A stretch of DNA of 64,000 nucleotides from an uncultured Bacteroidia bacterium (GTDB lineage Bacteria > Bacteroidota > Bacteroidia > Bacteroidales > F082), in contig CACXUM010000013.1 in NCBI GenBank assembly GCA_902770835.1, positions 22,592-86,591 on the forward strand, given 5' to 3'. A model generated the notes under the pieces. That model searched no databases. It was not told where the DNA came from and saw only the letters and a list, made by a program, of their open reading frames with translations. The position numbers were made by a program, and so were the translations under genes. Positions within the stretch are counted from its first letter, which is position 1. Each line of letters opens with the position of its first letter. This document shows, one piece after another, positions 1 through 64,000 of this stretch.

Positions 1-1
1 T

Positions 2-376
2 ACCGTGGCTCTGGCAGTGTATTTCTACCTTGGCCTGGCTGACGAAGCCCGCACCAACATGCTCTTGAATTGGGGCTACATCTTGATTGTACTTGGCATT
101 GTCATTGCATTGGTTTCAGTCGTTTTCACCGCTGGCGTCAAAGGCCTGAATGGTAAGACACTACTGATTGCCATCATTGCATTTGCTGCTATTGCAGTTG
201 TAGCCTACATTATGTCGAAAGGCGCTTTCGAAATCCCCTATCAAGCCGGCGAAACCCTCTATTCGGGCAAGACGCACGGTTGGGTCGAACTCGGCCTTAA
301 CTTCTTCTATGTCACTTTTGTAGTCGCTATTCTTTCCATCCTGTTCTCCGTATTGTACAAGGCAGTTAAAAAGTAA
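2..376 (+). CDS. Small integral membrane protein of an ExbB/ExbD operon (5' partial)
   Basis: The frame is open from the first base, so the gene starts upstream of the window; an in-frame GTG at 5 is probably internal. About 124 residues are visible, with four hydrophobic segments (roughly residues 1-10, 18-38, 50-67 and 96-117) and a basic C-terminus. It ends 11 bases before an ExbD gene, and a second ExbD follows. In Bacteroidetes the usual order is ExbB/TolQ-like channel, small multi-pass membrane protein of unknown function, ExbD, ExbD, so this is most likely that second gene. The role in proton-motive-force transduction to the outer membrane is inferred from context; the protein has no motif I recognise. 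Confidence 0.7.
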   Translation, partial: TVALAVYFYLGLADEARTNMLLNWGYILIVLGIVIALVSVVFTAGVKGLNGKTLLIAIIAFAAIAVVAYIMSKGAFEIPYQAGETLYSGKTHGWVELGLNFFYVTFVVAILSILFSVLYKAVKK

Positions 377-387
377 AACATTTCATC

Positions 388-957
388 ATGGCAAGAAAAA
401 CTCCGGAAATCAATTCAAGTTCGCAGGCTGACATAGCATTCTTGCTGTTGTGTTTCTTCCTGATGACGACTTCGATGGACGTTGACTACGGTATCACCCG
501 TCGTCTACCTCCCCCTGTCGAGCAAAACGACGAGGACGTGAAGGTCAAGGAAAGGAACGTGATGAATGTAATGGTAAACAAGAGCGATAGGTTGCTGGTC
601 AATGGCCGCCCCTCAGACATCTCCATGCTGAAGGACCTCGCCAAAGACTTCATGACCCCAAAACCTGGCGACGAAACCGCTCCTGAAGTGGAAACCAAGA
701 CTTTCGATTTGGTGGGCGATGTGCTCATGTCGAAGGGCGTGATTTCGCTTCAGAACGACCGCGGCACCTCGTATGCTATGTATATCAGTGTGCAGAATGA
801 GTTGGCACGCGCCTTCAACGAAATGAAGGAAGAATTGGCTTGGAAGAAATTCCACAAGCACCTTGACCAACTCAATGAAGATCAAACCAAGGCCATCAAC
901 GAGGCTGTGCCCGTGCGTGTCAGTGAGGCTGAGCCTGTTGAGTACAAAACTAACTAA
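388..957 (+). CDS. exbD: ExbD/TolR-family biopolymer transport protein
   Basis: A 189-residue protein with the ExbD layout: a short charged N-terminus, one membrane helix at about residues 13-30 (AFLLLCFFLMTTSM), and a periplasmic domain. The Asp just before the helix (QADIAFLL) corresponds to the conserved transmembrane Asp of ExbD/TolR that takes part in proton flow. The proline-rich stretch RRLPPP after the helix is common in the Bacteroidetes versions. The periplasmic part is longer than in E. coli ExbD (about 141 residues in all). It would work with an ExbB channel and the second ExbD downstream to energise outer-membrane processes. It lies 11 bases after the small membrane protein and 14 bases before the next gene, so all are probably co-transcribed. 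Confidence 0.9.
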   Translation: MARKTPEINSSSQADIAFLLLCFFLMTTSMDVDYGITRRLPPPVEQNDEDVKVKERNVMNVMVNKSDRLLVNGRPSDISMLKDLAKDFMTPKPGDETAPEVETKTFDLVGDVLMSKGVISLQNDRGTSYAMYISVQNELARAFNEMKEELAWKKFHKHLDQLNEDQTKAINEAVPVRVSEAEPVEYKTN

Positions 958-963
958 AGGAGG
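956..963 (+). promoter_or_regulatory. Strong Shine-Dalgarno sequence before the second exbD
   Basis: AAAGGAGG overlaps the stop codon of the first exbD and lies 8 bases before the ATG at 972. Consensus sites like this are rare in this window, where most starts have AT-rich leaders, so it may raise translation of the second ExbD or couple it to the first. Confidence 0.7.
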
Positions 964-971
964 ATTGAGAT

Positions 972-1439
972 ATGGGTAAATTCAGAAAAGAAGGGAAAAA
1001 GGAAGTGCCGCAAGTGAGCACGTCTTCACTGCCCGACATCGTTTACATGTTGATATTCTTCTTCATGATCACCACTTCGATGCGTGACGTGGAACTGAAG
1101 GTGAAAACCGCCATGCCAAAGGCTTCGGAAATCCAGAAACTGGAGCGCAAGGCATTGGTGAGCAGCATCTACATCGGCCCGCCGCGTGATACGAAACTCG
1201 GTACCGAATCGCGTATCCAACTCGACGATGCCTTCGCCCGTACGACCGACATCGCCGACTGGATTCAAAAAGAGCGCGACTCGCGCAGTGAGGCCGACCG
1301 CCCGCTGTTGACCACCGCCCTGAAGGTGCATAGAGAGACCCGTATGGGTGTCGTCACCGACGTGAAGCAAGAACTTCGTAAGGTGGGTGCCTTCCGTATC
1401 AACTACACGACATTGAAGGGTAGCGCCTTGGAGAACTAA
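972..1439 (+). CDS. exbD: Second ExbD/TolR-family biopolymer transport protein
   Basis: A 155-residue ExbD paralogue. The membrane helix is at about residues 20-37, preceded by the conserved Asp (LPDIVYMLIFFFMITTSM). The periplasmic part has a run of acidic residues and ends in a short beta-rich segment. Two different ExbD proteins in one operon are normal in Bacteroidetes and probably form a heteromeric plug in the ExbB channel. The ATG at 972 is supported by the consensus ribosome-binding site. A terminator-like hairpin follows, so this is likely the last gene of the exb operon. Confidence 0.9.
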   Translation: MGKFRKEGKKEVPQVSTSSLPDIVYMLIFFFMITTSMRDVELKVKTAMPKASEIQKLERKALVSSIYIGPPRDTKLGTESRIQLDDAFARTTDIADWIQKERDSRSEADRPLLTTALKVHRETRMGVVTDVKQELRKVGAFRINYTTLKGSALEN

Positions 1440-1462
1440 ACTTTGGTTTGGTAACCAAATGG

Positions 1463-1502
1463 AAGGGCAGCAATGAAAATTGTTGCCCTTTCGCAATTTT
1501 TG
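1463..1502 (+). terminator. Probable terminator after the exbD pair
   Basis: A 10-base stem (AAGGGCAGCA against TGTTGCCCTT, one mismatch) with an 8-base loop, followed after a few bases by TTTTT. It separates exbD from the lipoprotein gene that starts at 1545. Confidence 0.5.
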
Positions 1503-1544
1503 GGCCAATACGCCGTTATAGTCACAACACAAACACAAAGCAAT

Positions 1545-2645
1545 ATGAAAAAACACTTCATCACCGTGATAGCCCTGACGCTTGCCGTCACGCTCACCAC
1601 TTTCACCAGTTGCAGAAAACCCAAGGCCGAAGACAACACCCCCGCCAAGGAAGGCCTTTATCTCGGCATTGTCGGGTTCAATTCCAACCTCTACACCATG
1701 CCTCTTGGCTTGCTCAATCAAGACACCAAGCATACTTTTGAGAATTTCATCGATGACCTCGTCATGCAAAACGGCACCATCCTCTATCATGCCGTCAACA
1801 CTGGCATCAACAGCCTAACCTCGGCTCGAATCCCTGAGAACCTCATCAACGTTTCCATCGTGACCTTCACCGACGGCCTCGACCAAGGCTCATACGTGGA
1901 AGGCGGCTACAACTCAGGCAACGAATACCTGTCGGCTGTCAACAACAGAATCATGAACGACCTCATCGGCGGAACCAACATTTCAGCCTATTCCATCGGC
2001 GTGCGCGGCTCCGACGTGAACGATGTGGAGAGTTTCCGCAACAACCTTAAGAAGTTGTCGAGCGACCCCGTTCACAACGTTTTCGAAGTGAACAGCATGA
2101 ACGAGGCTTCTGAGATGTTTGCCGAAATTGCAAAGCAGCTTTACAACCAGAGCATGTACTACAACATCACTCTGAAACTGCCGGCACAAGAGCCCAACAC
2201 CAAGATCCGTTTCACTTTCGACAATGTGAGTGATGCAAACGACTCGCAATGCTACATTGAGGGCATCTACATCCGCAACAATGGCAAAGGCCAACTGACT
2301 GATTTGGTTTATGTTGGTATGGAAAGCATGGCCAGTAGCGTCATCACTGCCACATCGGAAGGCATCTTCGACGTGTTCGCATTCCGCAACCTCACCGACC
2401 TCAATGGCAATCAAATGGGTACCGAAAACGTGAAGCAATGGAGTTGGATTGAATCCAACACCAGTTGGCAGCTCAACAGCGAGTTTACGCCCTCGGGCAA
2501 CACCGTAATCATCAACGAATACAAGAGCGCGATGATTATGCTTGTGCTTGACTGTTCGAGTTCGCTCGGCGCCGACTTCGTCAAAATGAAGACTGCCGCC
2601 AACCAGTTCATCGAAACCTTGAGCGGCAACTACAACGGACGTTGA
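1545..2645 (+). CDS. Lipoprotein with an apparently circularly permuted von Willebrand A domain
   Basis: The open frame reaches back to 1473, but ATG 1545 gives a proper lipoprotein signal with lipobox Cys23 (TTFTSC), so the mature 366-residue precursor product should be membrane anchored. After the signal the chain begins with what is normally vWA strand 2 (residues 38-54, LGIVGFNSNLYTMPL), then the MIDAS threonine motif NGT (Thr78), the strand with FTDG (Asp110), and the last vWA strand and helix (YSIGVRG to about 200). A beta-rich insert follows, and the first vWA strand with the metal motif D336-x-S338-x-S340 and its helix close the protein. All MIDAS elements are present but in rotated order. 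It probably binds a metal-dependent partner at the envelope. It lies downstream of the exbD genes behind a hairpin. Confidence 0.75.
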   Translation: MKKHFITVIALTLAVTLTTFTSCRKPKAEDNTPAKEGLYLGIVGFNSNLYTMPLGLLNQDTKHTFENFIDDLVMQNGTILYHAVNTGINSLTSARIPENLINVSIVTFTDGLDQGSYVEGGYNSGNEYLSAVNNRIMNDLIGGTNISAYSIGVRGSDVNDVESFRNNLKKLSSDPVHNVFEVNSMNEASEMFAEIAKQLYNQSMYYNITLKLPAQEPNTKIRFTFDNVSDANDSQCYIEGIYIRNNGKGQLTDLVYVGMESMASSVITATSEGIFDVFAFRNLTDLNGNQMGTENVKQWSWIESNTSWQLNSEFTPSGNTVIINEYKSAMIMLVLDCSSSLGADFVKMKTAANQFIETLSGNYNGR

Positions 2646-2708
2646 ATCATTCGAGAAAGAAAACTGTCGATGGCCACGGCCGCATTGATGCGGTTGTGGT
2701 CATTGGCA

Positions 2709-4226
2709 TTAATGATGGAATCTGTTCTTGTGAACGTCAAGTTTTTCCTTGAAGTTGGCCAAACGAGTGCCCGCCGCCGACAAGGTATCGGACAAGCCGT
2801 TTTCCACCGTTCCTTCACCTGCGCTGCCCCCTCTCCAATAACGCTCAGAGAAAGCCGCCAATGTTTCAATTTCAGCCAACTCCAATCCTTTTAAATAAAA
2901 CCATCCACCATTTCCAGAAGCCGTCTGCAAAAAAACACGGCTTGAAGCAGGGCGATTATCATCACAATCGAAGTCAATCCTATCTGCCTCGATGTCAGGA
3001 ATATCAGTAACCATATTGATACCCAAATCACGGGCTTTTTTCCGTATAATGTCGACTTCCTCATCAGAGCAATCCCCCGCACCTTTCCATTGCAGATAAT
3101 TCAACTTATAGAACTCCATTATACCCAACAACTTATTTAACTCATTGAATGTCAATTTATTCACAAACTTATCAAGACTAACGCCGCGATAAGGGCAAGC
3201 AGCACAATCGTGGACTTCCAGATTCGAAATGCAGCCCTCTTCGTCCAACAGTTGGGTCAAAGTGTTTTCCGCCCAATGCCTATTGCCCGAAATGGTAGCC
3301 TTGCCGCATTTCACCGTCAAACGGTACTCGTCAGGATTGTCGAAATGGGTCTTTGTGTCATAAACCACTTTCCTCAGCCTCTTTTTCTTTGAATCAAACT
3401 GCTGATATTCTTTTGGTTCTGGAATCACATCGGTCTTTGTATCGAGTTCATAATAGCGCACATAATCCACCCGCAACTCCACGGGCAGTTTAGTCGTGTC
3501 GATGTAGGGCGAGCCTTCACGACCCAATTGAGTGTCGAGGATGAGGTAGTAGTCTTGGTTGCTGAATGGGAACTGACCGTCCACGCCCTTGCGGAAGCGC
3601 GGGTAGCAGAATGTCCGCCGCCCATTGACAAAAAACACGAGGCTATCTTGAAAACGCTCCACACCGAAGGTGTTGAATTCGCCTTCGTTATATTTAGGAT
3701 AGGCCACATACGGCGGATTGTGTCGCTTGCGCAGGTTGTAGGTGTAATAAGTGTGAACCGTGTGATTCACAAAGGGTTCGTTCCTGAAATGTTCCATGAT
3801 GTCGATTTCGCCACCAAGTGGCCAATGCAAGGCTTTCGGCGACTGCGGCAGCATCCAAATGGCAGGCCAGTAGCCATGTGCCCAATCGAACTTGGCCCTC
3901 ACCTCAACACGTCCAAAGCCAAACGCTTTGCGGTCTTTGCTCCAAACGCCACCCGTCAAAAAGGGTGCTTTATCGTTGGGGATGAAGGTGTTGGCCATGC
4001 CACGAAGCACAAGGTTGCCATCCTCGAAAGCGTAAAGCGAGTCGTGCGGACTCATGTGGATGGCCCAATCGGCATTGTTCCGCCCAATCTTCGACCAAAC
4101 CAAAGTGTTTAAAGTTCCAGAGTTGAATTCGTCGTTCCAAATCAAGGCATAGCGGCGGTGTTCCTGTGGACATGAAACCTGCGCCAATCCTATGAGCATC
4201 AGCAAAATACAAGTCAATCTTTTCAT
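2709..4226 (-). CDS. GH16-family glycoside hydrolase with a GH20-like C-terminal region
   Basis: 505 residues. A signal sequence ends near Cys19 (possible lipoprotein). Residues about 25-265 read as a GH16 beta-glucanase/laminarinase fold; the catalytic motif E140-I-D142-I-M-E145 supplies nucleophile and acid/base, so it should cleave beta-1,3 or related glucans. From about 285 the sequence changes to a hexosaminidase-like stretch: a segment ending HWAENTLTQLL resembles the GH20 domain-2, and YRGVSLDKF resembles the start of the GH20 barrel. The middle of the barrel, with the GH20 Asp-Glu pair, is missing; only a short tail with SERYWRGG remains. The GH20 part is therefore probably not catalytic and may bind sugars. 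The gene converges with the vWA lipoprotein gene. Confidence 0.75.
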   Translation of the reverse strand: MKRLTCILLMLIGLAQVSCPQEHRRYALIWNDEFNSGTLNTLVWSKIGRNNADWAIHMSPHDSLYAFEDGNLVLRGMANTFIPNDKAPFLTGGVWSKDRKAFGFGRVEVRAKFDWAHGYWPAIWMLPQSPKALHWPLGGEIDIMEHFRNEPFVNHTVHTYYTYNLRKRHNPPYVAYPKYNEGEFNTFGVERFQDSLVFFVNGRRTFCYPRFRKGVDGQFPFSNQDYYLILDTQLGREGSPYIDTTKLPVELRVDYVRYYELDTKTDVIPEPKEYQQFDSKKKRLRKVVYDTKTHFDNPDEYRLTVKCGKATISGNRHWAENTLTQLLDEEGCISNLEVHDCAACPYRGVSLDKFVNKLTFNELNKLLGIMEFYKLNYLQWKGAGDCSDEEVDIIRKKARDLGINMVTDIPDIEADRIDFDCDDNRPASSRVFLQTASGNGGWFYLKGLELAEIETLAAFSERYWRGGSAGEGTVENGLSDTLSAAGTRLANFKEKLDVHKNRFHH

Positions 4227-4298
4227 GGCATCTTCCAGTATTATGGCGTAAAATTACGGATTTTGTCGATTGTTTCTGACAATTTCGTTTTTGTTTGT

Positions 4299-4306
4299 TA
4301 TTTTTG
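4299..4306 (+). promoter_or_regulatory. -7 box (TATTTTTG) upstream of the formyl-THF cyclo-ligase gene
   Basis: Matches the Bacteroidetes TAnnTTTG consensus, 90 bases before the ATG. A clear -33 box at the right distance is not obvious. Confidence 0.5.
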
Positions 4307-4395
4307 CCGCTAAGTTTGAACCTAAAAAAGGCAACCATGCCCTACGGATTGAGTTTCAACATAATAAAAACAATTGATATACAATAAATTACGAT

Positions 4396-4920
4396 ATGGA
4401 CAAAAAAGAATTGCGTACACAAATCAAAGCATTGAAAAAACAACATACCAAGGAGCAACTTTTAGAACAATCGGAGAAGATTTTGGCCCGATTGGAGCAA
4501 CATCCCGACTTCGTGAAGGCCGAAAAAATCATGCTTTACAGTGCCTTGCCCGATGAGGTGCAAACGCAAAGTTTCCTCGACAAGTGGCACTTGCAAAAGA
4601 AAATCATCCTCCCAACGGTGGTCGGCGACGACATCATCCCCGTGGAATACGCCCAAGAAACGACTTTTGCCGTGGGTGACTTCAATATCTTGGAGCCTCA
4701 AAATGAGCCTTATACGGGCGATTTTGACTTGATTATAGTCCCCGGTGTGGCCTTCGACCGCAAAGGCAACCGTATCGGGCGCGGACGAGGCTACTACGAC
4801 CGATTCCTCAACCAGCATTTGGGCGTGAAGCGCATCGGCATCTGCTTTGATTTCCAATTGGTTGACGAAGTGCCAACCGAGCCTTTCGACATCAAAATGG
4901 ACGAAGTGATTTCATTTTGA
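4396..4920 (+). CDS. 5-formyltetrahydrofolate cyclo-ligase
   Basis: 174 residues, the usual length for MTHFS (YgfA/FAU1 type). It converts 5-formyl-THF to 5,10-methenyl-THF using ATP. The family signature near the C-terminus is intact: VPGVAFDRKGNRIGRGRGYYD, whose glycine/arginine loop binds phosphate. The N-terminal basic helix with KxxLR-like residues is also typical. The protein is cytosolic. It has its own promoter-like box and is flanked by a divergent hydrolase gene and a separately promoted peptidase gene, so it is probably monocistronic. Confidence 0.93.
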   Translation: MDKKELRTQIKALKKQHTKEQLLEQSEKILARLEQHPDFVKAEKIMLYSALPDEVQTQSFLDKWHLQKKIILPTVVGDDIIPVEYAQETTFAVGDFNILEPQNEPYTGDFDLIIVPGVAFDRKGNRIGRGRGYYDRFLNQHLGVKRIGICFDFQLVDEVPTEPFDIKMDEVISF

Positions 4921-4972
4921 AGAATTTTATAGAAATATTTACCATAATTGCCGTTCATTTCGATTATTTACC

Positions 4973-4980
4973 TATTTTTG
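4973..4980 (+). promoter_or_regulatory. -7 box (TATTTTTG) upstream of the C10 peptidase gene
   Basis: TATTTTTG 28 bases before the ATG at 5009, with a TTG at 4948-4950 (22-base spacer) as a possible -33 box. Confidence 0.55.
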
Positions 4981-5008
4981 AGGCCTTAATTCAGAAATTT
5001 TCAACTCT

Positions 5009-7786
5009 ATGAAAAAACATCTCACATTTCTCGTTGTCATGTTGCTTGGCATGACCTCATTGAACGCCCGTCCGGTTGACGTGGCACAAGCCAAACAAAT
5101 CGCACAACAATTCGTTAGTGCCAATTTCAGCAACATTCAGGAAAACAGTGCATTGGAATTAGTCTACACGGGAGTTTCGACCCGAGGCGAAGCCTGTTTC
5201 TACACTTTCAACAAGGGCGAAAGTGGCTTCGTCATCGTGTCGGCTGACGACCGTTTCCGTCCCATTGTGGGCTATTCGGACGAAGGCCCGTTTGCGACCG
5301 AAAACCCTTCGCCCGAACTGATGTTCTACCTCGACAAAATCATCGAGGCACGCACAAGCCGCAATGCCGTTTCCATCGACCGCACTGTCGAGGAATGGCA
5401 GAGTGTGGCCACCACGGGCAAACTGCTCTCGCGCAATGGTGGTCGTGGCGTGGACTACATCTGCACCACCAAGTGGAACCAAGATTCACCCTATAACCTT
5501 TACGCACCCGAAGCCAACGGCGGATCGGGCGGTCGCTGCTATGCGGGCTGCGTGGCCACGGCCATGAGCCAAGTGATGAAACGCTGGAACCACCCGCAGC
5601 AAGGCACGGGCAGCCACTCCTATTATTGCTATGGCTACGGAACCCAATCGGCCAACTTTGGTGCCACCACCTACCAATGGGACTTGATGCCCGACCGACT
5701 CGGTGGTGCCTCCCAAGAGGAAATCGAGGCCGTGGCCTTGTTCATGTACCATTGCGGCGTGTCTGTCGACATGAACTTCTCGCCCAGCGGCAGTGGTGCC
5801 AATTCGTGGGATGTGCCTTACGCCATCAGGCATTATTTCTCCTACACCAACCAATGCAGCCTCAAGAGCCGCGACGAATACTCGCTCACCAACTGGCAAA
5901 ACATGCTCAAAGACCAGTTCGACATTGGCTGGCCGGTCTATTATTCGGGCTTCAGCAACGATGGCGGACACGCTTTCGTTTGCGATGGCTACGACGACAA
6001 CGACCTCTTCCACTTCAACTGGGGTTGGGGCGGCAGCAGCGACGGTTGGTTTGTGATTGACGAAATCGACTATGCAGGTTGGGCGCAAGCCATATTCAAT
6101 TATGTGCCTACCGATGTCTATGACTATATGCCCATGCAACCTGAGAACTTTGAGGTGAATTCGCACGGCGACTTCGATTATTCCGCCACGCTGACTTGGA
6201 CCAACCCTACCCAAAACATCCACTTTGAAGACCTGACTAACATCGACCAAATCGTGGTCACTCGCGATGGCGAAATCATCTATACCGAAGACAATGTGGC
6301 TCCCGGTGCCAACATGACCTTCACCGACCATTACCTGCCAACCGTGGTGAAATACGCTGTCTATGCCGTCGTCCACAACGCGAAAGGCATTGAAGCCATC
6401 GACGAGCAAGTTATCCTTGGCCCTTCCTGCGTCTGGCATATCGACATGACCGCCGAAGGCAGTGAAGGCTGGAACGGCGGTTCCCTTTCTTTTGTCAACG
6501 CTGCGGGAACGGAAATCCACCAACTGACCCTCTCCTCCACTTCTGCCAGCACCAATTTCGCTATACCCTTTGGTCATGTTGACATCCTTTGGAACATGCC
6601 TTCGCAACCCATTGAAAAGATGGGATTTGAAATCAAGGACAGCGATGGCAACCCCGTGATTGTTTTCGAAGGCCCCTCCACCGACCTTGGCCGAGGTTTG
6701 TTCTTCGTGGCTAATAATCATTGTGGCGGCAATGCCAACCCCTTTGCACCCACAAATCTGGTTGCCGTCCGCGACGGAAACAACGTCAACCTCACTTGGG
6801 ATGCCGCTGAAGGCGATGTCCGTCATTACTACATCTATCGCGACAATATTCTCTGCGCCGTGGCAGAAAACACCCATTTCACTGATACCGATGTGATTGA
6901 GGAGTTGCACAACTACCACGTCACCGCCATCAACGAGCAAGGCGAATCCGACCCGTCCAATTTCAGTTCAATCCATCCCGAGGGACTTTGCGAAGCACCT
7001 ACCAACCTGCGTTTCGAGATGACCACCAGCACCAAAGTGAAACTGATGTGGGACGAGCCACAAGACGAGAGCCTTACGGGATACATCGTCTACCGCCGCA
7101 CCAAAGGCGAGGAATTCAAGCGCATCAAAATGCTGACCAAGACATTCCACACCGACAACCTCGGCTCTCAAGACAATGCGCGTTATGAATACGCCGTTAC
7201 GGCCTTCTATTCCGACAGCGACTGCGAATCGGGCTATGCCGCAACGGAAAGCAATCCCGAATTGCATTTTGTGGAGGTCAACAAGACCATCATCCCACAA
7301 CATCTTGATTTCCTGTTCCACCAAGGCAACCTTGTCCTGCGTTGGCAAGAAGCCACTATGGCCAATTCCTACAATGTTTACCGTGACGGAGAACTGATTG
7401 CGCAAGGCCTCACCTACCCCACCTACACTGATGAGGACATCATCCCACAGCAACCTTATCGCTACACTGTGACAGGCCGCACCTCCTTGCTGGAGTCAAG
7501 TCCTTCCAATGAGGTTTATGTGGATTGGACAACAAATGTCAACGAAAACATTGATTATCAAGAAGTCAGCGTTTATCCTAATCCGACTGAGGATAAGGTT
7601 TACGTCGAAGCCAATGGCTTGCGCCAAGTCAAGGTTTTCAACCTGACGGGTCAGGAGATTCTGAACCAAACCGTGAGTGTCGGCCAAGTCACCCTCGACC
7701 TCTCAGCCCAACCTCAAGGTTGTTATTTCATCGAAACCTTGACCGACCAAGGTTGCAAAACAACAAAAATATTGAAAATCAAATAA
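5009..7786 (+). CDS. Secreted C10-family (streptopain-like) cysteine peptidase with FN3 repeats and T9SS sorting domain
   Basis: 925 residues. Signal peptide (about 1-20), a Spi/prodomain-like region (about 22-130), then the C10 catalytic domain: nucleophile Cys181 in CYAGCVATA and His321 in GGHAFVCDGYD, followed by HFNWGWGG. From about residue 375 there are several fibronectin-III-like beta domains. The last 75 residues form a type A T9SS sorting domain (start VYPNPTEDKVYV, with the expected short strands and a basic end), so the protein should cross the outer membrane through the PorT-type machinery and be anchored or released. It resembles SpeB, periodontain and interpain. The next gene starts immediately after the stop codon, so the two are coupled. 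Confidence 0.92.
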   Translation: MKKHLTFLVVMLLGMTSLNARPVDVAQAKQIAQQFVSANFSNIQENSALELVYTGVSTRGEACFYTFNKGESGFVIVSADDRFRPIVGYSDEGPFATENPSPELMFYLDKIIEARTSRNAVSIDRTVEEWQSVATTGKLLSRNGGRGVDYICTTKWNQDSPYNLYAPEANGGSGGRCYAGCVATAMSQVMKRWNHPQQGTGSHSYYCYGYGTQSANFGATTYQWDLMPDRLGGASQEEIEAVALFMYHCGVSVDMNFSPSGSGANSWDVPYAIRHYFSYTNQCSLKSRDEYSLTNWQNMLKDQFDIGWPVYYSGFSNDGGHAFVCDGYDDNDLFHFNWGWGGSSDGWFVIDEIDYAGWAQAIFNYVPTDVYDYMPMQPENFEVNSHGDFDYSATLTWTNPTQNIHFEDLTNIDQIVVTRDGEIIYTEDNVAPGANMTFTDHYLPTVVKYAVYAVVHNAKGIEAIDEQVILGPSCVWHIDMTAEGSEGWNGGSLSFVNAAGTEIHQLTLSSTSASTNFAIPFGHVDILWNMPSQPIEKMGFEIKDSDGNPVIVFEGPSTDLGRGLFFVANNHCGGNANPFAPTNLVAVRDGNNVNLTWDAAEGDVRHYYIYRDNILCAVAENTHFTDTDVIEELHNYHVTAINEQGESDPSNFSSIHPEGLCEAPTNLRFEMTTSTKVKLMWDEPQDESLTGYIVYRRTKGEEFKRIKMLTKTFHTDNLGSQDNARYEYAVTAFYSDSDCESGYAATESNPELHFVEVNKTIIPQHLDFLFHQGNLVLRWQEATMANSYNVYRDGELIAQGLTYPTYTDEDIIPQQPYRYTVTGRTSLLESSPSNEVYVDWTTNVNENIDYQEVSVYPNPTEDKVYVEANGLRQVKVFNLTGQEILNQTVSVGQVTLDLSAQPQGCYFIETLTDQGCKTTKILKIK

Positions 7787-8932
7787 ATGGATATTATGAA
7801 CAGATTCATGAAATGGGCAGCAGTCGCGCTGCTATTTGGCACGGGCACCACACTTGTCGCCCAAGAAGCCGAAGAAAAAGATCCGATTTATCAAATCACT
7901 GAAACCGTCAATGTGAAGCACACGCCCGTCGATAACCAAGGCAGTTCGGGCACTTGCTGGTGCTTTGCCGGTGTGGGACTCGTCGAGGCTGAAATCCAAC
8001 GCATCTACGGCAAGGAATTCAACCTTTCGGAAATGTTTATCGTCCGCAATGCTTGGACTGAGAAAGTGGCGAAATTCGTCCGTATGCACGGCAACAACAC
8101 TCTCAGCCAAGGCGGTGAGGTGTGCGATGTGCTTTACATGATTGACAAATACGGCATGATGCCCGAAGCCGACTACAGCGGCAAGGTCATTGGCGAGGAA
8201 CGCCACATGCACGCCGAAATGAACGAAGTCGTTTCGTCGGTGGCCCGCGCCATCATCAAAAACGGCAACAAGAAAATCTCCCCTGCCGGCCCCAAGGCGG
8301 TGCAAGGCGTTTTGGATGCCTACCTCGGCGTAGCCCCCGAAGAGTTTACGGTGGATGGCAAGAAATACACACCCAAGTCGTTTGCCGAGGCCTATCGCAT
8401 TGACCCCGCCAACTACATCGAAATCTGCTCCTTCACTACTGAAGAATACAACAAACCCTGCATGGTCGAAATCCCTGACAACTGGACTTGGACCCCGGCC
8501 TACAACCTGCCCTTGGACAAGCTGATGGAAGCTGTCGACTATGCCCTTGAGCATGGCTTTACCCTTGGCTGGGCACAAGATGTGAGCAATCCGGGCTTCT
8601 CGCGCAAGGAAGGTGTCGGCATTGTGCCCGAAGACCCGAAGGACGAGAACCTTTGGAAAGAAATCGTTGCCGAAAAGAAAGTGACTGATGAAATTCATCA
8701 AACGGCCTACGACAATTGGGATGCCGGCGACGACCACAGTATGTTGGTGGTGGGTATAGCCAAAGACCAAAACGGCAACAAATATTACAAAATCAAGAAC
8801 TCGTGGGGCGATGCCGGCCCGTACAAAGGCTATTGGTACTGCTCCGAGCAATACTTGCGCCAATACACCATCTTCTTCACGCTCCACAAGGACGGCCTTT
8901 CAAAAGCCATGCGCAAAGATTTGGGGCTTTGA
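7787..8932 (+). CDS. Secreted C1B (bleomycin hydrolase/aminopeptidase C-like) cysteine peptidase, copy 1
   Basis: 381 residues with a signal peptide (about 1-28). Papain-fold peptidase of family C1B: catalytic Cys57 in GTCWCFAG, His317 in DDHSMLVVG and Asn338 in KNSWGD. Gln46 region (DNQGSS) forms the oxyanion hole. C1B enzymes are usually cytosolic hexameric aminopeptidases, but the signal peptide puts this one in the periplasm or beyond, as in many Bacteroidetes. The ATG follows the C10 peptidase stop codon directly (TAAATG); an in-frame ATG at 7796 is an alternative. A likely job is trimming peptides produced by the upstream endopeptidase. Confidence 0.9.
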   Translation: MDIMNRFMKWAAVALLFGTGTTLVAQEAEEKDPIYQITETVNVKHTPVDNQGSSGTCWCFAGVGLVEAEIQRIYGKEFNLSEMFIVRNAWTEKVAKFVRMHGNNTLSQGGEVCDVLYMIDKYGMMPEADYSGKVIGEERHMHAEMNEVVSSVARAIIKNGNKKISPAGPKAVQGVLDAYLGVAPEEFTVDGKKYTPKSFAEAYRIDPANYIEICSFTTEEYNKPCMVEIPDNWTWTPAYNLPLDKLMEAVDYALEHGFTLGWAQDVSNPGFSRKEGVGIVPEDPKDENLWKEIVAEKKVTDEIHQTAYDNWDAGDDHSMLVVGIAKDQNGNKYYKIKNSWGDAGPYKGYWYCSEQYLRQYTIFFTLHKDGLSKAMRKDLGL

Positions 8933-8954
8933 CAAACAAAAATGCTTACCTTTG
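8920..8954 (+). promoter_or_regulatory. Promoter of the second C1B peptidase
   Basis: TTTG at 8920-8923, a 23-base spacer and TACCTTTG at 8947-8954, a good Bacteroidetes sigma-70 match. Transcription would start near 8960. The second C1B gene can therefore be expressed without the upstream pair. Confidence 0.6.
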
Positions 8955-9000
8955 CAAACGATTTTGAATCTTAAATCTTAAATCATTAAATAACAACAAA

Positions 9001-10233
9001 ATGAAATTCAAGCATTTACTTACCGCAACCGCTTTGATGCTCAGCATTAGCACCGTTGCTCAGCCAGAGGCAAAAAAAGACGAAGCCAAGGAAGAAGAAA
9101 GCTTCAAGTTCACCACTATTAAGGAATTGCCCGTCACCTCCGTGAAGGACCAGAACCAAGCCGGCACTTGCTGGTGCTACAGTTCGCTCGCTTTCTTCGA
9201 GGCCGAACTGCTTCGCATGGGCAAGCCCGAGTATGACTTCTCGGAAATGTACATCGTCTACAAGACCTACTTGGACCGCGCCGAGGCCGCCGTCCGCACC
9301 CACGGCGACGTGTCGTTCTCGCAAGGTGGTTCCTTCGGTGACGTGCTGTATGCCATCAAGCATTACGGCCTCGTCCCCGACGAATTGATGCCTGCCGGTG
9401 CCATGCACGGCGACTCTTTGTCGAACTTCACCGAACTCTCCGCTGTCACCGACCCGTATGTAGCCGGTGTCATCAAGAGCCGCAAAATCCAGATGGACAA
9501 GGACGGCAATCCGCTGTGGAAGAAGGGCTTGGCTGGCATTTACGATGCCTACCTTGGCGTTCCCCCGACTGAGTTCACCTACAAGGGCAAGAAGTACACG
9601 CCCATGAGCTTCGCCGAATCCACTGGCCTCAACATGAACGACTATGTCAACCTGACTTCGTTCACGCATCATCCTTTCTACGAGCCTTTCGTCATCGAAG
9701 TGCAGGACAACTGGCGCTGGGGCCAGGCTTGGAACCTCCCCATTGACGAGTTCATGCAAGTGATGGACAACGCCATTGAAAAGGGCTATCCGATTGCTTG
9801 GGGCAGCGACGTCAGCGAGGCTGGCTGGCTCCGTGGCAAGATGGCCGGTGTGGCCGTCCTCCCCGACCTCGAAGCCAAAGGCCGCGACTTGCAAGGCAGC
9901 GACATGGCCCACTGGCTTGGCATGAGCGCCGCCGACCGCAAGAAGGAAGCCCAAAGCTCTCCCACCCCGCAGAAATGGGTCACGCAGAAGGAACGCCAAA
10001 TCGCCTACGACAACTATGAGACTGGCGACGACCACGGCATGCTCATCTACGGCACCGCCAAGGACCAAATCGGCAACGAATACTTCATCGTGAAGAACAG
10101 TTGGGGCGATGCCGGCCAATACAAAGGCGTTTGGTACGTCAGCAAGGCTTTCGTGCGCTACAAGACCTTGAACATCGTTGTCCACAAAGACGCCCTGCCG
10201 AAGGACATTGCCAAGAAGTTGGGCATCAAGTAA
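9001..10233 (+). CDS. Secreted C1B cysteine peptidase, copy 2
   Basis: 410 residues, paralogous to the preceding gene with the same order of motifs: signal peptide (about 1-20) followed by a lysine/glutamate-rich linker, Cys57 in GTCWCYSS, His345 in DDHGMLIYG and Asn366 in KNSWGD. It is about 30 residues longer, mostly from an insert near residues 285-330. The long linker after the signal suggests a soluble periplasmic or exported enzyme. It has its own promoter and a strong terminator after the stop codon. The function should be aminopeptidase or dipeptidyl trimming of peptides; specificity cannot be read from the sequence. Confidence 0.9.
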   Translation: MKFKHLLTATALMLSISTVAQPEAKKDEAKEEESFKFTTIKELPVTSVKDQNQAGTCWCYSSLAFFEAELLRMGKPEYDFSEMYIVYKTYLDRAEAAVRTHGDVSFSQGGSFGDVLYAIKHYGLVPDELMPAGAMHGDSLSNFTELSAVTDPYVAGVIKSRKIQMDKDGNPLWKKGLAGIYDAYLGVPPTEFTYKGKKYTPMSFAESTGLNMNDYVNLTSFTHHPFYEPFVIEVQDNWRWGQAWNLPIDEFMQVMDNAIEKGYPIAWGSDVSEAGWLRGKMAGVAVLPDLEAKGRDLQGSDMAHWLGMSAADRKKEAQSSPTPQKWVTQKERQIAYDNYETGDDHGMLIYGTAKDQIGNEYFIVKNSWGDAGQYKGVWYVSKAFVRYKTLNIVVHKDALPKDIAKKLGIK

Positions 10234-10253
10234 TTCATTGGTTTCCAAAAACG

Positions 10254-10290
10254 AAAAAAGGGAGAGCTTTTCATAGGCTTTCCCTTTTTT
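10254..10290 (+). terminator. Rho-independent terminator after the C1B peptidases
   Basis: Stem AAAGGGAGAGC against GCTTTCCCTTT with one mismatch, A-rich on the left and ending in TTTTTT. It could act in both directions. Confidence 0.8.
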
Positions 10291-10303
10291 GTTTGAAAGT
10301 TAA

Positions 10304-10366
10304 GGTCCCTGAGCCTGTCGAAGGGCCGTTCGGTAATAAACCGGCGTTTCGACAAGCTCAACGACC
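10304..10366. repeat. REP-like hairpin repeat next to yitT
   Basis: Two imperfect inverted arms (GGTCCCTGAGCCTGTCGAA and a right arm around TTCGACAAGCTCAACGACC) about 20 bases apart. A closely related single arm lies at 55836-55860 between holA and dtd. This looks like a dispersed extragenic palindrome of the kind spread by REP-associated transposases. Confidence 0.7.
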
Positions 10367-10369
10367 TAA

Positions 10370-11266
10370 CTATCTCTTAATCTCCTCGAAGCCCTTGCCG
10401 TAAGCTCCCATCACGGTGTTCATTGTCATAAACGCCTTGGGGTCTTCGTCTTTCACAATCCTCAATATCTGCTGCGACTCGCGCTTGTGGGCCACCACCA
10501 TCAGGATGGGGCCTTCGTGCTTGGTGTACCAGCCCGTGCCGTTGATGACCGTCACGCCACGCTGCATCTCATTGACGATGCGGTCGGCCACCTTTTCAGG
10601 CTCCACCGTGAAGATGAAGGCCTGCACGGTTTGTTTGTTGCCCGTCAGCACAAGGTCGACGCAATAACTGTTCACGCCAAGGACGACGCAACTGTAAATG
10701 AAATCCTCGATGGTGCAGCCCACGATGAAGCCGCAAGCGAGGATGATGATATTACTAATAAGTAGGACACGCCCCTGCGATATGTTGATGTATTTGCACA
10801 CCATCATAGCGATGATGTCGGTGCCTCCTGTGCTGCCCCCTTGGGTGAAGGCCAAACCAATGCTCGCGCCCGCCAAGCCGCCGCCAAGGATGGCCGCCAA
10901 AAAGTGGTCGCTGACGAAAGGCTGCATCTCGCCTGCCATAATCGGGTCGGTGATGTAATGCTGCAACACCGACATAAACACCGAAGCCACCACTATGGAA
11001 TAAGCCGTCTTGATGCCAAAGCCGAAGCCAATGATTTTCAACGAAATGAGCAGCAACACCGCATTGATGACGAACACGCTGATACCCGTTGAGATAGCAC
11101 CATCCGTACCCCAATAAATCAATGCCGCGATGCCATTCACCCCGCCACCCATCAGGTGGTTCGGAATGAGGAAGGCCGTCCAGCCAAAACACATAATAAG
11201 CAACGCAAAAGTGATGACGACGTAACGCTTCACCTCGGTCAGAACTTGTTTTTGGGATGTTTTCAT
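10370..11266 (-). CDS. YitT-family (DUF161/DUF2179) membrane protein
   Basis: 298 residues from ATG 11266; the longer frame begins with a TTG and is less likely. Five or six membrane segments occupy about residues 12-200, with the GGxxGIA and GGSTGGTDIIA glycine motifs typical of YitT proteins. The C-terminal 85 residues form the soluble DUF2179 domain (ending VMGAYGKGFEEI). The family is widespread in Firmicutes and Bacteroidetes and its transported substrate is not known. A truncated relative of the 5' end of this gene occurs at 14884-14961. Confidence 0.88.
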   Translation of the reverse strand: MKTSQKQVLTEVKRYVVITFALLIMCFGWTAFLIPNHLMGGGVNGIAALIYWGTDGAISTGISVFVINAVLLLISLKIIGFGFGIKTAYSIVVASVFMSVLQHYITDPIMAGEMQPFVSDHFLAAILGGGLAGASIGLAFTQGGSTGGTDIIAMMVCKYINISQGRVLLISNIIILACGFIVGCTIEDFIYSCVVLGVNSYCVDLVLTGNKQTVQAFIFTVEPEKVADRIVNEMQRGVTVINGTGWYTKHEGPILMVVAHKRESQQILRIVKDEDPKAFMTMNTVMGAYGKGFEEIKR

Positions 11267-11348
11267 AAGCAAATGGTTTGATGGGGCAAAAGTAGGGATA
11301 ATTTGGGAATGTGAGAGAAAAATCCACGGAAAGTGAGTGGGGCTTGCA

Positions 11349-12488
11349 TTACAGATGTCTGAAATTCAGGAATCCGTTGTCGGGCTTGTCCCATTCTTGC
11401 TGCCCGTCGTAAACGACTTGGGTGAGGCTGAGGTTGCCGCCCAAAAGTTTCCTCAGATAGTCAAGATTGTTGAAAAAACCCGGGTGGAAAGCCGTGGCTG
11501 ACTTGATTTCGTAAGCCTTGACCGAAGCCCCTTCGTCCATCAGCAGGTCAACCTCGTGTTGCGATTTGTCGCGATAGAAATACAAGTTGCTGTCGAGGCC
11601 GGCATTGTAACAGGCCTTAAGGCGGTCGGCCACCACCATATTCTCGAACAAAGCGCCTCGCAAGGGCGAATTGGCCACATCGCGGGCATCTCTGACGCCC
11701 AAAAGATAACAAGCCAGGCCAGTGTCATAGAAATAGAGTTTTGGGGTCTTTGTAAGGCGTTTGTTAAGATTGCTGTAATACGGTTGAAGCATAAAGACGA
11801 TGTAGGAAGCCTCAAGCACACTCGTCCAGCCTTGAATGGTCTTGGCAGAAACGCCTACCTCGTTGGCCAAACTGCTGGCAACAAACTCGTTGCCGATGCG
11901 CGTGGCGCAAAGTCGAACAAACTTGCGGAACAGGTCCATATCCTTGATGTTGATGATTTGGCGCACGTCGCGTTGGATATAGGTGCTGAAATAGCTGTCA
12001 TAAACGGCCATTACAGGCCGACCTTTGCCCCAGATGGCGGGATAGAATCCCTTGTAAATCAGATCGTCGGTACTAATGGCATCAGCTGAGCCAATCTCCT
12101 CGATTGACAAAGGCAAAAGGCGCGTCAGAGCCACACGCCCGGCCAGCGACTGGCTGATATTTTGCATCATAAGCCAGTTGCTGCTGCCCGAAAGGATGAA
12201 TTTCCTGCTGTCGTCCTTGTCGGAAACGACTTGCAAGGCGGAGAACAATTCGGGCAGATAATGCGCTTCGTCGATAATCAAGCCGTTGGGGTGGCTGCGA
12301 AGGTAGCCTTTGATGTCTTGTTGCACGATGGAACGACTTTCTTCATCCTCAAGGTTGACATAATCGTATCCGTCAAACGCCATACGGCAGAGCGTGGTCT
12401 TGCCCGATTGCCTCGGCCCCGTCACCGACAAGATGGGGAAACTCTTTGACAGAAAATGCAAATGGTTCTCTAACACCCTTTTATACAT
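11349..12488 (-). CDS. Stand-alone ATPase with DUF4143 domain (COG1373 type), ATPase a
   Basis: 379 residues. Walker A GPRQSGKTT at 24-32, Walker B LIIDEAHYL near 95, and sensor-like LSGSSN near 123 identify an AAA_14 P-loop domain. The DUF4143 region follows (YFSTYIQRDV, then an HTH-like segment and FYDTGLACYLL). Near the C-terminus HEVDLLMDEG followed by AYEIKSA has the spacing of a PD-(D/E)XK nuclease core. The family is very common in Bacteroidetes and archaea, and its role is unsettled; nuclease, toxin-control and DNA-partition ideas exist. The promoter on the minus strand is TATTTTTG at 12535-12528, followed by an inverted repeat. It is one of five such ATPases in this window. Confidence 0.85.
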   Translation of the reverse strand: MYKRVLENHLHFLSKSFPILSVTGPRQSGKTTLCRMAFDGYDYVNLEDEESRSIVQQDIKGYLRSHPNGLIIDEAHYLPELFSALQVVSDKDDSRKFILSGSSNWLMMQNISQSLAGRVALTRLLPLSIEEIGSADAISTDDLIYKGFYPAIWGKGRPVMAVYDSYFSTYIQRDVRQIINIKDMDLFRKFVRLCATRIGNEFVASSLANEVGVSAKTIQGWTSVLEASYIVFMLQPYYSNLNKRLTKTPKLYFYDTGLACYLLGVRDARDVANSPLRGALFENMVVADRLKACYNAGLDSNLYFYRDKSQHEVDLLMDEGASVKAYEIKSATAFHPGFFNNLDYLRKLLGGNLSLTQVVYDGQQEWDKPDNGFLNFRHL

Positions 12489-12493
12489 AATAT

Positions 12494-12526
12494 GGACAAT
12501 TTTGGAGTTGAACTACAGATTTGTCC
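12494..12526. repeat. Inverted repeat in the leader of ATPase a
   Basis: GGACAA (12494-12499) and TTGTCC (12521-12526) enclose GGAGTTGAA. The element lies between the minus-strand -7 box and the start codon of ATPase a, where an operator or leader hairpin would be expected. A related copy lies at 12648-12682. Confidence 0.5.
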
Positions 12527-12539
12527 GCAAAAATAGGAA

Positions 12540-12647
12540 ATATATCGCAAATAACAGTTATTCATTTCGAAAATAATGGCAAAATAGGCTAAATTTAATA
12601 AATTTATAAATTATAACTACATAATTATGAAATAAATATAATTGTTT
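12540..12647. other. AT-rich spacer between ATPase a and the ECF sigma gene
   Basis: About 110 bases, very rich in A and T with no open frame, bounded by the two related inverted repeats. Nothing else recognisable. Confidence 0.6.
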
Positions 12648-12682
12648 TGTCCAAATCAGGAGTTGAAGTCGTATTTTGGACA
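12648..12682. repeat. Second inverted repeat with the same core
   Basis: TGTCCAAA (12648-12655) and TTTGGACA (12675-12682) form a perfect 8-base inverted repeat enclosing AGGAGTTGAA, the same nine-base core as the copy at 12494-12526. It sits just upstream of the probable sigma-gene promoter. Confidence 0.55.
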
Positions 12683-12696
12683 GTTTTTGTGGGATT

Positions 12697-12729
12697 TTGT
12701 CGCCCCAATAATTTCTTTCCCTATTTTTG
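12697..12729 (+). promoter_or_regulatory. Promoter of the ECF sigma gene
   Basis: TTG at 12697-12699, a 22-base spacer and TATTTTTG at 12722-12729. Transcription would begin near 12736, 53 bases before the ATG. Confidence 0.5.
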
Positions 12730-12788
12730 TACCGCTTATGTCACAAAACGGCACACTCATTCGTCTTGTGATTGTAAAAGTTCACAAG

Positions 12789-13244
12789 ATGGACCCAGAA
12801 TTTGAAAGGACATATCGCGACCACTACCCGAAACTGTTCAGGATTGCGGCCAAGATGCTGCAAGACCCGGAGGGCGCAAAGGATGTCGTGCAAGACGTGT
12901 TCACGGCGTATTATTTCGCGATGAACAACGAGAAAGTCATCCGCGACACGAAAAACTGGCTCGTCAGGAGTACCATTAATAAAGGAATCGACTACAAACG
13001 GAAAACGGCAAGAACCGTCACGATGGAAAGCCCGCTGCCCGAAACAAGTGAGCAACCGCTTGACGAGACTTCGGACATCCTCAACGCGATAGCGCATCTC
13101 AACGAGAAGGAACAGACGCTCGTCGTGCTTTACAGCGAGGGCTATTCCTACAAGGAAATCGCGGAAATGACGGGGCGCAATTTCACTTCCATCGGGAAAA
13201 CCTTGTCGAGAATTATGGACAAAATAAAAAAACGTATGCTATGA
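12789..13244 (+). CDS. ECF-type RNA polymerase sigma factor
   Basis: The frame is open from 12642, but ATG 12789 matches the normal start of ECF sigma factors (MDPEFERTYRDHYPKLFRIA). 151 residues with region 2 (DAKDVVQDVF-like stretch at about 31-45, then YYFAMNNEK and the W of TKNWLVRS) and region 4 with its helix-turn-helix (YSEGYSYKEIAEMTGRN...IGKTLSRI). The start of an anti-sigma gene overlaps the stop by four bases, so the pair is translationally coupled. Target genes probably include the downstream propeller protein. Confidence 0.92.
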   Translation: MDPEFERTYRDHYPKLFRIAAKMLQDPEGAKDVVQDVFTAYYFAMNNEKVIRDTKNWLVRSTINKGIDYKRKTARTVTMESPLPETSEQPLDETSDILNAIAHLNEKEQTLVVLYSEGYSYKEIAEMTGRNFTSIGKTLSRIMDKIKKRML

Positions 13245-13687
13245 AACACTTGAATGACAAAACGATACAAAACCTCATCGACAATGAACTTCCGGAAAAC
13301 GACAGGAAAACGATGGAAATGCACTTAGACGAATGTCCATCGTGCAGGCAAAGAGTTGAAGCGCAACGCGCCTTCTCCGAAAAAATGAAAAAGTCGTTGG
13401 AAACCTTGGTTCCCGACGAAATCGCGGTGCCGGAGTTCAGTTTCAGAAGGACGGCAAGGCCCGAAATGAACGTCACCCGCATCGCCTTGATTTCCTCTTT
13501 GGCAACGGCTTGTGCCATCGCGCTTATTGTTTTGATTGTCAACCTGTTGCCGAAGCCCAAGCCAGCCAACCGCATCATCGACTTTTACACCATCGAAGAC
13601 TACGATGCCAACAAGCCTTATGCCGAGCAAGAGTTCGCCGAGTTCAAGATGCGTACACAAACAGAAATAACGAATATAAACCTCTAA
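13241..13687 (+). CDS. Anti-sigma factor with zinc-finger-like N-terminus
   Basis: 148 residues. The N-terminal anti-sigma domain has the zf-HC2 pattern His27-xxx-Cys31-xx-Cys34 (MHLDECPSCRQRV). A membrane helix lies at about residues 86-108 (IALISSLATACAIALIVLIV), and the rest is periplasmic. It should hold the ECF sigma at the membrane until an envelope signal frees it. The ATGA overlap with the sigma gene keeps the two in balance. Confidence 0.88.
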   Translation: MKHLNDKTIQNLIDNELPENDRKTMEMHLDECPSCRQRVEAQRAFSEKMKKSLETLVPDEIAVPEFSFRRTARPEMNVTRIALISSLATACAIALIVLIVNLLPKPKPANRIIDFYTIEDYDANKPYAEQEFAEFKMRTQTEITNINL

Positions 13688-13698
13688 ATCCCAAAACG

Positions 13699-14883
13699 AT
13701 GAAAAAATTGATCTTGGTTTTCATTTTAGCCATTGCGGCTTGCCATCAAATTGATGCACAAGTGATTAAACTTGTCCCCGACGAAACCTACGGAGCGGGA
13801 AACGACTGGGACAAAATCTTTGACACCTATTACGACACCGTAATGGACCGCTCCTACGGATTGCGAAAGCAACTCGTCATTTTCGACGACGGCAAAGCCA
13901 TCGTCAGCCACGCCACAAGAAACAGGTATTCCCTGTTCGACGCAAACGGCAAGTTCCTGAAAGACATCACCTTGTACTTCGCCGAAAAAGGCAAGAAGCC
14001 GCGCAACCACCAGCCCGTGGAAGGTAAATTGGGTGACTTGTATTTCACTAAGGCCAACAACACGGGCGACATTTACCTGTTCAACGACAAAGGGTTGATT
14101 GTCAAGGAACTGAAAATCAAATACCAAGCATTGGAAATGCTGGCTTTGGACGACCATCACATTGCTATCTACGGAGGCACGTCGTGGGCTGATAGATACA
14201 GAGATTTTGTATCCATTTTGGATACAAAAACAGGCAAAGAGAAAATCCTTTGCGACGCATTCCAAAACACAAGAGGAGACCTAAACAAAGGCTACTACAT
14301 TTACACAGAAAGCAAAAAGAACGATATGAAAGGCAGGTGGCAAATCGCGAAAGTCAACGGCAAGCTCATCGTTTCAAACCCGATAGATGGATTGGTGAGA
14401 ACCTTCGATTTCAACGGCAACAAGATTTCGGAAAAACTATTGGATTGGGAACCGCAAACCCTGTCCGTTGAAGAGCAGATTGCCTTGCAAAACGCACGAA
14501 TCAAGGACTTGAAAGACGAGTTGCCACAAGTGACCGATGAGCGAGAAATCACCTTATACAACGACCTGATTTCCTGTTACGAAAACGGCATTCAGCGCAT
14601 CAAGGAGCCTATCAATATGGGGTGGTTCACCATGGCCATCAAAGGCAACGACGACACCATCCTCTTCTTCGGCGATGCCGAGGTGGCGGGCCAAAACACG
14701 TTCCAGGTCTATTCTGTTAGTAAAGGGCAAAGCATTTCGACAGGCTCCTTCCAATGCGAAGACTACGACCTTGCCCTAACGAAAAAGCGCTTCGTGTGCC
14801 ACAATGGGTTTTACTACGGCGTCCAAGTGCTGAAGAATTGTAAAGGCGTGCCGCTGAGGTTGGTGAGGTTTAGGGCGGGGTGA
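13699..14883 (+). CDS. Exported beta-propeller-like protein of unknown function
   Basis: 394 residues from ATG 13699, 11 bases after the anti-sigma stop. Signal peptide about 1-21 (ends IDAQ), then repeated beta-strand patterns such as YSLFDANGKFLKDI, IYLFNDKGLIVKEL and VRTFDFNGNKISEK. These resemble the blades of the six-bladed propeller proteins often found in Bacteroidetes operons. No catalytic motif is visible. Position in the sigma/anti-sigma operon suggests it senses or answers the same envelope signal. A member of the same general fold occurs at 26458. Confidence 0.6.
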   Translation: MKKLILVFILAIAACHQIDAQVIKLVPDETYGAGNDWDKIFDTYYDTVMDRSYGLRKQLVIFDDGKAIVSHATRNRYSLFDANGKFLKDITLYFAEKGKKPRNHQPVEGKLGDLYFTKANNTGDIYLFNDKGLIVKELKIKYQALEMLALDDHHIAIYGGTSWADRYRDFVSILDTKTGKEKILCDAFQNTRGDLNKGYYIYTESKKNDMKGRWQIAKVNGKLIVSNPIDGLVRTFDFNGNKISEKLLDWEPQTLSVEEQIALQNARIKDLKDELPQVTDEREITLYNDLISCYENGIQRIKEPINMGWFTMAIKGNDDTILFFGDAEVAGQNTFQVYSVSKGQSISTGSFQCEDYDLALTKKRFVCHNGFYYGVQVLKNCKGVPLRLVRFRAG

Positions 14884-14961
14884 GAAATGCGTTTGTTTGC
14901 TAATGGCTGAGGTGATGATATAACAATCCACCTCAGCCATTACATTATTTTCCGTTTTCAT
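14884..14961 (-). pseudogene. Truncated 5' fragment of a second yitT-like gene
   Basis: ATG at 14961 (minus strand) begins MKTENNVMAEVDCYIITSA, which aligns with the start of the intact YitT protein at 11266 (MKTSQKQVLTEVKRYVVITF). The match ends after about 24 codons, where the frame runs into the 3' end of the propeller gene. The non-coding sequence upstream is also similar (14956-15016 against 11261-11322). This looks like a leftover of a duplication or replaced gene. Confidence 0.55.
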
Positions 14962-14995
14962 AATCAAATAGTTTGGTGGGCAAACGGTGGGATAA

Positions 14996-15027
14996 TTTGG
15001 ATATGAAGAGAAAAAGTTGTAATTTTG
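14996..15027 (+). promoter_or_regulatory. Promoter of dinD
   Basis: TTTG at 14996-14999, a 20-base spacer and TAATTTTG at 15020-15027, an excellent match to the Bacteroidetes consensus. Transcription would start near 15034, about 21 bases before the ATG. No LexA-like palindrome was recognised. Confidence 0.65.
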
Positions 15028-15054
15028 CTCCTTGAACAAAAAAACGGAAACGGT

Positions 15055-15883
15055 ATGAAAAAAGAAGAAATCCAAGCCCTTTTTCAGAGTTACGAGGATG
15101 CAGTATGCTTGATTGATGACACAGAATGTTGGAGTGCAAGAGAACTTCAACAATTGTTGGGTTATAGCCTCTGGCAAAACTTCTGTAAAGTAATTGCCAA
15201 AGCAAAAGAATCTTGCCAAAATGTTGGGCAAGAAATCAGCGATCATTTTATTGACGTCAATAAGATGATAATTGCAGGGAAAGGCGCTCAACGTCAAATA
15301 GATGACATTATGCTCACCCGTTACGCTTGCTATCTTGTCGCACAAAATGGAGACCCGCGAAAACCTCAAATTGCCTTTGCCCAAACCTATTTCGCCGTGC
15401 AAACTCGCCGTGCAGAACTCATCGAGCAACGATTGCTGGAAGTGGAGCGTGTAAAAGCGCGTGCGAAACTGCAAGAAACCGAGCGCAAACTTTCAGGCAT
15501 CCTTTATGAACGTGGGATAAACGACCAAACCTTTGCAGTTATCCGTTCAAAAGGCGACCAAGCACTATTTCGCCTGAGTACCAATATGATGAAAAAACGT
15601 CTTGGGATGCCACAGACTCGTCCTTTGGCAGACTTTCTTCCAACAATCAGCATCAAGGCAAAGGATTTTGCAGCCGAAATGACCAGCGTCAATGTACAAA
15701 CAAAAGATTTGAAAGGCGAGGCTTCCATTTACAAAGGAACATGTCGACAATAATGCCGCAGTCCGCCAAATGTTGATTGAAAGAGGGATTGTGCCCGAAA
15801 ACCTTCCACCTGCCGAAGATGTGAAGAAAGTGGAGCGACGTTTGGAAAGTGAGAAGAAAAAAGTTTTGAAAAACAAGAAGTAA
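15055..15883 (+). pseudogene. dinD: dinD-like DNA-damage-inducible protein D, frameshifted near the 3' end
   Basis: The first frame (15055-15753, 232 residues) reads as DinD: an N-terminal BRO/KilA-N-like DNA-binding region with [12 protein letters not shown] and [12 protein letters not shown], then the DinD core [32 protein letters not shown]. It stops early after IYKGTCRQ. In another frame, from about 15731 to 15883, the expected end continues ([17 protein letters not shown], then LPPAEDVKKVERRL). Removing one T from the ATTT run at 15727-15730 would join the frames. Either the gene is broken or the assembly has one extra base. An in-frame TTG at 15025 is an unlikely start because it lies within the promoter. 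Confidence 0.8.
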
Positions 15884-15932
15884 GATTTGACTATACCGAA
15901 AAGCTGAATTTGTAAATTGAATTCGGATAAAC

Positions 15933-15971
15933 AAAAATCCTCTGCAAACATTTGATTTACAGAGGATTTTT
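15933..15971. terminator. Bidirectional terminator at the left edge of the integrative element
   Basis: A perfect 12-base stem (AAAAATCCTCTG against CAGAGGATTTTT) with a 15-base loop. It ends dinD on the plus strand. On the minus strand it would have been the original terminator of tRNA-Leu before the element inserted between them. Confidence 0.8.
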
Positions 15972-15974
15972 GTC

Positions 15975-15987
15975 GTACCCGAGGCCG
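15975..15987. repeat. attL copy of the tRNA-Leu 3' end
   Basis: GTACCCGAGGCCG, identical to 23914-23926 inside tRNA-Leu. Identity stops directly afterwards (AGTTA here, GGCTC in the tRNA). Confidence 0.8.
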
Positions 15988-16129
15988 AGTTACAAATATG
16001 AAATTTCGGTGTTTTTCATTTCGTTGGAAAATCAGTGTTTTCGCTTTATATTGAATTGATATATTGCATTTTGTGCAATGCTCAACCATTACAAAACATT
16101 TCCGATTATTTCAAAATATTTCAATTAAG

Positions 16130-16150
16130 TGGGGAAAAAGTGGGGAAAAA
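16130..16150. repeat. 21-base direct repeat, left copy
   Basis: Two TGGGGAAAAA units separated by a G, identical over 21 bases to 23838-23858 in the same orientation. The sequence is just upstream of the integrase gene and may be an arm-type integrase or Xis binding site. Confidence 0.65.
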
Positions 16151-16154
16151 TTCA

Positions 16155-16162
16155 TATCTTTG
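16155..16162 (+). promoter_or_regulatory. -7 box (TATCTTTG) of the integrase gene
   Basis: Matches TAnnTTTG, 23 bases before the ATG at 16185. No convincing -33 box; the G-rich repeat lies there instead, so binding at that repeat could control integrase expression. Confidence 0.55.
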
Positions 16163-16184
16163 CAGCGCATTAATAATATTCCTT

Positions 16185-17543
16185 ATGGCTACTATCACAT
16201 TAAGAATGTCGGCAAAGACCGACAAAAGCACCTCAAAGCATGAAATCTTGATGCGTTTCCGGCATGGAGCGATTGACCAATACGCAAAGACAAATATCTT
16301 TGTCAATGATGAGTATTGGAACGGTGACAGCGACACACCTATTTCAATCCCTCGTTTTCGCCTGATGAATGATGAGCAAAAACGACTTATCGCCGAATTG
16401 ACGGATGCCTCAAAAAGGATTGAGGATGTAAAGAAGTATGTGCAACAATCTTTCATTGATTCAGGCGCGGGAAAGATGCCCATTCCGTCCGATTGGCTGA
16501 AATCGGCCCTTGACACATTCAACGGCATACGCAACACCCAACCCGAAAAGGAGCGTACCTTCTTTGACATACTCGATGAATACATTGAAAACAAGGATAT
16601 TTCGGCACACAGGAAACGAACATTCAAGGTCATTGGGCGCGTGTTGAAACGTTACGAGTTATATAATGGCCTCAACCTCACTATTGACAACATTACGGGT
16701 GACACGCTGCATGACTTTGAGAAATACTTGTTTGATGAGCATAGACTGTTTGAAGATGGGAAGTTGGATGACATATTGAAAGCCGTCCCCGAAAGCCGCG
16801 ACCCACAGCCACGGGGAGAAAATGCCGTCTATGACATGATGGGCAAATTGAGGGTGTTCTACAATTGGGCAAACGGGCGCGATAAGTCCTACAAGTTGGC
16901 AGAGCCATACACAAAGAACAATCCCTTTGACGCATACAGCGTGGGCGCGTGTCTGTATGGTACACCCTACTACATTACTATCGATGAGCGGAAACAACTA
17001 TACCAAGCCAAATTGCGTGAGCCGTTGGCGACCCAGCGGGATATTTTCGTGTTCCAATGCCTTATAGGATGCCGTGTTTCAGACCTTTGGAGCATGACAA
17101 AGGACAATATCATTGACGGTGCTGTTGAGTACATTCCACGGAAAACCAAGGAGGGAAACCCCGTGACAGTCCGAGTGCCACTTACGGCCACAGCCATTGA
17201 GATACTCGAAAGATACAAAGACTACCAAGGTAAGGGGCTGTTCCCGTTCACCTCGCAACAGGAATACAACCGCAACATTAAGGAAATGTTCAAGCAGGCA
17301 GGATTGAACCGTATTGTTACGGTGTTGAACCCAACCACACGCGAAGAAGAGAAACGGCCATTGTATGAGATAGCCAGTTCACACCTTGCGCGCCGTACAT
17401 TCGTGGGGAACCTATACAAGCAAGTGAAAGACCCTAACTTGATATGTCCGCTGAGCGGCCACGTGGAAGGCTCGAAAGCCTTTGCAAGATATAGGACTAT
17501 CGATGAGGAAATGAAGCAACAAGTAGTATCACTTTTGGAGTGA
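16185..17543 (+). CDS. int: Tyrosine recombinase/integrase of the tRNA-Leu element
   Basis: The frame is open from 16035, but ATG 16185 lies just after the promoter and gives the standard Bacteroidetes integrase start (MATITLRMSAK). 452 residues. The N-terminal arm-binding and SAM-like core-binding domains span about 1-230, and the catalytic domain follows with Arg297 (LIGCRVSDLW), the H400-LA-R403 motif (SHLARRTF), the second histidine region SGHVEGS, and nucleophile Tyr436 (FARYRTI). All catalytic residues are present, so the enzyme should be active. It reads inward from attL and should promote recombination at the tRNA-Leu 3' end. Confidence 0.95.
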   Translation: MATITLRMSAKTDKSTSKHEILMRFRHGAIDQYAKTNIFVNDEYWNGDSDTPISIPRFRLMNDEQKRLIAELTDASKRIEDVKKYVQQSFIDSGAGKMPIPSDWLKSALDTFNGIRNTQPEKERTFFDILDEYIENKDISAHRKRTFKVIGRVLKRYELYNGLNLTIDNITGDTLHDFEKYLFDEHRLFEDGKLDDILKAVPESRDPQPRGENAVYDMMGKLRVFYNWANGRDKSYKLAEPYTKNNPFDAYSVGACLYGTPYYITIDERKQLYQAKLREPLATQRDIFVFQCLIGCRVSDLWSMTKDNIIDGAVEYIPRKTKEGNPVTVRVPLTATAIEILERYKDYQGKGLFPFTSQQEYNRNIKEMFKQAGLNRIVTVLNPTTREEEKRPLYEIASSHLARRTFVGNLYKQVKDPNLICPLSGHVEGSKAFARYRTIDEEMKQQVVSLLE

Positions 17544-17578
17544 GTGTTCACGGCGTTCACGTAAACGGGACGAACCCC

Positions 17579-17649
17579 TTGAACGCCGTGAACGGTTTGA
17601 ACACCCTCGAACACCTTGAACACCTTGAACACCTCGAACACCGAAAACA
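17579..17649. repeat. Array of 9-base repeats (TTGAACACC type) after the integrase gene
   Basis: Seven to eight units built on GAAC at a 9-base period (TTGAACGCC, GTGAACGGT, TTGAACACC and variants) fill the gap between int and the next gene. A larger array of the same hexamer in opposite orientation lies at 23590-23700. Possible iterons or protein-binding sites. Confidence 0.7.
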
Positions 17650-17651
17650 CA

Positions 17652-18641
17652 ATGAAAAGAGAGAATATAGAAAAAGTACAAGACGCGATGAGCGCGATAG
17701 GCGATGCTTTCTATTTGGCATATAACAAAGACGACAATTCACAGCTCAACGGGCTGTATGAAAAGAGAGTGAGTGAAGCCTTTGAAAAGTTACAACCTTT
17801 GAGAGACCACGTTTTTGATATAAGGGATTTTGTTGATTACTCGTTACGGAACGAGATAGCGGAAAACCTTTTGACATACCCCAATGATAGGGCCTTTGTT
17901 ATGAATGAAACAATATGGGCGTTGTTTGCTCCGCTTGCCGGCAACACGTTCCAAGGCCAAAAGACAATCGACATTGTCATTTTCAGTTATGGAAAGAAGG
18001 TTTTGGAATGCTCATTGCTTGATGTTTGGGATAGCAATTTCAATGTTTCTGAAAACGAACCGATGGCGTATTTGTCAAGTGTCAACAATATGGCATTGCT
18101 CATCATTGAGGCTTTGCAAGATGTTGTCGAAAAAGGCTCGTTTGACGCTTACAAGGACGGAGAGCAACCCCAGAAAAACAGCAACGAAGCCCGAGCGAAG
18201 CCCGAGAAAAGCCAACAATCGCCTGGCCCATCAAAGACCGATAGTCAAAGCGACGAGCAGCACGAGCATTCAGAGATTGACAAAGAAGCTTTGAAAAACT
18301 TGTTCGGAAATGCCGTGTTTTTTGCTGATGATTACAAGGAGCGGGACACGCTCAACGAGAAAATCAAATTGTCAAGATTCGACATTTTCGTTGAAGAATT
18401 AGAAAGCTTGTTGAAAGATAAGCTTTGCAACCAAACGAAGATTGGCAATGTTGCCTACATGGTACACAAAAGCAGGTTTAGAAAACACATCAAATTTGCC
18501 CCGACTTGCAGATTGTTATTTGAGTGTTGCCAACTCGAAGCACCAAAAGACCAGCACACAAACAAATACAGCCAACCCGACAATGACACGTTGGAAAGGT
18601 TTTCCGATGCGTTGGGCACCCCTTTGAATCCCCAAAAGTAA
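17652..18641 (+). CDS. Unknown two-part protein of the integrative element
   Basis: 329 residues from ATG 17652; the longer frame runs through the 9-base repeat array and is not credible. The N-terminal half (about 1-170) is alpha/beta with a hydrophobic stretch around LIIEALQDVVEK. A charged, proline- and glutamine-rich linker (about 170-210, many S, Q, K, E) leads to a C-terminal part of about 110 residues with several Cys and basic residues (VAYMVHKSRFRKHI, then CRLLFECCQL). No family recognised. It is not similar to relaxases or capsid proteins. It is directly downstream of int and upstream of a terminator, so it may be co-regulated with integration. Confidence 0.7.
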   Translation: MKRENIEKVQDAMSAIGDAFYLAYNKDDNSQLNGLYEKRVSEAFEKLQPLRDHVFDIRDFVDYSLRNEIAENLLTYPNDRAFVMNETIWALFAPLAGNTFQGQKTIDIVIFSYGKKVLECSLLDVWDSNFNVSENEPMAYLSSVNNMALLIIEALQDVVEKGSFDAYKDGEQPQKNSNEARAKPEKSQQSPGPSKTDSQSDEQHEHSEIDKEALKNLFGNAVFFADDYKERDTLNEKIKLSRFDIFVEELESLLKDKLCNQTKIGNVAYMVHKSRFRKHIKFAPTCRLLFECCQLEAPKDQHTNKYSQPDNDTLERFSDALGTPLNPQK

Positions 18642-18679
18642 CAGAAAATCCCCTTTTTAAATCCCCTTTTCTTTCGTAT

Positions 18680-18704
18680 GGCGTTGAAAAACAACGCCTT
18701 TTTT
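18680..18704 (+). terminator. Terminator after the unknown gene at 17652-18641
   Basis: Seven-base perfect stem GGCGTTG / CAACGCC with a five-base A loop and a run of T. Confidence 0.8.
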
Positions 18705-18831
18705 GTTCCCAAAAATCCCCAATCGGAACGCCCTGAATTATTTCCCCGACTTTTGCGGCGCAATCCGCAACGAAGCGGAGGCCGCAATGCCCGAAGCGAT
18801 GAGAAGGCAAGAACCTACAAAAACAACACAC

Positions 18832-19134
18832 ATGACACAAACACTGATTGACGCAGCGAAACAGTGTCCGGGAATGGTTGTATCAATAAAGGTTGGCGAC
18901 CTTATAGAAGCCAATACTTTATTGATAGAAAATGTCAAATCGCAACTTGAACAGAAAATTGCCGATGCCAGCGCGGAAACATATCTGTCAAAGGAGAAAG
19001 TTTGTGAGATGCTCGATGTATCGACCACTACTTTATGGCGATGGGAAAAGGCGGGCTACCTCGTTCCCGTGGCTTTTGGCGGTCAAAAGCGGTACAAGAA
19101 AAGCGATGTACAACGCATAATCGAAGGGGAATAA
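18832..19134 (+). CDS. Helix-turn-helix (excisionase/MerR-like) protein
   Basis: 100 residues from ATG 18832; earlier in-frame ATGs exist (18787, 18799) but lack support. The C-terminal half is a winged HTH of the HTH_17/excisionase type: YLSKEKVCEMLDVSTTTLWRWEKAG followed by the wing LVPVAFGGQKRYKKSDVQ. The N-terminal half is predicted helical and may dimerise. Similar proteins (DUF3853-like) lie beside integrases and replication genes in Bacteroidetes mobile elements and act as excision factors or regulators. It ends two bases before the RepA-like ATPase gene, starting a tight operon that runs to about 22600. Confidence 0.82.
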   Translation: MTQTLIDAAKQCPGMVVSIKVGDLIEANTLLIENVKSQLEQKIADASAETYLSKEKVCEMLDVSTTTLWRWEKAGYLVPVAFGGQKRYKKSDVQRIIEGE

Positions 19135-19136
19135 CT

Positions 19137-20174
19137 ATGAAAGACCAAGCATTAGACAATGTTCCCTCGATGGAGCAGCCAGTAAACTTTGACTTTTCGC
19201 GTATTGATGCCCCAAAACCCGATGAAAATTTCGGCCTGTTCAAAGTAAAGCCAGCCAATGAATGGATTGATGAAGCAAAGAACCGTCCCGTTCCACGGAT
19301 GCTATTCGATTGCCTTTGGTATGAGGGCGAATTGTGCATATTGTTTGCCGACACCAATTTGGGCAAATCCATTCTTGCCGTGCAAATAGCAGATTCAATT
19401 AGCAAAGGGCGACCAATCCCGCGTTTCAGGCTTGAAGCCAACCGCCAGCCAGTTATCTACCTTGATTTTGAATTATCGGACAAACAGTTTGAGGCGCGGT
19501 ATTCGGACAATTTCACAAATCATTACAGATTCGATGATAATCTGTTGCGCGTGGAAATCAATCCCGATGCCGACATTTCCGACGGCTTCACCTTTGAAGA
19601 AATGCTCAATGCAAGCCTCGATCAAGCCATTATCGAAACAGGCGCAAAGGTGCTTATAGTTGACAACCTTACATATTTGCGCGAAGGCACGGAAAAAGCC
19701 AAAGACGCATTGCCATTGATGAAGCAGTTGAAATCACTGAAAAGCAAGTGCAATCTTTCCATTCTTGCATTGGCTCACACGCCCAAGCGCGTGTTGAGCA
19801 ACCCATTGACGCGAAACGACTTGCAAGGGAGCAAGATGCTCATTAACTTTTGTGACAGCGCGTTTGCCATTGGAGAAAGTTTCAAGGATAAGCGACTGAG
19901 GTACATAAAGCAGATTAAGCAAAGAAATTGTGAAGCCGTCTTTGATGCGGATAACGTGGCGGTGTGTGAAGTCACCAAGCCGGATAATTTCTTGCATTTC
20001 TCATTCATTGAATACGGCAAGGAAAAAGACCACTTGCGCGATTTTACAGAGGATGAGCGCGGCGACCTGATAGAGCAGGCCAAGCAGTTGCGCGATGGAG
20101 GACTTTCTCAACGCGAAATCGCCGACCGCCTCAAAGTGTCAGTCGGAACAATTAACAATTACCTAAAATATTGA
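19137..20174 (+). CDS. RepA-like AAA_25 ATPase/helicase with C-terminal HTH
   Basis: 345 residues from ATG 19137. A RecA-fold domain of the AAA_25/RepA type: Walker A in FADTNLGKSIL near residue 67, with Ala in place of the first Gly, an acidic strand YLDFELSD, and Walker B VLIVDNLTYL near 180. The C-terminal segment GGLSQREIADRLKVSVGTINNYL is a homeodomain-like HTH. The relatives are hexameric replicative helicases of plasmids such as RSF1010 and of phage satellites. Together with the downstream Toprim protein it suggests the element replicates its own DNA after excision. Confidence 0.82.
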   Translation: MKDQALDNVPSMEQPVNFDFSRIDAPKPDENFGLFKVKPANEWIDEAKNRPVPRMLFDCLWYEGELCILFADTNLGKSILAVQIADSISKGRPIPRFRLEANRQPVIYLDFELSDKQFEARYSDNFTNHYRFDDNLLRVEINPDADISDGFTFEEMLNASLDQAIIETGAKVLIVDNLTYLREGTEKAKDALPLMKQLKSLKSKCNLSILALAHTPKRVLSNPLTRNDLQGSKMLINFCDSAFAIGESFKDKRLRYIKQIKQRNCEAVFDADNVAVCEVTKPDNFLHFSFIEYGKEKDHLRDFTEDERGDLIEQAKQLRDGGLSQREIADRLKVSVGTINNYLKY

Positions 20175-20178
20175 TGCT

Positions 20179-21135
20179 ATGGCCACGGAATACAGATACC
20201 AACTTGCGAAGCGCGGCAAATGGGTGTGTCCGCAATGCCAGCACAAAACTTTCGTGTTGTATGTTGATACCGATGGCCAGCCGCTCAACGAAAGTGTCGG
20301 CAAGTGCGACAGGCTCGACAATTGCAACTATCACTATACCCCGCGTGAATACTTCGCCGACAACGGCATTTCCGCTGAGCAGAAACCCAAGAAACCGACA
20401 ATCCGGCCAATCATAAGACCCCGACCGTCCTACATTGACACGGACATTTTCAAAGCCTCATTGAAGCGGTACGAAAACAACCGATTCGTGTCGTTTCTCC
20501 ACGGCCTTTTTGACGGCGACCCGTGCGATGTTGTAAGGCAACTTGTATCCGAGTACTATATTGGCACTTCAAGCCATTGGGACGGCGCGACGGTGTTTTG
20601 GCAGGTGGATAGGTACGGACATATCCACGGCGGTAAGATAATGCTGTATGATGCCGCCACAGGAAAGCGTGTCAAGCAGCCGTTCAATCATATAACGTGG
20701 GTACATTCGGCCCTGAAACTCGACAATTTCAACCTAAATCAATGCTTGTTCGGGGAACACCTTTTGAATGTCCCGGCATACTCGAATTATACCGTTTGCA
20801 TAGTGGAGAGCGAAAAGACCGCGATATTGGGGACGGGCTTTGCAGCCGATGCCGTGTGGCTCGCTTGCGGCGGATGCCAAAACCTATCAAAGAAGGTGTG
20901 CCAACCCCTCACAGGGCGGCGTGTCGTATTGATGCCAGACAACGGGAAGTATGACGATTGGGCGGCGCGTGGGCGCGAACTCAAAGGCGTTTGTAAGGAC
21001 GTGTTCATTTCTGACATTATGGAACAGAAAGCAGCCGAAAAAGGGGATGATATTGGCGACCTACTCATAGCAAGGCATAGGGCGGGGACGCTCGATGAAT
21101 CAATCTTTGACGGCACGAACTTCAAAAGACTTTGA
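20179..21135 (+). CDS. DUF6371-like protein with zinc ribbon and Toprim-like domain (primase-like)
   Basis: 318 residues, starting four bases after the ATPase gene stop codon. The N-terminus has a zinc-ribbon pattern CPQC near 14-17 and a second pair in the C-x5-C stretch CDRLDNC near 48-54. The C-terminal part resembles a Toprim fold: VCIVESEKTAIL supplies the acidic Glu and VVLMPDNG the Asp. Zinc ribbon plus Toprim is the layout of DnaG-type primases, although the middle region is not typical, so the enzyme may be a reduced primase or a nucleoid protein. The operon context with a RepA-like ATPase favours replication. Confidence 0.72.
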   Translation: MATEYRYQLAKRGKWVCPQCQHKTFVLYVDTDGQPLNESVGKCDRLDNCNYHYTPREYFADNGISAEQKPKKPTIRPIIRPRPSYIDTDIFKASLKRYENNRFVSFLHGLFDGDPCDVVRQLVSEYYIGTSSHWDGATVFWQVDRYGHIHGGKIMLYDAATGKRVKQPFNHITWVHSALKLDNFNLNQCLFGEHLLNVPAYSNYTVCIVESEKTAILGTGFAADAVWLACGGCQNLSKKVCQPLTGRRVVLMPDNGKYDDWAARGRELKGVCKDVFISDIMEQKAAEKGDDIGDLLIARHRAGTLDESIFDGTNFKRL

Positions 21136-21139
21136 CGCT

Positions 21140-21643
21140 ATGGAAGACTTTATGGATTGGAACGAGTTGGATTCCCTGATGAGCAAGCCGCCAGCGCGGG
21201 AACGCAAGCCACGGAAACCAGCCTACAAGAAACCCGATGCGGTGAAGCGGTTGGAACAAGCGAAGGGCGGCACATATCGCGATGACACCGCCAATGGACT
21301 TACCCGCTGCATAGTTGACTATATCAAACTCAAAGGCGGCCAAGCGGAGCGCGTCAATACAATGGGCGTTCCCCTTGACACGCGGCGCGAAGTCACAGAC
21401 ATAATGGGACACCGCCGAACCATAGGCGGGATTGAGTGGCGCAAGGGCGGCGGGACGGTAGGCAGCGCGGACATTTCGGCGACCATACGCGGGCGGAGCG
21501 TCAAAATAGAGGTCAAGGTTGGCCGTGACAGGCAAAGCCCCGCTCAGCGCGAATACCAGCGTCAAGTTGAACAGTCGGGCGGATTGTACTACATTGCCCG
21601 CAACTTCACGGATTTTCTGCATTGGTATCACGAAAACTTTTGA
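21140..21643 (+). CDS. PD-(D/E)XK (VRR-NUC/resolvase-like) nuclease
   Basis: 167 residues from ATG 21140, which follows the previous stop by four bases in the same spacing as the gene before it. A longer frame begins at 21095 inside the upstream gene and is less likely. The N-terminus is very basic (PPARERKPRKPAYKKP). The nuclease core is GSADISATI followed by VKIEVKVGRDRQS, which gives the D...E-x-K motif, and then a helix PAQREYQRQVEQSGG typical of VRR-NUC and archaeal Hjc-like enzymes. It could resolve or process replication intermediates of the element. Confidence 0.78.
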   Translation: MEDFMDWNELDSLMSKPPARERKPRKPAYKKPDAVKRLEQAKGGTYRDDTANGLTRCIVDYIKLKGGQAERVNTMGVPLDTRREVTDIMGHRRTIGGIEWRKGGGTVGSADISATIRGRSVKIEVKVGRDRQSPAQREYQRQVEQSGGLYYIARNFTDFLHWYHENF

Positions 21644-21670
21644 AAATAACAGAGAAAAACAGAGAAAACT

Positions 21671-21967
21671 ATGGAAAAAGGACACACCAACAACCCCAAC
21701 GGGCGACCCAAGGGAACGCCAAACAAGATTACAACCGACATGAGAGGTTGGCTTTCAGCAATCATTGACAAAAACAGGAAGCAGATGGAAAAGGACTTGA
21801 AGCGATTAGAGCCAAAAGACCGCTTGCAGATACTTGAAAAGTTGATGCAATATGTTATCCCAAAGCAGCAAGCCGTCTCCGCTGACATTGACTTTGGAAG
21901 GCTCACAGATGAGCAGTTGGACGCGGTTATTGACCAACTAACAAAAGACATTGGCGATGAAAATTGA
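21671..21967 (+). CDS. DUF5681-like small protein
   Basis: 98 residues. The N-terminal signature NNPNGRPKGTPNK is the hallmark of DUF5681 and of some phage proteins located beside or fused to small terminase subunits. The rest is helical and charged (MEKDLKRLEPKDRLQILEKLMQYV). It lies in the same operon as the nuclease. Satellites that hijack helper phages often encode a small terminase, so this gene deserves a structural comparison, but the sequence alone does not show that function. Confidence 0.68.
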   Translation: MEKGHTNNPNGRPKGTPNKITTDMRGWLSAIIDKNRKQMEKDLKRLEPKDRLQILEKLMQYVIPKQQAVSADIDFGRLTDEQLDAVIDQLTKDIGDEN

Positions 21968-22142
21968 ACTTGACAGGGTGAAGCGTATCGCGCTACTCCA
22001 AGCCCTGAAAGACGGGTATATTGACAGCGACACGTTGAGGGAATGGATTGGCGACAAAGTGTTATTGTCGGACAAGCCGATGACACTTGAAGAAGCAAGG
22101 CAGATGATGAGGGAATTGGAAGATGATTGTATGACACAGTAA
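21957..22142 (+). CDS. Small unknown protein overlapping the DUF5681-like gene
   Basis: 61 residues from ATG 21957, overlapping the upstream gene by 11 bases; a TTG at 21951 is an alternative. Helical and charged (RVKRIALLQALKDGYID, LEEARQMMRELEDD), with no known motif. The overlap and the good ribosome-binding site after its stop codon suggest a translationally coupled set of small element genes. Confidence 0.6.
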   Translation: MKIELDRVKRIALLQALKDGYIDSDTLREWIGDKVLLSDKPMTLEEARQMMRELEDDCMTQ

Positions 22143-22150
22143 GGAGGGAA
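22143..22150 (+). promoter_or_regulatory. Shine-Dalgarno sequence before the 81-residue gene
   Basis: AGGAGGG right after the preceding stop codon and about 6 bases before ATG 22156. Unlike most host genes here, this element gene uses a strong ribosome-binding site. Confidence 0.65.
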
Positions 22151-22155
22151 ACACC

Positions 22156-22401
22156 ATGAAGAAACCAATAAGCAAGGATTTCAAGATAATGCTGTTGTCG
22201 GTGTTGAGGAAAGGACACATGACAGCAAACGACCGCTCCAACATTGAAACCTACCTGAAAATCTACTTTGACGGGTACACCCCGCCAGAGTTGCCACCGT
22301 TGACAAGTGAGGAATTGGCAGAACTTATCATTATTGAGGGGTTGGGCATTGATGCGGTTGTAGCCGATTATGAGAGGATAAAGGCAGAGCAGACCAATTG
22401 A
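22156..22401 (+). CDS. Small unknown protein of the integrative element
   Basis: 81 residues, basic start (MKKPISKDFKIML) and acidic C-terminal helix (LTSEELAELIIIEGLGID). No recognised family. It is preceded by a strong Shine-Dalgarno sequence and sits near the end of the replication operon. Confidence 0.6.
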   Translation: MKKPISKDFKIMLLSVLRKGHMTANDRSNIETYLKIYFDGYTPPELPPLTSEELAELIIIEGLGIDAVVADYERIKAEQTN

Positions 22402-22432
22402 CCGCTCAAACAAAAACAAACAAAACAAACAC

Positions 22433-22600
22433 ATGGGAAATTCAGAGGTGAAAGCAGAGAGCGAACAGGGCGGGGCGACCCTTACAGGGTTGCAACGCTT
22501 CACCGATGAGCAGTTGGCGGCTGAATTGGAACACCGTGGCTTTATGGTGTGGAAATGGCAGGATTTGGGGGAGTTGGGTAGTGATTATTGGATTTGGTGA
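22433..22600 (+). CDS. Very small unknown protein (55 residues)
   Basis: ATG 22433 to TGA 22600. The protein ends with an aromatic-rich segment (GFMVWKWQDLGELG, then DYWIW). FTDEQLAAEL resembles the LTDEQLDAVI segment of the DUF5681-like protein, hinting at a shared helix. It starts 31 bases after the preceding gene in an A-rich leader. Short, so moderate confidence. Confidence 0.45.
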   Translation: MGNSEVKAESEQGGATLTGLQRFTDEQLAAELEHRGFMVWKWQDLGELGSDYWIW

Positions 22601-22632
22601 CACCAACGGCAGCAATTCATAAAACGGTGAAA

Positions 22633-22713
22633 ATCGTTAGAATTTAACGATAAATCGACCTTTTTTTGGTGTTTCCCCGTGGTTTTGGAAACAGGCTCGT
22701 TAGAATGTAACGA
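22633..22713. promoter_or_regulatory. Two operator-like palindromes in the element
   Basis: CGTTAGAATTTAACG (22635-22649, arms extend to seven bases) and CGTTAGAATGTAACG (22698-22712), 63 bases apart centre to centre. Both are CGTTA-N5-TAACG. They lie in the 350-base gap between two gene groups and upstream of the next promoter, so a repressor of the element is a likely ligand. Confidence 0.6.
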
Positions 22714-22786
22714 ACAACAGGCGAACAACAGGAATTAGACAAATTCTAAATAAGGCTTTCCCCGCTCAGCGTGTCAGGGAAACCCC

Positions 22787-22946
22787 TATATTTGCCGCTC
22801 CTAAACTCAAAAGCAGCCGTTCAGAGCGGCTGTAACAAACAAAGATTGCCCTTTGCACGGTGGTAGCAGCGGAAACGCCTACACAGCAACTTTTGAGGCT
22901 GAGGACACCTAAACAAGGGGCTTTTAATTCCTAAACTCAAAAGACA
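22787..22946 (+). promoter_or_regulatory. Promoter and structured leader upstream of 22947
   Basis: TATATTTG at 22787-22794 fits the -7 box. The following leader of about 150 bases has a hairpin (CAGCCG / CGGCTG, 22816-22834) and a direct repeat of TCCTAAACTCAAAAG at 22800-22814 and 22930-22944; the second copy is directly before the ATG at 22947. It could hold a translational control element. Confidence 0.45.
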
Positions 22947-23246
22947 ATGACAGCATTACAAGCAATCCAGCAAGCCCAACAGACGGGGCAAATTGCAATC
23001 ACCAAGCAGACCGCCAACATGCTTGAGGCCGTGGCAAGGCTACAAGCGGCGGCGGAAAACTATGTTTCAGCGACGGAGGATAACTTGCCGTGTGAGATTA
23101 GCGACACCGACACTTGCAACAGGCTTTTTGATGATTTCTACAAGCATTTCAATCCAGTAACGGATTATGCTTTCTCCACGGTTGGGGGAATCATGCTGAA
23201 AAGGGTTTTCTTGTTCCAACAAACAGACAATTTCAGCGGGCTATGA
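22947..23246 (+). CDS. Small unknown protein of the integrative element
   Basis: 99 residues, rich in Ala and Gln in a long N-terminal helix (MTALQAIQQAQQTGQIA, ANMLEAVARLQAAAENYV), acidic in the middle. No known motif. The start codon of the next gene overlaps the stop (ATGATGA), so both are read together from the promoter at 22787. Confidence 0.6.
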   Translation: MTALQAIQQAQQTGQIAITKQTANMLEAVARLQAAAENYVSATEDNLPCEISDTDTCNRLFDDFYKHFNPVTDYAFSTVGGIMLKRVFLFQQTDNFSGL

Positions 23247-23497
23247 TGACAGGGAATGAAAGTGCCGCCCTGATACAATGGGCGTGTGAGAAACTCCAAG
23301 AGGACATGAAGCGTGTGCAAGATTCTTTGGGCTTCTATGTGAGGGACTTTGTTTTCTATCTTGAACACCCTGAATTTGCCCCCATGCCTGAAATCAATGT
23401 TGAGGTAAAGACACCCAAGCCCAAAATGAAAGGGAATGTTGTAAGGTGTGACTTTTCAAAACCAAAGGACATAATCGTTGACCGATTCCAAAAGTAG
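23243..23497 (+). CDS. Small unknown protein, last gene of the element
   Basis: 84 residues, overlapping the preceding gene by four bases. Helical N-terminus (ALIQWACEKLQEDMKRVQD) and a basic, proline-rich C-terminus (VKTPKPKMKGNVVRCD). No family recognised. A strong terminator follows. Confidence 0.6.
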   Translation: MMTGNESAALIQWACEKLQEDMKRVQDSLGFYVRDFVFYLEHPEFAPMPEINVEVKTPKPKMKGNVVRCDFSKPKDIIVDRFQK

Positions 23498-23512
23498 TAA
23501 TCCACAACCCCG

Positions 23513-23550
23513 CCCCGCTCAACCTCAACCGTTGAGCGGGGATTTTGTTT
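23513..23550 (+). terminator. Strong terminator at the end of the element's genes
   Basis: Perfect ten-base stem CCCCGCTCAA / TTGAGCGGGG, nine-base loop, then ATTTTGTTT. Confidence 0.88.
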
Positions 23551-23589
23551 CACTTTGTTACAATCCCTACACGCGCGATGAATAGAGCC

Positions 23590-23700
23590 GTTCAAAGCGT
23601 TCAAGCCGTTCAAGTATGTTCAAAGCGTTCAAGCCGTTCAAAGCGTTCAAGTATGTTCAAAGTGTTCAAGCCGTTCAAGGCGTTTGTCCCGTTCAAGTGA
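23590..23700. repeat. Array of 9-base repeats (GTTCAA type) near the right end
   Basis: About twelve units with GTTCAA every 9 or 10 bases (GTTCAAAGC, GTTCAAGCC, GTTCAAGTA). The first unit starts at 23590. The array at 17579-17649 carries the same hexamer in the other orientation. Not CRISPR: units are too short and there are no spacers. Confidence 0.75.
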
Positions 23701-23716
23701 ACGAACACTTGAACAC

Positions 23717-23748
23717 TTGAACAAGTATCAAAAAAAGTGCTATCTTTG
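23717..23748 (+). promoter_or_regulatory. Promoter of the probable small RNA
   Basis: TTG at 23717-23719, a 21-base spacer and TATCTTTG at 23741-23748, the same -7 sequence as the integrase promoter. Confidence 0.55.
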
Positions 23749-23754
23749 CACCGT

Positions 23755-23819
23755 ATTTCCGTAGGGAATATTTCTAATGCACCAGCACCGTGAAACACCC
23801 GTTTTTCGGTGCTGTTTTT
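23755..23819 (+). ncRNA. Probable small RNA at the right end of the element
   Basis: A promoter at 23717-23748 is followed only about 65 bases later by a terminator hairpin with a perfect eight-base stem (CAGCACCG at 23783-23790, CGGTGCTG at 23807-23814) and TTTTT. No meaningful open frame lies between. The transcript start is estimated from the -7 box. It might regulate the element or the helper; it could also be the remains of a gene leader. Confidence 0.45.
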
Positions 23820-23837
23820 GTCTTATTTTGGAATAAA

Positions 23838-23858
23838 TGGGGAAAAAGTGGGGAAAAA
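23838..23858. repeat. 21-base direct repeat, right copy
   Basis: Identical to 16130-16150 and in the same orientation, 55 bases inside the right att site. Confidence 0.65.
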
Positions 23859-23861
23859 CAC

Positions 23862-23904
23862 AAAAAGAAAAATCCCAATATATTGACTATCAATAATATT
23901 GGGG
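23862..23904 (-). terminator. Terminator for tRNA-Leu supplied by the element
   Basis: Read on the minus strand: stem CCCAATAT / ATATTGGG with a 14-base AT-rich loop, followed by TTTTTCTTTTT. It lies 10 bases beyond the tRNA 3' end, inside the element. Confidence 0.7.
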
Positions 23905-23913
23905 TTTCTTATT

Positions 23914-23926
23914 GTACCCGAGGCCG
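23914..23926. repeat. attR core in the 3' end of tRNA-Leu
   Basis: GTACCCGAGGCCG, identical to 15975-15987; here it covers the acceptor and part of the T stem of the intact tRNA. Confidence 0.8.
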
Positions 23927-23999
23927 GGCTCGAACCGGCACGGCTTTAAAGGCCAAGGGATTTTAAGTCCCTCGTGTCTACCAATTCCACCACTCAGGC
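23915..23999 (-). tRNA. tRNA-Leu (anticodon TAA)
   Basis: 85 bases on the minus strand. Acceptor stem GCCTGAG with CTCGGGT (two G-T pairs), anticodon loop CTTAAAA giving TAA, a variable arm with the stem CCTTGGC-type bases as expected for a class II tRNA, and GGTTCGAGCC in the T arm. CCA is not encoded. Its 3' end is the integration site of the element. Confidence 0.93.
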
Positions 24000-24006
24000 A
24001 CTTACA

Positions 24007-24031
24007 CAAAAAATCCCGACTTCCATCGGGA
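24007..24031 (-). terminator. Terminator after the tRNA-Gly pair
   Basis: Minus strand: stem TCCCGA / TCGGGA, six-base loop and a run of seven T (with TTTTTTTG). It separates the Gly genes from tRNA-Leu. Confidence 0.7.
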
Positions 24032-24039
24032 CCTTGTGG

Positions 24040-24112
<73 letters not shown>

Positions 24113-24120
24113 AAAAGCGG

Positions 24121-24193
<73 letters not shown>

Positions 24194-24208
24194 TTGCGAA
24201 TTGCGCGG

Positions 24209-24216
24209 CAAAAGTA
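24209..24216 (-). promoter_or_regulatory. -7 box (TACTTTTG) of the tRNA genes
   Basis: Read on the minus strand, 16 bases before the first base of the first tRNA-Gly. Confidence 0.6.
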
Positions 24217-24478
24217 CTACTTTTTTCAATTCCGCAAGCATTTTCGAGAAAAAATTTCCAGTTTTTTTTTCTTGGACACGAATTTCCATCAATGATTCAT
24301 GAATTTCCAAAAATAAAATTCCTGAATAATTCGTGTTCAATTTGTGGAAATTTATGTTGAAAATCAACAATTTGCATTTCATCAACATTCCTTTCTCGCA
24401 AACCGAATTGAGTTTTTCGTGTAATTCTTTGTAGTTTTACGCCGAGTTTTGCGTCTAATAGGCAAAAGATTCTGAACG

Positions 24479-24961
24479 ATGAAAAAGGAAGAAACGGAAT
24501 TTGCGAACATCGTGAAAGCGCACAAAAACACCATCTTCACCGTGTGCTACCTCTTCTCGAAGAACCAGGACGAGGTGAACGACCTGTTCCAAGAGACGCT
24601 CATCAACCTTTGGCGGGGCTTCGACTCGTTCAAGGGGCAATGCAACGTGAAGACTTGGATTTGGCGCGTCAGCCTCAACACCTGCCTCACCGCTGAGCGC
24701 AAGAAGAAACGCAGCGTGGAAACCGTGCCGCTCTCGATGGACATCAACCTCTTCACCGACACCGACGACGACACCCGACAAATCCAGCAACTCTACCGCC
24801 GCATCAACAAACTCGGCGTGGTCGATAGGACCATCATCCTGCTTTGGCTTGAAAACATGAGCTATGAGGAAATCGGGCAAATCATCGGCATCTCCACGAA
24901 GAACGTCTCCGTCAAATTGGTCAGAATCAAGGAACAACTGAAGAAAATGTCAAACGAATAA
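24479..24961 (+). CDS. ECF-type RNA polymerase sigma factor
   Basis: 160 residues. Region 2 is clear: VCYLFSKNQDEVNDLFQETLINLWRGFDSF, with WIWRVSLNTC. Region 4 has the HTH LLWLENMSYEEIGQIIGISTKNVSVKLVRIKEQL. The next gene starts 12 bases later and encodes a small membrane protein instead of a zinc-finger anti-sigma, so control may differ from the locus at 12789. A leader of about 280 bases without genes, AT rich, separates it from the tRNAs. Confidence 0.9.
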   Translation: MKKEETEFANIVKAHKNTIFTVCYLFSKNQDEVNDLFQETLINLWRGFDSFKGQCNVKTWIWRVSLNTCLTAERKKKRSVETVPLSMDINLFTDTDDDTRQIQQLYRRINKLGVVDRTIILLWLENMSYEEIGQIIGISTKNVSVKLVRIKEQLKKMSNE

Positions 24962-24973
24962 AAACGCAAAGCA

Positions 24974-25552
24974 ATGGAAAACAACGAATTGGAAGAAATG
25001 CGGGCGCAATTGGCCACGTTGAACGAGAAGTTGGAAAACGAAAGCATCGTTGACGAAAGGCTTGTCAGTGAAGCCACAAAAAAGCACCTTTCAGAATTGC
25101 AGCGGAAACTGATTGGCAGAATCATCATAATTACCGCATGGGCAGTTTTCTTGTATTGGCAGCTGGAACTTGGGATTTTTTTTCTCTGGTGTTTGGGGCT
25201 TCTTATCACAAGCATTTATGTATATTGGGTAGTCCGCAAAGGCGATTCTGCCTCCATGCCTGTGACGCAATATGCGCGGCGACTGCGCAAGGCCTTGAAA
25301 ATCTATAAAATAGGAAACAGGTTTCTATGGATTTTAACCATTTTGCTCATAATGGCTTGGGGAGTCTATGTGTTTGTTTTAAGTGTTTCATATAGACCTT
25401 CAGGAGCATTTGTCCTTCTCTTTGTATGTTCCTTTATTGCCTTGATTCTAATAGTGGCCTATTTTATCAGCAATGTGTATGTTACTCCTGATGTCGAACT
25501 GAAGTTGGAGATGGTTTTGGAGGATTTGGGCAAAGACAATCAGGATGCCTAA
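24974..25552 (+). CDS. Membrane protein linked to an ECF sigma factor
   Basis: 192 residues. An N-terminal acidic helix with coiled-coil character (NNELEEMRAQLATLNEKLENES, about 2-24) is followed by four membrane segments in two pairs (about 48-62 and 63-82, then 115-136 and 143-167). No zinc-finger anti-sigma motif. It lies 12 bases after the sigma gene, so it could bind the sigma factor through the cytosolic helix, but that is inference. Proteins of this layout behind ECF genes are frequent in Bacteroidetes without a known function. Confidence 0.7.
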   Translation: MENNELEEMRAQLATLNEKLENESIVDERLVSEATKKHLSELQRKLIGRIIIITAWAVFLYWQLELGIFFLWCLGLLITSIYVYWVVRKGDSASMPVTQYARRLRKALKIYKIGNRFLWILTILLIMAWGVYVFVLSVSYRPSGAFVLLFVCSFIALILIVAYFISNVYVTPDVELKLEMVLEDLGKDNQDA

Positions 25553-25582
25553 CAAACGAAATTTCAGTTCAAATCCAAATAC

Positions 25583-25611
25583 TTGGTTTTCATTGAAAAG
25601 TTGTAATTTTG
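25583..25611 (+). promoter_or_regulatory. Promoter of the CPBP protease gene
   Basis: TTG at 25583-25585, an 18-base spacer and TAATTTTG at 25604-25611, 20 bases before the ATG. Confidence 0.6.
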
Positions 25612-25631
25612 CAAATTAAAACAATAGAAAT

Positions 25632-26387
25632 ATGGACGATGGAATAGGTAAAACGATAAAGCTGTTTCTGCTTTGGTTGGGCTTGTTTTTGGCTCTACCA
25701 ATCATCGGTGCAATCGTAGGACGCTTCTTTACGAGCCCTGCAAACTATGAAATCTTGAAATGGTCGCAACTATTGGGATATGTCCTAATGATTATCATTT
25801 TTTTCGGCAAACGCTATGTTGAGCTGTCATTTGGTCACATTGAGCGGCGTATGGTCTGGCCTGCCGTCGGCATGTCTGTCTTGATTGCCGCATCTCAAGC
25901 GTTTGTTTTGTTTTCAGCATTGTCTTTGATTGATGTTGACCTTCAATTTCAGGGTGAAGAATTAGAGCGTCGTCAACGGCTTGTTTCCGGAATTGCTGGA
26001 ATACTCAATGCCTGCATTTTTGCCCCAATAGGAGAAGAGATTTGTTTTCGCGGCATTATTCTTGGTGGTCTGCTGAAAACGCGATGCCGCCCGTGGTTGG
26101 CCATCCTCATCTCCGCTCTCCTTTTCGCTTTGCTTCACGGATTGGGGGCGAATTTCGTCACCGCCTTGCTGTTCGGAATCCTTGTCGGCTGGCTCTACTG
26201 GCGCACGGGAAGCATCATCCCTGGCATCATCATTCATATCTCCAACAATTCACTCACTGCCATAGATATAAGCAACCGAACCAACACCTTTTATCTGATT
26301 ATCCTTGTCGTTGGCCTTGTTTTGCTGGCATACGGTGTCTGGTGGTTTTGGAAAAAGTGTAAGTATGACACGGAGGAGGTGAAATAA
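25632..26387 (+). CDS. CPBP-family intramembrane glutamic protease (Abi/Rce1-like)
   Basis: 251 residues with about eight membrane segments. The three CPBP motifs are intact: EEICFR (Glu-Glu-x-x-x-Arg) near 136, FALLH near 165 (Phe-x-x-x-His) and HISNN near 203 (His-x-x-x-Asn). These residues form the active site of Rce1-type proteases in the membrane. Bacterial members act in bacteriocin self-immunity, pheromone processing or unknown tasks. It has its own promoter and no obvious partner gene. Confidence 0.9.
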   Translation: MDDGIGKTIKLFLLWLGLFLALPIIGAIVGRFFTSPANYEILKWSQLLGYVLMIIIFFGKRYVELSFGHIERRMVWPAVGMSVLIAASQAFVLFSALSLIDVDLQFQGEELERRQRLVSGIAGILNACIFAPIGEEICFRGIILGGLLKTRCRPWLAILISALLFALLHGLGANFVTALLFGILVGWLYWRTGSIIPGIIIHISNNSLTAIDISNRTNTFYLIILVVGLVLLAYGVWWFWKKCKYDTEEVK

Positions 26388-26422
26388 ACCCGCACCGAAC
26401 TATGTTGTTTGCCGAAAAAAGC

Positions 26423-26430
26423 TATTTTTG
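26423..26430 (+). promoter_or_regulatory. -7 box (TATTTTTG) upstream of 26458
   Basis: 28 bases before the ATG at 26458; the -33 region is not clear. Confidence 0.5.
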
Positions 26431-26457
26431 CCCTCAATTTCAGTAAACTCTCCGCTT

Positions 26458-27807
26458 ATGAAAAAGAGCTTTAGCTTCACAATTGCCTTGCTTTTTCTGG
26501 CCTTTTCGCTTTCCGCCCAAACCAACACCATTGTTTACGGCAACCTCGGCGTGGAAAACGTGAACATCAGCATCGCGAACACGCAATATGGCACCAGCAC
26601 TGATACCAAAGGCCGTTACGAACTGCCGCTTTACGACCGCACAAAAGCCGTCAACCTTTATTATTCGTGCATCGGTTATCAAGACACCGTCGTGAGCCTT
26701 ACTCCGAAGCAGTTGCAGCGCGACTCCATCAACATCAGTTTCCGAATGAGGAAGATGAGCTACGACCTTCAGGAAGTGGGCGTTACGGCACACAGCGACT
26801 TTTACCGAAGCCCGCGTGGCACCAACATCGCCGACATAGCCTTTGCCGATGACAGGATTTTAGTGCTTGAAAACAGGGCAAAAACCTCCTCGTTGCGCCT
26901 ACTCGACCTCAATGGCAATGAGATGGGTGTTACGGATTTTGATGGCTTTTATGATGAACTGTATATCGACGCTTTCGGGGATTTTCTCCTTTTGGGTCAA
27001 GACTCTTGCTTGCAGGTTTGTTTCGATGCGGCGGGGAAAGCCTTGCCCGTTTCCACATTCACGAAAGACCTCTTCCGCGACAAAATCAGAAAAATCGTGT
27101 TTGAGTTCAACGATGCTTACCTGTTGCGTAACACGGCCTACGAGAAGCGTGACTATTATGTGAAGGAGTTCCACGGGCAGGCGCAAACCTACAACTATGT
27201 GCTGAAAAACGACTCTTTGAAACAAAGGCGTTTTCTCTATCGTTTCATCGACACAGTAGCGGTCAATGTGTGCCAATCCTATCTGAATGAGATATTTGCC
27301 ATTTATAATAGTGAGGTGCCAGAGAATGAAAACGAGTTAGTTTTGGGCGTATGGGACGGCAATCTGCTCCGTTTGACGGTTAATTATAAGATACACAAGC
27401 GAATTGGTTGGTATTGTCAGGTATTGGCCACCGAGTACCATACTATTGCATTGAAGTTCAATGATTTCATTCAACTTGTTGATTTGGAGAATTTTGAAAT
27501 CGTGGAGTTTGACAAGGATTTCCAATTATCAGGCAAACGCCCGCTTACTATCGTTTCGGGGAAAAACTATTTTGCCAATCAGTTTCTTACTGATGAAGCC
27601 ACGGGGAATACTTACGGCCTTTTCATGCAGAACGGAATCAATTATCTCGGTTGCTATGACCCAGCCAAAGGCACGGTAGGAATGGGCCAAAAAGCCAGTA
27701 ACAGCATATACCCACGGACTTTCAAGGTGCATAATGGCTATGCCTATAGTGTGTATTTCGACAAGGAGCGGCTGTTTGGGAGGATTAATCGGGTGAAGAT
27801 AGATTAG
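26458..27807 (+). CDS. Exported protein with carboxypeptidase-regulatory-like domain and propeller-like repeats
   Basis: 449 residues from ATG 26458; the longer frame begins before the promoter. Signal peptide about 1-21 (LFLAFSLSAQ). Residues about 25-105 form a CarboxypepD_reg-like beta sandwich (NTQYGTSTDTKGRYELPL, then YYSCIGYQD), as seen at the start of SusC-like receptors. The remaining 340 residues contain repeats such as LRLLDLNGNEMGVTDFD and LQVCFDAAGKALPVSTF, consistent with a beta propeller. Function unknown; likely periplasmic or surface exposed. Confidence 0.7.
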   Translation: MKKSFSFTIALLFLAFSLSAQTNTIVYGNLGVENVNISIANTQYGTSTDTKGRYELPLYDRTKAVNLYYSCIGYQDTVVSLTPKQLQRDSINISFRMRKMSYDLQEVGVTAHSDFYRSPRGTNIADIAFADDRILVLENRAKTSSLRLLDLNGNEMGVTDFDGFYDELYIDAFGDFLLLGQDSCLQVCFDAAGKALPVSTFTKDLFRDKIRKIVFEFNDAYLLRNTAYEKRDYYVKEFHGQAQTYNYVLKNDSLKQRRFLYRFIDTVAVNVCQSYLNEIFAIYNSEVPENENELVLGVWDGNLLRLTVNYKIHKRIGWYCQVLATEYHTIALKFNDFIQLVDLENFEIVEFDKDFQLSGKRPLTIVSGKNYFANQFLTDEATGNTYGLFMQNGINYLGCYDPAKGTVGMGQKASNSIYPRTFKVHNGYAYSVYFDKERLFGRINRVKID

Positions 27808-27820
27808 AAAGGGGATAATA

Positions 27821-29041
27821 TCAATACAGCATTCCAAACATCCACAAGGGAATGCGGTTCAAATGACCTATTTCCACATCATCAACGGCGAGATAACTGT
27901 CGGGGATGTTGGCAATCTGCCTGAAATCCTTGCTGCTGCCACCCACTTCAAACAAATACTTCCCATTTAATAAAAAGTCGCCTTTTTCGGGCATGGTCAA
28001 CTGGCCAATGGCAGACAACTGGTTGGCGAAAAATGTCTCGCGGCAAGTACCGAGATTCACCACAGACGACAAAGCATACATCAGATTGCCGTTGCCCAAG
28101 AAAATCTTTCCGGGTTTTGCGAGGTGCTTGTAGTCCTTTTGTTCCTTGGTCAACAACAAAAGCAGTCCGGCGCGGTCCAACAAATATAGGATTTTCAGGC
28201 ATTGCGAAGGCGTCACTTCCAATTCTTGGCTCAGTCGGCTGATATTGGGCTGCAAAGGCACATTGGGCGCAATCACCATAAGTAACTGCTTGGCTTTCTG
28301 CACTGTAGCGTAAGTAATATCCTCAGCGGCGGGCATGTCGCTTTCCACCACCACATTGGCCACCTCGCGCAGCCGCGAATGGAAATCGTCAACAGAAATG
28401 GAATCCTTGTAAAAAGGATAATACCCCGACTGCAAATAGCGATCAAAATACTGAAGCACACGGGTTTGCGAAACGATTTTCATCGCAATGGGCAAATGCG
28501 AACCCAACAAGTCTTCGATACTCACGACAGGGAATGCCCCCAAGCCCTCAAATTCAAGGTATTCGCGGAACGAAAGCCCGTGCATGGTGTAAAGCATTTG
28601 CCGGCGCGACAGATCGACTTTGGAATGGTCAATTTCCAACATCGAAGAGCCAGTGTAAACAATGTGCAACTGGGGATAACTGTCATAGATGTTCTTGATG
28701 TAGCGACTCCATTGGTCAAGTTTGTGAACCTCGTCCAAAAACAGATGGGTGAATCCATGCGTATAAAGGTATTCCACCAAATTGAGCAAGTCGTGGGCAC
28801 GAAACCAAAGGTCGTCCAACGAGGCGTAAAACACATTTTGCAAATCGGGGAAACTCTCTTTGATATGCTGCAGCAACAAGGTGCTTTTTCCCACGCCTCG
28901 GGCACCTTTGATGCCAATCAGCCTCGCTTTCCAATTGATTTTGTCGTGAAGATACCGTTTGAAGGTCAAATCGACCTCGTTCATCTTGTTATTGAACTGA
29001 TTTACAAGAGGTAAAATATCCTGATATTCCATTTTGTACAT
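27821..29041 (-). CDS. Stand-alone ATPase (COG1373 type), ATPase b
   Basis: 406 residues from ATG 29041; ATG 29032 is also possible and would leave a slightly longer leader after the promoter. Walker A GARGVGKST at 46-54, Walker B HLFLDEVHKL near 100, sensor VYTGSSM near 130, then FREYLEFEGLG and an HTH-like SRLSQELEVTPSQCLKIL. The C-terminal region (GDFLLNGKYLFEVGGSS) has the shape of a PD-(D/E)XK core, but Gly replaces the usual Lys, so nuclease activity is doubtful. The promoter is TATTTTTG at 29059-29052 with three palindromes upstream. Confidence 0.85.
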   Translation of the reverse strand: MYKMEYQDILPLVNQFNNKMNEVDLTFKRYLHDKINWKARLIGIKGARGVGKSTLLLQHIKESFPDLQNVFYASLDDLWFRAHDLLNLVEYLYTHGFTHLFLDEVHKLDQWSRYIKNIYDSYPQLHIVYTGSSMLEIDHSKVDLSRRQMLYTMHGLSFREYLEFEGLGAFPVVSIEDLLGSHLPIAMKIVSQTRVLQYFDRYLQSGYYPFYKDSISVDDFHSRLREVANVVVESDMPAAEDITYATVQKAKQLLMVIAPNVPLQPNISRLSQELEVTPSQCLKILYLLDRAGLLLLLTKEQKDYKHLAKPGKIFLGNGNLMYALSSVVNLGTCRETFFANQLSAIGQLTMPEKGDFLLNGKYLFEVGGSSKDFRQIANIPDSYLAVDDVEIGHLNRIPLWMFGMLY

Positions 29042-29070
29042 TTTTTCAGTGCAAAAATACGATTTTTATA

Positions 29071-29144
29071 CTTTTCAAAGCATAAAAATTGGAAATTTTC
29101 TGCTTTCCAAAGCATAAAATCTGCAAAATTCTTTCTTTACAAAG
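29071..29144. repeat. Three palindromes at exact 32-base spacing upstream of ATPase b
   Basis: CTTTTCAAAG (29071), CTTTCCAAAG (29103) and CTTTACAAAG (29135), each CTTTNCAAAG, followed by GCATAAA or GCAGAAA. The 32-base spacing (three helical turns) puts all three on one face of the DNA. They begin 12 bases upstream of the -7 box. Confidence 0.75.
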
Positions 29145-29194
29145 CAGAAATTTGTGATTCTGGAGTGCTTAGTTCCTCGCAGTGATGTGCCTCA

Positions 29195-29241
29195 CGTCCC
29201 GAAGGGACGACATTACCGTAACCGTAGGTCGCGACCTACGG
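29195..29241. repeat. REP-like double palindrome between mutS and ATPase b
   Basis: CGTCCCGAAGGGACG (29195-29209) and CCGTAGGTCGCGACCTACGG (29222-29241), both perfect palindromes, 12 bases apart. The sequence resembles dispersed extragenic repeats common in Bacteroidales. Confidence 0.7.
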
Positions 29242-29270
29242 CAGCGACCGGCAGGCTCAATCCACGTCAA

Positions 29271-31874
29271 TCAGCGATTCAGCAACTTCTTAATCTCATT
29301 CAACTTCATCAAAGCCTCGACAGGGGTCAAGGTGTCAATGTTGGTATTGAGAATATCTTCCTTGATTTGCAGCAGCAGCGGGTCATCCAACTGGATGAAA
29401 CTCAACTGCATACCGTCTTCCACTTTCTTGGTGGCGGCTTTCTCGACTTCCTCGCTGGTGTGCGATTTCTCCAAAACGGACAATAACGCCGTGGCGCGTT
29501 CAACGACTTTGCGGGGCATTCCGGCCATCTCGGCCACGTGGATACCGAAACTGTGGGCACTGCCGCCGCGCTTCAACTTGCGCAGGAAAACCACCTTGTT
29601 GCCGACTTCCTTCACCGAAACGTGATAGTTCTTGATGCGGGCGAAGGAGTCCTCCATCTCGTTCAGTTCGTGGTAGTGCGTGGCAAACATCACCTTGGCG
29701 CGACTCACGGGGTGGTCGTGCAAAAACTCGGTGATGGCCCAAGCGATGCTGATGCCGTCGTAGGTGCTGGTGCCGCGCCCGATTTCGTCAAGCAGCACAA
29801 GGCTCCGCGACGACACATTATTCAAGATGCTCGCCGTTTCGTTCATCTCCACCATAAAGGTTGATTCGCCCGAAGAGATGTTGTCGGAGGCACCCACACG
29901 GGTGAAAATCTTGTCCACCAGCCCGATACGCGCCGAAGCCGCCGGGACGAAACAACCCATTTGCGCCATCAGCACAATTAAGGCGGTTTGGCGCAGCAGG
30001 GCCGACTTACCCGACATATTTGGGCCGGTGATGATGATGATTTGCTGCTTTTCGGTGTCGAGGTAAACGTCGTTGGAGATGTAACTCTCGCCCACGGGCA
30101 TCATCTGCTCAATGACGGGATGGCGGCCTTCCTTGATGTCCAAGACAAACGAATCGTCGATGACGGGCTGCACATAGTTGTTTTTCAGCGAAATGTCGGC
30201 GAAACTCACCAAGCAGTCAATGCGGGCGACCAACGAAGCATCCACTTGAATCGGTTCCACGAACTCTGTCACGGCGGTGACCAATTCATTATAAACCCTT
30301 TGCTCGATGATGCTGATTTTCTCCTCCGCGCCGAGGATTTTCTGCTCGTATTGTTTCAGTTCCTCGGTGATGTAACGCTCGGCGTTGGTCAAAGTTTGCT
30401 TGCGGATCCACTCCGTCGGCACCTTGTCCTTGTGCGAATTGGTGACTTCGAGATAATAGCCGAACACATTGTTGTAGCCCACTTTCAAGGAAGAAATGCC
30501 CGTGCGTTCCGTTTCGCGGCGTTGGATGTTCATCAGATATTCCTTGCCCGAGCGTGACAGGTTACGCAGGTCGTCCAATTCGGCATCCACGCCGTCGGCG
30601 ATGTAGTTGCCTTTGGAGATGACCGCCGGCGCATCGGGATTGAGGTCTTTCTTGATGCGTTCACGAATGCTCGCACAAGGATTGAACTGCTCCGCAAAAC
30701 GTTGCAAGGCAGGGTGTTGACTTTCTTCACAAGACTTCTTCAGCACCTCGATTTGGTCCAAGGCGCGACCCACTTGCAAGAGTTCACGAGGATTCACCCT
30801 TGAAAGCGAAACCTTTGAGATAAGTCGTTCTAAATCACCGACTTGTCGCACGGCATCCTGAAAACGTTGAATCTGGTCACGATGCTCGAAGAAATAGCGC
30901 ACCACTTCATACCGTGCCTCGATTTGCTCCTTGTTTTTCAACGGCAGACTCAGCCAGCGGCGCATCAGTCGCCCGCCCATCGGCGAAACGGTCTTGTCGA
31001 TGACGTCAATCAAAGTTTTGGCGTTCACATTGGTTGTATGCAGCAGCTCCAGATTGCGAATCGTGAACTTGTCCAACCACACATATTGCCCTTGGTCGAT
31101 GCGCGAAAGCGAAGTGATATGTCCTAATTTATCGTGTTGTGTTTCAATCAGATAATGAATCGCTGCGCCTGCCGCAACGATGCCTTTCGGGAAGTCGTCC
31201 ACGCCGAAACCTTTCAGCGAAACCGTTTGGAAATGCTTGTTCAAGGTCTCATTGGCGTAGTCGTCGGTGAAGACCCAGTCGTCGAAAACGGTGAGGTAAT
31301 ACTTGCCCCCGAACAAGTCAATGAAGTCTTTGCGCTTGTTGCGCTGCACCAAAACCTCCGATGGATTGAAACTTTGCAACAGTTTGTCAATGTATTCGTT
31401 AGAGCCTTGTGTGAGGAGAAACTCGCCCGTCGAAACATCTAAGAACGAAACGCCCGAAACCTCCTTTTCGAGATGTACCGAAGCCAAGAAATTGTTCTCC
31501 TTCTGTTCCAACACATTGTCATTATAGGTAACGCCTGGCGTGACCAATTCCACCACACCGCGTTTCACCAACTTCTTGGCCAATTTCGGGTCTTCAAGTT
31601 GCTCGCACACAGCTACTTTCAGTCCGGCGCGAACCAACTTTGGCAGGTAGGAATCCAAGGAATGATAGGGGAAACCGGCCAACTCCACATCCGCCGAAGC
31701 GCCGTTGGAACGTTTGGTCAATACAATGCCCAAAATCTTCGACGACTTCACTGCGTCCTCGCCGTAAGTCTCGTAAAAATCGCCCACGCGGAAAAGCAGC
31801 ATCGCATCAGGATATTTCGCCTTGAACGAGTAATACTGCTTCATTAATGGGGTTTCAGCTGCATTTCCTGCCAT
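29271..31874 (-). CDS. mutS: DNA mismatch repair protein MutS
   Basis: 867 residues, full length for MutS1. Domain I has the mismatch-wedge motif ([16 protein letters not shown], with Phe-x-Glu). The core and clamp follow, then the ATPase: Walker [14 protein letters not shown], the signature STFMVEM, Walker [17 protein letters not shown] and the His of ATHYHEL. The C-terminal tail ends in [12 protein letters not shown]. MutS scans DNA for mismatches and recruits MutL. It is a lone gene; the SpoU methyltransferase gene starts divergently 71 bases away. Confidence 0.97.
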
Positions 31875-31916
31875 AAATTTCTCGAATTAAAGGGTACAAA
31901 ATTAGCGTTTTTTCAT

Positions 31917-31924
31917 TTACTTTG
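31917..31924 (+). promoter_or_regulatory. -7 box (TTACTTTG) upstream of the SpoU methyltransferase gene
   Basis: TTACTTTG differs from TAnnTTTG at one of the conserved bases, 21 bases before ATG 31946. Confidence 0.4.
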
Positions 31925-31945
31925 CGCCCCAAAAGAGAAAAAATC

Positions 31946-32479
31946 ATGCGAAAACTGACCATGGACGAGCTGAACCGCATCAGCAAGGCCGAATTTGAGC
32001 AGGCCGAAAAGACACCTATTATATTAATACTCGACAATATCCGCTCGCTGAGCAACGTGGGCGCGTTTTTCCGCACCGCCGATGCTTTTCGCATCGAGGC
32101 ACTTTATTTGTGTGGCATCACGGCCTGTCCGCCCCACCGCGAAATACACAAGACCGCCCTCGGTGCCGACGAAACCGTCAGTTGGCGCTATTTCGCGACC
32201 ACCGAGGAAGCCTGCCAAGCATTAATTAATGAAGGCTATCGGATTTTCGCTGTCGAGCAAGTGGAAGGCAGCGTTCCGTTGCAGGATTTCAAGTTTGAGC
32301 CACAAACGGCCTACATTTTGGGCAACGAGGTGGACGGCGTCAGCGAGGAGGCTCTACCCTATTGCAGCGGCGCCATTGAACTTCCCCAAATTGGAACAAA
32401 GCACTCGCTGAACGTGTCGGTTTGTGCCGGAATCGTGATGTGGAAAGCCTTCGAGCAGATGAAATTGATGCAGAAATAG
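31946..32479 (+). CDS. SpoU/TrmH-family RNA 2'-O-methyltransferase
   Basis: 177 residues from ATG 31946; the earlier in-frame start lies in the promoter. The SPOUT knot motifs are present: LILDNIRSLSNVGAFFRTADAF (motif 1, with Asn and the Arg), YILGNEVDGVSEE (motif 2) and LPQIGTKHSLNVSVCAGIVMWK (motif 3, with the conserved Ser-Leu-Asn-Val-Ser). It transfers methyl groups from SAM to a ribose 2'-OH in tRNA or rRNA; the exact target cannot be told from sequence. Confidence 0.92.
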   Translation: MRKLTMDELNRISKAEFEQAEKTPIILILDNIRSLSNVGAFFRTADAFRIEALYLCGITACPPHREIHKTALGADETVSWRYFATTEEACQALINEGYRIFAVEQVEGSVPLQDFKFEPQTAYILGNEVDGVSEEALPYCSGAIELPQIGTKHSLNVSVCAGIVMWKAFEQMKLMQK

Positions 32480-32564
32480 TGCTGTTTTACAGTCATTTTT
32501 TGCGGAAAAATCGAAAAAACGGCAAAAAAATCAACAATTTGATGTTGACAATAGAAATATTTCC

Positions 32565-32572
32565 TATTTTTG
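32565..32572 (+). promoter_or_regulatory. -7 box (TATTTTTG) upstream of the OmpA-family gene
   Basis: With TTTG at 32538-32541 (23-base spacer). The leader is about 70 bases long and AT rich, as often seen for abundant outer-membrane proteins. Confidence 0.55.
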
Positions 32573-32648
32573 TAGGCTAATTGGAATAGTTAGACAAAGA
32601 ACAAATCAAATAACAATTAATTAATTACAAACTTAACACATTTTCGTT

Positions 32649-34424
32649 ATGAAGAAAAAATTGACTTTTTCAAAAATCGTGATGCTCGCCATCATGGCAG
32701 TTCTTCCTTTCAGCATGTATGCTCAGGAAGGCAAAAAGCAATCAAAACCGGTTGAAAAGTACTGGTACATTCAGGCCGACGGCGGTCTTTCCATCAACCA
32801 TGGCGACTTGGCCAACTACAATGGCGGAATTTGGGACGACTTCAACCACTTCAAGAGTCAAGCCTTCCAAAACTGGAACGCCCACTTTGGCGTTGGTTAC
32901 CAGTTCGGTAAAGTCATCGGTTTGAACCTCAAGGGCGGCTACGGTCTCCTTTCGGGTCACAAGCACGGTCAGGCTCTCGTCTTCTTGGAAGGTACGCCTG
33001 CCGGTGTCCATCAAGACCTTGCTCTCACCAAGACCAACTACATTGAAGGCAACTTGAACTTGACTTTCAACCTCTTCAACTTGTTCAACTACAACCCAAG
33101 AAGAGTCATCAACTTCGTGCCTCATATCGGTATCGGTGGCATCTATTATAAGGCTGGTGCCGTCAACCAAATGAATGTCGATGGCGAAACCGAAACCGAG
33201 GGTGCTGAACTTGCTCCTGCCAAGGACAAGCGCGACCTCACCTTCACCGTGCCCGTTGGTGGTGAATTCACCTTCAACATCGCCCCCAAGTTCGACCTCT
33301 TCATCGACTACACTTACCTCTTCACCGGTAAGGACAACCTCGACCAAGTGGCCAAATCAAGCGAAGTGGGCCGTATTGCCAACGACAAGGACATGTACAG
33401 CCAACTGAACCTTGGCTTGCGCGTGAAGTTCAACAATCCTTGCGACATCGAGAAGATGGCCCGCGAGTCGAAGAAAATCACCTACCGCGTCAATCCCGAC
33501 CCGTTGGTTGAAGGCGAAGACGGCAAGGTTTGCTTCGATGTCATCGTCACCATCCCCGGCGAATACTTCGAGAAGCAGGCCGTCATGAACCTGACTCCTT
33601 ACCTCACCTACAATGGTGGCCAAATCGACCTCGACCCCATCACTTTCGTGGGTGAAAAGGTTAAGGGTGAAGGCGACTTCCGCGTCAACTACAAAGAAGG
33701 CGGCGAGTTCACCAAGCACTACTGCAAGGACTATGTGCCCGAGATGGAAAACAGCGAGCTCAAGGCCGACCCGATGTTCTATGTTTACAACGGCAACATC
33801 TATCCTAACCAAGACGAAATCGTGAAGAACACCTACTTCACCCGTGGCGCCACTGAAAAACTGGCCGACGGTGTCATTGCCAAGCCGATTGTGAAAGAAC
33901 CCGAGCCGGAATACATCACCGTGACCAAGGAAAGAGCCGTCAAGAAACTCACCTACTTCTTCAACAAGGATTCCTATGACATCAACGGCAGAAGAAAACT
34001 CAACAAGGAAGCCGACGCTGCTTTCAAAGACCTGCTGAATGCTGGCGAAACCAGAATCGAAATCAGAGCATGGGCTTCACCTGAAGGCGAAGAGGGTCAC
34101 AACAACGAACTGTCGAACAACCGCGCCAACTCAGCCGACAAGCAGATGAAGAACATCATCAAGAAGGCCAAGAAGGAAGGCATCAACATTGAAGGCAATG
34201 GCTATGGTCCCGACTGGAACACCTTCGTTGAACTCGTCCGCAACTCCAACCTGAAGGACAAGGACGCCATCATCAACAATGTGAACAACTCGAGCAACAA
34301 GCAGCAGACCATCCGCGAAATGTGCGACATTTATCCTGAACTCGACAAGGACATCCTGCCGCAACTCCGTCGCGCTGAAATCTACACCTTCGAAACCTAC
34401 GAAGAGCAAGTTCTCAAGAAGTAA
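32649..34424 (+). CDS. OmpA-family outer-membrane protein
   Basis: 591 residues. Signal peptide about 1-26 (ends MYAQ). Residues about 35-265 form an eight-stranded barrel with aromatic ends (WYIQADGGLSINHGDL, FGVGYQFGKVIGLNLKGGYG). A beta-sandwich-like middle section spans about 280-415, and from about 425 an OmpA-like peptidoglycan-binding domain begins with KKLTYFFNKDSYDIN and contains IRAWASPEGEEGHNNELSNNRA. The C-terminal end is longer than in OmpA. It probably links outer membrane and cell wall. The clean codon use and strong terminator suggest high expression. Confidence 0.88.
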   Translation: MKKKLTFSKIVMLAIMAVLPFSMYAQEGKKQSKPVEKYWYIQADGGLSINHGDLANYNGGIWDDFNHFKSQAFQNWNAHFGVGYQFGKVIGLNLKGGYGLLSGHKHGQALVFLEGTPAGVHQDLALTKTNYIEGNLNLTFNLFNLFNYNPRRVINFVPHIGIGGIYYKAGAVNQMNVDGETETEGAELAPAKDKRDLTFTVPVGGEFTFNIAPKFDLFIDYTYLFTGKDNLDQVAKSSEVGRIANDKDMYSQLNLGLRVKFNNPCDIEKMARESKKITYRVNPDPLVEGEDGKVCFDVIVTIPGEYFEKQAVMNLTPYLTYNGGQIDLDPITFVGEKVKGEGDFRVNYKEGGEFTKHYCKDYVPEMENSELKADPMFYVYNGNIYPNQDEIVKNTYFTRGATEKLADGVIAKPIVKEPEPEYITVTKERAVKKLTYFFNKDSYDINGRRKLNKEADAAFKDLLNAGETRIEIRAWASPEGEEGHNNELSNNRANSADKQMKNIIKKAKKEGINIEGNGYGPDWNTFVELVRNSNLKDKDAIINNVNNSSNKQQTIREMCDIYPELDKDILPQLRRAEIYTFETYEEQVLKK

Positions 34425-34443
34425 GTTTTGACAGTCACCAATG

Positions 34444-34473
34444 AAAAAGCCGCTCAATCGAGCGGCTTTTTTT
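34444..34473. terminator. Bidirectional terminator between ompA-like gene and dNK
   Basis: Perfect 12-base stem AAAAAGCCGCTC / GAGCGGCTTTTT with a four-base loop; serves both converging genes. Confidence 0.9.
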
Positions 34474-34493
34474 GTGTTTAGTAGATGACAAAA

Positions 34494-35135
34494 TCACAAC
34501 GAAATCCGATGCAGGCCGATTTCGTAAGGCTGGTTGATGGCCTCGATTATACGCTGGTAATCTTTTTCGTTGGCCACAAAATCAAGGTCGTTGGTGTCGA
34601 GTAGCAAGATGCGCATGTTGTTCTGCTGCTGGCGAAGGAAATCGAAATAGCCCTGCTGGATGTTCTCCAAGTAAGCGTCGCTGATTTCCTGCTCGTAGCT
34701 GCGTCCGCGCTTACGGATATTGGCTTGCAGACGCTCCACATCGGAATACAGATAGACCAACAGTTCAGGCTTGGGCATGTCCGAGAAAATGATGTTGAAG
34801 AAACGCGAAAACAACTGGTATTCATCGTCTTGCAAGTTGTTTTTCGAGAAAATCAACGACTTGGCCACATAATAGTCCGAAATGATGAAGTCGTGGAACA
34901 GGTCGAGCACGCTCAACTTGTCCTTCAACTGCTGGAATCGCAAGGCCAAAAAGGTCATTTCCAACTGGAAGGAATACTTTTCAGGCTCCTTGTAGAACTT
35001 GGGCAAAAACGGGTTCTTGTCGCCCTCAAATTCCTCAAGCACAAGTTTCCCGTTGAAGTCGTTGGCGATGCGCGAGGCCAAGGTCGTCTTGCCCGCCCCG
35101 ATGGTTCCTTCGATGGCTATGTAGTTGTATTGCAT
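34494..35135 (-). CDS. Deoxynucleoside kinase
   Basis: 213 residues from ATG 35135. The open frame extends further upstream within folK, but the family start MQYNYIAIEGTIGAGKTT is unmistakable. P-loop GTIGAGKTT, the DRS-like region (DYYVAKSLIF), and the lid RKRGRSYEQEI match dNK/deoxyadenosine-guanosine kinases. It phosphorylates deoxynucleosides with ATP in the salvage pathway. The gene overlaps folK by 19 bases and is read after it. Confidence 0.92.
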   Translation of the reverse strand: MQYNYIAIEGTIGAGKTTLASRIANDFNGKLVLEEFEGDKNPFLPKFYKEPEKYSFQLEMTFLALRFQQLKDKLSVLDLFHDFIISDYYVAKSLIFSKNNLQDDEYQLFSRFFNIIFSDMPKPELLVYLYSDVERLQANIRKRGRSYEQEISDAYLENIQQGYFDFLRQQQNNMRILLLDTNDLDFVANEKDYQRIIEAINQPYEIGLHRISL

Positions 35136-35629
35136 ACGTTTTCGATTTTTCTGACTTCCGAAAAGTCGTGGCAACGCCTCAACAGTTCGGTTTGTGTGAA
35201 GTTGAACGCGGGATGCACGAGTTGTGGTGCCACTTCGCATAAAGGCAATAGGGCGAAACGGCGTTGGTGTAGTCGCGGATGGGGAATGGTGAGGCTGTCG
35301 GTCAAAACGATGCGGTTGCCGTAATAAAGGATGTCCAAATCGGCGGTGCGCGAGGTATATCCCTGGATTTCAGGATGCCTGACGCGCCCCAATTCCCGCT
35401 CAATCTCAAGCAACGCTTCCAATAAAGGCTCCGGCTTCATTTCCGTTTCCAAAACGATGACCCGATTCAGGAACCATTCCTCCGCCTTGAAACCCCACGG
35501 CTCCGACTCGTAGGCCGACGAAACCTCCACAATGCGGCCACACCTATTATTAATTAATAGGCAAGCCTGCGCAAAGATTTGGTCTTTGTCGCCCATGTTC
35601 GACCCAAAGAGAATGTAACATTTTTCCAT
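35117..35629 (-). CDS. folK: 2-amino-4-hydroxy-6-hydroxymethyldihydropteridine diphosphokinase
   Basis: 170 residues. HPPK motifs: LFGSNMGDK at the start, YESEPWGF, and the metal-binding TADLDILYYGN (Asp-x-Asp) followed by LTIPHPRLHQRRFALLPL. It transfers pyrophosphate from ATP to hydroxymethyl-dihydropterin in folate synthesis. The end of the gene overlaps the dNK start, so the two are coupled. Confidence 0.95.
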   Translation of the reverse strand: MEKCYILFGSNMGDKDQIFAQACLLINNRCGRIVEVSSAYESEPWGFKAEEWFLNRVIVLETEMKPEPLLEALLEIERELGRVRHPEIQGYTSRTADLDILYYGNRIVLTDSLTIPHPRLHQRRFALLPLCEVAPQLVHPAFNFTQTELLRRCHDFSEVRKIENVCNTTT

Positions 35630-35688
35630 ACTTCGACATGCTCATTAATCCTCATGGAGATTTTCGGCAAAGGTAAGTTTTTTTTATG

Positions 35689-35696
35689 TACTTTTG
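35689..35696 (+). promoter_or_regulatory. -7 box (TACTTTTG) of sppA
   Basis: Fits TAnnTTTG, 28 bases before ATG 35725. Confidence 0.55.
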
Positions 35697-35724
35697 CGGT
35701 CTAAACAAACAAAAACATAGCATC

Positions 35725-37509
35725 ATGAAATTCTACAAAGTCGTTTTGGCTGCCTTCATTGGCACCCTGATTGCATTGGTAATCAACTTTTTCATCAAGG
35801 TTGGAGTGGTTTCTTCCATGATTTCTAATCTGTCGAAATCCGAGTCGGAAACTTCCACCACCGTAAAGCCCAACTCCGTGCTTTACATGAAACTCGATTA
35901 CGAAATCCCCGACCGCACCACCGACAATCCGTTTGGCAACATCAATTTCCAGACAATGGAAACGAGCGACGCTACGGGTTTGAACGAGATTTTGCGCAAC
36001 ATCGAAAACGCCAAGACCGATGCCAACATCAAGGGTATCTACTTGGAACTGAGCAGCATCCCGACCTCTATGGCCACCATTCAGGAAATCCGCAACAAAC
36101 TCATCGAGTTCAAGGAGTCGGGCAAGTTCATCGTGGCTTACGGCGAAAGCTACGGCCAAAGTGCCTACTACTTGGCCTCTATCGCCGACAAGATTTTCCT
36201 GAATCCCGAAGGCGCCATGGACCTGCATGGCATGGCCTCGCAAATCATGTTCTACAAGCACCTTTTGGAGAAACTCGACATCGAAATGCAGATTGTGCGC
36301 GGCCCGAACAACCGCTTCAAGAGTGCCGTGGAGCCTTACTTCCTCGACAAGATGAGCGAAGCCAACCGCGAACAGATGGACAAGTTGCTTGGCACCGTTT
36401 GGGGACAAATCCTTGCAAGCATCAGCCAAAGCCGCAACATCAGCGTAGAGCAACTCAACCAAATCGCTGACAATCTTGACGTTCTGTTCAATGCGCAAAA
36501 GGCTCTTGAATACGGCTTGGTCGACAACCTCTATTTCAAAGACCAGGTTTTGGACGAACTGAAAGGCCTGACGGGCAGCAACAAGAGCATCAATGCCGTG
36601 GGCAATGCCAACTACGCCAAATCTTATAAAGACAAGAATGTCAGCAAGAATGAGGTGGCCGTCATTTACGCTTCGGGGCAAATTTTTGACGGCAAGGGCA
36701 ACGAGGAGCAAGCCATCTATTCCGAAAACCTCAGCAAGACCATCCGCAAGGCTCGCGAAGACAAGAATGTGAAAGCCATTGTGTTGCGCGTCAATTCCCC
36801 CGGCGGCAGTGCCTTGGCCTCTGCCATCATCGGTCGCGAACTTGACCTGACCAAGGAAGTGAAGCCCGTCATCGTTTCGATGGGCAACTATGCCGCTTCG
36901 GGCGGTTACTGGATTTCGGCCAAGGCCGACTACATCTTTGCCGACCCCACTACGCTCACGGGTAGCATCGGCGTGTTTGGCACCTTCCCCAATGCACAAG
37001 GTTTCCTGAACGACAAGATTGGCTTGACTTTCGATGTGGCCAAGACCAACGAAAACGCCGACTTCCCCACCTTCACCCAACCGCTCACCGAGTTCCAATA
37101 CAACAAATTGCAAGAGATGGTGGGCAAGACCTACAACGACTTCACCATGCGTGTGGCTGAAGGTCGCGGCTTGCGCCAGACTTTCGTTGACAGCATCGGA
37201 CAAGGCCGCGTGTGGGCGGGTGCTGATGCCATAGGCTTGGGCCTTGTTGACAAATTAGGCGACATGGAAGACGCCATCGCCTACGCCGTCGAGAAAGCCA
37301 ACCTCGGCAACGACTACAAGGTGACCGAATGGCCGAAACAAAAGGACTTTTTCACCCGCTTGATGGAATCGATGAACAAGACCGACGAACTTGATGCGGC
37401 CATGAAACAGAAGTTGGGCGTGTATTACAACTACTACAAAGGCCTGGAGAACCTGAACAACAACACGGGCATTCAGGCACGGATGCCGTTTGATATGGTG
37501 ATTGAATAA
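35725..37509 (+). CDS. sppA: Signal peptide peptidase SppA, 67-kDa type
   Basis: 594 residues from ATG 35725. One N-terminal membrane helix (about 5-27) and two tandem SppA domains, as in the E. coli 67K enzyme. The N-terminal half carries the general-base Lys (RGPNNRFKSAVEPY) and the C-terminal half the nucleophile Ser in MGNYAASGGYWIS. Together they form a Ser-Lys dyad of the family S49. The enzyme degrades released signal peptides at the membrane. A terminator hairpin follows. Confidence 0.95.
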   Translation: MKFYKVVLAAFIGTLIALVINFFIKVGVVSSMISNLSKSESETSTTVKPNSVLYMKLDYEIPDRTTDNPFGNINFQTMETSDATGLNEILRNIENAKTDANIKGIYLELSSIPTSMATIQEIRNKLIEFKESGKFIVAYGESYGQSAYYLASIADKIFLNPEGAMDLHGMASQIMFYKHLLEKLDIEMQIVRGPNNRFKSAVEPYFLDKMSEANREQMDKLLGTVWGQILASISQSRNISVEQLNQIADNLDVLFNAQKALEYGLVDNLYFKDQVLDELKGLTGSNKSINAVGNANYAKSYKDKNVSKNEVAVIYASGQIFDGKGNEEQAIYSENLSKTIRKAREDKNVKAIVLRVNSPGGSALASAIIGRELDLTKEVKPVIVSMGNYAASGGYWISAKADYIFADPTTLTGSIGVFGTFPNAQGFLNDKIGLTFDVAKTNENADFPTFTQPLTEFQYNKLQEMVGKTYNDFTMRVAEGRGLRQTFVDSIGQGRVWAGADAIGLGLVDKLGDMEDAIAYAVEKANLGNDYKVTEWPKQKDFFTRLMESMNKTDELDAAMKQKLGVYYNYYKGLENLNNNTGIQARMPFDMVIE

Positions 37510-37528
37510 CCACCGAAGAATTGACTAC

Positions 37529-37567
37529 AAAAATGCGGAGCGACATGTGTCGTTCCGCATTTTTATT
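37529..37567 (+). terminator. Terminator after sppA
   Basis: A 17-base stem from AAAAATGCGG to CCGCATTTTT with one G-T pair and a two-base loop. Confidence 0.85.
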
Positions 37568-37692
37568 TGGGCTTTTGCGATACACAAGTTTGTGGACTGT
37601 TATTGAATCTATCATCCCATTACGATATTCACAACACTATAAGAACATCATCCCGCTTTGGCATTTTTCGACAATGTGTAAATCTTGCCTTC

Positions 37693-37732
37693 AAATAACG
37701 GACTAACTTTGCAGGTTTTATGCATAGAAAAA
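37693..37732. repeat. 40-base direct repeat, left copy
   Basis: Begins AAATAACGGACTAACTTTGC and ends TGCATAGAAAAA. 37 of 40 bases match 42742-42781 in the same orientation. It abuts the 3' end of ATPase c and includes TAACTTTG, a possible -7 box. Confidence 0.75.
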
Positions 37733-37734
37733 CC

Positions 37735-38859
37735 TCAAACCAAATACTCCAAATAATTTTCCGGCGTGACAACCACAGTTTCCTTCACGGGATAAGCCTC
37801 CAAGAAAGCCTTGGGGAAATGGGCTTTTTTAGCCGGATTCCATTTCATCTCAAAGGCGGTCATTTGCCCGTCCGTTTCCTCAACCAAATCAATTTCCTGT
37901 TGCTGGTTGGTGCGCCAAAAATAAGTGTTGCAGAAATGTTGCCCGTAATGGTTGCGCTTCATCCGCTCTACGATGAAAAAGTTCTCCCATAGTGCTCCCA
38001 TGTCACCACGCAAAGCGACAGGCGCAAACTGCTGAATAACAGCATTCCGCACACCCGTATCGTAAAAATAGATTTTCTTGCTCTTCTTGAGTTCGTTCCT
38101 CAAATTCCGATTCAAGCCACCCAAACGGAAGACCACAAAACATTTTTCAAGCAAATCAATGTACTTGTCAATGGTTTTGTTGTCGGTTTGAAGCGTATTC
38201 GCCAACTCATTGGTGGAAACTTCACTCCCGATTTGAAATGCCAACGCCTGTACCAATTTCTCAATCAAATCGGGCTTGCGAATATCGTTCAACGAGAAGA
38301 TGTCTTTATACAAGTAACTTTGTGTCAGTTCGGTAAGATACAAACGTGCCTTTTCAGGATGAGTGACAATATCGGGGTAACTTCCGTATATCAACCTGTT
38401 TTCCAAAGTCCGTTTCTCCTCAAGCAATCCGTAAGTCTGAATCATCTCGGCACTTGAAATGGGAAACAGTCGGTACTCCAATTTGCGCCCTGTCAAAGGT
38501 TCGTTCAGCCGATTGTGCAACTCAAATGCCGACGAGCCAGTTGCCACCACCTGAACCTCCTTGAAATTGTCCACAATGAGTTTCAGCGTCATTCCAATGT
38601 CATTCACCTTTTGGGCCTCATCGATAACGACTAATTTGGCACCGCCAATCAGAAGTTGAAGTTTGGCTACATTTGTCTCGCCCAACAATGCACGAGTCTC
38701 TGGTTCATCACAATTCAGCCATAAGACAGATGGTTCATTCTGTTGAGCCAATTGTTTCAACAAAGTGGTCTTGCCCACCTGACGGGCTCCAACCAGCACA
38801 ATGGCCTTACCATTATAAAACTGGCTTTCAATAACTTCCTTCAATTTTCTTAGTATCAT
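37735..38859 (-). CDS. Stand-alone ATPase with DUF4143 domain, ATPase c
   Basis: 374 residues from ATG 38859; an earlier in-frame TTG at 38865 is not needed. Walker A GARQVGKTT at 24-32, Walker B LVVIDEAQKV near 82, sensor VATGSSAF near 108. The DUF4143 stretch includes YLYKDIFSLNDIRKPDLIEKL and IYFYDTGVRNAVI. At the C-terminus EIDLVEETDG followed by AFEMKW fits the PD-(D/E)XK D...E-x-K pattern. The promoter (TATTTTTG at 38886-38879) has a 20-base perfect inverted repeat just upstream. It converges on sppA and lies inside the 40-base direct repeats. Confidence 0.87.
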   Translation of the reverse strand: MILRKLKEVIESQFYNGKAIVLVGARQVGKTTLLKQLAQQNEPSVLWLNCDEPETRALLGETNVAKLQLLIGGAKLVVIDEAQKVNDIGMTLKLIVDNFKEVQVVATGSSAFELHNRLNEPLTGRKLEYRLFPISSAEMIQTYGLLEEKRTLENRLIYGSYPDIVTHPEKARLYLTELTQSYLYKDIFSLNDIRKPDLIEKLVQALAFQIGSEVSTNELANTLQTDNKTIDKYIDLLEKCFVVFRLGGLNRNLRNELKKSKKIYFYDTGVRNAVIQQFAPVALRGDMGALWENFFIVERMKRNHYGQHFCNTYFWRTNQQQEIDLVEETDGQMTAFEMKWNPAKKAHFPKAFLEAYPVKETVVVTPENYLEYLV

Positions 38860-38893
38860 ACCCAATGCTTTGATACTGCAAAAATACTAATTT

Positions 38894-38943
38894 TATAGAC
38901 TATAATCCAAAAATAATGCTGATTTTTTGGATTATAGTCTATA
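38894..38943. repeat. 20-base perfect inverted repeat upstream of ATPase c
   Basis: Arms 38894-38913 (start TATAGACTATAATCC) and 38924-38943, spacer 10 bases. It begins eight bases upstream of the -7 box of ATPase c and covers its -33 region. Confidence 0.8.
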
Positions 38944-39113
38944 TTTTTCTTTTTTTTCACTAAAATATTCACAATATTCATAGGCACATTAATCACTTTG
39001 CGTATCCAATTAGCTCGCTAAGGGGTAAAAGACACTTTCGTCGTGAAAGACGACATCAAGGCAATGAAAACAATGTCCCGCTTGGGGATTTTGGGATGGG
39101 GAACTGAATGAAA

Positions 39114-39773
39114 TCACTCTTCAAACATCTCCATTTCGTCCCGAAGTTCTGTCAGCAATTTGCCATTGTACGAAAAAAACTTCGGGCCTCGATATGCATC
39201 CGAGGTGTTTCGTTTGTCATCAGGCATGAATGTAGAGGCAAAATTCGACAATGTGTAAATCCTACCTTCAAATTCTATGGTGTTCTCTGAGGCCACTTTT
39301 ACTGTTTGTCCAGTCGGAGTGAATGTGATAGTTTCCCCAACTTGGATTCCAATCATGGAGAATTTGAAATTGGGCTTTTGCCTTTTATGTTCACAAACCT
39401 CACCTGTTGAATCAATGGATTTTGCCTCTTGATTAACAATGTCAATTTCAGCATCATCAAGGGTGGTGGCGATGTCTTTCAGGATGTCTAAGGCGACAAA
39501 TGGATCCACGTTGAAAAACTCCCTGTTTTGCCTGATGCGCAAAGAAGTCAATCGGTCGATGGTCTTATGCACCAGTTTTTCAACCTCGTTGTATTTCTTC
39601 GTCTTCAATGTAGCGAAAACTTCGAAAGGCAATGGTACAGCGGTGTTGTCCAATTCTTTGGAACGAACATCCACTGGACGTGAACTCTTCCCGATTTTCA
39701 CCCAATCTTCTTTGAAACTCGGATTGGTCAAAATGTAAACGTAACCTTGGTCTGATTCTTTGGTCATATCCAT
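39114..39773 (-). CDS. GIY-YIG nuclease-family protein (T5orf172/MUG113 type)
   Basis: 219 residues. The N-terminal 100 residues match the T5orf172 version of the GIY-YIG fold: GYVYILTNPS (GIY position), WVKIGKSSRPVDVRSKELDN (YIG position plus the conserved Arg), FEVFATLKTKKYNEVEKLVH and REFFNV. The C-terminal 100 residues form a small beta-rich domain (IGVQVGETITFTPTGQTVKV-like stretch at about 150-170) possibly for DNA or target binding. Its start codon overlaps the stop of the SMC-like ATPase gene by one base, so the two proteins are made together and probably act together on DNA. Confidence 0.85.
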   Translation of the reverse strand: MDMTKESDQGYVYILTNPSFKEDWVKIGKSSRPVDVRSKELDNTAVPLPFEVFATLKTKKYNEVEKLVHKTIDRLTSLRIRQNREFFNVDPFVALDILKDIATTLDDAEIDIVNQEAKSIDSTGEVCEHKRQKPNFKFSMIGIQVGETITFTPTGQTVKVASENTIEFEGRIYTLSNFASTFMPDDKRNTSDAYRGPKFFSYNGKLLTELRDEMEMFEE

Positions 39774-41548
39774 TATTCTTTTCTGATTTTTCTATAATGC
39801 AATTTGCCGCAATGACATGATTTATTATTTTCATAAAACTTCCCAGATACCCAACTCATACATTCATCACAAAAAGTCTTATCGTATAAAGATTGTACCG
39901 CATTTGCAAAACTCAATATCTCAAAATCACTTGTTTCTTCCGACCAAGATGAATAATGACATCCAACCATATTTCTAATGAACATGAAATCGTTAATGTC
40001 CTTTACTTCCTTTTCTAATCCTATATTGAGTAGTGCTGATTTTACACCTTTCCAAAGGTCTCCGATTGTGTATTTATCGTCTGGATTACGACTAATTTGA
40101 CAATTCAAGAAACCGCTAAGCTTTTCACATATCATTTCAAGAAAAGGTCCCGCTGTTGATGCAATAATGTTAATGTCATTGGTATTCAATGCTTTTTTCA
40201 AGCGCTCATCTTTCCCTGCATTATTTATTATAGGTCCACCATCAAATGACCATTTAACAATATCAAATTCTTTGAATTGGTGACGGCCACCCTTTGTTGG
40301 ATTGTTAAATAGATGACGAAGTTGGTTTAACCATGCTCTATCATGACAAGTAATGAATAATTGCCAATCACTGAATTCCCTGAGAACATATGATATAAAC
40401 TTTGTTCTAATTGTTGCGTCAACGCTCTGTAAGACATCGTCTAGGATTAATATTTTGGCTTGTCCCTTTTCAGCACCGACACGAATCATTGACACATAAA
40501 GCAATAAGAGCATTAGGTCGTAATTGGCTTCGCTAAAGATTCTTTGTGGTGGGACTTTCCTTCCGTTTTTTAAAGTGACTATTATTTCAAATGATGCAAC
40601 TGAAACATCTGCTACAGCAAAATCAATGCTGCTGACAAAATCCACATTTGATATTTCTTTAAAAGCTTTGCTCAAATGCTTTGCAGCCTCTTTGTACCTT
40701 TCTTTTAATGATTCAAATTTTTTACCTTCTATATCATCAATTTTTACAAGATTACGCTTTTCTCGGTTTTTTCTTTTTTTTATAGATTGCAATTTGTCGA
40801 TTTCTTTTGCTAGTTCAATAGCTTTTTCGAATTCTTTGGGATGAAGTGACTGCTTCAGTTTTTTTGATTTTTGTGCAAACCCTATTTCCCCTATGAGACA
40901 AAACCGAGATTTTACATAGTTTTCTGCACCAGCATTAAAGATTTGATCAGATTCTTCGTTTTCAATATGTAAAAAGGCTTTCAATTTGTCAATTAAAGAA
41001 TTACGCTTATTCTTAACTTCTTGCCTTTCCTTTTCTACACGCGCAATTTCAGGATCATCTGTCGTTTTGGCTTTTATTTCAAAATCGTAAATAAACTCGG
41101 CAAGTAATAGTTGTTTATTGTCAACTTTTTGATAGTCGTATGCAATAATGTCGTTCCTCCTTAATACGATAGGTGAAAAACAAAATGAATCATGGCATTC
41201 CGTTGGTTTTACGTTAATAATATCTTTGTTTGATAATTGATCAAATTCCACATCAATGTCTCTATTATTTATACTAGCATCATCGAACTCAACTGTTGTA
41301 TGGGCTGTTTTGTATTTTTCATAGAAAACACTAAGGGTTGATGGCCTTTTTTCATTTTCTATTTCTTTTTTCCTTGCTAACCTTGCTTGAAGGTTAAACT
41401 CTATCGCATCAATGATTGATGATTTTCCACAACCATTGCCACCATATATAATGGCAGAACATGCTTTCCCGGATTTATCCCGAAAATCCAACGAACAATG
41501 TCCTGGAATCCCTCTAAAACTCTCAATATCAATTTTTGCAATTCTCAT
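39773..41548 (-). CDS. SMC/RecF-like ATPase of a putative defence operon
   Basis: 591 residues. Starts like RecF/SMC heads (IDIESFRGIPG), Walker A GGNGCGKSS at 36-44, then a helical, charged middle (about 165-310) that is a short coiled coil. The second half of the head has a degenerate signature (SEANYDLMLLLLYVSM), Walker B ILILDDVLQSVDA and the switch His in ITCHDRAW. The C-terminal 140 residues are separate: helices with FIRNMVGCHYS, which fits the HEPN-type R-x(4-6)-H pattern, and a zinc-site-like set of CDEC and CHCG. The protein lies between a WYL regulator and a GIY-YIG nuclease in an operon with gaps of 2 and -1 bases. ATPases of this kind drive many anti-phage systems; this exact trio is not one I can name. 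Confidence 0.8.
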   Translation of the reverse strand: MRIAKIDIESFRGIPGHCSLDFRDKSGKACSAIIYGGNGCGKSSIIDAIEFNLQARLARKKEIENEKRPSTLSVFYEKYKTAHTTVEFDDASINNRDIDVEFDQLSNKDIINVKPTECHDSFCFSPIVLRRNDIIAYDYQKVDNKQLLLAEFIYDFEIKAKTTDDPEIARVEKERQEVKNKRNSLIDKLKAFLHIENEESDQIFNAGAENYVKSRFCLIGEIGFAQKSKKLKQSLHPKEFEKAIELAKEIDKLQSIKKRKNREKRNLVKIDDIEGKKFESLKERYKEAAKHLSKAFKEISNVDFVSSIDFAVADVSVASFEIIVTLKNGRKVPPQRIFSEANYDLMLLLLYVSMIRVGAEKGQAKILILDDVLQSVDATIRTKFISYVLREFSDWQLFITCHDRAWLNQLRHLFNNPTKGGRHQFKEFDIVKWSFDGGPIINNAGKDERLKKALNTNDINIIASTAGPFLEMICEKLSGFLNCQISRNPDDKYTIGDLWKGVKSALLNIGLEKEVKDINDFMFIRNMVGCHYSSWSEETSDFEILSFANAVQSLYDKTFCDECMSWVSGKFYENNKSCHCGKLHYRKIRKE

Positions 41549-41550
41549 AT

Positions 41551-42582
41551 TTATTTGGTTTGTGTTGTTTTACATCCATTATCCTTGTATTTTCTTGCCA
41601 AATTTTCAATTCGTTCGGCAATTCTCAACCGTAAACACTTTGGCGTCAGCACTTCAATATCCTCACCATAACTGAGAATCATGGTTTCCAATTCGTTATT
41701 GATGCGCACTTTTAGCCTAATCACCTTGTATTCCTCGGTTGCCTCGTCTTTCAGTTCGGTCTGCGACCAGTGAATAGGCTTTGTGGCAATGTAAGGATAC
41801 CGCTTCGCATCGACACGCAGCCTGATTTCCTCAATGGGACGGTCGGGGAACACGGTTACGCCAACTGAATCCCCGAAATAGTCTTCCATATCCACATTGG
41901 ATTCAATGAATGGAATGTGCAACGTTTTTATGGAATCAATCCTGTCAATGGCCAATACTGAAAGGTCGTCGAAACCTTCTGTTTGAGCCACGAGAAACCA
42001 CCTGTCGTTGTATTGCTTCAGGTAATACGGATGTATGTTCATGCTCCGTTCGGGCTTGCCGAATGGCTTGTACGAAATGGTCAATGGCTGGTTATTGATA
42101 ATGGCACCCAATAATGCTTGAAAATGCCCAATGCCCACCAAGTCAGCATTGTTTTGGAACTCGACAAACCGTTTGCCGCTTTCCCAACCATTACCGTTCT
42201 CAATCTGTGAGAGAAGGGTCAGCATCCATTGATATTGTGGAATGTCGTCGTACTGTGACAACATCCCGATTGTTTTCTTCAACATTTCTTTTTCCTCATC
42301 GTCAAGCGTCACCATCGGCAAAGAAAACGAAACATCGGCATACCTGTAGAGTCGGCGTTTTCCGCTTTTCAGCGATTCATCGAGTTCGATGTAGTAGGGC
42401 GATTCCTGCAAGCGTTGAATGTCGCCCCTAAGCGTCCTTTCGCTTACAGGCTGGCAATCGTGCTTTTCCAGTTCGCGGTTTACGGCATCAAGTAGAGCAT
42501 TGATGTCAAACTCGCGATGTGCATTTCTGAAACAGCGGTTTAGCACTCTATATCGAATCAAGACTTGTCTATCTACTGGCAT
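41551..42582 (-). CDS. WYL-domain transcriptional regulator
   Basis: 343 residues. N-terminal winged HTH (LLDAVNRELEKHDCQPVSERTLRGDIQRL, about 29-57), a central region, then the WYL fold (PLTISYKPFGKPERSMNIHPYYLKQYNDRWFLVAQTEG; here the W-Y-L core reads RWFLVA) and the C-terminal WCX part. WYL proteins such as BrxR, CapW and DriD bind nucleic-acid or nucleotide signals and repress or activate defence and damage operons. It is the first gene of the operon, and a palindrome over the promoter is a good candidate for self-regulation. Confidence 0.88.
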   Translation of the reverse strand: MPVDRQVLIRYRVLNRCFRNAHREFDINALLDAVNRELEKHDCQPVSERTLRGDIQRLQESPYYIELDESLKSGKRRLYRYADVSFSLPMVTLDDEEKEMLKKTIGMLSQYDDIPQYQWMLTLLSQIENGNGWESGKRFVEFQNNADLVGIGHFQALLGAIINNQPLTISYKPFGKPERSMNIHPYYLKQYNDRWFLVAQTEGFDDLSVLAIDRIDSIKTLHIPFIESNVDMEDYFGDSVGVTVFPDRPIEEIRLRVDAKRYPYIATKPIHWSQTELKDEATEEYKVIRLKVRINNELETMILSYGEDIEVLTPKCLRLRIAERIENLARKYKDNGCKTTQTK

Positions 42583-42592
42583 GATAATGTTC

Positions 42593-42618
42593 TTTCTGTG
42601 GTGACAAAATTACAGAAA
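42593..42618 (-). promoter_or_regulatory. Operator-like inverted repeat over the WYL operon promoter
   Basis: TTTCTGT (42593-42599) and ACAGAAA (42612-42618), spacer 12 bases. It encloses the minus-strand -7 box TAATTTTG (42612-42605), and the start codon is only 11 bases further down. A protein bound here would block transcription. Confidence 0.65.
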
Positions 42619-42633
42619 AAAACGTATTAAAGA

Positions 42634-42720
42634 TTACTTTTTGCCTCCTTTGCCGAAAAGAGATTCGCCACACTCTGAAAGGACATACAAAAAGCATCCG
42701 ATAATAAACAAAAGCTTCAT
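42634..42720 (-). CDS. Possible 28-residue membrane microprotein
   Basis: ATG 42720 to TAA 42634, encoding MKLLFIIGCFLYVLSECG followed by a basic tail GKGGKK. One short hydrophobic helix. The minus-strand box TTATTTTG lies about 30 bases upstream, next to the 40-base repeat. Only weak evidence for translation; it could be a toxin-like or accessory peptide of the defence locus. Confidence 0.35.
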   Translation of the reverse strand: MKLLFIIGCFLYVLSECGESLFGKGGKK

Positions 42721-42741
42721 AGTGGTAGAAATTTTTCTGCA

Positions 42742-42781
42742 AAATAACGGCCTAACCTTGCAGGTTTTCTGCATAGAAAAA
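42742..42781. repeat. 40-base direct repeat, right copy
   Basis: Begins AAATAACGGCCTAACCTTGC, 37 of 40 bases identical to 37693-37732, same orientation. The pair encloses about 5 kb with ATPase c and the WYL/SMC/GIY-YIG operon. Confidence 0.75.
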
Positions 42782-42864
42782 AATCTGTCTGTTGTGATGA
42801 TTGATATGAGAAAAATAAAAGTTTGAAAAAGCATCATCTCAACTTGACATTTCGGTATAAACTA

Positions 42865-42978
42865 ACCGATAATCTGCTGCTAAGTCCCCCAAAAATCGAC
42901 TTAGCAGCAGGTTATCTCACATTTTTGCAGATTATATGCTGTTAAGTGCAAAAAAAATCGACTTAGCAGCAGATAATC
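42865..42978. repeat. Double-hairpin repeat upstream of ATPase d
   Basis: Two hairpins: 42868-42916 (19-base arms starting GATAATCTGCTGCTAAGTC, one mismatch, 11-base spacer) and 42930-42978 (18-base arms with two mismatches). The whole block is about 90% identical to 44445-44559 downstream of the gene, same orientation. Confidence 0.85.
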
Positions 42979-43027
42979 CGAAATAATTTCGTTTCTTTGC
43001 AGCATTGAACGAAAAAACGACATCCTT

Positions 43028-44452
43028 ATGCTGATTGGACGCAACGAAGAAAGAAGAGAACTCCTTGAACTGTTGGAGAAAGACGAATCGCAATTCTGCG
43101 CCGTTTACGGGCGGCGGCGCGTGGGCAAGACCTACCTCATCAAGGAAACTTTTGAGAACCATTTCGCGTTTTACCACACGGGCGTGGCCAACGCCGACAA
43201 AAAGGAACAACTGACCGAGTTTCGTGAGTCGCTGCGGCATGCCGGGCTGAAACGCTGTAAGATGCCCCGCACTTGGTTTGAAGCCTTCCACCTCCTTGAA
43301 GCGGTTTTGGAGCAATCGCCCGACAGGAAAAAAGTGGTTTTCTTGGACGAACTTCCTTGGATGGACACACCCAAGTCGCAGTTTGTCAGTGCTTTGGAGC
43401 ATTTTTGGAACGGTTGGGCCAACATGCGCAACGACATCGTCCTCATCGTTTGCGGCAGCGCCACCTCGTGGATCATCAAGAAAATCATCCGCGACCACGG
43501 CGGGCTGCACAACCGTCTGACCGACCAAATCTACCTGCGGCCTTTCTGCCTCGGCGAATGTGAGCAATACGCCCAATCGCTGCAAATCAGCTTGACGCGC
43601 AAAGACCTCACCGAAGCCTATATGATATTGGGCGGCATCCCGTATTATTGGAGCCTCTTGCGGCGCGGCGAGAGTCTTTCGCAAAACATCGACCGCCTGT
43701 TTTTCAGCGAAAACGGTCGCCTCTCCCACGAATTTGAGGCTTTGTACGACTCGTTGTTTAAGAAGCCCACGCCCTACATCAGCATTGTCACCGCCTTGGC
43801 GACCAAAAAAGCCGGAATGACCCGCAAGGAACTCCTCGAAAGCACCGGCCTTGACGACAACGCCGTCTTCATCCGCACCCTTGAGGAATTGGAGCAATGC
43901 AACTTCATCAGAAAATACCAAATCCTCGGCAAGAAGCATCGCGACGCGATTTACCAACTGATGGACAACTTCACACTGTTTTATTTCCGCTACCTCACAA
44001 GCAACATAAAGAAGGACAACCACTTCTGGTCCAACAACTTATCCTCGCAACTCCACTCCACTTGGGCAGGCTTGGCCTTCGAGCGCGTCTGCCTATGGCA
44101 TTTGCCGCAAATCAAAGAGGCTTTGGGCATTGGTGGCGTGGTCAGCACGGCGCAATCATGGCACACCGAAGCCACCAAGGAGCACGACGGCGCACAAATC
44201 GACCTGCTCATCGACCGCAACGACGGAGTAATCAATCTTTGTGAAATGAAATTCTCAAACGACACCTACCAGATTGACAGCGAAGAAGATAAGAACCTCA
44301 GAAGACGCCAATCCGTGTTCCAGCATGTCACCAAGACCCGCAAGGCCATTCATACCACAATGATTACCACCTACGGCGTGGCGCACAATGCTTATTGGAA
44401 CAGCATCCAATCCGAAGTGAAAATGGACGATTTGTTCAAAGAATACCGATAA
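43028..44452 (+). CDS. Stand-alone archaeal-type ATPase with DUF234 (PD-(D/E)XK-like) domain, ATPase d
   Basis: 474 residues. Begins IGRNEERRELLELL, Walker A GRRRVGKT at 28-35, Walker B VVFLDELPWMDTP near 105, sensor VCGSATSW near 140: the PF01637-type ATPase. A winged HTH follows (KKAGMTRKELLESTGLDD). The C-terminal DUF234 region has AQIDLLIDRNDGVINLCEMKF, a D...E-x-K nuclease-like core. The stop codon lies in the first bases of a double-hairpin repeat that is also present upstream of the gene, so gene plus repeats look like a unit. Function unknown; transposon-like spread, toxin-type DNA cleavage or chromosome maintenance are possible. Confidence 0.88.
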   Translation: MLIGRNEERRELLELLEKDESQFCAVYGRRRVGKTYLIKETFENHFAFYHTGVANADKKEQLTEFRESLRHAGLKRCKMPRTWFEAFHLLEAVLEQSPDRKKVVFLDELPWMDTPKSQFVSALEHFWNGWANMRNDIVLIVCGSATSWIIKKIIRDHGGLHNRLTDQIYLRPFCLGECEQYAQSLQISLTRKDLTEAYMILGGIPYYWSLLRRGESLSQNIDRLFFSENGRLSHEFEALYDSLFKKPTPYISIVTALATKKAGMTRKELLESTGLDDNAVFIRTLEELEQCNFIRKYQILGKKHRDAIYQLMDNFTLFYFRYLTSNIKKDNHFWSNNLSSQLHSTWAGLAFERVCLWHLPQIKEALGIGGVVSTAQSWHTEATKEHDGAQIDLLIDRNDGVINLCEMKFSNDTYQIDSEEDKNLRRRQSVFQHVTKTRKAIHTTMITTYGVAHNAYWNSIQSEVKMDDLFKEYR

Positions 44453-44559
44453 TCTGCTGTTAAGTCCCTAAAAAATCGACTTAGCAGCAGGTTATCGTGC
44501 ATTTTTTGCAGATTATCTGCTGTTAAGTCCTTAAAAAATCGGGTTAGCAGCAGATAATC
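44445..44559. repeat. Double-hairpin repeat downstream of ATPase d
   Basis: Hairpins 44448-44496 and 44511-44559, each with 19-base arms, arranged as in the upstream block. The TAA stop of ATPase d (44450-44452) is part of the first arm. Confidence 0.85.
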
Positions 44560-44591
44560 GTATTGTTTTGTGGAAAAGAACACTTTAACGC

Positions 44592-46547
44592 CTATTTCCC
44601 ATACTCCGCCATCACTTCTTCCCGCTCGATTTGCTTCTCGCCCCAGTCGTCCATCAGGGCTTGGAGTTCCTCTTTCTTCTTGCCGTAGGCCCAATACCAG
44701 TCGTTATCTATCTTGGTTTCAGGGTGTTGCTCTGGGTTGGCCATAATTTTGTCTTGTTCGGCAAGTTCGGTTTCAAGTTTGCCGATGGCTTCCTCCAAGC
44801 GTTGGATTTCCTTATCGACCTTGCGGAGTTTGGCATCGATTTGTTTCTTGCGTTCGTAGTTGATTTTGTTTTGCGAAATAGGTTCGGCGGCGACTTTCTG
44901 AGGCTGTTGCTTGGCGGCTATCTCCAACTCTTTCAGGTGGTTGAGGTTCTTCTGTTCCAAGAAGTCATAGATGTCGCCGATGTATTCCTTGATGTTCGGT
45001 TTGCGGAACTCATAAACCTTGTTGGTCAAACCTTGAAGGAAATCACGGTCGTGGGAAACGATGATTAATGTGCCGTCGTATTGAATCAAGGCGTTTTTCA
45101 GGATGTCCTTCGAGAGCATGTCCAAGTGGTTGGTCGGCTCGTCCAAGACCAACAAGTTGGTCGGGAAAAGCAGCATTTTGGCCAAGGAAAGGCGCGCTTT
45201 TTCGCCGCCCGAGAGAACCTTCACTTTCTTGTCGATGTCGTCGCCACGGAAGAGGAAAGAGCCGAGTAAAGCCTTCACTTTCAGGCGCATATCGCCAACG
45301 GCCACATCGTCCAAAGTCTCAAAAACGGTCTTGTTCATGTCGAGCATATCCTGCTGGTTTTGGGCGTAATACCCAATCTTGACCTCGTGGCCAAGTTTCA
45401 CCTCACCTTCGTGGTCAAGAACGCCGCAGATGATTTTGGAAAGCGTGGACTTACCCTCGCCGTTGCGCCCCACGAAAGCGATCTTTTCCCCTCTCGGAAT
45501 CAGCAAGTTGATGTCTTTGAGGATGACTTTGTCGCCGTAGGATTTGCCCACATGGTTCAATTCCAAAGTGACCTTGCCAGAATGTGGCGCAGGCGGAAAC
45601 TTGAAGTGGATGGCCGTGCTGTCGATGTCATCGATGACGATTTCATCCATTTTTTCAAGGAGTTTCACGCGGCTTTGCACCTGCTTGGCCTTGGTCGCCT
45701 TGTAGCGGAAACGCTCAATGAACGCCTCGATGTTCTTGATTTCGCGCTGCTGGTTCTCGTAAGCCGAGCGTTGCATGTCCACACGTTCCTCGCGCAGACT
45801 GACGTAATCGGAGTAGGACACCTTGTAATCATAAATCTTGCCGTTAGAGATTTCCACCGTGCGGATGGTGATGTTGTCCAAAAAGGCGCGGTCGTGGCTC
45901 ACCATCAATATAGCACCATAATAAGCCTTCAAGAAGCCTTCGAGCCACTGAATGGACTCAATATCAAGGTGATTGGTCGGCTCGTCTAAAAGTAAAAGGT
46001 TGGGCTTTTTCAATAGGATTTTGGCCAATTCCACGCGCATTTGCCAGCCGTTGCTGAACTCGCGCATGGGTCGCAGCATATCTTCATGGCCAAAACCCAA
46101 GCCTACCAAAATGCGTTCCGCCTCACCTTCGATGGAGTTGCCGCCAAGCAGGGCCAAACGGTCATTGAGGTTGTTCAACTTCACAATAAGTTTCTCATAT
46201 TGAGGACTTTCATAATCCGTGCGCTCGGCCAACTCTTGTTGCAACTTCTCCGCATTGCGCTCCAGCTGGTGGTATTCGTCAAAAGCGGAAAGTGCCTCGT
46301 CCAAAACGGTTTTCGTGCTGTTCACGTTCTTTTCCTGTGGCAAATATCCGATGGTAACACCCTGTGGGACAATCACATCGCCTTTTGAAGGCTGCTCAAT
46401 GCCACAGATGAGTTTCAAGAGCGTGGTCTTGCCCGCGCCGTTTTTTCCCACAAGGCCGATACGGTCTTTTTCGCGAATCAGGAAGGAAATGTCGGTGAAG
46501 AGGTCTTCACCCGTGAAGTGCATACTCAGGTTTTGGATGGAAATCAT
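44592..46547 (-). CDS. ABC-F family ATPase
   Basis: 651 residues with two ABC domains and no membrane segments. Walker A sites GKNGAGKTT and GRNGEGKST; signatures from FSNGWQMRVELAKIL and LSGGEKARLSLAKML; Walker B LLLLDEPTNHLD and LLVLDEPTNHLD. The linker between the domains (RVDMQRSAYENQQREIKNIEAF) is the P-site tRNA interaction motif, and a C-terminal coiled coil (VDKEIQRLEEAIGKLETELAEQ) is present as in Uup/YdiF. ABC-F proteins bind ribosomes and rescue stalled translation or protect against antibiotics; this one most resembles housekeeping types. Confidence 0.93.
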   Translation of the reverse strand: MISIQNLSMHFTGEDLFTDISFLIREKDRIGLVGKNGAGKTTLLKLICGIEQPSKGDVIVPQGVTIGYLPQEKNVNSTKTVLDEALSAFDEYHQLERNAEKLQQELAERTDYESPQYEKLIVKLNNLNDRLALLGGNSIEGEAERILVGLGFGHEDMLRPMREFSNGWQMRVELAKILLKKPNLLLLDEPTNHLDIESIQWLEGFLKAYYGAILMVSHDRAFLDNITIRTVEISNGKIYDYKVSYSDYVSLREERVDMQRSAYENQQREIKNIEAFIERFRYKATKAKQVQSRVKLLEKMDEIVIDDIDSTAIHFKFPPAPHSGKVTLELNHVGKSYGDKVILKDINLLIPRGEKIAFVGRNGEGKSTLSKIICGVLDHEGEVKLGHEVKIGYYAQNQQDMLDMNKTVFETLDDVAVGDMRLKVKALLGSFLFRGDDIDKKVKVLSGGEKARLSLAKMLLFPTNLLVLDEPTNHLDMLSKDILKNALIQYDGTLIIVSHDRDFLQGLTNKVYEFRKPNIKEYIGDIYDFLEQKNLNHLKELEIAAKQQPQKVAAEPISQNKINYERKKQIDAKLRKVDKEIQRLEEAIGKLETELAEQDKIMANPEQHPETKIDNDWYWAYGKKKEELQALMDDWGEKQIEREEVMAEYGK

Positions 46548-46604
46548 GGCTTACCGTTTGTTTTGCGTTTGCGCGGCAAAAATACGGAATTTCAGGCAAA
46601 TTTC

Positions 46605-49568
46605 TCAATGCGCCACCACGAATCGCCTGCTTGCCACGCCATTCTTGGTTTCCACTTTGAGCAGATAAAGGCCGTTGGGCAAATCGGAAAAGTCGAGTTG
46701 GGTTTCATCCTTGGCCAATTTCTCCGAAATCACACATCGCCCCAAGGCATTGAAAACACTCAAGCGACAAACATCTTTCGCCTCAATGTGGAGCAAGTCG
46801 GATGCGGGATTGGGATAAACAATCAATTTATTTTCTTGATTTTCAGTCAAATTCCAATGGTCGTCAACCCAGACATAGTTATCCTCGGGATGGTTCAAGG
46901 AAGCGGCAAAATCTGATTCGCAGGTTTCGCCTTCATCGGAGAGATATACCGCCGTCAAACGATAGTAAAACTCATGGTGCGAGGTTCCCACCAGCATATC
47001 CCTATGTTGGTAAAACTCTTGCCCTTCAACGAAGGGAACTGTTGCAATCTGTTGATAATCAATATTGTCGTATGAACGATAAAGGTTAAAGTTCTGCAAA
47101 ACAAAGTCACCTTCATCTATAGGCATTATCCGACCCGAGCGGTTCGTGACAAACGCCCGCAGCATCCAAGTATAGTACATGTTGAAATGGTGCATGTCGA
47201 ACCACTCGATGCCATCCAACGAAACCCAACGCCCGTTGGGATTGCCCATATCGGAACAAGCGGCAGCCGGACGGTTCAGCCCCTGCTGCCCGATTACAAT
47301 CCAAATCGGCTCATTTTCAGGGATTTCCAAAGCAGGTGATATGGCTTCTTCGTGCCAAGCATGGGAACCTGTCAATGTCATGTTTTGCGAATGGACGGGC
47401 GTTTGCGGAGCATTGTCGCCACCCACATAAATCCACAATTGGTAAGTGCCAGCCCGCACATCGAAAAGGGCTATCTTCTTCAACGAAGTGCCCACAAACT
47501 CTGCCAAATCCTCAGCATCGAAACGGACGCTCCAAAAAATCAGCGCATCGCTGCCCAAGGAGGTTTCAAACGCGCCATTGTCGTAATGCAGCCATTGGTT
47601 GATCGGCTCGGGACGCTCGCCCCACGAAACCAAGGCACCATAATCACCGTTTTCGTCCAAGAAATTCTCTGCATCCAACTTTATAGGAGGGTCGCAATAG
47701 GCTGGGAATGTGGCCGTTGCACATTCTTTGCACGACATGGAATAATAAGTGCCGTCGGTTGGGCCACCGTAGACCAATTGCAGGCAATAGTTTATGTCAT
47801 TGTGCATGTCGACGGCCAAATCAACGAAGTTATCTTCCTCGGTAAAAGCAAGATAAGCACCATCGCGATAGAGCATTGCCCCCAATAAAGTGTCGTCTTC
47901 GGGGTAAGTCCACGACAAACGGACGGCATCGTTTTGCACCGTCCAATTCAAGCCGCTGGTGCTGCCCTGATAATCAGAGCAGGGTCGGTAAGTCCAATCG
48001 TAAGAATACCAGTCGCAAGTGTCTGAAAGATAGACTGGTCGCGCCTGAACACAATAGGTTTCGCCTGCTGTCAGGCCATTTACATCGATTTGGTAACCTG
48101 AAGCCAGACTGGTGCCTATGGGAACACTATCAAGCATTAGATCAACATATTGTAAATCACGGTTTTGCGATTCAGAAAACTGCCATATTGCCCAACCCGT
48201 GGACGAAACATAAAGGCTATCAATGCCCATAATCAACTCCTGCAACTCAATCTCGATTTGGGTGGGTTCCCAAACGGAAATCGGAGCATCCGAAACATAG
48301 TCAACAAATCCCTCAAGATGGACGCGGAGGTCGTATGAATCGCGATAAACGTCATTCATCGTCACTTGCCCGTTGGCATCCAACGTGGCTTGGTAGGTCA
48401 GTCCTTGCCCTTCGTGCGACATCAGCAGCACTTGGGCACCCGAAGGCACCACCCCAACATTAGTCATAGCATTGATTTCCAATGTGGTAGCCATGTCTTT
48501 GTCAAGGTATTCCGACCATATTGTATCCGAGGCAAAACGGTTGCCTTCGTAAAAACAAGCCACGCCCCATTGGTAGCGACCCCACGACAAGCCGCGCCAA
48601 TTCGTTTCCATGAAAACGGTGTCGGTCAAATGCGAAGCCAACATCACCGGCTCCTCCTCAAAACGGCGGCGAAACAGGTCAAAATATTGGAATGAGCGGG
48701 CGTTGGACTTCAGTAAAGCACTGTCTTCCAAATAGAAATGGATGGCATCGACATAAAAGCCGTCGTCGCCCACATTCGTTGAGGCATCCTTCGCGTATGT
48801 CCAGCGGAACAGATGCTCGCCCGCCGTGATGTCAAAACGATGCTCCGTCCATTCCTCTTCACCCGAACATTCCAGCAATTTCGCGCCATCCAAATAAAAA
48901 CGCCCCACATCCCACGGCGATTCCGAGGAAATCTTGCTAAAGAAAGCCATCTGCCCCGTCAAAGGCACATACACCGAAACTTCAATCTCCGAAAGGCCGT
49001 TGTCAATGCCCTCGCAAGTCGATTTCATGCAATATTGCCCCTCGTATGCATGAATTGAATCGATGGCCCAAGGGTGTCCGGAAACCAAATTGTTCCAATT
49101 GAATCGACTGAAATCACCCGTCTCGAAATCCTCATACAACAGCGGCTCGTGCATCGACCAACTGACGCGCACCAAATCGCTGTAGTAGTTGCGTGCTGCC
49201 ACATAACGCACTGGATGCCAAATCTCTAACAAAATAAAATCGAAATCTGCCAAGGATTGTCCCTCCTCTACCATCAACGAATCCGAAAGACTTGCCGTTT
49301 GATAGCCTTCGGCAGCGGCGCAAACCCAATAAATGCCCGCTTCCAATTCGCCTTCATAACGGCCTATGGAGTCCGTAACAAACTGAAAAACAAGGGTATC
49401 ACCTTCCAAACCATAGCCTGAAAAGGAGATTTCCGCACCTTCAATCGGGGTGAGGCCGTCTTGCTCATACACACTGCCTTCAATGGTTGCTTGAGCGAAA
49501 ATCGAGGAAACCAACCACAACATGAAGGCAAAAAACGCAAGCAACTTCTTCATAACCAATCCTTTCAT
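46605..49568 (-). CDS. Large secreted protein with FN3-like domains and T9SS sorting domain
   Basis: 987 residues from ATG 49568, which overlaps the upstream stop as ATGA; ATG 49553 would give a shorter signal peptide. Signal about 6-26, a carboxypeptidase-regulatory-like domain (ATIEGSVYEQDGLTPIEGAEI), then a choice-of-anchor J-like jelly roll (YEDFETGDFSRFNW, FYVDAIHFYLED) and several fibronectin-III-like blocks. It ends with a type A T9SS sorting domain (VYPNPASDLLHIEA, SVFNALGRCV, LPNGLYLLKVE). Probably a cell-surface or secreted adhesin-like protein. Third gene of an operon with a beta-helix protein and an STN/barrel protein. Confidence 0.85.
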   Translation of the reverse strand: MKGLVMKKLLAFFAFMLWLVSSIFAQATIEGSVYEQDGLTPIEGAEISFSGYGLEGDTLVFQFVTDSIGRYEGELEAGIYWVCAAAEGYQTASLSDSLMVEEGQSLADFDFILLEIWHPVRYVAARNYYSDLVRVSWSMHEPLLYEDFETGDFSRFNWNNLVSGHPWAIDSIHAYEGQYCMKSTCEGIDNGLSEIEVSVYVPLTGQMAFFSKISSESPWDVGRFYLDGAKLLECSGEEEWTEHRFDITAGEHLFRWTYAKDASTNVGDDGFYVDAIHFYLEDSALLKSNARSFQYFDLFRRRFEEEPVMLASHLTDTVFMETNWRGLSWGRYQWGVACFYEGNRFASDTIWSEYLDKDMATTLEINAMTNVGVVPSGAQVLLMSHEGQGLTYQATLDANGQVTMNDVYRDSYDLRVHLEGFVDYVSDAPISVWEPTQIEIELQELIMGIDSLYVSSTGWAIWQFSESQNRDLQYVDLMLDSVPIGTSLASGYQIDVNGLTAGETYCVQARPVYLSDTCDWYSYDWTYRPCSDYQGSTSGLNWTVQNDAVRLSWTYPEDDTLLGAMLYRDGAYLAFTEEDNFVDLAVDMHNDINYCLQLVYGGPTDGTYYSMSCKECATATFPAYCDPPIKLDAENFLDENGDYGALVSWGERPEPINQWLHYDNGAFETSLGSDALIFWSVRFDAEDLAEFVGTSLKKIALFDVRAGTYQLWIYVGGDNAPQTPVHSQNMTLTGSHAWHEEAISPALEIPENEPIWIVIGQQGLNRPAAACSDMGNPNGRWVSLDGIEWFDMHHFNMYYTWMLRAFVTNRSGRIMPIDEGDFVLQNFNLYRSYDNIDYQQIATVPFVEGQEFYQHRDMLVGTSHHEFYYRLTAVYLSDEGETCESDFAASLNHPEDNYVWVDDHWNLTENQENKLIVYPNPASDLLHIEAKDVCRLSVFNALGRCVISEKLAKDETQLDFSDLPNGLYLLKVETKNGVASRRFVVAH

Positions 49569-52555
49569 TGTTTCACAAACTTTGCCATCACACTCCCTGA
49601 CGAACTTTCAACATGGATGAAATAAACGCCCGAAGGCAAATCGGGCAATGTGAGAGTCAATTCGCCCAAAAGGTTTGTAACAGCCTTGTTTTCAGCCAAT
49701 ACGGTCAAGCCCAAACTGTTTTGGATGGAAATTTGAACGTTTGTATTGGCTTTCAATCCGCTGATGGTGATTCTGTCCTCAGCGGGGTTCGGAAATACAC
49801 TCAATTCCATCTCGTCAACAATCGAAGGATGTGGTCGCTTCATTACCCTACCATCTTGATTGACAAAAAGATGCAAATCACGAATAGTAGGTTGTTCGGG
49901 TGATAAAGTGATTTCCTCGCACATGCCGCGACCGTATCGTGGCAAGTCGGCCATTACTTGATAAGTGCCAAAAGGCAGATTTCCAAAACGGAAACGCCCG
50001 GCAAAATCGGTCAGCGTGAAGCCCAAAATCCGCTGCTTGGTCGCGTTCAGCAGCAAAATGCCGACATTCGACAAGCCATCGGAGCAATACGATACATCTT
50101 CGCCTTCGCGCAACCAAGGCTGACAATAGAAATCGCGAGCCTTGAAGGTCGTTTCGGGATAGTCGAAAACGCCCTCTATGCGTCCATCGCCGCTTGCAAG
50201 CGGATACAACGCAGGCAACTCAATATCAACATCATAGACATTGCCATCCACCTCAATCATGTTCGACTCGCCCCATTGCAAATCGCCCAAATAATACGCC
50301 CCACCCGATTTCATCTCCAAAGTGTCGGGGAAAGCATATAAAATATAGGTGTCGGGAAGCAGCGAGTGGAACTTGAAGACACCCGCCGAGTCAGAAACCG
50401 TGCGATAAAAGCCCGAAAGGAACTGGTTTTCATTGTGTAACGATGCCGCAATCACCTGAGTATTAGGTTGCAAACCACCATTTGACCAAGTTTTTCCTTC
50501 AAGCGCAAACTCCTTGTAAAGGTCGAAATGCACCGTGTCAGAAGCATAGCCGCAATGCGACCAAGCCTCCAAAACCAAATCCACATAGCCCCGCGTCTTG
50601 TCTGTCGCGCCCGGATGATACAAAGTGTGCAGCGAAAGCGAATCCTCGAAACGCCCATCGCCCAACGAGTGCCACATCAACGAATCATAATTATAAGCCT
50701 TGGCTTGGTCGAGCGACAAAGGCCGCGACAAGCCACTGTAGTAATCCTCGCCAGCAAATACACTTAATTCCTTGTATAAGAGCAACTTCATTTCATCCGT
50801 CTTGGTTGTGCCATCGTAGATCACGCGCAAGGTCAAAGTCACTTCGCCAGCGTCAAAATCGGCCTCCGAAGGGTAATACACTGGTTGCAGCGACAAAGAA
50901 TCGGAGAAATGCCCAGTTCCCGAAGTGCGCCACTCGAAACCTCCGTAAATGTAGGGAATGTTGGCATCTTCAATGGCAAAACCCGTTGCAGGCGCACACA
51001 ACTCGCCATCGGCACCAGCGTAGGGATAATAAGTCGCGAAAGCGTAGGCACTTTGGCCCGTCGAGGCGTAAATATCTGGATTGTAGGCTCTATCGCAAGC
51101 CATAACAGACAGGTTGTCAGTTTGTTGCGCAGAAACAATGTATGAATTGCCGAAAATGGAATCAATGTGGTGGGCATATTTGTAATAATTGAAATTGCCG
51201 TAAAACAGCACATAGTGGTCAATGTCGCGCTCGGGGTTTTCGTCCCACGAAATCAGCCATGAGCCGTTCACAAACTGCTTTTTCACCGCAAACGGAGGCG
51301 AAATGGGAGCCGTCGTGTCACATTCAGGCAGATAATTCTCGTAGATGATTTCGCCTAATGCAGCTGAATCTTTTTTGTCAAGTATTACAATATCAATATC
51401 TTGGGTAGTTTCTGCATCCCAAAAATTGCCGCGCATGTCGATGTCTTCAGTTGAAACATTGGCGAAAAGAATCGCGTTTTTCTTGTAGTGCAAAAAGTTG
51501 TTGCCGTTCATTCGCGAAAGGTTGGAAGGAAAACCAATCACCCGTTTCTTCATCTCGCTCAAGGTGTTGCCATAAAAATTGACACTGCCTGCTTCTTTCA
51601 GATTGGTAATAGTCAACTCGTTGTCATAGAATGTGTTATGTGCAATCTCAAGTTGGCAGATGCGCATCATTCTGATGGCCTCGTCGTTGCTCCAAAACAC
51701 ATTGTTGCGAATCACGAGCGAGTCCATCGCCGCCTTGATACCGTAGGACGAGTAGCCCGAACTGCCCTCGGGCAAGTCGGACGAAATCAGGTTGTTCTCG
51801 ATGAAATTCTTCGCGTCCTTGTCGGAAATGCCGCCTACCGTTTCAAAACTGATGGCCATGGCCGCGCCTTGGAAGCAGTTGTCGGAAATGTGGTTTTGGC
51901 TGCACTTGAAGCCGTAGCCGACATTGGAAATTTCGATGTTGATTTGCCCTTGGTCGAAAATGTTGTGCGAAAAACGGTTGAATTTGCTGTCTTTTGCCCT
52001 CGATTTCAACTCGATTCCCGAAACGCATTGGTAAAACAAACAACTGTCAATCAAGAAATTGCAGCAGTCAATCAGTTCCATGCCTTTGCCCGCGTAAAAG
52101 TTGTTGAACGAGCAATGCCTCACCGCTACATGGCTGCTGGTGGAAGCGTTCATGGCAGTCAGGGCACCCACCACTTCAACGAATGAAAGCCTCACCGCAT
52201 CTTCCTCGGCGATGTTTTTCAGTTGGATGCCCGCCCAGTCGTGCGAAAACTCATAGCAAAGCAGATAAATCGAGTCGTTGCGCTGGCCGTCGAGCCAAAG
52301 CCGACCGCCATCGACACGCAAATAGGCCGATTGGCCGAAAAACATCCTCGTACCGGCCTCCATCTGCAAGGTGCCGCCTTCCACCACGCTCAGCGACTCG
52401 TTCACCAAATACGCCGAATCGCCGCCCAATTTCGGCAAAACCAAAAGCGAATCCAACTCGCCGCCCAAGGGGACATAATGCTGCGCTTCGGCCACAACGC
52501 CTTGCACCAACAGCAACAGAACCAAAAGATGCCTTATGAATTTGAGCGGTTTCAT
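49565..52555 (-). CDS. Secreted right-handed beta-helix protein with T9SS sorting domain
   Basis: 996 residues. Signal peptide about 1-24. Residues about 45-400 contain beta-helix coils with repeated short patterns (VAVRHCSFNNFYAGKGMELIDC, NFIENNLISSD, RNNVFWSNDEAIRM), as in pectate-lyase-like or parallel beta-helix proteins. Two repeats of about 100 residues follow (AGADGELCAPAT and AGEDYYSGLSRPLSL), then regulatory-like beta domains, and a type A sorting domain at the end (SVFPNPAEDRITI, LPSGVYFIHVES). Likely a surface protein that binds polysaccharides or host glycans; no catalytic residues recognised. Confidence 0.85.
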   Translation of the reverse strand: MKPLKFIRHLLVLLLLVQGVVAEAQHYVPLGGELDSLLVLPKLGGDSAYLVNESLSVVEGGTLQMEAGTRMFFGQSAYLRVDGGRLWLDGQRNDSIYLLCYEFSHDWAGIQLKNIAEEDAVRLSFVEVVGALTAMNASTSSHVAVRHCSFNNFYAGKGMELIDCCNFLIDSCLFYQCVSGIELKSRAKDSKFNRFSHNIFDQGQINIEISNVGYGFKCSQNHISDNCFQGAAMAISFETVGGISDKDAKNFIENNLISSDLPEGSSGYSSYGIKAAMDSLVIRNNVFWSNDEAIRMMRICQLEIAHNTFYDNELTITNLKEAGSVNFYGNTLSEMKKRVIGFPSNLSRMNGNNFLHYKKNAILFANVSTEDIDMRGNFWDAETTQDIDIVILDKKDSAALGEIIYENYLPECDTTAPISPPFAVKKQFVNGSWLISWDENPERDIDHYVLFYGNFNYYKYAHHIDSIFGNSYIVSAQQTDNLSVMACDRAYNPDIYASTGQSAYAFATYYPYAGADGELCAPATGFAIEDANIPYIYGGFEWRTSGTGHFSDSLSLQPVYYPSEADFDAGEVTLTLRVIYDGTTKTDEMKLLLYKELSVFAGEDYYSGLSRPLSLDQAKAYNYDSLMWHSLGDGRFEDSLSLHTLYHPGATDKTRGYVDLVLEAWSHCGYASDTVHFDLYKEFALEGKTWSNGGLQPNTQVIAASLHNENQFLSGFYRTVSDSAGVFKFHSLLPDTYILYAFPDTLEMKSGGAYYLGDLQWGESNMIEVDGNVYDVDIELPALYPLASGDGRIEGVFDYPETTFKARDFYCQPWLREGEDVSYCSDGLSNVGILLLNATKQRILGFTLTDFAGRFRFGNLPFGTYQVMADLPRYGRGMCEEITLSPEQPTIRDLHLFVNQDGRVMKRPHPSIVDEMELSVFPNPAEDRITISGLKANTNVQISIQNSLGLTVLAENKAVTNLLGELTLTLPDLPSGVYFIHVESSSGSVMAKFVKQ

Positions 52556-52558
52556 GGT

Positions 52559-53857
52559 TTAGAAATAATAAATCAAACCTAAGCGGAAATCCCACATTCT
52601 CATTTTCATATCAAATGGAAAATCAGCGCGATACAACGCACCGTTTGTGATTCGGTAATGCGCTTCAGGCACCAACTCAAACCGATTGGACACCTTCAAC
52701 GCAAAACCAAGACCGCCATAGTGAGAGAACCGAAGCGGCTCTACTTGCTCCTTGGCAATCGGCGCATGATAAGGCGATTCAGGGGCATTGAGCGAACCCG
52801 AATAGTTGACCAAAACATCAACCGAAGCCCCCGCCTTGACAAACGCCCTGAACGCTTCCGTCTTGATGAAATCGAAAGTCGCGAAGAGGCCAACATTCAG
52901 ATAATCAAGTCGATTGACATCGCGATAGGCGTAATGGGTCGTGGTCAACGGAATGTAAGTGGAATCAAGGATGTAATGGTAGGCCGTGTCGGTTTCGTGA
53001 ACCACATAATAGGTGTCGAGGGTGTCGTTTACATAGTAATCACCTTGAAAATCAGTTTTTTCCAACAAGAAACGATAGCGAATGGAACGATAGGACAAGT
53101 TCAAGCCCACACTCAGGCGATTGTGTTTGTAGCCGCCATCAATCCCCAAGCTGTAGGCAAGACTTGGAAGCACTTCGACTGAACCGTTTTCAAGTTGAGG
53201 TAAACCGCCCTCGTGCCTGAACTGCGCCGAACCCAATGCCACCGAAGGCGCGATGAACCACCCGTTGTCGCGGAATTGGGGCCAATGGATTTCCAAACCC
53301 TTGTATTTCACGGTGTAAACCGTATCTGTCCGCACCTCGTGGCGCACCTTGACCACTGTGTCGTAGCGCATTACCGAGCGGATGATTTGCAGTGTGTCAT
53401 AAATCTTGATGGTATCGGAAGTTCGGGTCGAAACCACGACCGTGTCTATCTTGTGTTCCTCCTTTTCCTTTTCTTTTGGAACTACAACAACTTGATTGTC
53501 AGGTTTTTCTTCTTCAACCGTTTCTACTGTCGGCTCAAGCAACTGCTTTTTCCGAATCACATATTGTTTCCCGATTTTCTTGAAACCATAGTCGGTGCCT
53601 TTCAGCAGGTCGGTCAGCACTTCCTCAACCGACTTGTAGGAACAAGAATAACTTTCAATGCGGATTTTGCTCATCTCAGCCTTGCTGAAAGCCACGTTCA
53701 ACTCGTATTCGGCAAAGAGTTTTTCCAACGCCTCATCAAGGCCGCACGACTCGACCGAGAACGAAATCAGTGGGTTAAATGACTGTGAGAAAGCGTGTTG
53801 CGAGAACACCAAAAGCAAGAGGATGAGTATATTTTGAGTTAGTCGCTTCATTTCCAT
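52559..53857 (-). CDS. Outer-membrane protein with N-terminal STN-like domain and beta-barrel
   Basis: 432 residues from ATG 53857 (ATG 53851 also possible). Signal peptide about 3-25. Residues about 33-105 look like an STN/secretin short domain (LDEALEKLFAEYELNVAFSK, YSCSYKSVEEVLTDLLKGTDYGFKKIG), as in FecA-like receptors. A charged spacer (about 108-140) leads to a barrel of alternating strands that ends in FRLGLIYYF, with a C-terminal Phe as in outer-membrane proteins. It is the first gene of the three-gene surface operon, gap three bases, and may serve as sensor or scaffold for the two secreted partners. Confidence 0.75.
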   Translation of the reverse strand: MEMKRLTQNILILLLLVFSQHAFSQSFNPLISFSVESCGLDEALEKLFAEYELNVAFSKAEMSKIRIESYSCSYKSVEEVLTDLLKGTDYGFKKIGKQYVIRKKQLLEPTVETVEEEKPDNQVVVVPKEKEKEEHKIDTVVVSTRTSDTIKIYDTLQIIRSVMRYDTVVKVRHEVRTDTVYTVKYKGLEIHWPQFRDNGWFIAPSVALGSAQFRHEGGLPQLENGSVEVLPSLAYSLGIDGGYKHNRLSVGLNLSYRSIRYRFLLEKTDFQGDYYVNDTLDTYYVVHETDTAYHYILDSTYIPLTTTHYAYRDVNRLDYLNVGLFATFDFIKTEAFRAFVKAGASVDVLVNYSGSLNAPESPYHAPIAKEQVEPLRFSHYGGLGFALKVSNRFELVPEAHYRITNGALYRADFPFDMKMRMWDFRLGLIYYF

Positions 53858-54074
53858 TAGGGTACAAAAGAGGCGGCTAATTTACGACAAAAAACTGAGT
53901 GGACACCCATTTTTACTTAAAAAACGTTTTGGAGGTTCATGCAAAAGTTGTTTTCTACTTCCAATCCAATTATAGCCCTGTGATGTTTAAGCCTTTGAAG
54001 ATTTTGTATAAGCCAAAATAGCCACTTCGCTGAATTAATGGATGCGGAAAATGATGAGTTTATGGAAAAATGTG

Positions 54075-54082
54075 TATTTTTG
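54075..54082 (+). promoter_or_regulatory. -7 box (TATTTTTG) of the AMP nucleosidase gene
   Basis: 20 bases before ATG 54102. The divergent operon at 53857 begins 245 bases away; the gap holds no other gene. Confidence 0.55.
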
Positions 54083-54101
54083 CAAAGTAATAAAAGAATA
54101 A

Positions 54102-54872
54102 ATGAAAACCAAACAAGAGATAGTTGAAAACTGGCTGCCGCGCTATACGGGCCTGCCGCTGGAGAAGTTCGGGAAGTACATCTTGCTGACCAATTTCCAG
54201 AATTATGTCGACCGTTTCGCCGAATGGCAAGGCGTTGAGGTGGTTGGCCGCGACAAATCAATGCCCTGTGCCACTGACGGCGAAATCACCATTATTAATT
54301 TCAGCATGGGCAGTGCCAACGCTGCTACGATTATGGACTTGTTGGTTGCCGTGAAACCCAAGGCTGTACTGTTTCTTGGTAAGTGCGGAGGTATCAAGAG
54401 AATCAACAGGGTTGGCGATTTGATTTTGCCCATCGCGGCCATCCGTGGCGAGGGTACTTCAAACGACTATTTCCCGCCCGAAGTGCCTGCGCTGCCGGCA
54501 TTCAGCCTCGAAAAAGCCATCTCCACCACCATCCGCGACTATGGCCGCGACTATTGGACGGGCACGGTCTATACCACCAACCGTCGCGTGTGGGAACACG
54601 ACGACAATTTCAAGGACTACCTCCGCAAAATCCGCTGCATGGCGGTCGATATGGAAACAGCCACCATTTTCATGGTCGGGTTCCACAACGAAATCCCGAC
54701 GGGCGCGTTGCTTTTGGTGTCCGACAACCCAATGGTGCCCGAAGGTGTCAAGACCGAGGAGAGCGACAAGCACGTCAGCAAGAACTTTGTCGGCGAGCAT
54801 CTGCGCATTGGCATCGACTCACTACGGCAACTTATTAATAATGGTATCACCGTCAAGCACTTGAAGTTCTGA
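54102..54872 (+). CDS. amn: AMP nucleosidase
   Basis: 256 residues of the short Bacteroidetes type. A purine-nucleoside-phosphorylase-like fold: FSMGSANAATIMDLL, LFLGKCGGI, and the substrate loop MAVDMETATIFMVGF with the Met-Glu pair that binds ribose. The late motif VSDNPMVPEG carries the catalytic Asp. It hydrolyses AMP to adenine and ribose 5-phosphate. The holA start codon overlaps the stop (TGATG), giving a conserved Bacteroidales pair. Confidence 0.92.
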   Translation: MKTKQEIVENWLPRYTGLPLEKFGKYILLTNFQNYVDRFAEWQGVEVVGRDKSMPCATDGEITIINFSMGSANAATIMDLLVAVKPKAVLFLGKCGGIKRINRVGDLILPIAAIRGEGTSNDYFPPEVPALPAFSLEKAISTTIRDYGRDYWTGTVYTTNRRVWEHDDNFKDYLRKIRCMAVDMETATIFMVGFHNEIPTGALLLVSDNPMVPEGVKTEESDKHVSKNFVGEHLRIGIDSLRQLINNGITVKHLKF

Positions 54873-55833
54873 TGACTTACGAACAGATTCTTTCCGAAAT
54901 CCACAAGAAGAACTTCGCGCCCATCTATTTCCTGACGGGCGACGAGCCGTATTTCATCGACATGATTTCGGATAGCATCGAAAACGAGGCCTTAGACGAG
55001 GCCGACCGCGCTTTCAACCAAATCGTGCTCTATGGCCGCGACGTGGATGTGGAAACCATCGCCAACCACGCCCGCAGCTTCCCGATGATGGGCGAGCGCA
55101 TGGTGGTCATCGTGAAGGAAGCGCAGGATGTGAAGAACTTGGAGAATTTCGAGGCTTATCTCGACACCATTCCCGAGACCACGCTGCTCGTTTTCGTCTA
55201 TAAATACAAGAAGTTCGACAAACGCAAGACCTTGGCCAAGAAGATTGACAAGAAAGGCGTTTGGTTCGATTCGAAGAAACTGTACGACAGCAACATACCC
55301 AGCTGGATTCAGAATTATCTGAAGGCCGACGGCTATAGCATCACGCCGAAGGCAACGCAGATGTTGGCCGATTTCCTCGGCACCGACCTTCATAAAATCG
55401 CAAGAGCATCGACGATGCCGACGTGGAGCGCAACATTGGCATTTCCAAGGACTTCAATGTATTCGAGTTGCAGAACGCCATCGGTAGCCGCGACATACTT
55501 AAAGCCAACCGTATTGTGAACTATTTCGGCGACAACGGCAAGGACAATCCGCTATTGGTCACAGCGATAACGCTTTACGGCTATTTCACCAAAATCCTGA
55601 AACTTCACTTCGCCACCGACAAGTCGCAAGGGGCTTTGGCGAGCGTGCTGGGCGTGAATCCTTATTTCGTCAAGGATTACCAAGTGGCCGCCCGCAACTA
55701 TCCTCCCGGAGCCTGCATCCGCTGCATTTCCATCCTCCGCGAGTTCGACATGAAGTCGAAGGGCTACGACAGCGGCGAGGTGAGCGAGAAGGATTTGTAT
55801 AGGGAGATGATTTTTAAACTAATGCATTGTTGA
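54872..55833 (+). pseudogene. holA: DNA polymerase III delta subunit (holA), interrupted by a small deletion/frameshift
   Basis: The first frame (54872 to about 55407) reads as delta: YFLTGDEPYFIDMISDSIEN at the start, then FPMMGERMVVIVKEAQ and LADFLGTDLHKIA. There the frame breaks. The C-terminal part continues in another frame from about 55408 (IDDADVERNIGISKDFNVFELQNAIG) to 55833, ending FKLMHC. About 15 residues normally present between these parts seem to be absent along with the shift. HolA loads the clamp and is essential, so an assembly error is at least as likely as a real mutation. Confidence 0.85.
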
Positions 55834-55835
55834 AT

Positions 55836-55860
55836 CGGCCCTTCGACGGGCTCAGGGACC
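55836..55860. repeat. REP-like repeat between holA and dtd
   Basis: The reverse complement differs by one base from the left arm at 10304-10328 (core GGTCCCTGAGCC, GTCGAAGGGCCG). It ends eight bases before the dtd start codon. Confidence 0.7.
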
Positions 55861-55867
55861 TTGACTT

Positions 55868-56320
55868 ATGAGAATTGTAGCACAAAGAGTTACCCACGCT
55901 TCCGTCACGATTGACGGCAAAGTGAAATCGGAAATCGGCTTGGGAATGATGGTTTTGCTCGGCATCGAGGAGGCCGACACGCAAGAGGATGTGGAATGGC
56001 TTTGCCAGAAACTCACCAAACTCCGCATTTTCGACGATGGCAACGACGCGATGAACTTAGACATTAACCAAGTGGAAGGTTCGTTCCTCGTGGTGAGCCA
56101 GTTTACCCTTCATGCCTTGACCAAAAAAGGCAACCGTCCGAGTTTCATCCGCGCCGCCCGTCCCGAAGTAGCCATACCACTTTATGAACTGTTTTTGAAA
56201 CGTTTGGCCGAAATCTCAGGCCGAAAGGTTCAAAGCGGCGAATTCGGCGCGATGATGGCCGTGGAATTGATTAATGATGGGCCTGTGACCATCATCATGG
56301 ACTCGAAGAGGAAGGAATAA
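55868..56320 (+). CDS. dtd: D-aminoacyl-tRNA deacylase
   Basis: 150 residues, full length. Signature motifs: MRIVAQRVTHASV at the start, SQFTL (VSQFTLHA near 80) and the cross-subunit GP motif NDGPVTI near 139. It cleaves D-amino acids and glycine wrongly attached to tRNA. Cytosolic dimer. The gene is downstream of holA, separated by a REP-like repeat. Confidence 0.95.
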   Translation: MRIVAQRVTHASVTIDGKVKSEIGLGMMVLLGIEEADTQEDVEWLCQKLTKLRIFDDGNDAMNLDINQVEGSFLVVSQFTLHALTKKGNRPSFIRAARPEVAIPLYELFLKRLAEISGRKVQSGEFGAMMAVELINDGPVTIIMDSKRKE

Positions 56321-56330
56321 ACTTGTTTTA

Positions 56331-59156
56331 TCATTCTTCGGAGTCATCATCGTCCTTAATAATGTGCAAATCGCGTTGCGGGAACGGAATCGTTATGCCG
56401 TTGGCGTTCAGTGCGTTGTAGATGATTTCAGGGGCACGGTCGGAATAGGCTACGCGCTCGGCGGCCAAGACGTATTGCTTCACTATTATATCAACGCCAC
56501 TGTCGCCAAATGCTCCAAATACCACATAGATACCTTTCTTCGGCTCCACGACTTCACGCCCGTAAGCGTCTTTGGTGCGCATTACCTGCATGGCTTCAAC
56601 AAGGACTTCGCGCGCACGCTGCAAATCAGTTCCGTAGGCCACACTCACATGCAACTTGAGACATTCGTAAGAGTTGCTCTTGGTAAGGTTGGTGAAACTT
56701 TTGGCGAATAGTGCCGCGTTGAGGAAAGAGACGGTGACGCCGTCGTAGGTCTCAACTTGCGTGCTTTGGTAATTGATGTCAGTAACCGCGCCGCGCACAC
56801 CGTCGCACTCAATCCAGTCGCCCACCCTCAAGCGTCCGCCCATGAGTTGGATGCCGTAAACGAAGTTGTTGATGATGTCTTTCAGTGCAATACCGATACC
56901 AGCTGACAAACCGCCTGCGATAAGCCCCAGCGAACTGGTTGGGATGTTTAGGATGGCGATGAAGATGTAAATAAATACAAACCAAACAAATACAGTAATG
57001 AGGCTGTTGCCCAACGAAAGGTTGATTTCGTTGCTGCGGACGGTTTTCCGATTATATTTGCGGAGGAAACGATTGTATTGGGTCTGTTGCCAGATGGTAT
57101 GGATGGCCTTGTTCATGTAACGGAACACGAAAAACAGCCCCGCAAGGAACAACAGGTTATACAAAGACACCCGAAATCCGTCCGCACCGTCATGTTGAAT
57201 GAAAGGCTGCACGAAAATCTGGCGATACAAGTCGTTGAACTCGAAAATGTTCAATGCCCAGCGGATGCACAACGGGAACGATACCAACGCCAACAGCGGG
57301 ACAACCACATCCCGAATCAGGTCGTAGAACCATGTGGCCGAGAACAGCAGCTTGTCCTTAGCCGCACCTGATAAATAGGTAATTCGAGCCTTGTGGTCTT
57401 CCACCCGCTTTTCCAAATGACGCTCTTTGTACCAAAGCAGCAGGTGCCAAACGGTGACAATGGAAAGGATGGCCGTCAGCAGGAAATACCACCAAACCAA
57501 GATGATGAGAGCCAAGAAGATGTAACCAGCCCAACCAACGAACATGGCAACGGCGGTAATGCCCAATGAGAACCAACCAATAATGGCATCAGCCCGATCC
57601 GATTTCCTGCTTCGGCGCAGATTGGCAATCAACTGCCACACGGTCAAGATTAGCAAAAGGGGAGGGAAGATGAAATTCAGGAAGGCGTTGGGCAGGAAAA
57701 GCACCCGGCAACTGATGACGAAAAGTGCAGTGAAAACAATGGGCAGGTAGTATCGGATGCCGTTTTTGAGTTTGCTGGGTTCCAAGCGGATGAGTTGCGC
57801 TGTTGTAATGGCCATCAGCAGACAGATGAAAGTGTGCAGCAGGCTGATGGACTTGGCCGCCCTGTCGTCCTGCGTGGTTTCATAACTGAGGACAATAAAC
57901 AAGACACAGCCCACCAGAAGGGCAATGTAACGCTTTTGTTCTTTGGCTACTCGATTCAGTGGTTTCAGGAAGCGATAGACAAGAAGCATCAGCAATGCGG
58001 CAATGCCCCACAAGACGAAGAAGGATAAAATGTAAACCACCAACCAGAACAGCGTCGCCGAGTTGTTGAAGCGGCTGTCCTTGTTAATGCTGTCCGATTC
58101 ATCATAGGTTGACAGTTTTTGGAAAAAATTCGAAGTGAATCTCTCATCCATTGCGGTTTTGGCTTGTTGCCAGTAGAAAGTGGGATTTCTCAGGATTTGC
58201 ATCCAAGGAGTCTGACCCTCAACGAACACGCTTTTCTGGAGAATCTTGTAGTAATCTTGGGCATAGTCGTAAGATTCCTTCATGCGCAGCCAGGCTTCGA
58301 TGTAGTAGGTGCTGTCGGCCATGACCACCTCGCGTGTCTGGGCATAGATTCTCAGCAGTTGGGAAGCATAGAAAATGCACGAGTCGCGTTCCATCTGGCC
58401 TATTTCGCTCAGAATGAATGGCGAAGTGCTCCCCTCTATGGCCGTTGTGTCCTGCATCGCTGCAATCGAATCAACTATGGCTACCTCCTGTTCAGGCAGT
58501 TTTTCCTTTTTGAGGATTTCGCTGTGCGACTGAAGAGCTTCTACCGTATCAATAAAATAAGCAAGGCTGTCGAGAGCCAGCGAATCTCCTGCCGTCGTAT
58601 CCTGCGCAATGATAGCCATGATAAGATCCACTTGCTCATATAGTTTTTGCTCCAAAAGGCTTTCGTTGCGCTGTAAGTGGGCATCCAAAGAGTCGTTATG
58701 GTAGGCAAGGCTGTCGGGCACCAATTCCACTTCCTTCAACTCAGGTGGGAGACGGCGAAGCGATTCAATCAGTCGGGCATAGCGGTTGATTTCGATGTTC
58801 AACTTCGTCACGATGCGGTCGTAAGGCGTACGGTTCTTGTTGAAGTCTTCGTATTCCTGTGTCACCTTCTCCAATGCATAACTGATGTCGAAGGTGTAGT
58901 CCTGTTTTTGGGAATACAGCATCAGCGAGAGGTCGTTGCATTTCTTGGCAATATCCACCATCTTCTCGTGCTGCAATTCGTAATAATTCTTCAGCTCGGC
59001 TTGCGTCTCGGAAATTTGCTGGTAATCATAGCTCAGTTCCCGCCGCAGATTGGCTAATGTGGCATCCAAATCCATTCCCGTAAAAACGGCCAAGGCTGGC
59101 ACCGCAACGGCCAGCAATGCCACAAGAATGTAGACAACTTTGCGTTTTTTCATCAT
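56331..59156 (-). CDS. Large mechanosensitive channel of the MscS/MscK family
   Basis: 941 residues from ATG 59156 (ATG 59153 also possible). A signal or first helix (about 8-26), a long periplasmic helical domain (about 30-365, charged with many Leu/Glu heptads), about ten membrane segments (365-760), then the MscS core: pore helix LGLIAGGLSAGIGIALKDIINNF, beta domain GDWIECDGVRGAVTDINYQST, and a C-terminal alpha/beta vestibule ending in acidic residues. It opens under membrane tension to release solutes on hypo-osmotic shock. Confidence 0.93.
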   Translation of the reverse strand: MMKKRKVVYILVALLAVAVPALAVFTGMDLDATLANLRRELSYDYQQISETQAELKNYYELQHEKMVDIAKKCNDLSLMLYSQKQDYTFDISYALEKVTQEYEDFNKNRTPYDRIVTKLNIEINRYARLIESLRRLPPELKEVELVPDSLAYHNDSLDAHLQRNESLLEQKLYEQVDLIMAIIAQDTTAGDSLALDSLAYFIDTVEALQSHSEILKKEKLPEQEVAIVDSIAAMQDTTAIEGSTSPFILSEIGQMERDSCIFYASQLLRIYAQTREVVMADSTYYIEAWLRMKESYDYAQDYYKILQKSVFVEGQTPWMQILRNPTFYWQQAKTAMDERFTSNFFQKLSTYDESDSINKDSRFNNSATLFWLVVYILSFFVLWGIAALLMLLVYRFLKPLNRVAKEQKRYIALLVGCVLFIVLSYETTQDDRAAKSISLLHTFICLLMAITTAQLIRLEPSKLKNGIRYYLPIVFTALFVISCRVLFLPNAFLNFIFPPLLLILTVWQLIANLRRSRKSDRADAIIGWFSLGITAVAMFVGWAGYIFLALIILVWWYFLLTAILSIVTVWHLLLWYKERHLEKRVEDHKARITYLSGAAKDKLLFSATWFYDLIRDVVVPLLALVSFPLCIRWALNIFEFNDLYRQIFVQPFIQHDGADGFRVSLYNLLFLAGLFFVFRYMNKAIHTIWQQTQYNRFLRKYNRKTVRSNEINLSLGNSLITVFVWFVFIYIFIAILNIPTSSLGLIAGGLSAGIGIALKDIINNFVYGIQLMGGRLRVGDWIECDGVRGAVTDINYQSTQVETYDGVTVSFLNAALFAKSFTNLTKSNSYECLKLHVSVAYGTDLQRAREVLVEAMQVMRTKDAYGREVVEPKKGIYVVFGAFGDSGVDIIVKQYVLAAERVAYSDRAPEIIYNALNANGITIPFPQRDLHIIKDDDDSEE

Positions 59157-59323
59157 ATTCGTTCTTTCCTTTTGGTTTCCGACACAAAATAAGCCACAAG
59201 CCCGTAAGTGATGGTCGGTATAATATACCCGTTTTGGGAAAGTGCAAAAATATGGAATTAATGTGAAACATTGGGCAGCCTTTATGGGTGCAGATTAAGT
59301 TTTTGTTTAAATAGAAAATTTTC

Positions 59324-59380
59324 ACTATCTATTTTGTATTTTACAAAAAAGATAGTAATTTTGCATCGTAAATAGATAGT
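59324..59380 (+). promoter_or_regulatory. Promoter with operator-like repeats upstream of ATPase e
   Basis: TTTTG at 59332-59336, a 19-base spacer and TAATTTTG at 59356-59363 make a strong promoter. ACTATCTATTT (59324-59334) and AAATAGATAGT (59370-59380) are an 11-base perfect inverted repeat around it, and a third half-site AGATAGT (59350-59356) overlaps the -7 box. Confidence 0.7.
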
Positions 59381-59393
59381 AAAAGGAATCGTT

Positions 59394-60515
59394 ATGGAAA
59401 ACCCATTTGCACTTGTGCCATACGTGTCAAAAGACCTTTTTTGTGACCGTGAGCAAGAAACCAAAACCATTTTGGAATACCTTCTCAACGGCTCCAATGT
59501 GACCTTGATTTCGCCCCGACGCTACGGAAAAACAGGCTTGATTTACCGTGTTTTTGATGAAATAAAAGAGAAAAAAATCGATGTAAATACTTGCTATGCT
59601 GATATTTACGCCACTGAAAAAGTGGAGGATTTCATCAAGACGCTTTCGGAGGCTGTCATAACGACTTTGGACAGGAAAAAAGGAGTCAAAGCCTTTCTTC
59701 AATTTTTGGGTGGCCTGCGCCCGATGTTGAGTTATAATCCCCTGACGGGCAATCCCGAACTGACGATGACCTTCCTCTCCGACTACGAGAAGCGGCACAC
59801 TCTTGCATCCATCTTTGAGTTTCTTGAAAAATTGGACAAAAAGACCATTGTGGCCATTGATGAATTTCAGCAGGTGAGGCGATACGGCAACAACATGGAA
59901 GCCTTGCTGCGCTCCTACATACAGCCGTTGCGGAATGTGCAATTTGTCTTTTGTGGAAGCAAGAAACACCTTATGGCTGAGATGTTTACGGATGCCCGAA
60001 GCCCGTTTTACGAGAGTACGCGCTGCCTTTATCTTGAAAAGATTGACAGGGAAATCTATGCGGATTTTATCGTTAGGATGTTCGCAAAAGGAAAGAAAAA
60101 CATCACCGCCAAGGCGGTCGATTTCATCCTTGATTGGACCAAAGTACACACTTTTTACACGCAATCGCTTTGCAATCATGTGTTTCTGAAAAGTGGGAAA
60201 AATGTTGCTCTGCAAGATGCTTTGGCATCTGCCCATCAAATTCTCGTTGAAAACGAGCAGACATTTCTGCAATGGCGCGACCTGCTGACCCCGTTGCAAT
60301 GGAACTATCTGAAGGCTGTGGCCAAAGAGCAATCCGTTGACAAACCGTTTGCGACAGGATTTATCCAAAAATATAACATCGGCACCCCGGCCAATTCCAA
60401 CAGAATATTAGATGCGCTGATAGACAAGGAACTTATCTTGGCCACCTCAACTGAAGAAGGCGTTTCGTATAGCGTTTATAATGTGTTCCTTTCGCGTTGG
60501 TTGGAGGGGCAGTGA
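59394..60515 (+). CDS. Stand-alone AAA ATPase (COG1672-like), ATPase e
   Basis: 373 residues. Walker A SPRRYGKTG at 40-48 (Ser for the first Gly), Walker B VAIDEFQQV near 161, sensor VFCGSKKHLM near 188. The C-terminal 100 residues read as a winged HTH (LTPLQWNYLKAVAKEQ, SNRILDALIDKELI). Unlike the other lone ATPases here it shows no PD-(D/E)XK motif. Its promoter carries a private inverted repeat, suggesting autoregulation. No neighbour with linked function; the MscS gene is divergent. Confidence 0.85.
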   Translation: MENPFALVPYVSKDLFCDREQETKTILEYLLNGSNVTLISPRRYGKTGLIYRVFDEIKEKKIDVNTCYADIYATEKVEDFIKTLSEAVITTLDRKKGVKAFLQFLGGLRPMLSYNPLTGNPELTMTFLSDYEKRHTLASIFEFLEKLDKKTIVAIDEFQQVRRYGNNMEALLRSYIQPLRNVQFVFCGSKKHLMAEMFTDARSPFYESTRCLYLEKIDREIYADFIVRMFAKGKKNITAKAVDFILDWTKVHTFYTQSLCNHVFLKSGKNVALQDALASAHQILVENEQTFLQWRDLLTPLQWNYLKAVAKEQSVDKPFATGFIQKYNIGTPANSNRILDALIDKELILATSTEEGVSYSVYNVFLSRWLEGQ

Positions 60516-60545
60516 ACTTTTCTGTGTGATTTCAAAAGAATTGCC

Positions 60546-60553
60546 TATTTTTG
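60546..60553 (+). promoter_or_regulatory. -7 box (TATTTTTG) of the rbfA operon
   Basis: About 125 bases before rbfA, at the start of a long untranslated leader. Confidence 0.5.
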
Positions 60554-60564
60554 CACCCATTATA

Positions 60565-60645
60565 AAGCCCTGAAAGGGCGACCCTATGTTATCGGGAGAT
60601 TTTAATCCCCGCATTATCAGGCTGCCAAGGTGTGACAGCCCAAAA
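60565..60645. repeat. Dispersed-repeat-like sequence in the rbfA leader
   Basis: Contains the hairpin GCCCTGAAAGGGC (60567-60579) and an imperfect palindrome around CGGGAGATTTTAATCCCCG (60593-60611). It resembles the CCCTGAAAGGG repeats scattered in Bacteroidales intergenic regions. It could also be a folded leader. Confidence 0.45.
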
Positions 60646-60678
60646 TTGAGTAACTGCAAACTGTAAATTGATAAAGAG

Positions 60679-61023
60679 ATGGACGGCAAAAGATTAGAAA
60701 GAGTAAACAAACTGATACAAAAGGAATTAGGCGATATTTTCCAGAAGGAACTGAAGCCGAAAGTGCCGATGTTGATGATAACGGTGACCCATGTGAGGGT
60801 CACGTCTGACCTTGGCTATGCCAATGTGTATTTGAGCGTCTTTGGCGTGGACGACAAGAAAAAAGTGGTCGAGGAAGTGGGCCAAAACGGCAGAGCCATA
60901 CGTGGCTTGCTCGGCAACCGCATCCGTCACCAAATGCGCGTCGTGCCCGAACTGCGTTTCTTCGAGGACGACTCACTCGACTATATCGAAAACATCGACA
61001 ACCTGCTGCATCCCGAAAAGTGA
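60679..61023 (+). CDS. rbfA: Ribosome-binding factor A
   Basis: 114 residues, full length. KH-type fold with the RbfA features KRLERVNKLIQKELGDIF, ITVTHVRVTSDLGYANVYLSVFG and RHQMRVVPELRFFEDDSLDY. It helps 16S rRNA processing and late 30S assembly. The permease gene start overlaps its stop codon by four bases. Confidence 0.95.
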   Translation: MDGKRLERVNKLIQKELGDIFQKELKPKVPMLMITVTHVRVTSDLGYANVYLSVFGVDDKKKVVEEVGQNGRAIRGLLGNRIRHQMRVVPELRFFEDDSLDYIENIDNLLHPEK

Positions 61024-62246
61024 GACTGCCGCTGTTCATAGCAAACCGTTACCTCTTAGCCAAAAAGAGCCACAACCTCATCAATATCATTACATGGATT
61101 TCCATTTTGGGTATTAGTGTCGGCTCTTTTGCGCTTATCGTGGTATTGTCGGCATTCAATGGCTTGGAGAAGGTGATTTCCTCGATGAACAACCGCCTCA
61201 CGCCCGACTTGCAAATCGCCGCAGTGAAAGGCAAGACGATTGATTTGACGGCATTTCCTTTGGGACAACTCAAAGAAATCCAGGGTGTTGAGTTGGTGAT
61301 TCCCACGATTACCGAAGACGCACTTTTCCGCGCCAACGACAAACAACACATCGGGCAGGTGAAAGGTGTGGGGGTTGAATATCAAGACATTGCCCGACTG
61401 AACGAAATCATCTACGGCAATGACGGCCTGCAACTTGCCGACGAGGACGAGCATAGTTTCGCCGTTCCGGGCGCGGGCGTGGCGTGGTATCTCGGCATCA
61501 ATGCGTATAATCCATACGCGATGCTGCGCGTGTATGTGCCCAAGCGCGGCAACGCCTCCATGATGAGTCTCGAAAACAGTTTCAACTCCGACGTGCTGAA
61601 CGTGCGCAGCGTGTTCTCCACCGAGCAAGAACAAGACGAAAAATTAGTGCTCGTGCCTTTCGACTGGCTCTCCGAACTGCTTGAATACGAGAACAAAGCC
61701 TCAAATGTGGAGCTTTTCGTCGCCCAAAACGCCGATATTAACAAGGTGAAAAAAGAAGTGAAAGCTGCGATAGGGGAGGACTTCATCGTGAAAAACCAAC
61801 AAGAACAGCAAGAAACGCTTTACCGAATCATGCGTTCTGAGAAATGGGCAGTCTATGTCATACTCACTTTCATTCTGGTTTTGGCCACATTCAACGTGGT
61901 TGGCTCGCTTTCCATGCTGATGATCGACAAGCGCAAGGATACAGAAATCCTGAAATCCATGGGAGCCGACAAGCACTTGATTCAGCGCATTTTCCTCAAT
62001 GAAGGCCTGCTGATTTCGGTGGCGGGCGGCATCATCGGCTTGCTGTTGGGTATCATTTTGGTGCTGCTGCAACAGCAATTCGGTTTTGTGAAATTCGGTA
62101 CGGGCGGCAATTATGTCGTGGATGCCTATCCCGTGCTTTTGAAACTCAAGGACGTGTTGCTTATCTTCGCCACGATTTTGGCGGTGGGCTGCACCTCGGC
62201 CTTCCTCACGGTGCGCCATGCCATGCGGAAAGAGGTCAAAATTTAA
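61020..62246 (+). CDS. LolC/LolE-type ABC transporter permease (FtsX superfamily)
   Basis: 408 residues from GTG 61020 (GTGA overlap with rbfA). Four membrane segments: one at about 18-43 (ITWISILGISVGSFALIVVL), and three near the C-terminus (about 277-300, 325-350, 375-395), enclosing a periplasmic domain of about 230 residues. This is the MacB/LolC topology. The motif MLMIDKRKDTEILKSMGADKHLI is the coupling region for the ATPase subunit. It probably helps move lipoproteins out of the inner membrane. The rbfA-permease order is common in Bacteroidales. Confidence 0.92.
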   Translation: MRLPLFIANRYLLAKKSHNLINIITWISILGISVGSFALIVVLSAFNGLEKVISSMNNRLTPDLQIAAVKGKTIDLTAFPLGQLKEIQGVELVIPTITEDALFRANDKQHIGQVKGVGVEYQDIARLNEIIYGNDGLQLADEDEHSFAVPGAGVAWYLGINAYNPYAMLRVYVPKRGNASMMSLENSFNSDVLNVRSVFSTEQEQDEKLVLVPFDWLSELLEYENKASNVELFVAQNADINKVKKEVKAAIGEDFIVKNQQEQQETLYRIMRSEKWAVYVILTFILVLATFNVVGSLSMLMIDKRKDTEILKSMGADKHLIQRIFLNEGLLISVAGGIIGLLLGIILVLLQQQFGFVKFGTGGNYVVDAYPVLLKLKDVLLIFATILAVGCTSAFLTVRHAMRKEVKI

Positions 62247-62376
62247 GGTTTTGTCCGCCTAAAGAACTATATTTTTCTTCCACTCAAATTGTAAAACCTG
62301 TTTTTTGTCCGATTGATTTTCAGTTATTTATGATTTTTCTACGGAAAAATGCTTGTAAAAACCGAAAAGAAGGCTG

Positions 62377-62414
62377 TAATTTTGGCAATCGCCTTTTTCC
62401 TTGCGCTACCTTTG
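62377..62414 (+). promoter_or_regulatory. Two -7 boxes upstream of the TPR lipoprotein gene
   Basis: TAATTTTG at 62377-62384 (with TTG at 62353-62355, 21-base spacer) and TACCTTTG at 62407-62414. Both fit the consensus; the second lies 56 bases before ATG 62471. Confidence 0.45.
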
Positions 62415-62470
62415 CGCCAAAAATTGGTTTTATGCAACGAGCGAACACATTATTCCGTAATTTTGTCCCT

Positions 62471-64000
62471 ATGAAAATAAGTCATTTGATTTTTGGTAGT
62501 CTGTTGCTGGTCTTGGTTGCCTGCAACCCGTCACAACGCGAGGCGAAGCAGTTGCTCCGCCAAGCCGAATCTGTTTTGGAAACCTATCCTGAAAGTGCCT
62601 TGCATTTAATTGATAGTGCAATGCACATGGAAGTCTATTTCACCGAAGCCCAACGCATGGAGATGGCCTTGCTGCAAGGCCGCGCCATCTACGGCGACGA
62701 CCGCGATGCCACCGACCCTACTGCATCGAATGGTAACTTTTTGTTTGATAAGGTGATGAACCGCATCTACACCTCTCCCGACCTTGATGGTGCTCCTGCC
62801 TATTTCGCTCGAAAAGGCCAACCCAAAAAGGCTGCTTTGGCCGCACTTTACAAGGGTTACGACTTGCAGTCGATTTATGCCGATGGTTTGGCCTTGCAAT
62901 CTTTCGAAGAAGCCACAGACTATGCGCTTCGGGCGGGAGATAGCCTCACCGCTGCCCGCGCCTTTTTCCAGATGGGAAGGCATTTGCATTGGATGGACAG
63001 ATATGGAGAAGCCGCAGTCGCCTTGGATTCTGCCGACCGTTATTTTGGCAACCGTTTATATGAGAGGGCCTTCGTGCAGAACATGATGGGCGTAAACCAA
63101 TGTTTTTTGGAGGAGTTCACCGATGCTGCAATCCATTTGGCCAATTGTCTTGAATTTGCAGTCGAAAGTGGCAACAAAGAAGCCCAGTGGCGTGGTATGT
63201 TCAACCAAGGTATACTGGCTGGCGACAAGTTTTTTGACCAAAGAGATGCGGGCTTGCAGTATTTGCGGCTATTGGAGGCTGAAGCCACAGGGCTGAAATT
63301 GGCAACCAAGGCATACGGCATATACAAACTGTTTTTTAATCATAATGTTAGACACAAGATTAAGCCGATAGACGACGATTCGACCGCTTATTATAGCGGT
63401 GTTTGGGCGAGTGCGATGCAATTCGATAGAAAGTATAAACTGGGTGGCGCCGACGTGTTTTGCTTCTATGGTCGGCAACACGACCTGTATCCGGTTTTTT
63501 TGACCCACTGGATCACGGCTGACGTAACCGTATATGGAGATTCCTTTGGCGTACTCAAAAACTACCATCGTCAGCAGCAGCGAAACGATTATTTGGCTTT
63601 GCGTAATGCGATGGCTGAAAAGCACCTTCAAAAGCAACATAAAACCATGGTTTTCTGCATTGTGGCTATTTCGGCACTCCTGTTAATAATAGGTGCCTCG
63701 CTGTTTTGGCTGAAACGCAAGCCGAAAACGGAAATGGTTGAAACCCAGCCTGAAGCACCAAAGCCGGAAATCCAAGTGCCAGAATCTCCGCAGCCTAAGG
63801 AGAATCCTTTTGTGAAACAGGAACTTACGAACCGCTTGCGCCTGATTCTTGCCGCCGCCCGCATCGAGAAAAACGCCTACGACCCCAAAATGGAATGGAA
63901 ACCTTTGGTGCGGCAGGTGATGAACGGGAAGGAGACCGCATTTGAGAGTGCCGTGTCGGTCATCGAGGCGGCCTATCCGGGCTTGCAGGCGATGATTGCC
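62471..64000 (+). CDS. TPR-containing lipoprotein with C-terminal cytosolic domain (3' partial)
   Basis: The frame is open from ATG 62471 to the end of the window, 510 codons, and continues beyond. Lipobox Cys19 (LLVLVAC) but also a later membrane helix at about residues 393-416 (MVFCIVAISALLLIIGASLFWL), so the N-terminal part, full of TPR-like helices (AKQLLRQAESVLETYPESALHLIDSA, FEEATDYALRAGDSLTAARA), faces the periplasm and the C-terminus the cytosol. A proline-rich linker (VETQPEAPKPEIQVPESPQP) precedes a helical cytosolic region. This matches the Bacteroidetes family of TPR, transmembrane, HTH-type regulators, but the HTH part would be outside the window. Confidence 0.75.
   Translation, partial: MKISHLIFGSLLLVLVACNPSQREAKQLLRQAESVLETYPESALHLIDSAMHMEVYFTEAQRMEMALLQGRAIYGDDRDATDPTASNGNFLFDKVMNRIYTSPDLDGAPAYFARKGQPKKAALAALYKGYDLQSIYADGLALQSFEEATDYALRAGDSLTAARAFFQMGRHLHWMDRYGEAAVALDSADRYFGNRLYERAFVQNMMGVNQCFLEEFTDAAIHLANCLEFAVESGNKEAQWRGMFNQGILAGDKFFDQRDAGLQYLRLLEAEATGLKLATKAYGIYKLFFNHNVRHKIKPIDDDSTAYYSGVWASAMQFDRKYKLGGADVFCFYGRQHDLYPVFLTHWITADVTVYGDSFGVLKNYHRQQQRNDYLALRNAMAEKHLQKQHKTMVFCIVAISALLLIIGASLFWLKRKPKTEMVETQPEAPKPEIQVPESPQPKENPFVKQELTNRLRLILAAARIEKNAYDPKMEWKPLVRQVMNGKETAFESAVSVIEAAYPGLQAMIA

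What the first reader, a model, noticed from the sequence alone, without database searches (positions are those of the whole stretch)
42865..44559. ATPase d gene enclosed by two double-hairpin direct repeats
Blocks of about 115 bases at 42865-42978 and 44445-44559 are about 90% identical and in the same orientation. Each has two long hairpins with the core GCTGCTAAGTC or GCTGTTAAGTC. The stop codon of the ATPase is inside the first downstream hairpin arm, so the repeat is built into the gene end. A single ATPase/nuclease-like gene between structured terminal repeats resembles a minimal mobile unit of a type I cannot name, or a strongly autoregulated gene.
Basis: seen in the sequence. Interest (0 to 1): 0.8.

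Follow-up and report, generated by a model that had tools for sequence, protein, structure and literature searches.

The report
Palindrome-bounded ATPase-nuclease gene units
A gene family that software counts as antiviral defence sits, in rumen bacteria, in tiny one-gene units that end in their own private DNA palindromes and are present or absent at given chromosomal sites, so it may be a new sort of mobile element.

Summary
In detail: two double-palindrome blocks (88.7% identical over 115 nt, same orientation) enclose the ATPase, whose stop codon lies in the first downstream arm. It is not a lone oddity. The genome holds 22 near-full-length paralogues, many with their own, unrelated palindrome at both ends: 33 of 52 ATPase types in the genus. 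Units are present or absent at given sites. The window's own unit is cleanly missing in two relatives; two other types have empty sites; three types have sites with one palindrome block and no ATPase. Some units are far more alike between genomes than their neighbours. The protein is an AAA+ ATPase with a PD-(D/E)XK-like domain, PADLOC 'PDC-S27', a putative defence gene. Best reading: a single-gene mobile unit whose protein recognises its own palindromes as ends and operator; that the protein moves the unit is inferred. Against it: the downstream copy is often missing, target duplications are inconsistent, and same-type copies in wholly unrelated surroundings are fewer than they first looked. 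Main rival: an autoregulated defence gene that moves passively.

The parts
42868..42916 (+). upstream palindrome 1 (19-bp arms, 11-nt loop), outer left end of the unit
42930..42978 (+). upstream palindrome 2, promoter-proximal, possible operator
42992..42999 (+). TTTCTTTG, promoter -7-like box (consensus TWnnTTTG recalled) between palindrome and start
43028..44452 (+). ATPase-nuclease gene, 474 aa: AAA+ part (about residues 1-240), winged-helix-like part (about 240-325), PD-(D/E)XK-like part (about 340-470); Pfam ATPase_2, PADLOC PDC-S27
44447..44497 (+). downstream palindrome 1; its first arm holds the stop codon
44511..44559 (+). downstream palindrome 2, outer right end of the unit

Best explanation
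The 1.7-kb stretch is a single-gene mobile unit. Shown: (1) its anatomy, type-specific palindromes, a promoter box, one AAA+/winged-helix-like/PD-(D/E)XK-like protein gene, and the same palindromes again in direct orientation; (2) units of several types are present or absent at given sites in close relatives, sometimes leaving one palindrome block; (3) some units are much more alike between genomes than the genes beside them. Inferred: (4) the protein binds its own palindromes, using the upstream one as operator and the pair as ends; (5) its nuclease domain cuts at or near a palindrome, and the unit is copied, excised or, where a lone palindrome is already present, copied into it (homing-like); (6) host repair completes the event. 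The private palindrome keeps the many co-resident units from acting on one another.
For: 22 near-full-length paralogues in one genome. Upstream and downstream flanks match within a locus: 15 of 23 own loci match themselves best; 33 of 52 types and 87 of 118 instances score >=20, against 19 of 2652 cross-type pairs. Palindromes lie upstream in 103 of 132 and downstream in 59 of 130 loci, against 0 of 132 and 3 of 238 control stretches. Empty sites without the palindrome: window type in G024 and G019; L008 type in G021, G115, G030; L313 type in G000 at 94-95% flank identity. Sites with one block and no ATPase: L006 type in G018, G048, G012, G058, G007; L012 type in G018 with 96% and 97% identical flanks and a perfect palindrome, and in G050; L332 type in G000. 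Shared sequence of same-type copies often ends at a palindrome edge, e.g. L332/L355 at -165/+99 with palindromes at -166/+96. Unit more alike than its surroundings: L384 type 94-95% against 83-87% in the shared right flank, L334/L389 96% against 80%. Nuclease and Walker residues invariant in 12 of 12 and 33 of 33.
Against: The downstream copy does not match in 19 of 52 types of the genus and matches in only 18 of 79 wider loci, so two ends cannot be a general need; types without it share sequence up to the stop codon only. Of 19 same-type pairs checked, 11 share a further stretch of flank within about 2 kb, so they are probably the same locus rearranged; 8 share none, and two or more of those (L320 with L014, probably with L368) are the same locus by other evidence. 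Truly unrelated surroundings therefore rest on about five types, all pairs of 79-89% identity. No constant target duplication: 62 nt in G021, 47 nt in G112, none found in six other window-type copies; TTCA only at the L313 site. In the window type the stretch missing from the empty sites reaches some 30-55 nt beyond the palindromes. Homologous recombination between direct repeats could make the one-block sites. Nothing shows that the protein acts on the palindromes.
Confidence: 0.45

Rival explanations
1. An autoregulated defence gene. The palindromes are operators for the protein or for its promoter; the unit changes place or is lost passively through homologous recombination, island turnover and recombination between the direct repeats.
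For: Upstream palindrome far more general than the downstream one (103 of 132 against 59 of 130); promoter box between palindrome and start in 44 of 46 types against 4 of 46 controls; PADLOC profile PDC-S27; the window copy lies in an island of defence-like genes; many same-type pairs share a locus.
Against: An operator does not call for a matched copy behind the gene in 33 of 52 types, for shared sequence ending at the outer palindrome edges, or for clean empty sites.
Confidence: 0.37
2. A passenger: the palindromes are recognised by a transposase encoded elsewhere, as in REP-like or MITE-like elements.
For: The unit has no recognised transposase, and lone palindromes exist.
Against: The palindrome differs for each ATPase type and pairs with that type, so one foreign enzyme would have to recognise dozens of sequences; the window's type occurs only beside its ATPase in the genome held.
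Confidence: 0.11
3. An RNA-level device: terminators, mRNA-stabilising hairpins or an RNA antitoxin made from the repeats.
For: Strong hairpins on the sense strand; the downstream block sits at the gene end.
Against: G-T and A-C mismatches are equally frequent, 37 and 42 in 150 non-redundant palindromes; the T or A run is in the loop, not behind the stem; no Rfam family above chance in 42600-44800; upstream palindromes lie ahead of the promoter box.
Confidence: 0.05

Closest known systems
PDC-S27 and PDC-S01 putative defence genes (PADLOC; passages read in PMC12988326 and PMC13356809)
   Same: Same protein families by profile: PDC-S27 E 5.8e-208 for the window gene, PDC-S01 E 9.3e-168 for a neighbour. 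[quoted passage not shown]
   Different: The passages read treat them as defence and do not mention flanking palindromes or unit mobility.
REP sequences with RAYT/TnpA-REP (listing and abstract starts only: PMC2817692, PMC8266576, PMC3116915; details recalled)
   Same: A protein gene associated with cognate palindromes that differ between families.
   Different: REPs are high-copy and the enzyme is an HUH tyrosine transposase; here the window's type has two blocks in the genome held and an AAA+/nuclease-like protein.
IS200/IS605 insertion sequences (abstract start of PMC6006769 seen; rest recalled)
   Same: Compact, one gene, hairpins near both ends.
   Different: Y1 HUH transposase and single-strand mechanism; the ends here are direct repeats of one palindrome.
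[not shown]
   Same: An AAA+ ATPase and a PD-(D/E)XK nuclease act on DNA ends.
   Different: Separate proteins plus a DDE transposase; here one protein.
Archaeal ATPases PABY2304 (2qen) and SSO1545 (2fna)
   Different: 16-19% identity; the aligned range ends near model residue 322, so the C-terminal domain is not covered.

Membership tests
PDC-S27 (PADLOC) | full-length match to the PADLOC profile | tested here: met
   E 5.8e-208, residues 2-470 on profile positions 4-473 of 474
PDC-S27 (PADLOC) | antiviral activity | not testable with these tools
   needs phage assays
IS200/IS605 or REP-RAYT | Y1/HUH transposase gene in the unit | tested here: not met
   Pfam hits of the unit's protein at E<=0.001 are four ATPase families; the other listed ORFs of 80 aa or more in the unit overlap this gene and were not scanned
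REP-RAYT | many dispersed copies of the palindrome in the genome | tested here: not met
   2 matches in G000, both beside the ATPase
Classical insertion sequence | DDE transposase and terminal inverted repeats | tested here: not met
   no DDE family among Pfam hits; the outer blocks are direct repeats, though each palindrome is itself an inverted repeat
Transposable element in general | occupied and empty states of one site | tested here: met
Transposable element in general | same unit at unrelated sites | tested here: inconclusive
   8 of 19 same-type pairs share no flank of 100 nt or more within about 2 kb, but two or more of the 8 are the same locus by other evidence
Transposable element in general | constant target-site duplication | tested here: not met
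   variable or absent
Transposable element in general | movement depends on its own protein | not testable with these tools
   needs mutants and an excision assay
PD-(D/E)XK nucleases | conserved E ... D ... ExK residues in an alpha-beta core | tested here: met
   E352, D392, E406, K408 invariant in 12 of 12 and 33 of 33; model order helix, three strands, helix, strand at residues 341-447; cutting not tested
PD-(D/E)XK nucleases | fold match of the C-terminal domain to a solved nuclease | tested here: inconclusive
   whole-chain search only; the listed rows mostly cover residues 1-328

The most novel reading that the evidence does not exclude
A new class of autonomous mobile element: one AAA+/PD-(D/E)XK protein, without HUH, DDE, serine or tyrosine recombinase, copies or moves its own gene between private palindromes, perhaps by homing into a lone palindrome. 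Dozens of mutually blind types coexist in a genus, and much of what is counted as PDC-S27 (perhaps also PDC-S01) 'defence' is this element.
Probability: 0.35. Interest if true: 0.95.

Novelty: new variant of a known kind. Interest (0 to 1): 0.78.

Why it matters
PDC-S27 and PDC-S01 are frequent 'defence' annotations: a rumen survey reports 2865 PDC-S27 and 10358 PDC-S01 loci (passage, PMC13356809), and an archaeal survey 3503 PDC-S27 in Archaea and 4562 in Bacteria (passage, PMC12988326). If the unit is a mobile element whose nuclease serves its own spread, such counts measure selfish DNA as much as immunity. If it is defence, the private palindromes are a direct handle on what the protein recognises. 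Either way the protein-palindrome pairs make recognition and mobility testable, and they form a natural set of many different DNA-recognition pairs.

Tried and rejected
RNA reading: the window's mismatches looked like G-U wobble on the sense strand, but over 150 non-redundant palindromes G-T and A-C mismatches are 37 and 42; dropped. Insertion behind terminators: suggested by a few left flanks; the scan gave 3 of 40 listed copies, four of which had no palindrome pair to score; dropped. Relocation: I first took many same-type pairs to lie in unrelated surroundings; a check of 19 pairs found further flank homology in 11, and the L014-type copies of G000, G018 and G048 are one rearranged locus. 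For this I lowered the best reading from 0.5 to 0.45 and the novel case from 0.4 to 0.35; newly confirmed one-block sites kept the cut small. A supposed one-palindrome site of the L014 type in G018 is a 5'-truncated ATPase; not counted. The L012 site in G048 and G022 keeps only the left flank; not counted as empty. At the L022 site G022 and G012 keep one block, but some 800 nt of other sequence precede the right flank; not used. Several one-block sites of the L006 type have decayed palindromes (scores 9-14; G018 and G048 also keep a second, diverged palindrome), and the L012-type site in G018 has a related ATPase about 1.7 kb away. Palindrome similarity does not follow protein similarity for pairs under 0.75 normalised score: rho 0.003, 128 of 300 permutations as high; they resemble each other only among close relatives. 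Some of the 18 matched loci are direct repeats without a clear palindrome (for example L254, L260); one of its 80 loci was left out for a short flank. In one search only clusters of two or more were compared. The structural list gave no separate match for the C-terminal domain, which was not folded alone. Rfam gave one chance hit below its gathering score. Literature: eight searches were answered; none of the titles or abstract starts listed is about palindromes around these ATPases; this covers only the held open-access set. Papers seen: passages of PMC12988326 and PMC13356809; of the rest only listings with the start of the abstract.

Full report
Observation. The two blocks are real: four palindromes at 42868-42916, 42930-42978, 44447-44497 and 44511-44559, the blocks 88.7% identical over 115 nt, far more stable than shuffles, with the ATPase stop codon inside the third palindrome. 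In the genome held (3.26 Mb, 76 contigs, 85.8% complete) this palindrome was found only here.

A family of units. The same genome has 31 matches, 22 of them near full length; 57 of 100 genomes searched, the own one included, have at least one. Many paralogues are bordered by palindromes of their own sequence. An upstream palindrome is found in 103 of 132 loci and a downstream one in 59 of 130, against 0 of 132 stretches inside the genes and 3 of 238 far-flank stretches (these loci include close orthologues). Grouped into 52 types at 80% nucleotide identity, 33 types (87 of 118 instances) have matching upstream and downstream sequence, against 19 of 2652 cross-type pairs; 19 types do not. The palindromes share a grammar: mostly 11-18 nt of loop with an A or T run, and a total length peaking at 49 nt. 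For protein pairs under 0.75 normalised score, palindrome similarity does not follow protein similarity. In 79 wider loci an upstream palindrome is also common in records named Lachnospiraceae, Eubacterium, Kiritimatiellae, Lentisphaerae and Succinatimonas, but matching upstream and downstream sequence is seen in only 18, a few of them without a clear palindrome.

Presence and absence. At the ABC-F gene, 12 of 30 loci examined carry the window's unit (83-100% protein identity), two carry a diverged ATPase (69% and 49%) and 16 have none within reach (the 30 best of 78 genomes with a match). In G024 and G019 both flanks of the G048, G018 and G012 copies are joined, gap -7 to 8 nt, with no palindrome of score 10 or more within 150 nt. 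The stretch missing there reaches some 30-55 nt beyond the palindromes. For the L008 type, G021, G115 and G030 have the flanking genes joined with 15-48 nt between the matched ends. For the L313 type the window's own genome is empty at 94-95% flank identity; a TTCA repeat borders the unit, and the empty site keeps about 12 nt resembling the outer arm, so this may be a loss.

Sites with one block and no ATPase. L006 type between the same two genes in G018, G048, G012, G058 and G007, with palindrome scores of 9-14; G003 has the left flank and one palindrome. L012 type in G018, both flanks 96-97% identical, palindrome perfect, with a related ATPase about 1.7 kb away; also in G050 at 88% and 78%. 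L332 type in G000, one double block, flanks 97% and 81%.

Movement. Shared sequence of same-type copies often ends at a palindrome edge: L350/L338 -92/+60 with palindromes at -92/+59, L332/L355 -165/+99 with palindromes at -166/+96. Exceptions: the L384 type reaches about 200 nt further left, the L014 type 55 nt further right, and types without a downstream palindrome share only the gene and its upstream region. A check of 19 same-type pairs found further flank homology within about 2 kb in 11, so those are probably one locus rearranged; of the 8 without, the L014-type pairs (L320/L014, probably L320/L368) are one locus too. Unrelated surroundings therefore rest on about five types, at 79-89% identity. 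More telling is divergence: the L384 type is 94-95% identical between G021 and G048, G018 and G050, while the shared right flank is 83-87% identical; L334/L389 is 96% against 80%. Against this, L350/L338 shows the reverse, 84% in the unit and 90% in the flank. So units are exchanged between genomes at shared loci, as homing or local recombination would do. Target duplications are not constant: 62 nt of the ABC-F end at 90% in G021, 47 nt at 79% in G112, none found in G115, G111, G106, G048, G018 and G000.

Regulation. Between the gene-proximal palindrome and the start codon a TWnnTTTG box (Bacteroidota -7 consensus, recalled) is present in 44 of 46 types, against 4 of 46 same-length stretches 600 nt upstream. 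In many types the palindrome lies about where a -33 element would be, as an operator would. Mismatches give no sign of selection for RNA pairing.

Reading. The account I favour is a one-gene mobile unit whose protein recognises its own palindrome both as operator and as end. Gain or loss of units is shown. That the ATPase-nuclease does it is inferred from the private protein-palindrome pairing, the conserved nuclease residues and the lack of another recognised gene in the unit. The rival, an autoregulated defence gene that travels passively, explains the near-general upstream palindrome well, but not the matched downstream copy or the sharp ends. The sister family PDC-S01 may behave alike: the window's PDC-S01 gene has a perfect palindrome just upstream, and another PDC-S01-type gene is inserted at the L006 site between 43-nt copies of the neighbouring gene's end.

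Known work. In the passages read, PDC-S27 is an ATPase fused to PD-(D/E)XK counted as a putative defence system (PMC12988326) and found in thousands of copies in rumen genomes (PMC13356809). None of the eight answered literature searches listed work on flanking palindromes.

Noticed in passing
window 37735-38943: PDC-S01 (AAA_14/DUF4143) gene with a perfect palindrome (20-bp arms, 38894-38943) just upstream; the same arms appear within about 400 nt of the window-type ATPase in G022 (L037).
   Followed up: partly
L133 4852-6228 (G000:C8): A PDC-S01-type gene sits as a 1.3-kb insertion between 43-nt copies of the end of an enoyl-CoA hydratase-like gene (name from sequence, not scanned).
   Followed up: partly
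window about 37510-44590: A variable island of about 7 kb between a peptidase-like gene and an ABC-F gene holds PDC-S01, a PDC-S57 gene, a RecF/SMC-type ATPase, a WYL regulator and this unit; G030 (L137) has the two outer genes side by side.
   Followed up: partly
L123 (G116:C192): A 49%-identical ATPase occupies the window's site: its downstream palindrome resembles the window type, its upstream palindromes another type, as if the gene had been exchanged between palindromes.
   Followed up: partly
L318, L327 (G048:C7, G018:C7): Two different ATPase types lie head to tail; G021 and G031 (L384, L385) have the flanks of one of them joined without it.
   Followed up: partly
L069 (G050:C56): The window-type unit in G050 lacks the second downstream palindrome.
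   Followed up: no
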